A stretch of 33,431 nt of DNA from a virus: the IMG/VR virus record IMGVR_UViG_3300025889_000496, positions 1 through 33,431 of that record. One strand, 5' to 3'. Below, piece after piece: positions 1 through 33,431 of the stretch. The translations under genes were made by a program, and so were the position numbers. The notes under the pieces were generated by a model. That model saw only the letters and a list, made by a program, of their open reading frames with translations, did not search any database and was not told where the DNA came from. Position 1 is the stretch's first letter. Every line of letters starts with the position of its first letter.

Positions 1-283
1 GGATCTCAGGTGTTTGTTCCTTTACATAATATAGTGCATTGCCATTTTGCTTTACTGCTTCTAAACAAATCTCTGGTGTTTGTTCCTCAACATACATTAG
101 TGCATAACCATTTTGCTTTACTGCTTCTAAACAAAGCTCATGTGTTTGTTCCTTAACATACATTAGTGCATAACCATTTTGCTTTACTGCTTGTAAACAG
201 AGTTCATGTGTTTGTTTCTTTACGTATTCTAGTGCCCAGCCATTTTGCTTTACAGCTTGTAAGTCTTTTTCGTATTGTGTCAT
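1..283 (-). CDS. DUF4116-repeat protein, first copy (3' end outside window)
   Basis: The reading frame opens at the ATG at 283-281 and runs off the window, so only the first 94 residues are visible. It is a string of about 24-residue repeats of the form AVKQNG-x-ALxYVKEQTxEICLE, matching the DUF4116 repeat family, whose function is unknown. The first residues (MTQYEKDL) and most repeats match the neighbouring gene at 352-993, so the two are tandem duplicates. It has its own candidate promoter and a leader that resembles those of the next two genes upstream. Function unknown; a protein-protein interaction solenoid is only a guess. The same repeats make the DNA look repetitive. Confidence 0.85.
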   Translation of the reverse strand, partial: MTQYEKDLQAVKQNGWALEYVKKQTHELCLQAVKQNGYALMYVKEQTHELCLEAVKQNGYALMYVEEQTPEICLEAVKQNGNALYYVKEQTPEI

Positions 284-344
284 ATTAGTAGTAGTTGGTC
301 CCGAATTGTTCAAATATTATACTGTCTTTTTTTGAAAAAAGCAA
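284..344 (-). promoter_or_regulatory. Promoter and conserved leader of first DUF4116 gene
   Basis: The -10 box TATAAT is at 316-321, and a weak -35 (TTGCTT) lies 17 bp upstream at 339-344. The predicted start of transcription is about 309, exactly where the leader ACAATTCGGGACCAACTA begins. Closely related leaders precede the genes starting at 993 and 1469. No Shine-Dalgarno sequence is visible in it. Confidence 0.5.
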
Positions 345-351
345 AAACTTT

Positions 352-993
352 TTATTTTTCTTCAACGATGTATACGGTTTTGACTTCGAACTTGTCGGCA
401 TTTACATACTCTAGTGCATCACCATTTTGCTTTATAGCTTCTAAGCAAAGCTCAGGTGTTTGATTCTTTACATACTCTAGTGCATAGCCATTTTGCTTTA
501 CTGCTTCTAAACAGAGTTCATATGTTTGTTCCTTTACACAATATAGTGCATCACCATCTTGCTTTACTGCTTGTAAACAAATTTCAGGTGTTTGTTCCTT
601 TACATGCTCTAGTGCCCATCCATTTTCCCTTACAGCTTCTAAGCAAATTTCATGTGTTTGTTCCTTTACATGATCTAGTGCATCACCATTTTGCTTTACT
701 GCTTGTAAGCAAATTTCATGTGTTTGTTCCTTAACATAAAATAGTGCAAGACCATTTTGCTTTACTGCTTCTAAACAAATTTCAGGTGTTTTTTTCTTTA
801 CATACTCTAGTGCATAACCGTTTTTCTTTACTGCTTCTAAGCAGATCTCTGGTGTTTGTTTCTTAACAAACTTTAGTGCATCACCATTTTGCTTTACTGC
901 TTCTAAACAGATCTCAGGCGTTTGTTTCTTTACGCGCCTTAGTCCACGGCCATCTTTTTTTATAGCTTCTAAGTCTTTTTCGTATTGTGTCAT
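352..993 (-). CDS. DUF4116-repeat protein, second copy
   Basis: A 213-residue protein made almost entirely of about eight 24-residue repeats (VKQNGDALxxVKEQTxEICLEA), with a short non-repeat tail ending in VYIVEEK. The repeats match DUF4116, which has no assigned function. There is no signal peptide or membrane segment, so it is probably cytoplasmic. Its ATG overlaps the TGA of the 990-1469 gene (ATGA), so translation is probably coupled. The N-terminus MTQYEKDLEAIKK is nearly the same as in the downstream copy at 1-283, showing recent tandem duplication. Copy-number change between repeats is likely and could differ between isolates. Confidence 0.9.
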   Translation of the reverse strand: MTQYEKDLEAIKKDGRGLRRVKKQTPEICLEAVKQNGDALKFVKKQTPEICLEAVKKNGYALEYVKKKTPEICLEAVKQNGLALFYVKEQTHEICLQAVKQNGDALDHVKEQTHEICLEAVRENGWALEHVKEQTPEICLQAVKQDGDALYCVKEQTYELCLEAVKQNGYALEYVKNQTPELCLEAIKQNGDALEYVNADKFEVKTVYIVEEK

Positions 994-1469
994 ATTAGTT
1001 GTTCCGAATTGTAATTTTCTACAGAAACTTTACAGGTTGTATCTACCCTATGCTCCTCCTCGTTTATCAAGTCATAGTCAAAAAAGTAAACCTTGTATTG
1101 CCACTTTAGAGAATTGATGGATGATGTCAACCAATCTAAACTCGGTTGATGTACACAAACTTTTAAGCTCCAATAGTCAGGATGGTCTAGGTATTTGCTG
1201 AAATCTTCATCCTCTAAGCATTTACCTTCTTCCCAAATTGATGGTTCCATTTTTATCACTGGACCCCAATCATAGTCTTTGATGAACTTTCCATCAATAA
1301 ACTCTGAATGTGTATGGTACTCATTAGTGAATACATTTACATATTTGTCGTCTGTGCGAATATCAACGACTGTAACTCCTGACTTCAGCTTTTTAGCTTC
1401 CAGGGATTTGATTACATCCTTGAGAGGTTTGTCTGAATTATGATAGTAGTGCAGTATTCTAAGTTCCAT
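990..1469 (-). CDS. Hypothetical protein (159 aa)
   Basis: I do not recognise this family. The protein is 159 residues, acidic and rich in aromatic residues (for example DHPDYWSLKVCVHQPSLDW), with no signal peptide, membrane segment or clear motif, so it is probably a soluble cytoplasmic protein. It starts at the ATG at 1469, preceded by a promoter (-10 TACAAT, -35 TTGCCT) and a 17-base leader. Its TGA overlaps the ATG of the DUF4116 gene, so the two are probably co-translated. Confidence 0.75.
   Translation of the reverse strand: MELRILHYYHNSDKPLKDVIKSLEAKKLKSGVTVVDIRTDDKYVNVFTNEYHTHSEFIDGKFIKDYDWGPVIKMEPSIWEEGKCLEDEDFSKYLDHPDYWSLKVCVHQPSLDWLTSSINSLKWQYKVYFFDYDLINEEEHRVDTTCKVSVENYNSEQLI
994..1021 (-). 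promoter_or_regulatory. Second copy of the ACAATTCG leader element
   Basis: The sequence ACAATTCGGAACAACTAAT lies directly before the ATG at 993, inside the last codons of the upstream gene. A possible -10 (TAGAAA, 1016-1021) is placed as in the other two copies, but no -35 is seen. It may have been carried along by the gene duplication. Confidence 0.4.
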
Positions 1470-1521
1470 TAGTTGTTTCGAATTGTTTTATTATTGTAGG
1501 AAAACTTTTAAAGAAAGGCAA
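1470..1521 (-). promoter_or_regulatory. Promoter and conserved leader of the 159-aa gene
   Basis: The -35 TTGCCT (1516-1521), a 17-bp spacer and the -10 TACAAT (1493-1498) predict a start at about 1486. The leader from that base is ACAATTCGAAACAACTA followed by ATG. This is the third copy of the leader that precedes the two DUF4116 genes. Confidence 0.6.
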
Positions 1522-1529
1522 GAAAAAAA

Positions 1530-2189
1530 TCAAGTCCACAACCTCATTCTGTTATCAATGATTCGCTTCATAATATCGTTTTCAAAATCATATACCGCCT
1601 GTTCGGTTTCTCTAGACTTTTTGAATGCAGAATCTTTTTGTTCTTTTGTTGCTGTTTTGTCTTTACTAATATTGACAAATTCAGTTGTTGATTGTTCATC
1701 TGCCTTAATGAGTTTAGGGAGCGTTTTGTGAATGTCGTCGTAAATTTGCCTTACCTTCTTTAATTCCTCCGCCTGTGGTTCGAATGACCAATCTGTATAA
1801 CTTTTAGGGACCTCAACTTCAATAAAGTCCGTAATGGCAGCAAACAGTACATCTTTAATCAATTCTGTTTTATCTGACCAAAGATGAGGTGTAGCCTTGC
1901 GAAGCCATTTATTTTGCTTATTAAAATATTTGTACCATACATTCTCTTCAAATTGTCGTTTCTTAACAGAGAGCCAAATATCTAGTTCGTAAAAGAAGTT
2001 ACGTACTCTAAATTGAATGGGATAGTTTTCTTTCCAATAATCTTCAAACTTACAGGACCCAGAAAACAACCCATCCTCCCATTCGTAAGCATAAGGTTTA
2101 CGATACCAAAACCCAAGAAATTCTCTTTCTTTCTTTGGTAGAGCTTTATAGTCTTTAATGTTTGAAACTTTTACTTGTTTAATTTCCAT
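1530..2189 (-). CDS. Hypothetical phage protein (219 aa)
   Basis: Not assigned to a family. The protein is 219 residues with many Trp, Tyr and Phe residues in its first half (LGFWYRKPYAYEWEDGLF, WLSVKKRQFEENVWYKYF). The C-terminal third is charged and helical (KDKTATKEQKDSAFKKSRE). No signal peptide or membrane helix is seen. The ATG at 2189 follows only three bases after the stop of the 28-residue membrane peptide gene at 2193-2279, so it belongs to the operon that starts with the metallophosphoesterase gene. Function unknown. Confidence 0.75.
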   Translation of the reverse strand: MEIKQVKVSNIKDYKALPKKEREFLGFWYRKPYAYEWEDGLFSGSCKFEDYWKENYPIQFRVRNFFYELDIWLSVKKRQFEENVWYKYFNKQNKWLRKATPHLWSDKTELIKDVLFAAITDFIEVEVPKSYTDWSFEPQAEELKKVRQIYDDIHKTLPKLIKADEQSTTEFVNISKDKTATKEQKDSAFKKSRETEQAVYDFENDIMKRIIDNRMRLWT

Positions 2190-2192
2190 TTT

Positions 2193-2279
2193 TTAATTAT
2201 CCCTATCATCTAGTAGCGCTGTAATAAGAAAACATATAATAATAGTTCCCATTAATATCATTGATGCTATATCTAACAT
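2193..2279 (-). CDS. Small membrane peptide (28 aa)
   Basis: A 28-residue frame beginning MLDIASMILMGTIIICFL, with one hydrophobic segment covering most of it and an acidic tail (DDRDN). A good ribosome binding site, GAGG seven bases before the ATG, supports translation. It overlaps the 3' end of the 2273-2425 gene by seven bases and is followed three bases later by the next gene. It is likely a single-span inner-membrane peptide; its role is unknown. Confidence 0.6.
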   Translation of the reverse strand: MLDIASMILMGTIIICFLITALLDDRDN

Positions 2280-2425
2280 GATTTTACCTCACATGAAACT
2301 ATTTTAGTTAAAACTTCCGCCACTATACTGTCAGCGGGATTTGTGTAAAGCTCTGTGCAGAACTCTTTCAGCCATTCTTTTATTGGCTGTATATCATATA
2401 CGTCAATATCAATTGTTACTTTCAT
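2273..2425 (-). CDS. Small hypothetical protein (50 aa)
   Basis: A 50-residue frame (MKVTIDIDVYDIQPIKEWLK...) whose ATG shares its A with the TAA of the metallophosphoesterase gene (TAATG), a common form of translational coupling. The N-terminus looks like a beta strand followed by an amphipathic helix. It fills the gap between the two neighbouring genes exactly, which supports it being real. Function unknown. Confidence 0.65.
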   Translation of the reverse strand: MKVTIDIDVYDIQPIKEWLKEFCTELYTNPADSIVAEVLTKIVSCEVKSC

Positions 2426-3216
2426 TAAAATGGATAGTTTTCTATGTTAATAATTTGTATCTTGTTGTCTTCCAATATTGCATATGTTTGTTGTAAATTA
2501 TCAATACAATAATTGGTGCTATTGCCAGATTCTTTAATTCTTATTTCTGTTGATGCTGTTGTTGTGTGGCCAACAATTTGATTGATGTCTTGGATTTCTG
2601 TAAATTCATGATTCCAGTCCAACCAAGTCGGACCACCTACAGTACTACCACCTCCACGACAGTATCCAGCCATTGCTATCCAATGGCTTTCACCAAACAT
2701 AAAGCTAGACCGATCTTCGTTCCATCTATTGCACATATTTTTCACTCCTTCAACTGGGTCATCGTTGTTAATTGGAGACATATAGACATGAGAAAATCCT
2801 GCATGGCTGATTGTGTATTTACCAACCTGAGCGGCAAGTTGTAAACTTTGCTCCCAATCTAGATTTATATATTTTGAATACTTCAATCTCTTTTTGTTGG
2901 TATAACCGCTGCACACAAAGTTCCTAAGCCTGTGCATTTGATCAACAAGTTTTCTACCAGCAAGATAACTAACATCGTGATTGCCAATCAACCAAGTCGC
3001 CCTATCACCAAGCTCAATGTATTTATCAGAAAGCCATTCGCACATAGCTTTCATGCCATATATTTTTTCATTATCTATTTCTTTTAGAGTGTCAAAGTAA
3101 TCACCCATAAAGACAACATGATCGAAATTTAATTCTAGAGCTTTCTCTGCAAAGTACACGTCTTGGTGTATGTCTGGAACGAGTAGAACTCTTTTGCTCT
3201 TTTCAATTATTTTCAT
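2425..3216 (-). CDS. Calcineurin-like metallophosphoesterase
   Basis: A 263-residue protein with the metal-binding motifs of calcineurin-like phosphoesterases in order: DIH near the N-terminus, GDYFD, GNHD, a later SHAG and the final GH. These coordinate two metal ions that hydrolyse phosphomonoesters or phosphodiesters; the substrate is unknown. An earlier in-frame ATG at 3228 lies inside the predicted -10 box, so I chose the ATG at 3216, which sits one base from the predicted transcription start. It appears to open a small operon with the 50-aa, 28-aa and 219-aa genes. Phage relatives include protein phosphatases and nucleases; which one this is cannot be told here. Confidence 0.88.
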   Translation of the reverse strand: MKIIEKSKRVLLVPDIHQDVYFAEKALELNFDHVVFMGDYFDTLKEIDNEKIYGMKAMCEWLSDKYIELGDRATWLIGNHDVSYLAGRKLVDQMHRLRNFVCSGYTNKKRLKYSKYINLDWEQSLQLAAQVGKYTISHAGFSHVYMSPINNDDPVEGVKNMCNRWNEDRSSFMFGESHWIAMAGYCRGGGSTVGGPTWLDWNHEFTEIQDINQIVGHTTTASTEIRIKESGNSTNYCIDNLQQTYAILEDNKIQIINIENYPF

Positions 3217-3223
3217 TGATACA

Positions 3224-3252
3224 ATCATAGGTTATTTTTTTAAAAAAATCAA
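3224..3252 (-). promoter_or_regulatory. Sigma70-type promoter, leaderless, metallophosphoesterase
   Basis: The -35 TTGATT (3247-3252), a 17-bp spacer and the -10 TATGAT (3224-3229) predict a start at about 3217, next to the ATG at 3216. The -35 follows the U-tract of the upstream terminator directly. Confidence 0.65.
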
Positions 3253-3253
3253 G

Positions 3254-3284
3254 AAAAAAAGCGCGACCCATTTCTGGGCCACGC
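3254..3284 (-). terminator. Strong intrinsic terminator
   Basis: On the minus strand GCGTGGCCCA, loop GAAA, and TGGGTCGCGC form a 10-bp stem with two G-U pairs and a GNRA tetraloop, followed at once by seven T residues. This is a classic Rho-independent terminator. It ends transcription from the secreted-protein operon or from the structured RNA just upstream. Confidence 0.9.
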
Positions 3285-3420
3285 TAGATATCGCAATTTC
3301 GTCAGACTGGGGTTGCAAACCCCTTTGGTGGGTTATCGGCCACTGTCCGCAACCATATCTATCTAATCACAACTAGATAGGGGTCATGATGCTCATTGAG
3401 ACAAGCATGAGGGGAAACTA
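3261..3420 (-). ncRNA. Candidate structured non-coding RNA ending in a terminator
   Basis: This 160-base gap has no credible gene but is GC-richer than its surroundings and full of complementary segments. Read on the minus strand these include: CTATCTA with TAGATAG (7 bp); TAGATAT with ATATCTA enclosing the middle; GGTTGC with GCAACC (6 bp); GTGG with CCAC; GGGG with CCCC around TTTGCAA; and the final 10-bp terminator hairpin. Several helices compete, so more than one fold is possible. No promoter of its own was found, so it may be processed from, or act as the 3' end of, the upstream transcript. It matches no RNA class I know. Confidence 0.5.
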
Positions 3421-3426
3421 AATTTT

Positions 3427-4146
3427 TTATTGACCTCTTCTTTTTCGAGCCTTTTCTTTAAGTTCGTTAAGGAGTTTTTTTGAATTTTCTTTGTATTCTA
3501 AAGTAATTTGAGCAATATCCTCTTGTTTGGCATTTTTAATGTCATCAATAAATTTAACCTTTAATTTTTTTAATTGATCAATGATCTCTTCGCTTTTTTG
3601 TTTTGGGATATCGGGCCTTCTTGGAATATTAGTCTCTCTCCATGCATTAATACTTTTGGCGTTTTCTTTCTCCTGTTCGATTAAATGCTTGTTCTCTTCT
3701 TTGAATTTATCTAAGGCGAGTTTGATTTCTGATTTTTCAGGATTGTCGCCAAGTTGTTTTATTGTATTTTTAATACCATTTCTTATAAGGCTCCTTATAA
3801 GTTCCTGAGATTTAATTCTTTCTGCAATCTCAATAGGCATGTCTGGTTTAACAACAAGCCTATTTGGCTTATCTGGCAAGGGCTTGGATAACTCATCAGG
3901 TTGCTCCAATTCGAGATTAGGTTCATAACCTTTAGATCTTCCTGGAGCCATAGGTTGCCCTGGGCCAAATTGTAATCTATCATCTATATTATCGCCATCT
4001 ATATCAACAAAGTTTTTAATTTTTGGGCCATCAATAATATTTCCGTTTTCATCTAGCCACTTTCCGTATTCTAGTTTTTGTCCAGAATCGACGCTATATA
4101 GATAATGCGAAAATGCTAATAAAAAAAATAGTTTATAATTATTCAT
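3427..4146 (-). CDS. Secreted protein with Ca-binding-like loop and helical tail
   Basis: A 239-residue protein with an N-terminal signal peptide (MNNYKLFFLLAFSHYLYSVDSG), so it is probably exported. Around residue 46 is DIDGDNIDD, which resembles a calcium-binding EF-hand or dockerin-type loop. A Pro-rich linker with several KP/DKP motifs follows, then a long Lys/Glu-rich helical region likely to be coiled coil, ending in KARKRRGQ. It sits last in the operon that begins with GDP-mannose dehydratase, just before the structured RNA. No enzyme domain is recognised. It could be an envelope protein made during infection; that is inference. Confidence 0.75.
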   Translation of the reverse strand: MNNYKLFFLLAFSHYLYSVDSGQKLEYGKWLDENGNIIDGPKIKNFVDIDGDNIDDRLQFGPGQPMAPGRSKGYEPNLELEQPDELSKPLPDKPNRLVVKPDMPIEIAERIKSQELIRSLIRNGIKNTIKQLGDNPEKSEIKLALDKFKEENKHLIEQEKENAKSINAWRETNIPRRPDIPKQKSEEIIDQLKKLKVKFIDDIKNAKQEDIAQITLEYKENSKKLLNELKEKARKRRGQ

Positions 4147-4155
4147 GATTTATCA

Positions 4156-4455
4156 TTAAAAGGGCATTTCTTCAACATTTTCATGATTTTTCTGAGACCA
4201 TCTGCAAACAATAGGCTCAGATTCACTTCTTTTAATGGTGTCGCCATTAAATGGGCCATCTTTTACTACGTCGCAAATAAATTGAGCTTGGATGCTTTCT
4301 AATGGTTTCATCTCTGTATATCCCCAAGTATTATTTTCCTCAATAGTATAATTGACATCGGAGCAAATCACATCATGATCTTTATTGAATTGAAGAATTA
4401 ATTTGCGTAATTGACCTGCTAGTTTTTCTTGTAGTTTTGTATAGTCTTGTTGCAT
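4156..4455 (-). CDS. Hypothetical protein (99 aa)
   Basis: A 99-residue soluble protein with an N-terminal amphipathic helix (KLQEKLAGQLRKLILQFNKD) followed by a beta-rich part with Trp residues and two Cys (ICSDVNYTIEENNTWGYTEM, VCRWSQK). It lies between a small GKGDK-motif gene, which it overlaps, and the secreted-protein gene, 9 bases downstream. No family is recognised. Confidence 0.75.
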   Translation of the reverse strand: MQQDYTKLQEKLAGQLRKLILQFNKDHDVICSDVNYTIEENNTWGYTEMKPLESIQAQFICDVVKDGPFNGDTIKRSESEPIVCRWSQKNHENVEEMPF

Positions 4456-4547
4456 TTTTTATTGTTGGTTTTCCAGTTTATTTTATCGTAATTTTTTTTA
4501 AACTGTTTTAAGTCTTTTGTTCTGTCTTTATCGCCTTTGCCGTTCAT
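4419..4547 (-). CDS. Small phage protein starting MNGKGDK (42 aa)
   Basis: A 42-residue frame beginning MNGKGDKDRTKDLKQFKKNY. Small phage proteins starting MNGKGDK or similar, with a following F..N...I pattern, recur in many phages; their function is not known to me. It overlaps the end of the upstream gene by 20 bases and the start of the 99-aa gene by 37, bridging the two. The overlap and the recognised N-terminus are the main support; no strong ribosome binding site is seen. Confidence 0.65.
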   Translation of the reverse strand: MNGKGDKDRTKDLKQFKKNYDKINWKTNNKKCNKTIQNYKKN

Positions 4548-4875
4548 TTTCGCTGAATGATTCTAAAAATTTTTCCCTCAATTCAAGTGTTAATTCTTGT
4601 TCTACTTTAAATTTTTCAATAGAGACGATGTATAAATAGTTTTTAATTATAAAAAGATCGCTCTCTTCAATTTTGTTTGATGCAAATGAGTCTGTAAATA
4701 CATCTGGAAATGCCTCTATAGTATCTTTAGCAATATCAATCAGGTTTGGTATTATCTTTGACTTTAGATATTTTTTATACTCATCAAGGGTAAAGTATTG
4801 TACTATTTGATCATATATATAAAGACAGTGCGTTTTTGTGGAAACAAATTGCTCTTCGTCTAAGAAACAAATCAT
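4528..4875 (-). CDS. Hypothetical protein (115 aa)
   Basis: A 115-residue acidic protein, mostly helical by eye (DEYKKYLKSKIIPNLIDIAK, VEQELTLELREKFLESFSEN), with no export signal. Its ATG overlaps the TGA of the GDP-mannose dehydratase gene (ATGA), so it is translated with it. No family is recognised; a link to the sugar pathway rests only on position. Confidence 0.75.
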   Translation of the reverse strand: MICFLDEEQFVSTKTHCLYIYDQIVQYFTLDEYKKYLKSKIIPNLIDIAKDTIEAFPDVFTDSFASNKIEESDLFIIKNYLYIVSIEKFKVEQELTLELREKFLESFSENERQRR

Positions 4876-5915
4876 AATTTTAATAAATTATAGTCGTTTT
4901 GATACATTTTGTCAACTAGTTTTTTGAAATCAGTTTTTCTTTTCCATCCAAGCTCTGATTCAGCTAAAAATGGGTTGCCGCAAAGCTTATGGACTTCAGC
5001 GGGGCGATAAAATTTTGGATTTATTTTTAATAAAATTTCTCCAGTATCTTTTTTAAAAACTTCATTTTCTGGTATTTCTGGGGTTTCGTTATACCAATCG
5101 CCTTTGATGCCCGCTGACTTAAAAGACTCTTCTACAAACTCCCGAATTGTATGCATCTCCCCACTAGCAAGCACGTAATTTTTTGGATTTTTTTGGTTTA
5201 GCATCAGCCAAACCCCTTCCATGAAATCTTCGGCATCGCTCCAATCTCTTTTTGCTTCAAGATTACCCAATTCAAAAACTGGAATCTTTTTGTTATGCTC
5301 TATAGCTAATTTAATTTTAGCAACAGAATTAGATATTTTTCTAGTAACAAAATCTAATCCCCTTCTTGTTCCTTCGTGATTAAATAGCCATCCTTGGACG
5401 GTATATAGACCATAAGACTCTTTATATACTCGTACAAGATGTCTAGCCGCACACTTGGCCGCTCCGTATGGAGATTGAGGTCTAAGTGGGTGATCTTCAT
5501 CTTGTGGAGAGTAAACGACATCACCAAATTCTTCTGAAGAACCAGCGTTATAGAAACGACAATTTGTGCAAAACCTTCTTATTGATTCTAATATATGTAA
5601 AACAGAATCTGCATCAGTATTCCATGTTTGAATTGGATATTTCCAACTACCCGCAACAAAAGATTGTGCTGCGAAATTTATAAAATAATCTGGTTTTATG
5701 TCTATAATGACGTCTCTAATACTATGAGCGTCATTTAAATCCATATCGATTAAATTGAATCTTGTGTTATTTTCAAGATGCAATATATTCTCGTGATTTT
5801 TAACACTTAACCTACGAGCCGTACCATATATTTCACACTGAGTATTCTTAAGAAGGTAGTCAACCATGTGACTACCATCTTGGCCAGTAATTCCAGTTAC
5901 TATAATTTTTTTCAT
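4872..5915 (-). CDS. gmd: GDP-mannose 4,6-dehydratase
   Basis: A 347-residue short-chain dehydrogenase of the usual length for this enzyme. It has the NADP-binding motif GITGQDGS at the N-terminus, the SSEEFG segment, the catalytic Tyr and Lys in SPYGAAK, and the FNHEGTRRG segment typical of GMD. It converts GDP-D-mannose to GDP-4-keto-6-deoxymannose, the precursor of GDP-fucose, GDP-rhamnose or perosamine sugars. No reductase or epimerase for the next step is seen here, so the host or another phage region must supply it. Its ATG coincides with the predicted transcription start. It likely works with the glycosyltransferases at 10.5-13 kb. Confidence 0.95.
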   Translation of the reverse strand: MKKIIVTGITGQDGSHMVDYLLKNTQCEIYGTARRLSVKNHENILHLENNTRFNLIDMDLNDAHSIRDVIIDIKPDYFINFAAQSFVAGSWKYPIQTWNTDADSVLHILESIRRFCTNCRFYNAGSSEEFGDVVYSPQDEDHPLRPQSPYGAAKCAARHLVRVYKESYGLYTVQGWLFNHEGTRRGLDFVTRKISNSVAKIKLAIEHNKKIPVFELGNLEAKRDWSDAEDFMEGVWLMLNQKNPKNYVLASGEMHTIREFVEESFKSAGIKGDWYNETPEIPENEVFKKDTGEILLKINPKFYRPAEVHKLCGNPFLAESELGWKRKTDFKKLVDKMYQNDYNLLKL

Positions 5916-5921
5916 ATGAGT

Positions 5922-5954
5922 TTTATAATTCAGCTATAAATTTATTCGAATAAA
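5922..5954 (-). promoter_or_regulatory. Candidate leaderless promoter of gmd with a palindrome
   Basis: The -10 TATAAA (5922-5927) lies six bases before the ATG. The element 17 bp upstream is a poor -35 (TTCGAA, 5945-5950) and sits at the centre of a perfect 14-base palindrome, TTTATTCGAATAAA (5941-5954). The palindrome could be an operator; no regulator is known. Confidence 0.4.
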
Positions 5955-5957
5955 AAA

Positions 5958-6185
5958 TCATAGTTCATTTGTTTTATCTAATTTATTAATTAATTTTTTT
6001 GCTATTGATAAATTAATTAATTCATCTTGAAGCATGTATAGTCTATATAGTGACTCTCCATACAACTCAGAAAGTTGTTTTTTCGTTTTTCTGGAATTAT
6101 CTCCTATAGAGTCAATTAAATATGCTGACAGTTTAGAAAGAACAGCAGAGCATTTTATACAGTTTATACCATCTTCTATTTCCAT
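5958..6185 (-). CDS. Hypothetical protein (75 aa)
   Basis: A 75-residue, mainly helical protein with a CIKC pair near the N-terminus (GINCIKCSAVLSKLSAYLI). The single CxxC is too little to call a zinc site. Its ATG overlaps the TGA of the upstream 68-aa gene (TGATG). It lies at the end of the dNMP kinase operon. Function unknown. Confidence 0.7.
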   Translation of the reverse strand: MEIEDGINCIKCSAVLSKLSAYLIDSIGDNSRKTKKQLSELYGESLYRLYMLQDELINLSIAKKLINKLDKTNEL

Positions 6186-6391
6186 CAGTCCAAATCTAAG
6201 GCTATGTTAATTTTTGACAAAAATTTATTAAATTTATTAAACTTATCTAAATGTTCATCCATTTTTGATATATCTGATACTAGCTGCATGTCTCTATGAA
6301 TCCAAGATAATTCACACTCTATATCATATTTTGTTTTCTGTAATGAATTTTTACTCATAGAGCTTAAGTCTAAATTATCCAAGTAATTCAT
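6185..6391 (-). CDS. Hypothetical helical protein (68 aa)
   Basis: A 68-residue protein, acidic and helical, with a short repeated FNKFNKF stretch. It starts four bases after the dNMP kinase stop and overlaps the next gene by its stop codon, so it belongs to the same transcript. No family is recognised. Confidence 0.7.
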   Translation of the reverse strand: MNYLDNLDLSSMSKNSLQKTKYDIECELSWIHRDMQLVSDISKMDEHLDKFNKFNKFLSKINIALDLD

Positions 6392-6395
6392 TTTA

Positions 6396-6980
6396 TTATA
6401 TTAGATTAAATACGTTATTCAATTCGGACCCGACAATCCATTTTAAGGAATCCTCATCATCAATCGAATCCCAATTTAGGCGAGAATTGGCGCTTTTCTT
6501 TAATTTTGGATCATTTTCTGCTTCTTCTGAATTTGCAGGTCCGATAGGCTTTTTGTTTTTAATTCTAGAAATATGAATGCACTTGCCAGATAATTTATCT
6601 TGGACCCAGTGCATTTCATTAGGATAACGAATATCTGTTATAATTGTAATTACGTCATCCTTTATGTTTTTATTTACTTTGCACGAAATTTTATTTATCC
6701 AATAATCTTGGTCTATCTTTCTCATTAATTTAGTTCCATAAGAAACTAAAAGATCTCTAATGAGTGTCTTTTCTTTTGGATCTTCTGTAAAGGCACTAAT
6801 ACCAACCTTCTTTTTAAGAAACGGATCTAAATCTGATTTCAGTTCATCTGCAAAACTTACCCTCTTGCATTTAAGTTTTTGTTCTTTTAGAAGCTCTATC
6901 GCGAATTTGCAAAATGTATCTTTACCACTTTGTGCAACACCACAAAGACCGATGACCTTAGTATTTTTAAATTCAAACAT
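6396..6980 (-). CDS. Deoxynucleoside monophosphate kinase
   Basis: A 194-residue P-loop kinase. The N-terminal strand and Walker A motif (GLCGVAQSGKDT) and the DIRYPNE segment after the ITDIR strand are typical of phage dNMP kinases of the T4 gene 1 type. These phosphorylate dNMPs to dNDPs for phage DNA synthesis. It acts in the same supply line as the dUTPase upstream and the ribonucleotide reductase at the window's right end. A good promoter lies just upstream, giving a leader of roughly 20 bases, and two small genes follow in the operon. Confidence 0.85.
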   Translation of the reverse strand: MFEFKNTKVIGLCGVAQSGKDTFCKFAIELLKEQKLKCKRVSFADELKSDLDPFLKKKVGISAFTEDPKEKTLIRDLLVSYGTKLMRKIDQDYWINKISCKVNKNIKDDVITIITDIRYPNEMHWVQDKLSGKCIHISRIKNKKPIGPANSEEAENDPKLKKSANSRLNWDSIDDEDSLKWIVGSELNNVFNLI

Positions 6981-7003
6981 ATTTGTTAATATATATAAAT
7001 TAT

Positions 7004-7031
7004 ATTATATTAAGTAACAAAAATAAGTCAA
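7004..7031 (-). promoter_or_regulatory. Sigma70-type promoter of dNMP kinase operon
   Basis: The -35 TTGACT (7026-7031), a 16-bp spacer and a perfect -10 TATAAT (7004-7009). A second TATAAT lies five bases further downstream. Confidence 0.6.
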
Positions 7032-7050
7032 TTCTTATTTTAATAAATAA

Positions 7051-7335
7051 TTATTTTTTGAGAAAGCAATTTGGAGAAAATATAAACTCTATTTCTCCGT
7101 AATTTGAATTTATTTCAAGCGAATTATTTTTTATAAAAGATTTTTTACAAACACCCCAAATTTGAATGAAGTTTTTGCAATACATGGTTCTGTGAGGGAA
7201 TACTGACAATATGCAAGATTTGTCTTCAACAATATTTATCTGGTTTGAATTGATGCTAAATAAATTAATTTGCTCCCATTCTTTCCCTTCTAGCTCGGCT
7301 AGAGAGCATTTTATAATTTTTAAACCTACATTCAT
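7051..7335 (-). CDS. Hypothetical protein (94 aa)
   Basis: A 94-residue protein with mixed strands, four Cys residues and many Phe and Ile. No signal peptide or known motif. It follows the dUTPase gene after 26 bases and precedes the dNMP kinase promoter, so it is probably last in the dUTPase operon. No family is recognised. Confidence 0.65.
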   Translation of the reverse strand: MNVGLKIIKCSLAELEGKEWEQINLFSINSNQINIVEDKSCILSVFPHRTMYCKNFIQIWGVCKKSFIKNNSLEINSNYGEIEFIFSPNCFLKK

Positions 7336-7361
7336 TCTTTAGTGTTTTAGTTTTCTCTCAA

Positions 7362-7805
7362 CTATCGCCAAATTCTTTGTGGCAGTTCGTCCGTACTTCC
7401 AAATCCTCCAGATCCTCTATCCGAATCGTCTAATTCTTCCACTTCCTCAATAACAATTTTAGGTAACTCCATAATAACAAGTTGGGCTATCTTATCTCCA
7501 ACTTGATATGGGGAAAATGATGTGGGAGACATTCTTATTTTTACTTCTCCTCTGTACCCACTATCTATCACTCCAACAGAATTAACTAGCCTATGACCAG
7601 TCTTAGATATACTAGAGCGAGGGAAAATTAAACCAACATGCCCTTCTTCGATTTCAATTGCTAAATCAGTGCCAAATTCTATATAATTCGCATCTTTTCC
7701 AGCGTTGCTTTTTGATGTCGCTATTAAGTCTAGACCAGCATCGCCTTCTTTTGCGTAACATGGGATAGTTGCTTTACCGCTTAGTTTTTTAATTTTTAAT
7801 AACAT
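7362..7805 (-). CDS. dut: dUTP diphosphatase
   Basis: A 147-residue trimeric-type dUTPase of normal length. All five conserved motifs are visible in order: GDAGLDL, PRSSISKTG, GVIDSGYRG, GDKIAQLVI and the C-terminal RGSGGFGST, whose Phe stacks on uracil. It hydrolyses dUTP to dUMP and pyrophosphate, keeping uracil out of DNA and feeding dTMP synthesis. A 63-base gap upstream is AT-rich with no clear promoter. Confidence 0.96.
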   Translation of the reverse strand: MLLKIKKLSGKATIPCYAKEGDAGLDLIATSKSNAGKDANYIEFGTDLAIEIEEGHVGLIFPRSSISKTGHRLVNSVGVIDSGYRGEVKIRMSPTSFSPYQVGDKIAQLVIMELPKIVIEEVEELDDSDRGSGGFGSTDELPQRIWR

Positions 7806-7868
7806 TTAATTAATTTTTGAATTGATTGTAATCGTTAGTACAAATATTTTAGAATTCATATATCATAA

Positions 7869-8435
7869 TTATATTAATAATTTATTCCAAATTTTTACAT
7901 TAGCAATGTTGTTAATTATATCTTGGTATCTAACCAAAGTTACTAAATCTTTACGTCTTTGGTAATATTTATATCTTGCATCTTCTGCGTTTTTCGCTTT
8001 ACAGTTTATTGTGACTTTACCATTGTAACCATGATGTTCTGCCATTGCCTTTTTTGACCATAAAAACAGCTCTTCTCTTGGTACAATAACAAATTCATCC
8101 TCGCGCTCAAAAGCTATATGTGAGGATTCTCCTAGTAACCAACCAGAATGACCTTTAACATTTTTATACTCAAGCCAAGTCCATTCATTGTTAAACGATT
8201 TATCTTTTCTAGAAATTTTCTTTCTAGATTTTACATCAATTTTTAAAACTAAACCTAAGTTTTTGTGATAGATAAAAAAATCGATATGCTTATGTATGTT
8301 ATCTGATTTTTCTGCTTCTTTAACAATCCAGTTTCTTTTAATGGCTAAATTTTTAAAAAGAGCCTCTGCTTTGTGTCCATTTACAGAGCAGTCGCCTTTC
8401 GTGTCAAAGTTATTTATATACACTCTATCTTCCAT
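7869..8435 (-). CDS. PD-(D/E)XK-like nuclease
   Basis: A 188-residue protein with the pattern of the PD-(D/E)XK nuclease fold: a conserved Glu in an early helix (GHKAEALFKNL), then HIDFFIY and KIDVKSRKK (the D...DxK core), followed by WTWLEYKNVKG and a GWLLG turn. Related proteins occur in marine T4-like phages, but their substrate is not known to me. It overlaps the PAP2 gene by 11 bases. A resolvase-like or DNA-processing role is plausible; it could also be a non-catalytic relative. Confidence 0.6.
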   Translation of the reverse strand: MEDRVYINNFDTKGDCSVNGHKAEALFKNLAIKRNWIVKEAEKSDNIHKHIDFFIYHKNLGLVLKIDVKSRKKISRKDKSFNNEWTWLEYKNVKGHSGWLLGESSHIAFEREDEFVIVPREELFLWSKKAMAEHHGYNGKVTINCKAKNAEDARYKYYQRRKDLVTLVRYQDIINNIANVKIWNKLLI

Positions 8436-9138
8436 CTACTTTTGAAAGATTTATATATCTTATGTATGCAGGAAGTAATATTTTTTCTGATAAATAAATA
8501 GAAAATTTATTATCACTAGGGAAGTGAACTCCTTCTTTGATTCTGGACAGCGCAACCATTTTTGCTCTAGCTAAAAGTTTATTCTTAAATTCTGGAAAAG
8601 AGTGAGACAGTACGTGTGCTGTAAAATAAGCTGTTAATGTATGTCCACTTGGGTAAGATGGGGTATTGCCAGTTCCTGATTGAATAGATTTATTATAATT
8701 AAAATCTATATTATAATAATCTGCTATTTGAAAAGGTCTTAGCCTGTTATAATGAATTTTTAATTTAAGTGCTAACTTTTCTGCATCCCTGCTTAATAGA
8801 ACTTTTTTAACTTCATTATCGATAGTCTTTTTACTTATCTCTTTAAAATAATCAATAATAAAATTTATTGGATCTTTATCCATTTCAGGAAGGTGGGAGA
8901 TGAAATAATCATCATTATAATGCTCCATAAAGGATTTAACTTTAAGGAGCTCTGATTTTGTCCTTGCGCTCGTGTTGGCTGGGGGATCGTAAGCTAATAA
9001 GCTATCTATATTTATGTCTAAATATTTAAAATTTTCTTTCGACTCTTTAAGAAGAGATTCTGGTAATTTGTCAAAAGATAAATTATCTATCTTCCATTTT
9101 TGGATTTTGCTAGAAAGATTGATTTTGTACTTAGGCAT
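8425..9138 (-). CDS. PAP2-family phosphatase
   Basis: A 237-residue protein with the three-part PAP2/vanadium-haloperoxidase signature: KLKIHYNRLRP, YPSGHT and SRIKEGVHFPSD. The conserved Lys, Arg, Ser-Gly-His and final Arg/His are all present, so it should be active. No signal peptide or set of membrane spans is seen, so a soluble acid-phosphatase-like enzyme is more likely than a lipid phosphatase. The substrate is unknown. It is uncommon in phages. It lies in an operon with two small genes upstream. Confidence 0.85.
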   Translation of the reverse strand: MPKYKINLSSKIQKWKIDNLSFDKLPESLLKESKENFKYLDINIDSLLAYDPPANTSARTKSELLKVKSFMEHYNDDYFISHLPEMDKDPINFIIDYFKEISKKTIDNEVKKVLLSRDAEKLALKLKIHYNRLRPFQIADYYNIDFNYNKSIQSGTGNTPSYPSGHTLTAYFTAHVLSHSFPEFKNKLLARAKMVALSRIKEGVHFPSDNKFSIYLSEKILLPAYIRYINLSKVDGR

Positions 9139-9155
9139 AAATACTATTTACACAA

Positions 9156-9245
9156 TTATTCTTCAGAATTTTTCTTGGGCCTTCTTTTCTTCCCGTATAA
9201 CACTGCTTTTTTTAATTTATTCTTCCATTTTTGGCTTTTCTTCAT
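9156..9245 (-). CDS. Very basic micro-protein (29 aa)
   Basis: A 29-residue frame, MKKSQKWKNKLKKAVLYGKK and on, with about half its residues Lys or Arg. An excellent ribosome binding site (AAAGGTG, about six bases before the ATG) supports translation. It overlaps the end of the 75-aa membrane protein gene by 29 bases. It may bind nucleic acid; that is a guess from charge. Confidence 0.55.
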   Translation of the reverse strand: MKKSQKWKNKLKKAVLYGKKRRPKKNSEE

Positions 9246-9444
9246 ATTTAACACCTTTATTTTCGATTATGCTGGAGTAATATCCAACTTTAAAACTATA
9301 TTTTTTCGAGAAAAATACTAAACCTAATATTATATAAGGCTCCCAATCTAACGCACTGAACTTAGTAAATAGTAAAAGACATATAATAATATATGGGAAT
9401 GTAGTATTGGCTATATAATCGACAGCGGCCTGAAAATTACTCAT
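9217..9444 (-). CDS. Small membrane protein (75 aa)
   Basis: A 75-residue protein with two hydrophobic segments (FPYIIICLLLF and EPYIILGLVFF) and a charged C-terminal tail ending KPKMEE. It is probably an inner-membrane protein with two spans. It is the first gene after the strongest promoter in the window and has an AAAGG ribosome binding site. A holin or superinfection-immunity role is possible but not shown. Confidence 0.7.
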   Translation of the reverse strand: MSNFQAAVDYIANTTFPYIIICLLLFTKFSALDWEPYIILGLVFFSKKYSFKVGYYSSIIENKGVKYEEKPKMEE

Positions 9445-9482
9445 TTTTAACCTTTCGTATTTTTAGTTTTGAATATTCAGGT

Positions 9483-9511
9483 ATTATAGAATATAATGTT
9501 TGTCATGTCAA
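9483..9511 (-). promoter_or_regulatory. Consensus sigma70 promoter
   Basis: TTGACA (9506-9511), 17 bp, TATAAT (9483-9488): a perfect match to both boxes and spacing. Predicted start about 9476, giving a leader of about 30 bases. The -35 begins right at the end of the upstream terminator. Confidence 0.85.
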
Positions 9512-9542
9512 CAAAAAAAGGCCATTAATGGCCTTTTTTTGT
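9511..9542. terminator. Bidirectional intrinsic terminator
   Basis: A perfect palindrome with GGCCATTAATGGCC at the centre, flanked by seven A residues on one side and seven T on the other. It ends the outer-membrane protein gene on the minus strand and would work on either strand. Confidence 0.95.
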
Positions 9543-9561
9543 AAGATGATATATCAAGAAG

Positions 9562-10242
9562 TTAAAAAACATGATTCACACCGACAGTAACTGTTGTCAC
9601 AGCATCAGATTCACCAAGACCATAAACGTCTGTAAAAGCTAATCCAGCGAACAAAACAGTATTTTTAGCGATCTCTCTTGAAGCCGATGCACTTAGCGTA
9701 TAATAATTTTCTCTCTCTTCGTTAATTTCCGTATTTCCAGCAGCGACAGAAATATTTAGATCATAATCATCAAATAATTCAAAACCTTTACCTGCGGAAA
9801 CCTCGAATGTTTCAAAAGATTTGTCTGTATTGTAATAGACTCTAGCCGACACATCAAGAATAATTTCTGCACCAGCCTCAAAATAAATTTCATTTGAATT
9901 TCCAATCAAATGATTATTAGAGTAATTTACAAAACCAATAGAGGTATCAATCGTTTCGAGTAAACTAACACCAATATCCACTCCTAAACGAATATCATCT
10001 GGCCCATCCTTTGTGCTTACTGCGCCTCCAAGGCCAATATCAAAACCTCCTACAGAAAAATCTGTATCAAACGATGATTGAACACTTGATTGGTTTGATG
10101 AAACGCCCCTAAAGGTGAGTTCAGAATTATAACCAACAAAGAAGCTTCCTCCAATTTCGGCTGCGTTAATTTTTTTGCCAACAAGGAATCCTGCTAAGAT
10201 TAGCCCTGCAACAATATTCATTTTTACTAATTTATTTTTCAT
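9562..10242 (-). CDS. Outer-membrane beta-barrel (porin-like) protein
   Basis: A 226-residue protein with an N-terminal signal peptide (GLILAGFLVGKKINAAEIGG) and a chain of alternating polar/apolar strands rich in Gly, Tyr and Asp. It ends VGVNHVF: a terminal Phe is the usual signal for insertion by the BAM machinery of Gram-negative bacteria. It resembles small porin-like barrels. It is bounded downstream by a perfect terminator. Phage-encoded outer-membrane proteins can block receptors or change permeability, but its role here is not shown. Strong evidence for a Gram-negative host. Confidence 0.8.
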   Translation of the reverse strand: MKNKLVKMNIVAGLILAGFLVGKKINAAEIGGSFFVGYNSELTFRGVSSNQSSVQSSFDTDFSVGGFDIGLGGAVSTKDGPDDIRLGVDIGVSLLETIDTSIGFVNYSNNHLIGNSNEIYFEAGAEIILDVSARVYYNTDKSFETFEVSAGKGFELFDDYDLNISVAAGNTEINEERENYYTLSASASREIAKNTVLFAGLAFTDVYGLGESDAVTTVTVGVNHVF

Positions 10243-10252
10243 AACATTTAAA

Positions 10253-10273
10253 ACTATTTTTTTAAAAAATAGT
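10253..10273 (-). terminator. AT-only hairpin before the barrel gene
   Basis: ACTATTTTTT and AAAAAATAGT form a near-perfect AT stem with T residues after it. It may be a weak terminator for the 71-aa gene or an operator for the barrel gene. Without GC pairs it would be poor as a terminator. Confidence 0.35.
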
Positions 10274-10280
10274 AAAAAAT

Positions 10281-10496
10281 TTAATCTAAAGATTTTCTTT
10301 CTAAATCCTGTATTCTTTTTAATAAAAAATCTAATTTTGAGCGTATTTTATTATGTGTGTCTCTGAGTTCAGAAGTAAGCAATTCAATTTGCTCTTCTAG
10401 CGCAATAATTTTATCGTCATACTTTTTACAGTATTGCTGTTGAATGTCGCAGCAATTTTCTCTTAAGTATTTTGAAACACTAGACCATCCGCTCAT
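10281..10496 (-). CDS. Coiled-coil protein (71 aa)
   Basis: A 71-residue protein whose last 45 residues form a heptad-rich coiled coil (DKIIALEEQIELLTSELRD and on). Two Cys pairs (ENCC, QQYC) lie before it. It overlaps the upstream glycosyltransferase gene by 17 bases. Function unknown. Confidence 0.7.
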   Translation of the reverse strand: MSGWSSVSKYLRENCCDIQQQYCKKYDDKIIALEEQIELLTSELRDTHNKIRSKLDFLLKRIQDLERKSLD

Positions 10497-11406
10497 TTTT
10501 ATATATTTCTTTTTCTAATTTTTCGATTTTTTTGTGCAAAAGCATAATTTCTGTATTTATATGGTATGATGTAATAGGATGATAATTGAGGCTTTGGACA
10601 GAACTTTTTGATAAATTTTTATTTTTTATCTCTTTTGTTTTATCCATAATGGGATCAAGAGGCTCTAGGCTTAGTTTGTTTTTAGAAACATCTTTATAAA
10701 CTATATTATGCAATAAATCCTGCTGTTGATCATATTGCCTGTGATAAGTAATGCATTGCAGTATATTTTCTGGCAAATGATTATACTTTTTATAACCTTC
10801 TGGGTAAAATAAGTGAGGATATGAGAGCTGCTCAATGTTAATTTGATTGCCGAGCCAACCAAGTTTTGTATCTGCGCCTGATGCAGTTGGATAACCTTTT
10901 TCATGCTTTGGGGGGATCTGCCTAGGCAAGCAAAGCCAATTAAACCAATTTTCTTTTTTAGCGCTTTTTATCATTTTCTCTGCAACATGCATAGGAAGTA
11001 ATGTCCCTCCTCCGCCAGAGAGATATTTTATCTGGCTTCCGTTATATGGGTAATTACCAGTCATGTCTTTACCATACATCTTATCTTCTTTTACGTCAAG
11101 CAATTCAATAAAAGAATTAAGATTAATTAAATTAACATAAGTATCATCGTCAGCTATAAAAAGCCACTCGCAATCACTTTTTTCATTAATAATGAATTCC
11201 ATCCCTTTGAATATTTTAGGAGGGCAACTGTGACAATCATTATATTGAGTGACTACTTCATGCTTAATATTTTTACCCAACTCGCCGTCAGTGCTAATGA
11301 GGTAGTTATTGCACTGACTTAACCAAGTGCGACAGATAGGTTTAATTCTAGATTGTGCGAATTTAGATCCACCTAAAATCAAAAAGTAAATATTATCTAT
11401 TTTCAT
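10480..11406 (-). CDS. Fringe-like (GT31-type) glycosyltransferase
   Basis: A 308-residue protein resembling the Fringe/beta-3-galactosyltransferase group. It has FLILGGSKFAQSRIKPICRTW at the N-terminus, the metal-binding FIADDDTYV, the SGGGGTLL segment and a later GADTKLGWLG. It would move a sugar from a nucleotide sugar to a glycan or protein. The start at 11406 (MKIDNIYFLILGG) was chosen because it begins at the first core strand and overlaps the upstream gene by only 14 bases. A C-terminal helical tail (HKKIEKLEKEIYKNE) is outside the usual domain. Fringe-type enzymes are better known in eukaryotes. Acceptor unknown. Confidence 0.75.
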   Translation of the reverse strand: MKIDNIYFLILGGSKFAQSRIKPICRTWLSQCNNYLISTDGELGKNIKHEVVTQYNDCHSCPPKIFKGMEFIINEKSDCEWLFIADDDTYVNLINLNSFIELLDVKEDKMYGKDMTGNYPYNGSQIKYLSGGGGTLLPMHVAEKMIKSAKKENWFNWLCLPRQIPPKHEKGYPTASGADTKLGWLGNQINIEQLSYPHLFYPEGYKKYNHLPENILQCITYHRQYDQQQDLLHNIVYKDVSKNKLSLEPLDPIMDKTKEIKNKNLSKSSVQSLNYHPITSYHINTEIMLLHKKIEKLEKEIYKNERMV

Positions 11407-12274
11407 CAAGTATTTTTTTTCCGTGAAAAGCGCAATCAAATGAATATTCATCGCATTCATAGGAATCGCTTATTGGTTTTCTGTTTTTATATTTTTTTGC
11501 AGCAAAAGAAAATTTGCTAAAAAATTCTTCCGTATGCCAACAGTGTATTGTATAATAATCTCTAGAATCATTTTTTGAAGTAGAGAAGTAATCAAACTTA
11601 TCTGTTTTTTTAATTTTTAATCCACTAGAATTAATAGCTACATGTCCAGCGTACAAAAGTATTACTCCAGCATACCATCTTGGCCATTTGCCTTCGTGCT
11701 TATCAAACTCATTTTTTAAAAAATAATTTACATAATCTAAGGTTCTTGCTCCTTGTCTTATCATATTTTCTGTAGTAGAAAACCAAGTCGAGCCAATATT
11801 TGGGATGTTTTGATCTGGCAAGCTCAAGTTTTGCATAATCAAAGGAAGTTTTTTTCTTGCGAATTCACTTGAGTAAGCAGCTACGCCAGTAAAAATCTCA
11901 TCTTCTTTAATTTCTACTTCTAAGATCCCTTCGCACAAAAATGTATCAACATCTAATCTTAGGCAGTATTTATAATTCAATAAATGATCCATGCATTTAC
12001 TGTCTACAAATGGGGCAAACGAATCTGTATATCCATATTGATTGCCAGAATAAGCATATCTGAAATGATCACTTTTAGAAAGTTCATCCAGTTCTATAAA
12101 TATACAATGATCTTTAGGGATAAGTTTTTTTATGGAGAGTGGGCCGCATACCAAGAAATCAAACTTTTCATAAAGTTTTGTTTTATGCGCTACGCTGTAA
12201 TACAATCCGTAAAACTGCTCAAGGTAATTGCCTTTATGTGGTATATAAACAACTATAACAGAGTCTTTTTTCAT
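11393..12274 (-). CDS. GT-A-like glycosyltransferase
   Basis: A 293-residue protein with a GT-A-like layout: a beta-alpha N-terminus (SVIVVYIPHKG), a DxD-type motif in YCLRLDVDTFL, and a downstream WPRWYAGVILLYAGH segment with a late His (YTIHCWHTEEF). DxD motifs bind the metal and nucleotide sugar. Related proteins in phages are mostly uncharacterised. It is the second of three glycosyltransferase genes in a row, starting 18 bases after the previous one. Donor and acceptor cannot be told. Confidence 0.65.
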   Translation of the reverse strand: MKKDSVIVVYIPHKGNYLEQFYGLYYSVAHKTKLYEKFDFLVCGPLSIKKLIPKDHCIFIELDELSKSDHFRYAYSGNQYGYTDSFAPFVDSKCMDHLLNYKYCLRLDVDTFLCEGILEVEIKEDEIFTGVAAYSSEFARKKLPLIMQNLSLPDQNIPNIGSTWFSTTENMIRQGARTLDYVNYFLKNEFDKHEGKWPRWYAGVILLYAGHVAINSSGLKIKKTDKFDYFSTSKNDSRDYYTIHCWHTEEFFSKFSFAAKKYKNRKPISDSYECDEYSFDCAFHGKKILDENR

Positions 12275-12291
12275 ATTTACTATACAATATG

Positions 12292-13065
12292 TTATTGAAA
12301 ATTTTGAGAAACTCCACTATGGCCTTTACCAATTTGACCTAAATGTATAACTGGAACTGGTTCTGGCAAAACCGACATAGCGCTTCTTTCAACAAAAAAA
12401 TGCCTAAACTGAGAATCACTTCCGCCAGCTGTAGGAAAACAAGGATGAATCATTCCTGTTTCTTTTAATACAGGAGAGTAATCTTTTTTGCTTTTAATTA
12501 GCGGGGCGATTAATTCATTAAATTCATCTTGATTTATTTTTATTTTTATTTTTTTTATTTCTTCGATAATTTTGCTTTGTAAATGAAACATTTGAAAAAA
12601 TCCTACTCCTAGTTCTTTGTTATCCAAACGAACCATAGAGTTAATATCCAATAACTCTGGGCTATAAGCAACTTTACGGGTAAAATCCAAAAATTCTTTT
12701 CTAGATTCAATAATTAATCTACGTGTGCAATAAAGATTGTTTTTGTCTAATTTTGTATTCTTAAATATTCCATAAAAAGGAGTGGGGAAAACGATATCGC
12801 AATCTGTTAAAACAACCCATTCTTGGTATTTTAAGTTTTTAAAACCTTCGTTAATTGATCTACCTTTATCAAAGCTTGCTCCATTTTTATAAAATAAATC
12901 CGTCTCTACGCAGCAGACATCATTTTCTCCGCAGATTTTTTGGGTTTCATAATCTGTTGGAGTTGTAATAACGATTATATTGTTGAATTTATCTTTATTA
13001 ATAGGTAGTGTTTCTTTTAAAAAAGAAGACCTACCTACACAGGTCATTATGGCTTCTACTTTCAT
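12292..13065 (-). CDS. GT2-like glycosyltransferase
   Basis: A 257-residue glycosyltransferase-like protein. The N-terminus (VEAIMTCVGRSSFLKETLP) and VLTDCDIVFP, with its DxD, fit a GT-A fold of the GT2 kind. TAGGSDSQFRHFF and HLGQIGKGHSG near the C-terminus look like acceptor-loop motifs. It probably acts in the cytoplasm with the next two transferases. GDP-mannose dehydratase at 4.9-5.9 kb may make its donor, but that link is inference. Confidence 0.7.
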   Translation of the reverse strand: MKVEAIMTCVGRSSFLKETLPINKDKFNNIIVITTPTDYETQKICGENDVCCVETDLFYKNGASFDKGRSINEGFKNLKYQEWVVLTDCDIVFPTPFYGIFKNTKLDKNNLYCTRRLIIESRKEFLDFTRKVAYSPELLDINSMVRLDNKELGVGFFQMFHLQSKIIEEIKKIKIKINQDEFNELIAPLIKSKKDYSPVLKETGMIHPCFPTAGGSDSQFRHFFVERSAMSVLPEPVPVIHLGQIGKGHSGVSQNFQ

Positions 13066-13069
13066 ATGA

Positions 13070-13441
13070 TTAGCCTAAATATCCTTTTACATATCCATTG
13101 GATAATAAATAAGAATTGACATTCAAGCTTTTATTTTGATGACTTACTAGAAGAGTTCCTAAAACCCTTCCGAATTTACCAGTTTTATCAAGCTGTGTTT
13201 GGATGATAATATCTCGACTGCTTAAAAGTTCTTCTAGTTTATCTTTAGCCTTGAGCCCTAATTCTTTTTCTGCAATACGCTTTGATTTGTCTTCGATTTT
13301 TTTTTGTAGTTTTATCTCTGGAGCATTTATTCCAAGTAGTCTTATTCTTTTATGAACAGATATTCCAAAGCCAAGATCAATTGTGCCATCAACTGTATCT
13401 CCATCAATAACCCGATCTAATTTAAAGTTGTACTCATACAT
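13070..13441 (-). CDS. Thermonuclease (SNase-like)
   Basis: A 123-residue protein matching the staphylococcal nuclease domain: RVIDGDTV with the calcium-binding Asp, RIRLLGINAPEI with the catalytic Arg and Glu, and KFGRVLG with the second catalytic Arg. It should cut DNA or RNA. There is no signal peptide, so it would act inside the infected cell, perhaps on host DNA. It is slightly shorter than the secreted enzymes. It begins two bases after the previous gene's stop. Confidence 0.9.
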   Translation of the reverse strand: MYEYNFKLDRVIDGDTVDGTIDLGFGISVHKRIRLLGINAPEIKLQKKIEDKSKRIAEKELGLKAKDKLEELLSSRDIIIQTQLDKTGKFGRVLGTLLVSHQNKSLNVNSYLLSNGYVKGYLG

Positions 13442-13442
13442 A

Positions 13443-13658
13443 TTAATTATTTTTTTTAGAATTATAAACTGCCTCTAGTATTTCTAAGATTTTTTTATCT
13501 CTAACTGGAGAGAGTGTTTTCTTGTGAAAACACCCAAGCCACCCACAAAAGAACAATTCTTTGTATATGTAAGGGAAAATGATGAATAGTTTCTTCGTTA
13601 TTGATAACTCAATTTCATATCCAGCACATTTTTTAATTATGCTTGATACATTTATCAT
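13443..13658 (-). CDS. Hypothetical protein (71 aa)
   Basis: A 71-residue protein with a hydrophobic middle (LFIIFPYIYKELFFCGWLGC) and basic ends. The middle could be a membrane segment, but it contains Tyr, Lys and Glu, so this is uncertain. The ATG overlaps the TGA of the 161-aa gene. No family is recognised. Confidence 0.65.
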   Translation of the reverse strand: MINVSSIIKKCAGYEIELSITKKLFIIFPYIYKELFFCGWLGCFHKKTLSPVRDKKILEILEAVYNSKKNN

Positions 13659-14140
13659 CGACCATAAAGACCATTAAATATAGACTCAGACCTATTTCTT
13701 AGTCTCGCTCTTCTTTCGGCAGCCTGCTCTTCTCTCTCTTGCCTGAGGCGTTCTTGTTCAGCAGCAGCATCAATTAAAGCTTCATTTTCAGAGGAAAGTT
13801 TAGATAGTTCTTGCAAGAGTTCTTGTCTACGAGCCTCTCTATCTACAGACTCTTGAGAATAGGTTTCAGTTTCCCTCTCTAAATCTCTCAACCTTGCATA
13901 AAGTTCTGCTTCTTCACGTTCTGCTTCCTCTTTTCTTAGTCTATCTGCCTCTTCTTGTTCTGGAGTGCCTCTAGCACAGATTAAAAATAAAACCTTTTGA
14001 TTTGGATCTTCGTTAACTATATCTGATGTATAGTCAACTAGATCTAACCATTGGTCCTTATCTAAAGAAACATAATTAACGCTTTCTTTTACCTGTTCTG
14101 GTAAAGAACTATCTGTAACTAATGCATAATCAAGATTCAT
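13655..14140 (-). CDS. Protein with long Glu/Arg-rich coiled coil (161 aa)
   Basis: A 161-residue protein. The first 55 residues look globular (MNLDYALVTDSSLPEQVKES, QKVLFLICARGTPEQ). The rest is a charged single helix or coiled coil full of Glu, Arg and Ala, ending SIFNGLYGR. The short globular-plus-coil plan suggests an assembly or scaffold role, but nothing more can be said. Its stop overlaps the next ATG. Confidence 0.7.
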   Translation of the reverse strand: MNLDYALVTDSSLPEQVKESVNYVSLDKDQWLDLVDYTSDIVNEDPNQKVLFLICARGTPEQEEADRLRKEEAEREEAELYARLRDLERETETYSQESVDREARRQELLQELSKLSSENEALIDAAAEQERLRQEREEQAAERRARLRNRSESIFNGLYGR

Positions 14141-14156
14141 GATTTATGATGTACAC

Positions 14157-14507
14157 TTATCTTAACATTTCTGGTACTTCATCAATATCATTTTCATTGA
14201 TTATTTCAATATCATTTTCAATGTCGTTTTCAATGCCGTTTTCAATAGCCTTTACGCTTTCAAACCGAATGCTATCGGACCCTTGAATAGACGAATTTTT
14301 ATCTTCTGATTGATAAACTACAAAATCTGGAGCCTTTGGATTTTTAGATTTATTTTTATTAGTAAAGATAACTAATTTATACTCTCTTTCTACTCCGAAT
14401 TCGCCAACCTTAATAAATCCAGATAAGTAATTTTGGTTTTTGCCTTCTCGCCTCCATAGGGCTCCAAGTTCGCGTTTATTCCAATCAGTTTTATTTTCTT
14501 CGCTCAT
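14157..14507 (-). CDS. Hypothetical phage protein with acidic repeat tail (116 aa)
   Basis: The first 75 residues form a small domain (NKRELGALWRREGKNQNYLS, then a strand pattern VVYQSED) that resembles a widespread small phage domain of unknown role. The tail is a short repeat of the unit IEND (IENGIENDIENDIEIINEND), coded by repeated ATTGAAAAYGAYATTG, so its length may vary by slippage. The acidic tail recalls single-strand-binding proteins, but no OB-fold is shown. Confidence 0.75.
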   Translation of the reverse strand: MSEENKTDWNKRELGALWRREGKNQNYLSGFIKVGEFGVEREYKLVIFTNKNKSKNPKAPDFVVYQSEDKNSSIQGSDSIRFESVKAIENGIENDIENDIEIINENDIDEVPEMLR

Positions 14508-14533
14508 AATTATATTTTAGGTTTAGTATTATA

Positions 14534-14710
14534 TTAAAGATCAACTCCTGCGTCAAATAATTTTCTTATATTATCTAAAAATTTTTTTTTGTCTTTTTCG
14601 CTTAGGGAAGAGTATTCTTTTTTAATTTGATTATATTTTTTTCTAACAATAGGATCTTCGCTTTGTGCGTTGATAATTTTTTTTATTTCTTTAGCCTTCT
14701 TTTTATTCAT
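14534..14710 (-). CDS. Small Lys-rich protein (58 aa)
   Basis: A 58-residue helical protein with about one-third Lys (MNKKKAKEIKKIINAQSEDP and on), ending in LFDAGVDL. Its ATG overlaps the TGA of the 24-residue membrane peptide gene (ATGA), so it is translated with it. Function unknown. Confidence 0.65.
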   Translation of the reverse strand: MNKKKAKEIKKIINAQSEDPIVRKKYNQIKKEYSSLSEKDKKKFLDNIRKLFDAGVDL

Positions 14711-14781
14711 GGGTATTTTTTTCCAAAAAGAGCAATATATGCAATGACTGTGCCTGCTAGGTAGATAATTACTTGTTCCAT
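14707..14781 (-). CDS. Small membrane peptide (24 aa)
   Basis: A 24-residue frame (MEQVIIYLAGTVIAYIALFG...) with one clear membrane span and a basic end. It follows a consensus promoter by about 20 bases and couples to the 58-aa gene. No strong ribosome binding site is visible. Confidence 0.5.
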   Translation of the reverse strand: MEQVIIYLAGTVIAYIALFGKKYP

Positions 14782-14806
14782 AATTTTATTTTAGATTAAG
14801 GAATAT

Positions 14807-14835
14807 AATATATGTTAATTTTAGGATTTTGTCAA
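14807..14835 (-). promoter_or_regulatory. Sigma70-type promoter
   Basis: TTGACA (14830-14835), 17 bp, TATATT (14807-14812). It drives the small membrane peptide gene and probably the following operon. Confidence 0.75.
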
Positions 14836-14851
14836 GACGTTTTTTAAAAAA

Positions 14852-15388
14852 TTATCTAAATTCTTTTCTCAGCAATCTCCAGCGATCAGAGTCAATCTCC
14901 TTACTGCCACTATCAATAGCGTACAGCATTTCTACGATTTCGTCAAGCGAATTATAAATATATTTATGGGGGAACATTCCCAGCATCCATAATGGAGTCT
15001 TTGATTTGCCTCCCTCCATACTAACAAATACGGGTTTTTTCATTCTAACTGCTGTTACAATTTCTTCTGCGCTCCCCCAGCTTGCTACGTCTGGGACAAG
15101 ATGAGCAATAATAAAATCCGAACGATCAACTAAATTAAGGTCATACGCTCTAATGGTTTTCATTCGATCTGTAACTCTATCATACTGCTTGGTTTTCATC
15201 CAAACATCCATTTCGTGACGAGTCGCTTCATCTTCCTCTACGTCCTTTATAAAAGGTTTTTTATAAGGGTCAAAGCAAGTCACACCTAAAGGAGTTAACT
15301 TGGCAGTTATTTCTTCCCTCCAGTTTCTGCCACTTAAATATTGCATGTGGCCGACTAGATAGGTTTTTGTTTTATCTAACAAATTCAT
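14852..15388 (-). CDS. Nucleoside 2-deoxyribosyltransferase-like protein
   Basis: A 178-residue Rossmann-like protein. It opens with KTYLVGHMQYLSGRNWREEI, has TFDPYKKPF-like and IRAYDLNLVDRSDFIIAHLV segments, and ends its core with WGSAEEIVTAVRMKKPVFV. This pattern fits the nucleoside deoxyribosyltransferase-like group found in many phages, which either exchange bases between deoxynucleosides or bind nucleotides. The GSAEE Glu matches the usual catalytic position. Its ATG is three bases from the predicted transcription start. Confidence 0.6.
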   Translation of the reverse strand: MNLLDKTKTYLVGHMQYLSGRNWREEITAKLTPLGVTCFDPYKKPFIKDVEEDEATRHEMDVWMKTKQYDRVTDRMKTIRAYDLNLVDRSDFIIAHLVPDVASWGSAEEIVTAVRMKKPVFVSMEGGKSKTPLWMLGMFPHKYIYNSLDEIVEMLYAIDSGSKEIDSDRWRLLRKEFR

Positions 15389-15397
15389 TATGCCATA

Positions 15398-15426
15398 AGC
15401 ATAACATACTTAAATTAAAAAGTCAA
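15398..15426 (-). promoter_or_regulatory. Sigma70-type promoter, near-leaderless
   Basis: TTGACT (15421-15426), 17 bp, TATGCT (15398-15403). The predicted start, about 15391, is three bases before the ATG at 15388. Confidence 0.65.
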
Positions 15427-15441
15427 GGATTATTTTATCCT
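15426..15441 (-). terminator. Hairpin fused to the next promoter
   Basis: AGGAT, loop AAAATA, ATCCT, followed by TGACTTTTT. The right arm shares its last base with the -35 box. A short stem, so a weak terminator at best. Confidence 0.4.
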
Positions 15442-15792
15442 AAGCGTCTCCCAGCGAATTTTTTTCTCTTCCACCTGTTTCTTAACTCTACGCTGGTTTA
15501 CATTTAACTGACTATTCCCAGTCTTAACCTCCATAAATATTATTTCTTCTTCTTCAAAAACGATAAAGTCAATAGGTGTGGCTAAAAATCTTGCTTGTTT
15601 GCGGTCATATTTAAAATCTTTTAATAGCGGCGCAAAATGTTCGGCAATCTGGCCAGTTCTAACTTCTGAGCTTTTCTTTTGAGACTGTAGATTTTTAAAT
15701 TTTTCAATTAAAATGGCACGATCTCTTCTCCACAATAGTCCCATAATTAAGCAAACATGAAGAAGGGATAATAAAATTATTTTTTCTTTCAC
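15430..15792 (-). CDS. Holliday junction resolvase-like endonuclease
   Basis: A 120-residue protein with a short N-terminal hydrophobic segment (IILLSLLHVCLIMGLLW), then a domain like the 'endonuclease related to archaeal Holliday junction resolvase' family: GQIAEHFAPLL, TPIDFIVF and IIFMEVKTGNSQL. The Asp and the ExK are the PD-(D/E)XK catalytic core. The C-terminal QRRVKKQVEEKKIRW is typical. It probably cuts branched DNA made in replication. It follows the Clp gene after nine bases, last in the polymerase operon. Confidence 0.7.
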   Translation of the reverse strand: MKEKIILLSLLHVCLIMGLLWRRDRAILIEKFKNLQSQKKSSEVRTGQIAEHFAPLLKDFKYDRKQARFLATPIDFIVFEEEEIIFMEVKTGNSQLNVNQRRVKKQVEEKKIRWETLRIK

Positions 15793-15801
15793 TTGTAATT
15801 A

Positions 15802-18234
15802 TTAGGGCTTTATTATTTTTTTTACCACAATATTATTATTTTTGACAGAAATTTCAAAATCTTTGTCCTCGGACAATAGCAGGGGAGCTAATTGTTTTTC
15901 TATATTGTCTTCAATTAATCTTTTGATTGGCCTAGCGCCATCTTTTTCTTTGATGGATTGATCTGTTAATATGGATAATGCTTTAGCTGTGATCTTTAAT
16001 TTTATCCCAGAATTTAAAAGGTTGTTTTTTAAATTATCTAATTCAATTTTTAATATATTTTTTATTTCATCTTTGTTAAAATTCTTAAATACAAGAATAT
16101 CATCTAATCTATTGATAAGCTCTGGTTTAAAAAATTTAGAAACTTCCTTCATTACCATAGAGGTGGTGTCTGTTTCTGATTCTAAGAACCCCATGTTTTT
16201 TGGAGCTTTAATTGCGTTTGCTCCAATGTTTCCAGTTAAAATGATAATTGAATTAGAAAAGCTTGCCTCCCTGCCAAAATTATCAGTTAACTTTCCTTCT
16301 TCTAATATTTGAAGTAAGATGTCAAAAACAGCAGGATCTGCTTTTTCAATTTCATCAAACAAAACAACTGAATATGGATTTTTTCTAACTTTTTCTGTTA
16401 ATTGGCCACCTTCTTCATATCCAATATAACCTGGGGATGCTCCAACCATTCTATTTGTGCTAATTTTATCCGAGTATTCGGACATATCTAATTGTATTAA
16501 CTTATTTTCACTACCAAAAAATTCTTTAGCTAGAGTCTTTGCGAGAAAAGTTTTTCCAACTCCACTTGTCCCTAGGCACAAGAATGCCCCAAATGGTTTG
16601 TTTTTTTTCTTTAAAGGGGTATGTCCCCTCAGTAGACAATTATAAATTTTATCTACAGCCTCTTGTTGTCCTACGACAATTTTATTTAATCTTTTGTTTA
16701 AAGCAGAAAATCTTTTTAAGGAAGTATTATATAAGGATTCTATTGGTATTTTTGCTTTTTCTGAGACAGCCTCATATAAATACAACTCATCAACTAATGT
16801 TTCGGAAGAGGTTTTTTGACTCATCCATTCTTGCAAAACATTTTGATATGTTTGAAACAGTTCGTTCTGCTTCTCTTTTATTAGTTTATTATTGGGGTCA
16901 TGATCTTCTTGGATCATAAGGTCCTCTAGCTGTGCCTCTAGGTCTTTAGCTTTATCTGGTCTTTGAAAGTTTTTAATTTTAGCTTTTGCTCCAGACTTAT
17001 CTAGTAAATCTATAGCTTTATCTGGAAAGCTTTTGTCAGTTATGTATTTATCTGCAAAATGAACACAGAGTTCTAAGAAATGATCTGTATATAATACTCC
17101 GTGAAAACTTTCATAATTTGACTTGATTCCTTTTAGTATTTCTAAAGATTCCTCTTTTGAGGGTTGAGCAACTTTAATAGATTGAAACCTACGATCTAAA
17201 GCTCCGTCTTTTCCGATTGTTTTTTTATGTTCCTCATGAGTAGTTGCACCAATACACGTAAGTTCTCCACGAGCAAGTGCAGGTTTTAACATATTCGCCG
17301 CATCCATTGTACCTTCTCCGCTGCCTGCACCAACTAATGTATGGATTTCGTCAATAAATAAAATAACATCTTCAGACGAGGAGGCTTCTTTAATTATTTT
17401 TTTCAATCTTTCTTCGAATTGTCCACGATATTTTGTGCCAGCAATAAGCATTGCTAAATCTAATCCATAAATCTGTTTATTTAACAAATGCTCTGGAGCT
17501 AATCCTTTGACAATTTGCGAGGCCAAACCTTCAATTATGGCGGTTTTCCCAACTCCTGGATCACCAATTAGAATAGGATTATTTTTTTTCTTCTGACATA
17601 AGATTTCGCAGATTTGTTTAACTTCAGCATCCCTACCAATAATATTATCTATTTTTTTTTGAATTACCAATTCATTGAAGTTAATAGCGAACCTAGATAA
17701 ATATTCTAATTTATTAACATTCTGTTCGAAATTTTCATCAATATTATTGATTTGTGGCTCTGGCGTGAATGTTAAAGGCTCACTTAACTCTAGAAAGTCT
17801 TTTTTTATTGCAGCCAAAATCGTATGAGGATCTATCTGCATTTCACGACAATAGCCATTAATTGGCGAGTTGCTGTATTGAGAAAAAGCTAAAAACAAAT
17901 GTTCTAAACCTAAATAATCATGATCATATTTATTTGCAATTGCATGAGCGATTTCAATTACCCTGTTTGCGTCTATAGAAAATGTAAATTTTTCAGAATT
18001 TTGCTGGGGGAAATTTTTATTCAAATCAATTAAGGTTAATACATAGGATTCTATAGCTTCAATATCTATTTTAGACCTGACTAAAATATCGAAAATTTCA
18101 TCTGTTTTAGTAGCTAAAATACCATAGCAAAGATAATTAATGTCTATAACATATGTTTCATTTTCTTCTGCTGCTTCTCTAGCTATTTGTATGGCTTCTA
18201 TGGCTTTAGGGGTAAAATTTGGTAGTTTTTTCAT
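15802..18234 (-). CDS. ClpC/ClpA-like AAA+ unfoldase
   Basis: An 810-residue Hsp100 protein, full length. Residues 1-150 are a Clp N domain. D1 has Walker A GDPGVGKT (224-231) and Walker B FIDE (293-296). A short middle region (about 425-475) is closer to ClpC than to the long ClpB one. D2 has GTSGVGKT (555-562), LFDE (625-628) and GARPIKR. MGF at 681-683 sits where ClpA/ClpC carry the [ILVM]-G-[FL] loop that docks on ClpP; ClpB lacks it. It should unfold proteins and feed them to a ClpP protease, presumably the host's, as none is seen here. Its ATG overlaps the polymerase stop (TAATG), so it is made with the replisome. Confidence 0.92.
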
Positions 18235-20816
18235 TATTTTATATCACCAAGCTTCATGTATATTTGTTCGCTAACAATAGATATGTTATCAATAAATAAT
18301 ATTTCATCACCTTTTCTCGCTGAGAAAATCACTATACTTTCTTTTTTAGGGATGGTATTTGTTTTTAAGAAATCATCAACTCTATTTCGCTGTACCAATC
18401 GCCCGTTGGCCATTGAGCGACCATTTAAAAGAATTCCATCTACAGTAGCCGTTTCATCTGAAAATGTAAATTTAATATAATCATTTCCATTTTGACTTTT
18501 TCTTTTGAACGCATCTTCAACTACTCCAATGAATGTGGAACTATCTCTTTCCTCCATGCTTTTGCTATATAGTAAATCATTTACTCCAGAATCTCTAAAA
18601 ACTTCTTTGAGTTTGTGTGTATAGCTGTAGCCTAATAATTTCTTTTCAAAATACCAATTAGCAAATTTTTCATGCTGTTTGTTTTGAATATATATTTTTT
18701 TATAATTTTCATACTTTTTCTTAAAAGTTAAAAATCTTTTTTCAGACATTAATATTTTCCCGTCATCAGCTAATGTTTGATCTCTTTGCGTTTCTGCAAT
18801 ACAGTCTAATAGTTGATAGTTTTTTCTTTCGCCCATTGCTATAAAATTGCGCTTTTCTCTATCAGTTAAAATATTAAAAGCCTGAGCTTCTAATACCAAC
18901 AGAGAGCGGCTACCGCTTGAGCAAGAAGACATAGCTCCAGCTTGAATAAGAGCAGAAAGCATTCCTATGTTTAACCCCGCACTTTTGGCTGTAAGAAAGA
19001 TATCATACTTGTTAGATCTTGTTGAATCCCTAAAGTCTTTTAAGTTTTCTAAAGATTTCTCACTTATGCCCTTAATACTATTTAATCCATATCTAATACA
19101 ATTTCCTTCTATTGTAAAATCCATATTAGACTTAATAAGATCTGGAGGCAAAAGTTTAATATTAAAATGAGGAAGTTCTTGTGCTATTTTACATATTTCT
19201 TCATAAGGTGATGGTTCAAATTTTGTCATCTTTAATAAAGATTGAAAAAACTGAATAGGATATTTGAATTTTAAATATGTAGTCCACGCAGCAAGCTTTG
19301 CATAAGATATTGAATGGCTTTTGTTAAAGGAATAATTCGCACTATCTTCAGCAACCTTCCATAGAATTGAACCCACTTCGTGCGGCAAGTTATTTTCAAT
19401 CACTTTTTGTTCAATTTTGTTTTTCCATTTAGGCATTTCTTCTGTCTTTTTCTTGCCAACAATTCTTCTAAGTTGCTCTGCTTCATCAAGATTAAAGCCA
19501 ATCTTAACTGCCATTTTCATTAATTGTTCTTGGTATAATGGTATGCCTCCAGTATAAGAGAGAATATCATCAAAAAAATCATGAACAGTTTGAGATTCTC
19601 CAGTATCAGCAAATTTTGCGAAACTGTCCATAAAATCTAATGCTCCTGGCCTACCGATAGCGACTACAGCACTTAACCTTTCGAGACTGTTTGGTTTGAT
19701 TTTTTTACAAACCTTAAAATTAGTATCGGCCTCTATTTGGAACAAACCATGAGGGCAATTTAGGTCTTGCTGAAGTGGCTTAAAGATGTCTTCATCATCA
19801 ACAGAAATAGAATCTATGTTTAAGTCTAGGGATTTACAAACATCATGAATTACGCTAAGGGTTCTTAATCCTAAAATATCAAACTTAACCATCAACTCAG
19901 AAACCCAGTTCATATCATAGCCACTTACTAAGTTTCTGTCATTGGTGCTTTGTAATGGACAAATTTCTTCTAATTTTTGAAAAGAAATAGCTATTCCAGA
20001 GGGATGAACGCCAGTATTTTTATTTAGACCTTCAAGTTTTTCCGCAATATTTAAAATATTTTTATTTTGTTTAGACCATTCTTGAAATTTTTCACTTTCT
20101 TCCTGTGCTTCGCTCAACTTGGAGACTTTGCCAAATTTTTCAGGTATATAATTACTAACAATATTAACATCCTGTTCTGAGTAATTGCCTACAATTTTCC
20201 CGCACTCCTTAATGCATAATTTACTCTTTAAAGTATTTAATGTTAAGATATTACAAGTCCTACCTGGGTACCTTTGTTCAATAAACTTTACTACTTCTTG
20301 TCTTCTTTCATAAGAAATATCATTATCAATATCAGCTAGTAGCGATCCATCTAGATAAGTCACTCCATCCTTCCCCTTTATCTTTTTGGCTCGACTTTTG
20401 CTAACAAACCTTTCAAAATATAAATCATATTTAACTGGATCAACATTTGTGACGCCAATTAAATATAGAACTAAACAGCCAGCAGCAGAGCCTCTTCCTG
20501 GACCAGTGGGTATATTTTGTTCTTTACAAAAATTGTGAACGTCCCAGTTTAAGAGAATATAATCGACAAAACCAAGATCTTCTAAAATATCTAATTCTTC
20601 TTTTGTTCTTTTGTAATAAACTTCATTGTTTTTAAATTTATTTATGCCTTTTTCTTTTATTCCCTCCCAGCAAAGTTTTTTGAGAAAAGTAAAGTTGGAA
20701 ATTTCTTCTTTTATGTTTAATTTTTTATAAAACCTATCTTCAATTTTTATTTCTGGGAGCTTTACTCCTGCAGGGCAAGCGTCCTCGTAGTCTCCAAAGT
20801 CTTTAAAAAAATTCAT
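18234..20816 (-). CDS. dnaE: DNA polymerase III alpha core, lacking PHP domain
   Basis: An 860-residue DnaE-type polymerase. The palm begins near the N-terminus: GPGRGSAAG at 105-113, DIDND (catalytic Asp pair at 162-166) and KFDILGLRT with the third Asp at 313. Finger motifs follow (IGRPGALDF, PLYQEQLMKMA, FNKSHSISYA). A helix-hairpin-helix-like part (LNSIKGISEKSLENL) and an OB-fold near the C-terminus (FIGVVEDAFKRKSQNGNDYI) come next. The usual N-terminal PHP domain is missing; a PHP-like protein is coded separately at 21942-22673. The start at 20816 overlaps the exonuclease TGA (ATGA). It replicates the phage genome. Confidence 0.93.
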   Translation of the reverse strand: MNFFKDFGDYEDACPAGVKLPEIKIEDRFYKKLNIKEEISNFTFLKKLCWEGIKEKGINKFKNNEVYYKRTKEELDILEDLGFVDYILLNWDVHNFCKEQNIPTGPGRGSAAGCLVLYLIGVTNVDPVKYDLYFERFVSKSRAKKIKGKDGVTYLDGSLLADIDNDISYERRQEVVKFIEQRYPGRTCNILTLNTLKSKLCIKECGKIVGNYSEQDVNIVSNYIPEKFGKVSKLSEAQEESEKFQEWSKQNKNILNIAEKLEGLNKNTGVHPSGIAISFQKLEEICPLQSTNDRNLVSGYDMNWVSELMVKFDILGLRTLSVIHDVCKSLDLNIDSISVDDEDIFKPLQQDLNCPHGLFQIEADTNFKVCKKIKPNSLERLSAVVAIGRPGALDFMDSFAKFADTGESQTVHDFFDDILSYTGGIPLYQEQLMKMAVKIGFNLDEAEQLRRIVGKKKTEEMPKWKNKIEQKVIENNLPHEVGSILWKVAEDSANYSFNKSHSISYAKLAAWTTYLKFKYPIQFFQSLLKMTKFEPSPYEEICKIAQELPHFNIKLLPPDLIKSNMDFTIEGNCIRYGLNSIKGISEKSLENLKDFRDSTRSNKYDIFLTAKSAGLNIGMLSALIQAGAMSSCSSGSRSLLVLEAQAFNILTDREKRNFIAMGERKNYQLLDCIAETQRDQTLADDGKILMSEKRFLTFKKKYENYKKIYIQNKQHEKFANWYFEKKLLGYSYTHKLKEVFRDSGVNDLLYSKSMEERDSSTFIGVVEDAFKRKSQNGNDYIKFTFSDETATVDGILLNGRSMANGRLVQRNRVDDFLKTNTIPKKESIVIFSARKGDEILFIDNISIVSEQIYMKLGDIK

Positions 20817-21451
20817 AATTCTAATTCCCATATTTGGCGGCGAAAAATTTCATAGTTCATTTTGACATCGTAAATCGCATCATGTAGTTTTGATTGGTCG
20901 AAATCAATACCATATGACTTGCATAACGCAGTGATACTTGCCTTCATTCCTTTTTCCTTAAATGAAGTAAGCTTAAACTGCCAAGATAAAAGTTTTTCTT
21001 TTGAAGGTTTAATATCTTTTTTGATTGCTTTTGCAATACATAACGTATCTACTAGGTTTTTTAAATAGGAATAATCAGGCTTTTTCCCTAACGCTTTACG
21101 AAAAATGGAGTGAATATAAACGTCAAAACCTAATAAATTATGTCCAACTTTAATATAATTGGGGTCGTATAGATATTGCTCCATAAAATCTAATACTTTT
21201 TCTGGCTCAATAGATTCTTGTTCATATTTTTTTCTATTAAAACCTGTAATTTTTGCAGCATCTGCAGAAATGTTAAGTTTGTCCCATTTGATTAAAAAAT
21301 TAAACTCTTTGAGTGTTTTCGCTCCCTCGCAAAGTATAAAGCCTAATTGCCAGGGCTTGTTGTTTTTGTCGCACAAATTAAGGTTACATGTCTCAAAATC
21401 AAAAACCATATATTTTTGTTTGTTTTTAAATCTTAGTAGTTCTTCCTTCAT
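20813..21451 (-). CDS. DnaQ-like 3'-5' exonuclease (DEDDh)
   Basis: A 212-residue proofreading-type exonuclease. The Exo I motif is MVFDFETCNL (Asp and Glu), Exo II is VGHNLLGFDVYIH, and Exo III is LHDAIYDV with the catalytic His and Asp. It removes mismatched 3' ends and is expected to partner the polymerase coded next, with which it overlaps by ATGA. A longer frame begins at 21487, but that would place the promoter inside the gene. I chose the ATG at 21451, one base from the predicted transcription start. Confidence 0.9.
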   Translation of the reverse strand: MKEELLRFKNKQKYMVFDFETCNLNLCDKNNKPWQLGFILCEGAKTLKEFNFLIKWDKLNISADAAKITGFNRKKYEQESIEPEKVLDFMEQYLYDPNYIKVGHNLLGFDVYIHSIFRKALGKKPDYSYLKNLVDTLCIAKAIKKDIKPSKEKLLSWQFKLTSFKEKGMKASITALCKSYGIDFDQSKLHDAIYDVKMNYEIFRRQIWELEL

Positions 21452-21458
21452 TTTGATG

Positions 21459-21487
21459 ATAATACTATATTGTCTCGCTGTAGTCAA
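21459..21487 (-). promoter_or_regulatory. Sigma70-type leaderless promoter of the exonuclease-polymerase-Clp operon
   Basis: TTGACT (21482-21487), 17 bp, TATTAT (21459-21464). Predicted start at 21452, one base before the ATG. Confidence 0.7.
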
Positions 21488-21508
21488 TAAAATTGTGTAA
21501 ATGTATAC

Positions 21509-21949
21509 ATGAACGAGATAAGCATGATAACTGCTGTAGCTATATGTGTGTGTGGCGCTTTTATTACGGGATCTGTTGCTTTTGTTATAAAATCTTTAAT
21601 TAACGATATTAAGCAAGCAGAAAGTAGTGCAGAAAAGGGGTTGGAGTTTATTAGATCTGAAATATTCGGACTAAGGAAATCACTAGACGGGCTCAGGACG
21701 GAAGGAAGGAGGAACGAGGATGACATGAAAAGAGCGATTGATCTTACTAAAGTTGAGTTTAGAGAGGAATCTAGATCAGAAAGGCAAAACGTAGAATTAG
21801 TTAAAAAAGAAATAAAACAAGAGATAGAAGCTTATCGAAAGCAAACAGAATCTGTTTTAGAAGCTCGTCGTCAAGATGTTTATATAATTTACGAAAAACT
21901 TAATCAATTAAAAGATTATATAAACGAAAGATTTGAGAATCTTAACTAA
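21509..21949 (+). CDS. Membrane-anchored coiled-coil protein (146 aa)
   Basis: The only gene on the plus strand. One N-terminal membrane span (ITAVAICVCGAFITGSVAFV) is followed by about 110 residues of charged heptads (SEIFGLRKSLDGLRTEGRRN, VELVKKEIKQEIEAYRKQTE). It is likely anchored in the inner membrane with a cytoplasmic or periplasmic rod. It diverges from the exonuclease gene and overlaps the 3' end of the PHP gene by eight bases. The start may be the ATG at 21509 or the one at 21524. No clear promoter is seen. Function unknown; spanin- or holin-like roles are possible. Confidence 0.75.
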   Translation: MNEISMITAVAICVCGAFITGSVAFVIKSLINDIKQAESSAEKGLEFIRSEIFGLRKSLDGLRTEGRRNEDDMKRAIDLTKVEFREESRSERQNVELVKKEIKQEIEAYRKQTESVLEARRQDVYIIYEKLNQLKDYINERFENLN

Positions 21950-22673
21950 CTACATCTCTCTTCCAGCTTTCAAAAGAAAATTGATCACTACCTTGATGTT
22001 CGAAGTTTGGGCAATCTAAAGTACGTGCTTTAAACGTGCGATTGCACATACATTTATAGGTTTGGTACGCAGAAAAGTCTTCTTCGTTTGAATAAAAAAT
22101 GCTTTTTGACAATTGGGTTTCGTGTTTATTTTTATAACAATAAGCAAGTACCTCCTCTTTTATTAAGTGGTCAAATGGAAGCAAGTTATCTTCTATAAGA
22201 AATGTTGGATTTGTAAAAGATAAATCTGGCGTACACGTTGAAAAAAACATTGTGTTGTTAAAAATAAAGGAATCGTAAAATGGAATAGCGATTTTAAGGC
22301 TATCTTCTGACCATATTTGTTTTAAAAAACTTTCAGGCAATACCCCGTTATTACCGACGAATGCATTCGAGTATATTTTATTTAATCTTTTGCACCCATC
22401 TGAATTCTTGGCAAAGACTATAATTTTATGATTACATTCTTCTTGATTGGAGGTATTATTAGAAAGAGAGATACGTAGCCCAAATCTTAATTTTAACCCT
22501 GCGTTTTTTGCAGCTTTTCTCGCTTCAAGAAATCCAATCAGAGAGTCTTCAACAACAATAATTTCTTTCAGTTTAGAATCACTCGCAAGTTTTATAATAC
22601 TTCTTGGCGAGTCCTCTTCAAAAGTTAAAATACTTTTGCCGATTGAATAGTGAGATTTAAATAATGGAATCAT
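21942..22673 (-). CDS. Stand-alone PHP-like domain of DNA polymerase III alpha
   Basis: A 243-residue protein resembling the N-terminal PHP domain of DnaE. PLFKSHYSIGKSILTFEE sits where DnaE has its HxHSxYS motif. EIIVVEDSLIGFLEARKAAK and the following NAGLKLRFGLRI match the segment usually reading TDHGNLFGxxEFYxxAxxAGIKPIxG. Several metal-binding His residues are replaced, so it is probably inactive as a phosphoesterase and may be structural. The C-terminal part has four Cys (CMCNRTFKARTLDCPNF). It lacks any polymerase motif. It likely assembles with the core coded at 18234-20816. The ATG coincides with the predicted transcription start. Confidence 0.7.
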   Translation of the reverse strand: MIPLFKSHYSIGKSILTFEEDSPRSIIKLASDSKLKEIIVVEDSLIGFLEARKAAKNAGLKLRFGLRISLSNNTSNQEECNHKIIVFAKNSDGCKRLNKIYSNAFVGNNGVLPESFLKQIWSEDSLKIAIPFYDSFIFNNTMFFSTCTPDLSFTNPTFLIEDNLLPFDHLIKEEVLAYCYKNKHETQLSKSIFYSNEEDFSAYQTYKCMCNRTFKARTLDCPNFEHQGSDQFSFESWKRDVVS

Positions 22674-22678
22674 GATTA

Positions 22679-22707
22679 TTTATATCAAAAAAAAGACCTA
22701 GAGTCAA
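22679..22707 (-). promoter_or_regulatory. Sigma70-type leaderless promoter of the PHP gene
   Basis: TTGACT (22702-22707), 17 bp, TATAAA (22679-22684). The predicted start falls on the ATG at 22673. Confidence 0.7.
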
Positions 22708-22711
22708 TCTT

Positions 22712-23788
22712 TTAAATATCAAATTCATCTTTTTTATTCCAATGAGGGCATCCACTATACTCTTCTTTTATAATTTGATCATTTTTCTCTTTTAATTTAA
22801 CTAAGGAGTCCTTGTCTTTTAAAAAAGCAGTTTTCTTTATTTTGCCATTTTCATCAACTAAAGTGTAGTATGACATTGGTTTTCTAAACGGGCAAATATA
22901 AGATGGAATTTTATTTCCATTTTCATCTAAAACAAACTCTCCACGACTTTTTTTAAACCCTTCCCTTCCACAAGATAATGGGCCGCCAAAAGACCCGTCT
23001 GAGGGATAGGGTTTTTTTGCTGCTAAATTAGATAAAGCTTTTGTTTCGGAAAAATCATTTAAATAATTACTAATTTCTGTTAAGTGATACTCGAATCCTT
23101 CAAGTTCTTCATCCGAAATTGAATCCATTTTTAAAACACCTTTGCCGTGATTACCAGTCAAATCTTTATCCAAGGGAAACCTTAAGAACAAAAATTCACA
23201 ATTTCTATTCTTTTGTTTTGGAAACATTTTTTGCACCGCTAAGGAGTACATTAAATCCTGCAAGTTATCCGTAATTTCTTTGCCTTTAAATACTTCCTTG
23301 CTTGTTTTAAAGTCTCTAATTAAAGCCGTATCTTTATATATGAAAAGTTTATCTATAAATCCTTTAATTCTATATTTTTTATCTTTCTCATCAACTATTA
23401 AATCAAAATCCTGCTCAGAGATGGCTTGCAAAGGTTTCTCTAATATATCTCCAAAGAAATCGTAATTTAAGCCTTTTAGTATCATTTTGTCCATATCAAC
23501 CAAGGCGCCTTTATAATTTACTCCAAGTTTATTCGCATGAATTTCTACGAGGCGTTTTAATGCAACAGAAGAATAAACAGATCTATTTTTTAATACTTTT
23601 TTTAAGTGCTTTTTATGTTTATCGTCCCCTAGTAGTTCAAAAATTAAATGACAAATCCATCCTTTTGAAGCCCCCTCATTACTAGTGTCTGGAAGTTTTA
23701 ATACGTATTTACAAAAATAAGTCCAGCTACAATTTTGTGCCGTCTTTATTCTGCTTGCGGAAAGCGGGATTAAATCTTTTTTATCCAT
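22712..23788 (-). CDS. RecB/AddB-like PD-(D/E)XK nuclease with Fe-S cluster motif
   Basis: A 358-residue nuclease of the RecB/Cas4 type. It opens with LSASRIKTAQNCSWTYFCKYV, the usual start of this family with its first Cys. The core is IKGFIDKLF and ALIRDFKTSK, where Asp and DxK form the active site, then a QxxxY-like DLMYSLAV. Late Cys residues (SCGREGF, YICPFRKP, SGCPHW) together with the early Cys could hold a 4Fe-4S cluster, as in Cas4 and AddB. It is expected to be a DNA exonuclease. It overlaps the primase gene, so it belongs to the helicase-primase operon. Confidence 0.8.
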   Translation of the reverse strand: MDKKDLIPLSASRIKTAQNCSWTYFCKYVLKLPDTSNEGASKGWICHLIFELLGDDKHKKHLKKVLKNRSVYSSVALKRLVEIHANKLGVNYKGALVDMDKMILKGLNYDFFGDILEKPLQAISEQDFDLIVDEKDKKYRIKGFIDKLFIYKDTALIRDFKTSKEVFKGKEITDNLQDLMYSLAVQKMFPKQKNRNCEFLFLRFPLDKDLTGNHGKGVLKMDSISDEELEGFEYHLTEISNYLNDFSETKALSNLAAKKPYPSDGSFGGPLSCGREGFKKSRGEFVLDENGNKIPSYICPFRKPMSYYTLVDENGKIKKTAFLKDKDSLVKLKEKNDQIIKEEYSGCPHWNKKDEFDI

Positions 23789-24827
23789 TAATATATTTTA
23801 TATTATTCATGATACCCTGACTTAGCTTACCTCTTTTAAATAGAGAGTTGGATAATGAAATAATTTTTGATTGTTGATTTAATTCCTTAACTTTGTTTAA
23901 TTTATTATTCCAAGCTTCATAGTCGTCGCTGGACATTTCCCCAAAATCATTTTTAGTTGGTAGGCAAATCTTAATGAGATTACAGTCAAATACTTTTAAT
24001 AATTTTAGATAATTTTTAATGCACGCATTTAAGCCTCTGTTTTCATCCTTATCCCCATCGTTGTTAAAGGATAATATAATCTTTTGTAAACTTATGCTAG
24101 ATAAAAAATAAATTAAAGCTGAAGATATTTCTAGACCAAAGGTAACTAAGACATTTTTATATCCATTCTCATGTAGTGAAAGTAAGTCACCTATACTCTC
24201 AACCAAGATGACTTCTTTACAATCTTCAATAATACTAGCAATATTCTTTCCGTCTTTATTTTTTAAAAAAGCAGGATATATCCAATTAGACTTTTTACCA
24301 ACATGTTTCCATTTTGGTCGATTTTCTTGACTAATCATGTCTCTACCTGCTAAACCATGAATTTCATCATTGATATTGAATATTGGGAAAACAAAACGCT
24401 TGTTCATAGATCCATGGGTTGAGAACCCAGATTTAAAAAATTTTAAAACAGAATTTGATATTCCTTTATCGTTATAAAATTTATAATGAGGTAAAAGCTC
24501 TTTTAAAATGTCTTTATCAAACGTCTTTTCCATTTCTATTCTTTGGCTTGGTTCTTTTCTGTTTTCTAAAGAATTAAAAGTATTTCCTTTTAAATATTTT
24601 TTAATTTCTAGTTTATTATTAGTTCCAAGAGTTTTTTTTACCAAGACTTCAAATTTCATAAAATTTGTATCTTGAACATGATCTTTCCATACTCCAGTAT
24701 CTTTGTAAATCTGTATGGCGGTTTTATTATCTCCATCTCGGAATAAAGCATTTGTCTGCCAAAACTTACCCCTATCATAGAGTTTATACCCAAGAGATTC
24801 TAAAATTTCTTTAATTTCTAAACTCAT
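23781..24827 (-). CDS. DnaG-like (Toprim) primase
   Basis: A 348-residue primase-like protein. The N-terminal part (KFWQTNALFRDGDNKTAIQI) is laid out like the DnaG zinc-binding domain but lacks its Cys ligands. RFVFPIFNINDEIHGLAGRD is the RNA-polymerase-domain segment. The Toprim domain has ILVESIGDLLSL, with its Glu, and FNNDGDKDENRG, with the DxD. It should make RNA primers for the DnaB-type helicase coded just upstream, whose stop it overlaps (ATGA). A helicase-loading or purely Toprim function is possible given the missing zinc site. Confidence 0.85.
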   Translation of the reverse strand: MSLEIKEILESLGYKLYDRGKFWQTNALFRDGDNKTAIQIYKDTGVWKDHVQDTNFMKFEVLVKKTLGTNNKLEIKKYLKGNTFNSLENRKEPSQRIEMEKTFDKDILKELLPHYKFYNDKGISNSVLKFFKSGFSTHGSMNKRFVFPIFNINDEIHGLAGRDMISQENRPKWKHVGKKSNWIYPAFLKNKDGKNIASIIEDCKEVILVESIGDLLSLHENGYKNVLVTFGLEISSALIYFLSSISLQKIILSFNNDGDKDENRGLNACIKNYLKLLKVFDCNLIKICLPTKNDFGEMSSDDYEAWNNKLNKVKELNQQSKIISLSNSLFKRGKLSQGIMNNIKYING

Positions 24828-26338
24828 AATTCATCTGGCAAGCCATCTATGGGGGTTATGACTGGCCTAATATTAGCAAAGTTTTGAGTATCTACCATAT
24901 CCTGTAAATCTCCACACTCTTCAATGCCAAAATTTTCAATATTAAGGTGAATGTAATTATTTCTTTTGGAACCATCTGGCATTTCTACGGGTTGAATAGC
25001 TCTATGATAATTAGATCCTAAATGTCTAGATTTGAGGCACGATAACACATGAGTTCCATACCCTTCTGGCTCTTCTTGAATTTGATCAAGAGTCTTTTTT
25101 CTAAGGTGAAACATGTGAGAACAAAATTGGATAATTCTATCTGACAAAGAAACAACGCTTTCGTCGTCAACGGTATTTTCTGCCCTTCTATTAGTTGTAA
25201 TTCCATACCGATTGCTTTGCACACTAGTAATCATCGATATAACAGGGCCATCGTCCCCAACTATTTCTTTTTGTATTAAGTTTTTGAATTGAGTAATCAT
25301 ATCCCCCACTACTTGCCATTCGCTTTGATTTCTGCTATTTGTTTGCTCTGTGGTTTTAATATAATCAAAACTAAAAAGCATAGGATTACCCCTACCTACC
25401 TTAGAATAATAAAACCTACGTATAACATTAGTCATGTCTTCTACGCTTAGTCCTGCTACATTATAATAGTAGAATTTTAATTCTTTAATTTGATTCCAAA
25501 CAGATCTAACTTTTTCTACAAAATCTTTATTTTTTCTCCAAGATCCAGTTTCTAAATAATGGACAGGAACTTTTGAGAGTGTCGCACATTGCCTCATAGT
25601 TAATTCCTCTTGAGACATTTCTCCATTATCAAAATGCAGAATAGGTATATTTTTATAAGATTTTGAAACCTTACTTACAAAATCTAAACAGAAAGTTGTC
25701 TTCCCTACTCCAGATCTGGCAACTATAACAGAAATATTTCCTGGTCTTAACAAAGAGCCATATAATTCGTTAATTCTTTTATGAGGACCCATAAACCCAA
25801 ATTCGTCTTTAGGGTTATTCCCCCTCTCTTCAATAATCTCCTCCATTGATTCATAAATATTTTTCGGAGAATCATTTGTGTAATAAAAATCTATTTGTTT
25901 ATTATAAATGGAATCGGCGTTTTGAATTATTTCTTCAAAAGAATGATTGGCACCAAGGTTTTTCATCTTCTTGGCTACCTGTACGGCACTATTATATATC
26001 GAACGCCTAATACTTACTTTTTTAAGTTCCTTTGCTGCTTTTTTTACACCATCTTCTGATATTTTCCTTAAGCCAAGAGATGCGATATATTTAGAAGTAT
26101 CAATATTATCCTCGAAAGATATATTGTAATCTTTTACTTTTTCAGACAATACTACCTCATCTACATGATCCCCTTTTTCTATGCAGTTTTTTAAAACCTT
26201 AAAAATTGTTGCATGGACATGGGTATTTTGTGTTGAAAAATCCTCTTCATTTATGAATGGAGCTATTTCTGCGTAAGAAGAAGGATGTTTGAGTAAGCCA
26301 GCTAACAAATGGCGTTCTAATTCTTTAGACTCTATCAT
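24824..26338 (-). CDS. dnaB: Replicative DnaB-type helicase
   Basis: A 504-residue helicase of normal size. The N-terminal helical domain starts IESKELERHLLAGLL; the linker is near residues 150-190. The RecA-like motor has Walker A ARSGVGKT (207-214), FDNGEMSQEEL, a Walker B strand in LFSFDYIK, and VISMITSVQSNR. It unwinds the phage fork 5' to 3' and recruits primase. An in-frame ATG at 26344 would lie only one base from the -10 box; the ATG at 26338 is the predicted transcription start, so I chose it. No ribosome binding site precedes either. Confidence 0.93.
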   Translation of the reverse strand: MIESKELERHLLAGLLKHPSSYAEIAPFINEEDFSTQNTHVHATIFKVLKNCIEKGDHVDEVVLSEKVKDYNISFEDNIDTSKYIASLGLRKISEDGVKKAAKELKKVSIRRSIYNSAVQVAKKMKNLGANHSFEEIIQNADSIYNKQIDFYYTNDSPKNIYESMEEIIEERGNNPKDEFGFMGPHKRINELYGSLLRPGNISVIVARSGVGKTTFCLDFVSKVSKSYKNIPILHFDNGEMSQEELTMRQCATLSKVPVHYLETGSWRKNKDFVEKVRSVWNQIKELKFYYYNVAGLSVEDMTNVIRRFYYSKVGRGNPMLFSFDYIKTTEQTNSRNQSEWQVVGDMITQFKNLIQKEIVGDDGPVISMITSVQSNRYGITTNRRAENTVDDESVVSLSDRIIQFCSHMFHLRKKTLDQIQEEPEGYGTHVLSCLKSRHLGSNYHRAIQPVEMPDGSKRNNYIHLNIENFGIEECGDLQDMVDTQNFANIRPVITPIDGLPDEL

Positions 26339-26344
26339 GAACAA

Positions 26345-26373
26345 ATTCTAAAACAAAAAATAAGATTTGTCAA
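26345..26373 (-). promoter_or_regulatory. Sigma70-type leaderless promoter of the helicase operon
   Basis: TTGACA (26368-26373), 17 bp, TAGAAT (26345-26350). The predicted start is 26338, the A of the ATG. Confidence 0.75.
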
Positions 26374-26380
26374 TAATATT

Positions 26381-26671
26381 TTACAAAGAGCTATCTTCAT
26401 CTTCTGGATCTATATCATCTCTGTCTAAAAAACCTAATGCATTTAACGATTCAACTTCTGCGCCTTCAAGATAGGTTTCTACTGCTTTCCTCACTCCCAT
26501 TTCTATTATTTTGCTATTAGACTTATTAAAGATGACAGGAGATCCATCTTGAGACAAATAAACTATTAACACTCCCTTTCCTACCTTGGAGTTACCAGAA
26601 AATTCATATATTTTATCCATTAATTTAAGTGGCATTTGGAATTCTGGTAAGTTTTCTGGATCAATGTTCAT
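26381..26671 (-). CDS. Hypothetical protein (96 aa)
   Basis: A 96-residue acidic protein. The first part has strands and a basic patch (YEFSGNSKVGKGVLIVYLSQ), and the C-terminus is very acidic (DRDDIDPEDEDSSL). It lies between the VSR-like nuclease gene and the helicase promoter. No family is recognised; the acidic tail recalls DNA mimics or single-strand-binding proteins, without proof. Confidence 0.7.
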   Translation of the reverse strand: MNIDPENLPEFQMPLKLMDKIYEFSGNSKVGKGVLIVYLSQDGSPVIFNKSNSKIIEMGVRKAVETYLEGAEVESLNALGFLDRDDIDPEDEDSSL

Positions 26672-26689
26672 ATTTATATATTACACTAC

Positions 26690-27100
26690 TTATAGTAAAG
26701 TTCCTGAGTTTTTGAAGAATTCTTTTGTTAATTCTTCGGTTGAATAAATTTCAATTAATTTAATATTATTAATTTCACAAAATTCTTGCTTATTTTGGTC
26801 TCTTCTTAATTGATTGATGTAGTTATATTTATTCTGGCCGTGAAAAAAAGGAGTATATTTCACATGTTGTTGTCCCTGTACTTCTATAGCGATTCTTTTA
26901 TTTGCATTGTAAAAATCTAAAGACATTTTCGTTCCAGCAACAGGAAATTCTTCAAAAACAACATGATTTAGCCAAAACTCTTTTAAGAAATCTTTTGTTG
27001 CTTTTTGTATTTTGCTTTTACTTTTTCCGTCCCAATCAATTAAATATTTTTTAACTCTTGGAATGCTTCTTACTGCTCCATTTAGTGTTTTAAATTTCAC
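26690..27100 (-). CDS. VSR/restriction-endonuclease-like nuclease
   Basis: A 136-residue protein with the small PD-(D/E)XK layout of VSR and related phage nucleases: MSLDFYNANKRIAIEVQGQQH, then RRDQNKQEFC and NIKLIEIYS. The Asp, Glu and Gln of DFY...EVQGQ fill the active-site positions. It overlaps the RecA gene by four bases (ATGA). It may act in repair or recombination with RecA. Confidence 0.65.
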   Translation of the reverse strand: MKFKTLNGAVRSIPRVKKYLIDWDGKSKSKIQKATKDFLKEFWLNHVVFEEFPVAGTKMSLDFYNANKRIAIEVQGQQHVKYTPFFHGQNKYNYINQLRRDQNKQEFCEINNIKLIEIYSTEELTKEFFKNSGTLL

Positions 27101-28191
27101 TTGATTAGTGATAACTCTTCTTTAATAAGGCTGAGTAAAAAATTACAAAAATCATGGTTTTTATCTAGAAAATCCATTAACTTCGATTCCCCTTGAATCT
27201 TTTCAAAAAATTGAATCTTAGATTTTCTACATTTATCTAAGACATCCTTGTCTAGAGATATCCATGCGCCCTTTTTTTCTATAAATCCCCATGTGTAACA
27301 CATGTCTAATACTTCTTTTTCTAGCCAAACGGAATTACCATTTTTTCTGCCATATTTAATTGGGTATCTGACAGAAGATCCAGTCTTTTCGTTTACGCTT
27401 TTCCTGAAAATTATTTTGCAAAAATGTCCAATAGGGTTTCCTTTGTCTTCAAGTTTTGCTGCGTTAGGATTTTCAAACATAATATCTGAATTATATCTTT
27501 CTTGAAATTCTAGAATAAAATTAGCATAATGCTTAATAGCATTCCCGCCAGCCTGCTTACTTTTAGGCCCACCTCTAGCAGCATAAGGGTTTGCTGCTAC
27601 TTCTACTCTAACCTGTGAGGTTAAAATCATCATGTGATTCATCTTGATGATAGGTAGAACCATTTTCTTTAAGAAAACAGATGTAATCAAAGCTCCTCCA
27701 GCAACCTGTTCACTATCTTCAAATGGTTTGTCGTAATCGTTTTGACGGCATAAAGCATCAACACTATCGATAATGAACATATATTTTTTATCTTCATCAT
27801 TTTCTTTTATCAACATACGAATAAGCTCGAAAACTTTTTCAAAAACATTACAATCAAACTTAAAAAAACTTTCTTCACTTGTATTTAGCCCAGATCTTGC
27901 AATCATTTCTGGAGAAAGCCTTCCTTCGCTTTTCACATATATAACCATTCCTTTCTCCCCGAAATATTTTTGGAAATTTCTAGCCACAGAAAGAGCACAA
28001 GAAGTTTTTCCTCCTTCGTTTATTCCAGTAAATCGATGCACTCCAGAGGGAAATCCTCCAGATAAGGCTAGGTCTAAATTGAGACTACCAGTGGGAATTT
28101 TATAGTCAAGCTCTTCGTATTGATTATAGTGAAAGTTTTTATTATTCTTGTCATTTAAGAATTCTTTTATTTTAGATATTGTTTCGCTCAT
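27097..28191 (-). CDS. recA: RecA recombinase
   Basis: A 364-residue RecA-type protein. Walker A is GINEGGKT (56-63), differing from the usual GPESSGKT but keeping GxxxxGKT. Walker B is FIIDSVDAL. The L2 region with GGNAIKHYANFILEF matches bacterial RecA (GGNALKFYA) better than T4 UvsX. It forms filaments on single-stranded DNA for strand exchange and recombination-dependent replication. It follows the 113-aa gene by one base in the operon driven from the promoter at 28571-28599. Confidence 0.93.
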   Translation of the reverse strand: MSETISKIKEFLNDKNNKNFHYNQYEELDYKIPTGSLNLDLALSGGFPSGVHRFTGINEGGKTSCALSVARNFQKYFGEKGMVIYVKSEGRLSPEMIARSGLNTSEESFFKFDCNVFEKVFELIRMLIKENDEDKKYMFIIDSVDALCRQNDYDKPFEDSEQVAGGALITSVFLKKMVLPIIKMNHMMILTSQVRVEVAANPYAARGGPKSKQAGGNAIKHYANFILEFQERYNSDIMFENPNAAKLEDKGNPIGHFCKIIFRKSVNEKTGSSVRYPIKYGRKNGNSVWLEKEVLDMCYTWGFIEKKGAWISLDKDVLDKCRKSKIQFFEKIQGESKLMDFLDKNHDFCNFLLSLIKEELSLIK

Positions 28192-28192
28192 A

Positions 28193-28534
28193 TCACTCTG
28201 ATAAAAAATCTTTTATCGTTTTTTTAGTTTTATTTAATTTATAGTCTTTTCCTACTTTTCCTTCTTCTAGCTTATGCTCTTTGGGTTTAGGAATTTTATA
28301 ATTATAGTCTAAGTGTTTTTTTTTAACAAACTTCTTCCATCCTGGAGTCGCTAATATAGCAAGGCTTTCAAATTTTTGTCCAAAATTTACTTTACCCCAA
28401 AAGCATTGGTCGGGAAATTCTTCAAGCAATCGGTTAAGAAGTGTCATTTCTTTCTTCCAAAAAACTCTTTTGTCGGAAGTTGGCTCATTGATATGTTTCT
28501 TGACAATCTCCCTTTTATTTAGGCATTTTTCCAT
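28193..28534 (-). CDS. Hypothetical basic protein (113 aa)
   Basis: A 113-residue Lys-rich protein. A Trp-rich middle (CFWGKVNFGQKFESLAILAT) is flanked by helical, charged ends. No known domain. It is the first gene of the RecA operon, starting 30 bases after the predicted transcription start. Its place suggests a role near recombination, without direct evidence. Confidence 0.75.
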   Translation of the reverse strand: MEKCLNKREIVKKHINEPTSDKRVFWKKEMTLLNRLLEEFPDQCFWGKVNFGQKFESLAILATPGWKKFVKKKHLDYNYKIPKPKEHKLEEGKVGKDYKLNKTKKTIKDFLSE

Positions 28535-28570
28535 TGATTATACTAAGTCCAGTTTTAAGATTGGATATTT

Positions 28571-28599
28571 AGTCTAGCATAAAGAAAAAAATGAGTCAA
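28571..28599 (-). promoter_or_regulatory. Sigma70-type promoter of the RecA operon
   Basis: TTGACT (28594-28599), 17 bp, TAGACT (28571-28576). Predicted start about 28564. Confidence 0.7.
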
Positions 28600-28614
28600 G
28601 GCTAAATTAAGCCT
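28599..28614 (-). terminator. Hairpin at the HNH stop codon, fused to the next promoter
   Basis: AGGCT, loop TAATTT, AGCCT, then TGACTCATTTTTTT. The stop codon of the HNH gene lies in the hairpin and the right arm runs into the -35 box. A possible weak terminator. Confidence 0.45.
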
Positions 28615-29206
28615 GATCCAATTTAAAAATCTGACTAAAATATTCGGACACTACGTCTGCAGGGTATTTATTCTTTCCTAGATTTACAAACTGTGTGACA
28701 AATTCTACATTTTTCTGCATGTATCCTATATTTGGATCAATCCTGTCAAGAGACGCACATAAGGGATCATTTCTATTGTGCGTCAGTGTTGGAGGTAGTT
28801 TCATTTTTAATTTAGAGTAAGGGCAAATGCCATGTTGGGCCTCCCAGAGGTCTAATAAGAATTCTAAAGTTATATCAAATTCTTGAAATTTTGCAAGATT
28901 AGACTTGTCTCTTTTTGACTTTTTTGCTGCACGTATAAAATATCTAAAAGGAGAATATTTATCTCTGGTCCCTTTCCTTGGGGCCATTCGGAAATTATCG
29001 CTAACTACTCCAGTCCATGGTTTTAAATGGCTATATCCATTTTCACCAACCGCCGCAGCCTTAACTTTGAGGTTTTTATAAAATAAATAATTTGAATTCT
29101 CTTTGATTCTCCTTGTATACTCAGACTTATCTTTCCAAAATAACTCACCAGTATGAGCGCATTTTACTTGAACGTGCTTTCTACCATTAATTTTTTTTTC
29201 TTTCAT
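28607..29206 (-). CDS. HNH-family endonuclease (homing-type)
   Basis: A 199-residue protein with a basic N-terminal half and a C-terminal HNH-like domain: HGICPYSKLKM, ASLDRIDPNIGYMQKNVEFV and NLGKNKYPADV. This LDRID...GY..NV..V...N..KN pattern is typical of phage free-standing HNH endonucleases. It lies just downstream of the tmRNA. The frame is open further upstream, into the tmRNA's 3' end, but those residues are RNA sequence; I chose the ATG at 29206. No good ribosome binding site is seen. It is probably a selfish homing gene. Confidence 0.75.
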   Translation of the reverse strand: MKEKKINGRKHVQVKCAHTGELFWKDKSEYTRRIKENSNYLFYKNLKVKAAAVGENGYSHLKPWTGVVSDNFRMAPRKGTRDKYSPFRYFIRAAKKSKRDKSNLAKFQEFDITLEFLLDLWEAQHGICPYSKLKMKLPPTLTHNRNDPLCASLDRIDPNIGYMQKNVEFVTQFVNLGKNKYPADVVSEYFSQIFKLDQA

Positions 29207-29248
29207 AAGATATGATACACTAAGTTTGGTGGAGGTGGAGGTAAAAAA

Positions 29249-29664
29249 TGGTGGAGGCGAGCAGAGTCGAACTGCTGTCCTAATCATCTTCAATCTTGCG
29301 ACTCTACAAGCTTAGTTAATTTTTTTTATAGTTTAGATATTAACATCCAACTTCTTGTTTCATTTATTTTACAGTTTTATGACACAAGCAAACTTTTTTC
29401 TGTTTTTGCAGATGTCATCCTCTTCTAATTTTATCTGCGTCCAAAAAGAAAAGGGGTAGCTTATGCTACAGCAGCCACTTGATGCGCGACACTCTTGCGA
29501 GTGACAACCTTGCGAGAAGCAACCTTCTTTGCAGGGTTAAAACGATCAAGAAGACCATTTATAAGTTTAGACTTGGCACTTATATACCACGGGCTTTTTG
29601 AGGAGCCAGCCCACTCCTGCTTGCTACGCAAGTATCCAATATTAGTCGAATCCAATACGCCCCC
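29249..29664 (-). ncRNA. ssrA: tmRNA (transfer-messenger RNA)
   Basis: A full one-piece tmRNA of 416 bases. The ends pair as a 7-bp acceptor stem, GGGGGCG with CGCCTCC, including the G3-U70 pair that marks alanine tRNAs. The 3' CCA is encoded. The T arm is AGCAG-TTCGACT-CTGCT. P2 pairs CTTGCG with CGCAAG and CAAGC with GCTTG. PK1 has AGGAG with CTCCT and GGGCT with AGCCC. The tag frame probably resumes at GCC, 29577, 13 bases after PK1, and ends at TAA (29463-29461) in the loop of GTAGC-ATAA-GCTAC. The tag would be 38 residues, beginning AKSKLINGLL and ending KSVAHQVAAVA. Further pseudoknots are visible (GCAGAT/ATCTGC, ATGACA/TGTCAT, GTTAAT/ATTAAC). It rescues stalled ribosomes with SmpB. Confidence 0.97.
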
Positions 29665-29688
29665 TTATTTCAAATATCAAAGTTACAT

Positions 29689-29717
29689 ACTTTACACTAT
29701 ATGGGAATTAATGTCAA
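29689..29717 (-). promoter_or_regulatory. Promoter of the tmRNA
   Basis: TTGACA (29712-29717), 17 bp, TAAAGT (29689-29694). Predicted start about 29682, which leaves an 18-base 5' leader to be removed by RNase P. The -10 is weak. Confidence 0.6.
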
Positions 29718-29720
29718 GTA

Positions 29721-29942
29721 TTAAAATTTTTTTATTTTGTTTTCAATGCTAGAGACAATTTTTCGAAATTTAGATTCTCTAGCAGATTTATTTTCTCTCG
29801 TTCTATGACTATTAAGAATTATCCTTCGATAATTTTGCTTAATTAAATTTTTGGTTTTTGTATAATTTCTATTTATTTTAAAAAGTGCTGCTTGGATTTT
29901 TGAAGTTTCTCTAATAATTTCAGACTCTAACTCTTCTTTAAT
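29721..29942 (-). other. -1 frame continuation of the coiled-coil membrane protein
   Basis: A 73-residue open stretch with no start codon, in the -1 frame relative to the gene at 29927-31525. It reads IKEELESEIIRETSKIQAAL at its start and ends KIVSSIENKIKKF, basic and helical, with normal codon use. It joins the upstream frame at a run of nine A residues (29942-29950) that contains the slippery heptamer A AAA AAA. An in-frame stop lies just before the run in this frame, so it must be reached by frameshift, by an unusual ATT start, or the run length is wrong. Confidence 0.6.
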
Positions 29943-31525
29943 TTTTTTTTATCACCATTATAAAAATTAATAATACCTTGTAGTTCTTCTTTTGTTGGAA
30001 TATCTTTAGCTTCTGGCATGTTATTTAATGCAGACTCAATCCTGTCAAATCTTTCAATAGAAACAAAGTCTTTGTGTTTTTCTAGATTGGTGACTTTATT
30101 TTTCAATTCGTTTATTGTTTTTGTAAAAGCGTCTAAATTGAAATTTTTAAAATTTTCATCTATAATCGGGTTTTTATTTTTTAAAGAACGCTTATGCAGT
30201 CCAGAAACTCCTGCTAAGACAAGCAAAACAGCTAATGGATCAAAAACAAAAATTAATATAATTATTACAATCCTTACGGCTTTGTCTAGGGAAATCTCAC
30301 CTCCTCCTAAGTCTTCAAACAATTTTGCTATATATTTAATTGGTCCGATTTCAGCTTCTAAGCTACGAACTTTTTCATTGTAATCCATTTTTTGAACCTG
30401 TAATTCGCTAATCCTGTCATTCGCTTCGTTAATTAATTTATTGTATTTTTCAACTTCTGATTTATCTTCAACTGACTCTAGTCTTGATTGCTGAAGTGTG
30501 GTAATTTTATCAACTGATTTTTTAATTTGTTCTTCTGCTTTTTCCCTGTACGAATTTATTTTAAATTCAATATCTTTTAAATTTTGAGATATAAATTCTC
30601 TTTCTTCTAATTGAGATTTTTTTAAATCTTCTGATTTTTGATTAATGCTGCTTTTGTATTCTTGAATCTCAGAAGAAGCATCTTTTCTGTAAGAATCTAT
30701 TTTAATTTCAATTTCTTTTAGGTTTTTATCTATAGATTCTCTTTCTTCTGCCTGCGCCAGTTTTAATTCTTCTATTTTGCTTTTCTTGTCGGAAAAAATT
30801 CCTCCAGATTTAGATTCTATTTCAGCGATTGCTAAATCTAGCTCTTGTCTTCTCTCTATAAGCCTGTCTCTTCTTGATTCTTCAAATTTTATATCTTGAT
30901 TTAACTGGTTATTTATTTGATCTATGGTTGTTTGATTAGAAGATAATGATATTTCTGTCTCAAAATTAGAGATAATTTTATCTAATTCTTTTCTACGATT
31001 AATAAGTTTGTCGATCTGAGCTTTTTCAAACTCGATGTTTTGGTTTAATTGAGAATTAATTTGTTCAATTCTTTTTTCTTCTCTTTCTATATCAATTAAA
31101 TTTATATCCCTAGAGGATGAGGATTTTTTTTCTTCTTCATTAATGTAAGAATATTGTCTTTCAATAAAAAGCTGTTCTCTTGAGATTTTCTCATCTATTT
31201 GTTTAACGGTGGCAGTTTCTTTTTCTGTTAAGTAGCTATGCTCAATGTGAGCCTTAGATAGAAAACCAAAAATACCCATGCTAGTAATAAACATTAATAT
31301 TATTACTGCGCTAGTTAAATACATTTTCATTAGCTTGTTGGCGCTTTTCCAGTTAATATGGAGCCATACAGCAGAAATAATTTTGCCAAACTCTAAAACA
31401 GAACCCATGATTATGACTGGCAGGACAGAACCAGGAAACATTGTAGCCAGTCCTAGGATACTAAAATATGCCCCAGTGACAGATATACTTAGAGCCGAGA
31501 GTAGGACTAAAAAAGAAAAAATCAT
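29927..31525 (-). CDS. Large membrane protein with coiled-coil domain (532 aa)
   Basis: Residues 1-95 carry about three membrane spans (FLVLLSALSISVTGAYFSIL, PVIIMGSVLEFG, AVIILMFITSMGIFGFL). Residues about 95-400 are a long coiled coil with repeats such as QLNQNIEFEKAQIDKL and QLNQDIKFEESRRDRL. Another span follows (VRIVIIILIFVFDPLAVLLV), then a cytoplasmic tail. Similar proteins of unknown function occur in marine T4-like phages. The frame ends at an A9 run, beyond which the -1 frame stays open for 73 residues. The gene starts two bases after the previous stop. Confidence 0.8.
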   Translation of the reverse strand: MIFSFLVLLSALSISVTGAYFSILGLATMFPGSVLPVIIMGSVLEFGKIISAVWLHINWKSANKLMKMYLTSAVIILMFITSMGIFGFLSKAHIEHSYLTEKETATVKQIDEKISREQLFIERQYSYINEEEKKSSSSRDINLIDIEREEKRIEQINSQLNQNIEFEKAQIDKLINRRKELDKIISNFETEISLSSNQTTIDQINNQLNQDIKFEESRRDRLIERRQELDLAIAEIESKSGGIFSDKKSKIEELKLAQAEERESIDKNLKEIEIKIDSYRKDASSEIQEYKSSINQKSEDLKKSQLEEREFISQNLKDIEFKINSYREKAEEQIKKSVDKITTLQQSRLESVEDKSEVEKYNKLINEANDRISELQVQKMDYNEKVRSLEAEIGPIKYIAKLFEDLGGGEISLDKAVRIVIIILIFVFDPLAVLLVLAGVSGLHKRSLKNKNPIIDENFKNFNLDAFTKTINELKNKVTNLEKHKDFVSIERFDRIESALNNMPEAKDIPTKEELQGIINFYNGDKKKLKKS

Positions 31526-31526
31526 T

Positions 31527-31775
31527 TTAAAGATATTCTAAGCCTATTGGCCCTTGTTGAAAATAAGATACATGCCTAGCAGAGTTTGGCGTAAATGAAT
31601 CACATACGATTGGAGAAAAAAGTTCTATTGGCCCTATCGGACCAAAATTAGTGCCATCAATGATTAAATTCTCAGCCTTTAGTATTGAGGTGATATACAA
31701 TCTATTGCCAGAACTAGGACTAACTTCGCTAGTATCTGCATTAGTTTGACTAATAATACCATCTGAATCTAGCAT
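31527..31775 (-). CDS. Small paralogous protein B (82 aa)
   Basis: An 82-residue protein clearly related to the next gene upstream: both carry SPSSG or TPSSG, LYITxILKxxNLxIDG, a GP turn, CDxFTP and VSYFxQ. It ends with a short extension (GPIGLEYL). The TAATG overlap with its neighbour means coupled translation. The strand-rich pattern suggests a small beta domain, perhaps part of the virion, but no family is recognised. Confidence 0.75.
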   Translation of the reverse strand: MLDSDGIISQTNADTSEVSPSSGNRLYITSILKAENLIIDGTNFGPIGPIELFSPIVCDSFTPNSARHVSYFQQGPIGLEYL

Positions 31776-32002
31776 TATTGCTCAAAGTAAGATACTTGCC
31801 CAGTAGAAGCTGGAGTAAAGGTATCGCAGATCACTGGAGACGGAAATGAGCACGGCCCTACCGACGAGGCTGTTACTCCATCTATTACTAAATTACCAGA
31901 CTTTAATATAGCTGTAATATACAGCTTTTTGCTTCCAGAACTTGGGGTTATTGCTGATGTACCAATGCTAATCTTACTTGGAATTGTCTTTGGGCTTGCC
32001 AT
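31775..32002 (-). CDS. Small paralogous protein A (75 aa)
   Basis: A 75-residue protein, the tandem duplicate of the gene at 31527-31775 (about half the aligned residues identical by eye, over KLYITAILKSGNLVIDG and PVICDTFTPAS). No signal peptide. It overlaps the 58-aa gene upstream by 29 bases. A structural or decoration role is a guess. Confidence 0.75.
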   Translation of the reverse strand: MASPKTIPSKISIGTSAITPSSGSKKLYITAILKSGNLVIDGVTASSVGPCSFPSPVICDTFTPASTGQVSYFEQ

Positions 32003-32150
32003 AATTTGTATCCTCCTTTTTCCATTGACTCAAACAAACTGCTATACGTTGCTTGATATTTTTAAATTCTTTTTTAGACTCCTCATCACTTAAACAGCGA
32101 TTCATAAAATCATCTTTAGATTCTTTTGTCTGTTTAGATGGCAAGGGCAT
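31974..32150 (-). CDS. Small phage protein with MPLPxKxxxESKDDF motif (58 aa)
   Basis: A 58-residue protein beginning MPLPSKQTKESKDDFMNRC and ending its core with KQRIAVCLSQW. This short module is common in phages, often next to or fused with head-maturation genes, though its role is unknown to me. A longer frame begins at a TTG (32189), but the motif normally starts at MPLP, so I chose the ATG at 32150. Confidence 0.75.
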   Translation of the reverse strand: MPLPSKQTKESKDDFMNRCLSDEESKKEFKNIKQRIAVCLSQWKKEDTNYGKPKDNSK

Positions 32151-32185
32151 AATACATTCTATTACACAATAATCAGCAGAAAATC

Positions 32186-32401
32186 TCAAATGTTATTATT
32201 AATCATATTTATTATTTTTTGCGGGAAGAGGGATTTTACTTTGTTTTCTACTTTAATTGAAATAGAAGGGTCTCTCTTTGAGCCAGCAACCAAATGTGTA
32301 TATTTTACTTGATCTGGAGCATTATAAATACATTTTGCATTTTTGGGATCAATTTCATTGCATATAATATATCCTGGAGGTGGCTTTAAAAGTGGAGTGA
32401 T
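32186..32401 (-). pseudogene. -1 frame C-terminus of the glycosyltransferase-like protein
   Basis: A 71-residue open stretch with no start codon, reading ITPLLKPPPGYIICNEIDPK at its start and then YTHLVAGSKRD and VENKVKSLFP. The YTHL...GSK segment looks like the normal C-terminus of the protein coded at 32386-33114. It joins that frame at seven A residues (32401-32407), A AAA AAA in phase with a -1 slip. So the gene is either frameshifted in fact, reached by ribosomal slippage, or broken by a base-count error. Confidence 0.7.
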
Positions 32402-33114
32402 TTTTTTGTTTTGTTAAATGCCATTTGAGAAAATATCCACTGCTCAAATATAGCATTAAAAGAATCTCCTAAATCATGTTTGTTTAAATATTCTTTATTT
32501 TTTTTAATTGATAATATATCTAATACATTTTTTGCGTACTTTTGAATAAACGTGACATCATTCCCGCCAAATACACCAAAATTAGGGGTTAATATTGGAT
32601 TTTGATGATTTTTTTTACGCTTAAATAAGTAACAAAGCTTCTTGAATAGAAATAAATTTTTAAATATAGAAGATCTTAGTGGAGAATTTAAAATTCTTTT
32701 AAAGCAAAAGTTATACATTTGCATTTTATATTCTATACTTTGACAAACTAATTCCTGTTCTAGGAATTTTATTTTTGGCTTTTCCCATAAAAAAACATCA
32801 TTATCTATATGCAAAAAAGGATCTTCTTGTAAAGAATATGTGATAATTTTGGGGTACGCCCATAATGAGCGTGGAATATTTTGTGTATTGAGGACCTCTA
32901 TGTCTGTATAGACTTCATCAATCAATTGACGAAAAGGTTCAATGTCACGAAGACCATTTTTATCTGTGTATAAAATTACTTTAGGAAAAAATGATCTAGC
33001 ACAAAATAGTGCTAGACCAAAAGAATAAAAGAAGTCTTTCTTATTATTGAAACCACAATAGCGATTTAAATATACGGTATTTGACCAGTGTGTAAAAACC
33101 GCTTTATTAATCAT
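32386..33114 (-). CDS. Glycosyltransferase-like protein (ends early by frameshift)
   Basis: A 242-residue protein with GT-A-like features: a start reading KAVFTHWSNTVYLNRYCGF, a DxD motif in FLHIDNDVFLW, PNFGVFGGND, and FEQWIFSQ. It is related to bacterial and phage proteins thought to be glycosyltransferases. In the zero frame it stops after FNKTKKSLHF; a slip by -1 at the A7 run gives about 309 residues with a fitting C-terminus. It overlaps the NrdB stop (TAATG). Whether the short or long form is made is unknown. Confidence 0.7.
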   Translation of the reverse strand: MINKAVFTHWSNTVYLNRYCGFNNKKDFFYSFGLALFCARSFFPKVILYTDKNGLRDIEPFRQLIDEVYTDIEVLNTQNIPRSLWAYPKIITYSLQEDPFLHIDNDVFLWEKPKIKFLEQELVCQSIEYKMQMYNFCFKRILNSPLRSSIFKNLFLFKKLCYLFKRKKNHQNPILTPNFGVFGGNDVTFIQKYAKNVLDILSIKKNKEYLNKHDLGDSFNAIFEQWIFSQMAFNKTKKSLHF

Positions 33115-33431
33115 TAGAAATCATCCTCTAGGGACCCACTTTGCTGGTATTCTCTTACTCTTCTCTCAAAAAAATTAGTCATTGCTTGAGTGTCTACAAC
33201 TTCAGATAGCCAAGGAAATGGGTTTTGGTCAGAAGGAAATCTATAATCGAGACCGATTGACTCAAGCCTCCTGTTTCCAATATAATGCATGTAATCAACG
33301 AACATGCTTGAATTTAGCCCAAGTATTCCAGTAGGGAGAACGTCTTTTGCGTATTCAGTTTCAAGAGCAACTGCCTTCTTTATGTGATCAATAAACTCCT
33401 CTTGGATTGTCTTCGTCCAGATTTCTGGATA
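33114..33431 (-). CDS. nrdB: Ribonucleotide reductase class I beta subunit (3' end only)
   Basis: The last 105 residues of NrdB; the 5' part is beyond the window. GNRRLESIGLDYRFP followed by NPFPWLSEV is a signature of the class I small subunit, and the C-terminal tail FFERRVREYQQSGSLEDDF is the part that docks on the alpha subunit. With NrdA it reduces ribonucleotides to deoxyribonucleotides. The diiron/tyrosyl residues lie outside the window. It overlaps the next gene by TAATG. Confidence 0.92.
   Translation of the reverse strand, partial: YPEIWTKTIQEEFIDHIKKAVALETEYAKDVLPTGILGLNSSMFVDYMHYIGNRRLESIGLDYRFPSDQNPFPWLSEVVDTQAMTNFFERRVREYQQSGSLEDDF

Follow-up and report, generated by a model that had tools for sequence, protein, structure and literature searches.

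A phage tmRNA with a 38-residue basic tag, and the recurrent company of phage tmRNAs and ClpC-like unfoldase genes

A one-piece tmRNA gene in a phage genome

The window, meaning the whole stretch of DNA that was analysed, is an entire virus record of 33,431 bases. It carries a gene for a tmRNA with the following parts and surroundings.

29249-29664, minus strand: one-piece tmRNA (ssrA) with encoded CCA (Rfam RF00023, 114.6 bits; same ends by ARAGORN)
29658-29664, minus strand: 5′ strand of the acceptor stem, GGGGGCG, pairing with 29253-29259 and including G3-U70 (read from the sequence)
29253-29259, minus strand: 3′ strand of the acceptor stem, CGCCTCC, followed by the discriminator A and CCA (29252-29249; read from the sequence)
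29260-29276, minus strand: T arm, AGCAG-TTCGACT-CTGCT (read from the sequence; compensatory changes across the family)
29591-29618, minus strand: pseudoknot PK1, upstream of the resume codon (pseudoknot search by script)
29464-29577, minus strand: tag reading frame of 38 codons, AKSKLINGLLDRFNPAKKVASRKVVTRKSVAHQVAAVA, with resume codon GCC at 29577-29575 (frame kept in L044)
29490-29503, minus strand: hairpin CACTC-GCAA-GAGTG within the tag frame (read from the sequence)
29461-29463, minus strand: tag stop codon TAA (read from the sequence)
29456-29469, minus strand: P5-like hairpin GTAGC-ATAA-GCTAC with the stop codon in its loop (sequence and stem-loop listing; identical in L044)
29689-29717, minus strand: sigma-70-like promoter match TTGACA-17-TAAAGT upstream of the tmRNA, 10 of 12 (motif scan)
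29927-31525, minus strand: membrane/coiled-coil gene just upstream of the tmRNA (ORF list)

The RF00023 model covers the gene end to end (model positions 1-374, 114.6 bits against a gathering score of 47, E = 2.5e-44). The initial annotation had placed a complete tmRNA at 29249-29664 and had proposed a covariance-model search over the acceptor and pseudoknots as its check. The full-length match and the identical ARAGORN ends bear this out, and the parts that it named (G3-U70, CCA, T arm, PK1 and stop-codon hairpin) can all be read in the window sequence. ARAGORN and Rfam found no second tRNA or tmRNA in the 33,431 bases. PK1 (stems AGGAGT/GCTCCT and GGGCT/AGCCC, by the script search), a resume codon and a tag frame with its stop codon are all present, as in other tmRNAs. 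The window RNA has the alanine identity element G3-U70 and a CCA end; its relative in L044, a separate 71.6-kb contig, ends in AACA, not ACCA. The acceptor G-U was present in all 10 aligned members of the family described below. RNAalifold on 10 family members gave 81 pairs; in 31 of these, one or more sequences carry a compensatory change. The hairpin claimed within the tag is there at 29503-29490, and in L044 it still pairs, with an A-U to G-C double change and with U-G in place of C-G at its base (by eye).

Five sigma-70-like matches were counted on both strands of a 701-base region, against 2.4 expected. Upstream of 10 family members the best fits matched 8-11 of 12 positions, as raw best fits with no shuffle control. 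In the relatives L089, L026, L123, L098, L016, L039, L066 and L097, a leader like GTTCTTTGAAAA or GTTCTTTAA, which we take to resemble boxA antitermination signals, directly precedes the tmRNA. This leader is less clear in the window phage and L044.

A 43,263-base IMG/VR contig, L002, has a tmRNA of the same length and with the same tag, and its neighbouring proteins are 99-100% identical to those of the window. The window encodes UvsX/RecA-like, DnaB, DnaE and RNR proteins and an endonuclease; no structural genes were identified in it. These phage replication genes, in an IMG/VR record, agree with the description of the tmRNA as phage-encoded. The locus is an authentic phage tmRNA, a variant of a known RNA type with a 38-residue basic tag.

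The N-terminus of the protein at 29927-31525 is similar to Pelagibacter phage Mosig, and an ORF similar to this gene adjoins the tmRNA of L044 (by eye). A tandem-repeat protein with units like AVKQNGYALEYVKEQTPEICLE lies at 2-993. GDP-mannose dehydratase-like and several glycosyltransferase-like ORFs (by eye) and a DUF6734 protein (Pfam) lie at 4872-5915, 10480-13065 and 32386-33114.

The tag, its relatives and its length

ARAGORN starts the tag at GGT (gene position 109, 29556), which gives 31 residues. The GCC at gene position 88 (29577), proposed earlier as the resume codon of a 38-residue tag, is 13 nt past PK1, against 34 nt for GGT. Both codons have T at -5 and A at -4, so the choice between them rests on spacing and conservation. 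One-piece tag starts called by ARAGORN lie mostly at positions 77-97, with exceptions at 163 in L006 and L026. L044 encodes a tag of equal length, AKSKLVNGLLDRFNPSKRVATRKVVARKSVARQLTAVA, and of the seven codons that ARAGORN omits, five are identical in the window and L044, one differs synonymously and one changes Ile to Val. We rejected the 31-residue tag on the PK1 spacing and the keeping of these upstream codons, and retained the 38-residue tag, which is basic, as had been claimed, and ends in VAAVA.

The window and L044 tags differ by 6, 2 and 15 substitutions at codon positions 1, 2 and 3. Fifteen are synonymous and 8 nonsynonymous (pN/pS 0.19), and none of 5000 random placements of the substitutions gave so few nonsynonymous changes. 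Mycobacteriophage DS6A carries little more than a tRNA-like domain, and a comparable molecule is a potent inhibitor of tmRNA (available portion of PMC4131195), so that the RNA might be imagined as a decoy titrating SmpB or competing with host tmRNA, with no tagging. With the mRNA-like domain intact and its frame under purifying selection, we regard a decoy as highly improbable.

Viral relatives were collected by a scan of IMG/VR with the tmRNA 5′ pattern (at least 120 stretches, loci up to L123, a non-random sample) and by a family motif scan (68 stretches). The latter, with the window, gave 69 family entries, 26 of which yielded a tag with our own tag caller. In the other 43 no 5′ end was found by regular expression; since ARAGORN finds a tmRNA in 23 of these, the family extends beyond the 26 entries used. 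Compared without its tag, the scaffold groups the window with L044, L089, L026, L123, L098, L016, L039, L066 and L097, at identities of 0.67-0.85 (185 sequences compared).

The family tags fall into three classes. The AVA type has 38 residues and a net charge of +8 or +9. LALAA-like tags have 19-36 residues as called and net charges from -1 to +12; the 36-residue tag, in L123, would alternatively have 31 residues from GGC. Acidic tags have 34-41 residues and net charges down to -11. Similar scaffolds thus carry tags from +12 to -11; L089 (+11) and L026 (-10) share 83% of their scaffold. Within classes, pN/pS was 0.13-0.35 for six 31-residue basic tags (15 pairs), 0 to 0.91 for 20-residue tags (10 pairs), and 0-0.58 for acidic 34-residue tags (6 pairs, in which few changes exist). 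On a scaffold tree of 24 sequences the acidic tags need 2 gains, against a shuffle mean of 5.4, and L026 is apart from the other acidic members. The support of the deciding nodes was 17-72%. We therefore make no claim of an exchange of tag classes or on how tags moved, and state only that very different tags occur on similar scaffolds. Further long acidic tags, of 24-34 residues, occur in the viral tmRNAs of L090, L107, L115, L032, L103 and L489; the first five are outside the window's family by scaffold, and L489 was not in that comparison.

The spread of charge within one scaffold family, and the conservation inside classes expected of a specific interaction, would fit a tag that is not mainly a degron, its charged stretch targeting fragments to nucleic acid, a membrane, an adaptor or some other fate. 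However, the final residue is A in each of the 26 called family tags (AVA, MVA, MAA or LAA), which is degron-like. The window and L044 tags had no amphipathic signal beyond shuffles (P = 0.21 and 0.28), and an amphipathic helix was rejected as a feature of either; among ten tags tested, P was below 0.05 only in L016 and three Patescibacteria tags. We consider such targeting unlikely. Two functions suggested in the initial annotation, redirection of tagged proteins and a stable tail, gained no positive evidence, and the tag ends in the small hydrophobic VAAVA.

Our own tag caller mis-frames some bacterial controls when compared with ARAGORN (e.g., L133, L135, L146 and L182), so ARAGORN was used for the whole length baseline, in all three sets. 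In bacterial controls (at least 119 loci with the same 5′ pattern) the median one-piece tag was 10 residues, and 1 of 99 had 18 or more; this lone tag has an end unlike the usual degron and may be false. In the viral pattern loci (at least 120) the median was 13 residues, with 18 or more in 13 of 41 one-piece genes. In 70 Patescibacteria loci the median was 20 residues and 31 of 59 tags had 18 or more, a share that may be inflated because score decided the choice of the first 50 loci and, in part, length that of the last 20. Of 145 genomes searched in the phylum (its name was inferred) of the Gracilibacteria MAG that carries L142, 127 had a match, and the 70 loci come from 70 of these. Patescibacteria tmRNAs (L250-L319 and L142) often have basic, alanine-rich tags of 20-37 residues ending in AVA or AFA. 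The L142 tmRNA, which ARAGORN misses, has a 37-residue basic tag and, as in the window, TAAGT before the resume codon. Long basic tags have, therefore, a bacterial precedent, being common in the sampled Patescibacteria. The earlier description of the tag as unusually long is right in comparison with most of the bacteria sampled, though not in general, since tags of 19-41 residues recur in related phage tmRNAs.

These long tags with AVA/AFA ends, and L142 above all, might suggest that the tmRNA and its tag were acquired from a Patescibacteria host. Only the scaffold comparison bears on the host, and it did not place the window closest to Patescibacteria among the 185 sequences: the ten best identities outside the tag (0.60-0.85) were all viral, with no bacterial sequence among them. 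We regard this origin as quite doubtful.

ClpC-like unfoldase genes and phage tmRNAs

Two further genes of the window are relevant to the tag.

15802-18234, minus strand: ClpC-like double-AAA+ unfoldase of 810 aa with the ClpP-docking loop MGF (phrog_4871, E = 4.1e-223)
18234-20831, minus strand: DnaE-type DNA polymerase, adjoining the unfoldase gene on its upstream side (Pfam)

Among solved structures, the best match of the unfoldase was ClpC/MecB (573 bits). Walker A and B motifs in both AAA+ modules, a GYxG pore loop and a hydrophobic-G-F loop were found in all 18 proteins extracted, the window's included (20 tried; 17 distinct, since two are identical). A full-length phrog_4871 match was present in 11 of 50 one-piece tmRNA records: ten family records, and L047, whose tmRNA is unrelated and has the short tag GETLAIAA. 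The window phage is counted among the ten via L002, whose match is divided between two frames; the window copy is intact. The other 39 records, including the long-tag L032, L034, L103 and L107 (fragments), had no full-length Clp. Within the family, 19 of 25 records had the full-length unfoldase (10 of 10 first found, 9 of 15 later). The family unfoldases share 36-73% identity; those of L044 and L355 are identical, and those of the window and L044 share 57%.

ClpP-like proteins were found in 2 of the 25 family records, L044 and L355, and no ClpP was found in the window phage's 43-kb contig. The L044 protein (PF00574, 231 aa) has a long stretch ahead of its ClpP domain, and its Ser and His motifs line up with those of ClpP of known structure. 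ClpP-like proteins can also be prohead proteases, and this one may instead have a role in capsid maturation. Three of the 50 tmRNA records encode SmpB (L078, L095 and L102), each with a short tag of the standard type.

The tmRNA of the window is upstream of the clp gene, 11 kb away. Among 19 family records, 6 have the tmRNA downstream of clp at less than 3 kb, with a gap of only some 45-60 bp in L123 and L097, and in the other 13 the distance is 4.7-33 kb. Both genes share a strand in 18 of the 19 records, all except L016.

For a second scan of IMG/VR, six Clp proteins of phages (five family members and that of L047) were aligned as the query, and the best 80 of 493 Clp relatives were kept. 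Forty-five of these records were at least 40 kb long, and 43 were searched, L413 and L431 being left out as already counted. A tmRNA over the Rfam cut-off was found in 27 of the 43 and was absent from the other 16. Part of PMC9004378 gives a background for phage tmRNAs of 402 in 18,146 genomes, stated as 2.3%, in another collection that is not size-matched; this figure fits the earlier remark that phage tmRNAs are known but rare. In 21 of the 27 records the tmRNA followed clp on the same strand at a distance of 0-5 kb, where uniform placement expects 0.9; the 5-kb limit was chosen after the distances had been seen, and L415, at 5.1 kb, was left out. Because the 43 records are relatives of one another, these counts are not independent events; some of the records belong to the window's family, and at least three (L408, L411 and L418) were also hit by the family motif scan.

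The close arrangement depended on the Clp lineage. When the clp match started near the N-terminus (up to residue 82), the tmRNA was 0-5 kb downstream in 3 of 9 records. In a second lineage, which was absent from the query and whose match starts at residue 162 or later (24 records in total), it was close in 18 of 18. Two proteins of this lineage that were read whole have 682 and 685 aa. Seventeen of its 18 tmRNAs have tags of 21-22 residues of one family, e.g., GNVLNKMALLGLVKQDELVEVA, by a pattern fitted to them. Close pairs of these tags mostly had pN below pS, with two exceptions, and the overall ratios were 0.56 and 0.46, suggesting a constraint with weaker support than in the window's family. 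Intervening genes in this lineage can be on the opposite strand; thus we speak of a neighbourhood, not of an operon.

ARAGORN called 2 of the 18 tmRNAs that Rfam found at the second-lineage loci (L490-L510), one of them truncated, and its call in L366 was also truncated. In the viral record L329 (G019:36700-43000), clpS, clpA, NUDIX and queC-like ORFs and a tmRNA with the tag GETLAIAA stand in a row, with ClpP elsewhere in the record; clpS, NUDIX and queC were named by eye.

Possible reading of the tag and comparison with known systems

We lean towards a reading in which phage trans-translation feeds a Clp-type protease, with the phage ClpC-like unfoldase as the probable dedicated reader of the tag. 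The phage would make its own tmRNA, as the promoter-like match suggests, and a host enzyme would charge it with alanine via G3-U70. SmpB would presumably come from the host, since none was found in the window phage's 43-kb contig, itself a fragment. The tmRNA would enter ribosomes stalled on broken mRNA and resume at the GCC at 29577; alanine and the 38-residue basic tag would be added and the ribosome released. The tagged fragment would go to a Clp-type protease and be degraded, with the VAAVA end as degron and the long basic stretch as a conserved segment for binding or engagement. The phage unfoldase would dock to ClpP through its MGF loop and may recognise the tag. This last step is the weakest: a phage unfoldase is possibly the reader. 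The earlier suggestion that the tag might suit a phage protease thus receives indirect support, from a ClpC-like unfoldase in the same genome.

Alternatively, the tmRNA could back up host rescue late in infection, with host ClpXP or ClpAP reading the degron and the unfoldase present through lineage synteny. Clp and tag classes do not covary: the charge of the unfoldase N-domain was not correlated with tag charge (17 proteins, rho -0.06, p 0.81), so that we rejected charge co-evolution, and the Clp group of L089, L016, L350, L364 and L352 mixes tags of +11, +2 and -9/-11. The 11 kb between the genes in the window, the separation of more than 3 kb in 13 of 19 family records, the 16 of 43 Clp records without a tmRNA, the 39 of 50 one-piece tmRNA records without a full-length Clp and the finding of ClpP in 2 of 25 family records point away from phage-unfoldase reading, most basic relatives end in the canonical LALAA, and the phage clp adjoins dnaE (DnaE-like ORFs are directly upstream of clp in six related phages too, by eye on ORF maps) and might be a core gene in its own right. 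Three observations speak against host back-up: the tmRNA follows clp in 21 of 27 records, which come from two Clp lineages and include 18 of the second; L329 has the clpS-clpA-tmRNA row; and the constraint spans the full tag, beyond its end. The L044 ClpP-like protein also counts for reading by the phage unfoldase. Host back-up is possible, and we give it clearly less credence than reading by the phage unfoldase.

A more general proposal is offered tentatively: many large phages may carry a tag-and-unfold module, in which a lineage-specific long-tag tmRNA is combined with a ClpC-like unfoldase that reads the tag and feeds host or phage ClpP. Changing the tag on a kept scaffold would send stalled products into the phage's own degradation channel, apart from the host LAA degron. 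The RNA anatomy, the frame and its coding constraint, the unfoldase with its motifs, and the clustering of tmRNA and clp in many viral records are observed. The recurrent neighbourhood suggests a protein quality-control channel that phages may operate for themselves. We know of no settled answer to why phages carry tmRNAs.

The new result, and the one of greater interest, is that phage tmRNAs and the ClpC-like unfoldases of phages repeatedly occur together. The window's family includes tags of three to four times the common length, with constraint throughout, that are strongly basic or strongly acidic on similar scaffolds. ARAGORN shortens or misses many such tags, and tag lists built with it may therefore under-report them. 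Neither the window tmRNA (blastn) nor its tag (tblastn) had a match in 50,697 phage records with the low-complexity filter on; from the L097 tmRNA, only a 46-base piece of the 3′ end matched. The available portions of PMC4131195, PMC9004378 and PMC7162821 say nothing of long charged tags, or of clp next to phage tmRNAs. Neither long Patescibacteria tags nor a phage clp-tmRNA module was found in the titles and abstract openings among the matches listed, mostly outside subscription journals and preprints.

According to the parts of these papers covered, tmRNAs are known in the mycobacteriophages Bxz1, Cali, Wildcat and others and in Bacillus phage G (PMC4131195), in Melnitz and Pelagibacter phage Mosig (PMC9004378), and in huge phages, with SmpB also found in phages (PMC7162821). 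The Melnitz tmRNA is two-piece, whereas that of the window is one-piece. The window tmRNA shares with one-piece bacterial ssrA (RF00023) the tRNA-like domain, G3-U70, PK1, tag frame, stop hairpin and CCA. It differs in its 38-residue basic tag, against an ARAGORN median of 10 residues (99 controls among the matches listed). Patescibacteria tmRNAs resemble it in their long, mostly basic tags, many with AVA or AFA ends, and several in TAAGT before the resume codon, but they are chromosomal and their scaffolds are not among its closest. The phage unfoldases have the two AAA+ modules, pore loop and ClpP-docking tripeptide of ClpC/ClpA (ClpC/MecB, 3j3s), and differ from them in being phage-encoded and in their divergent N-domain.
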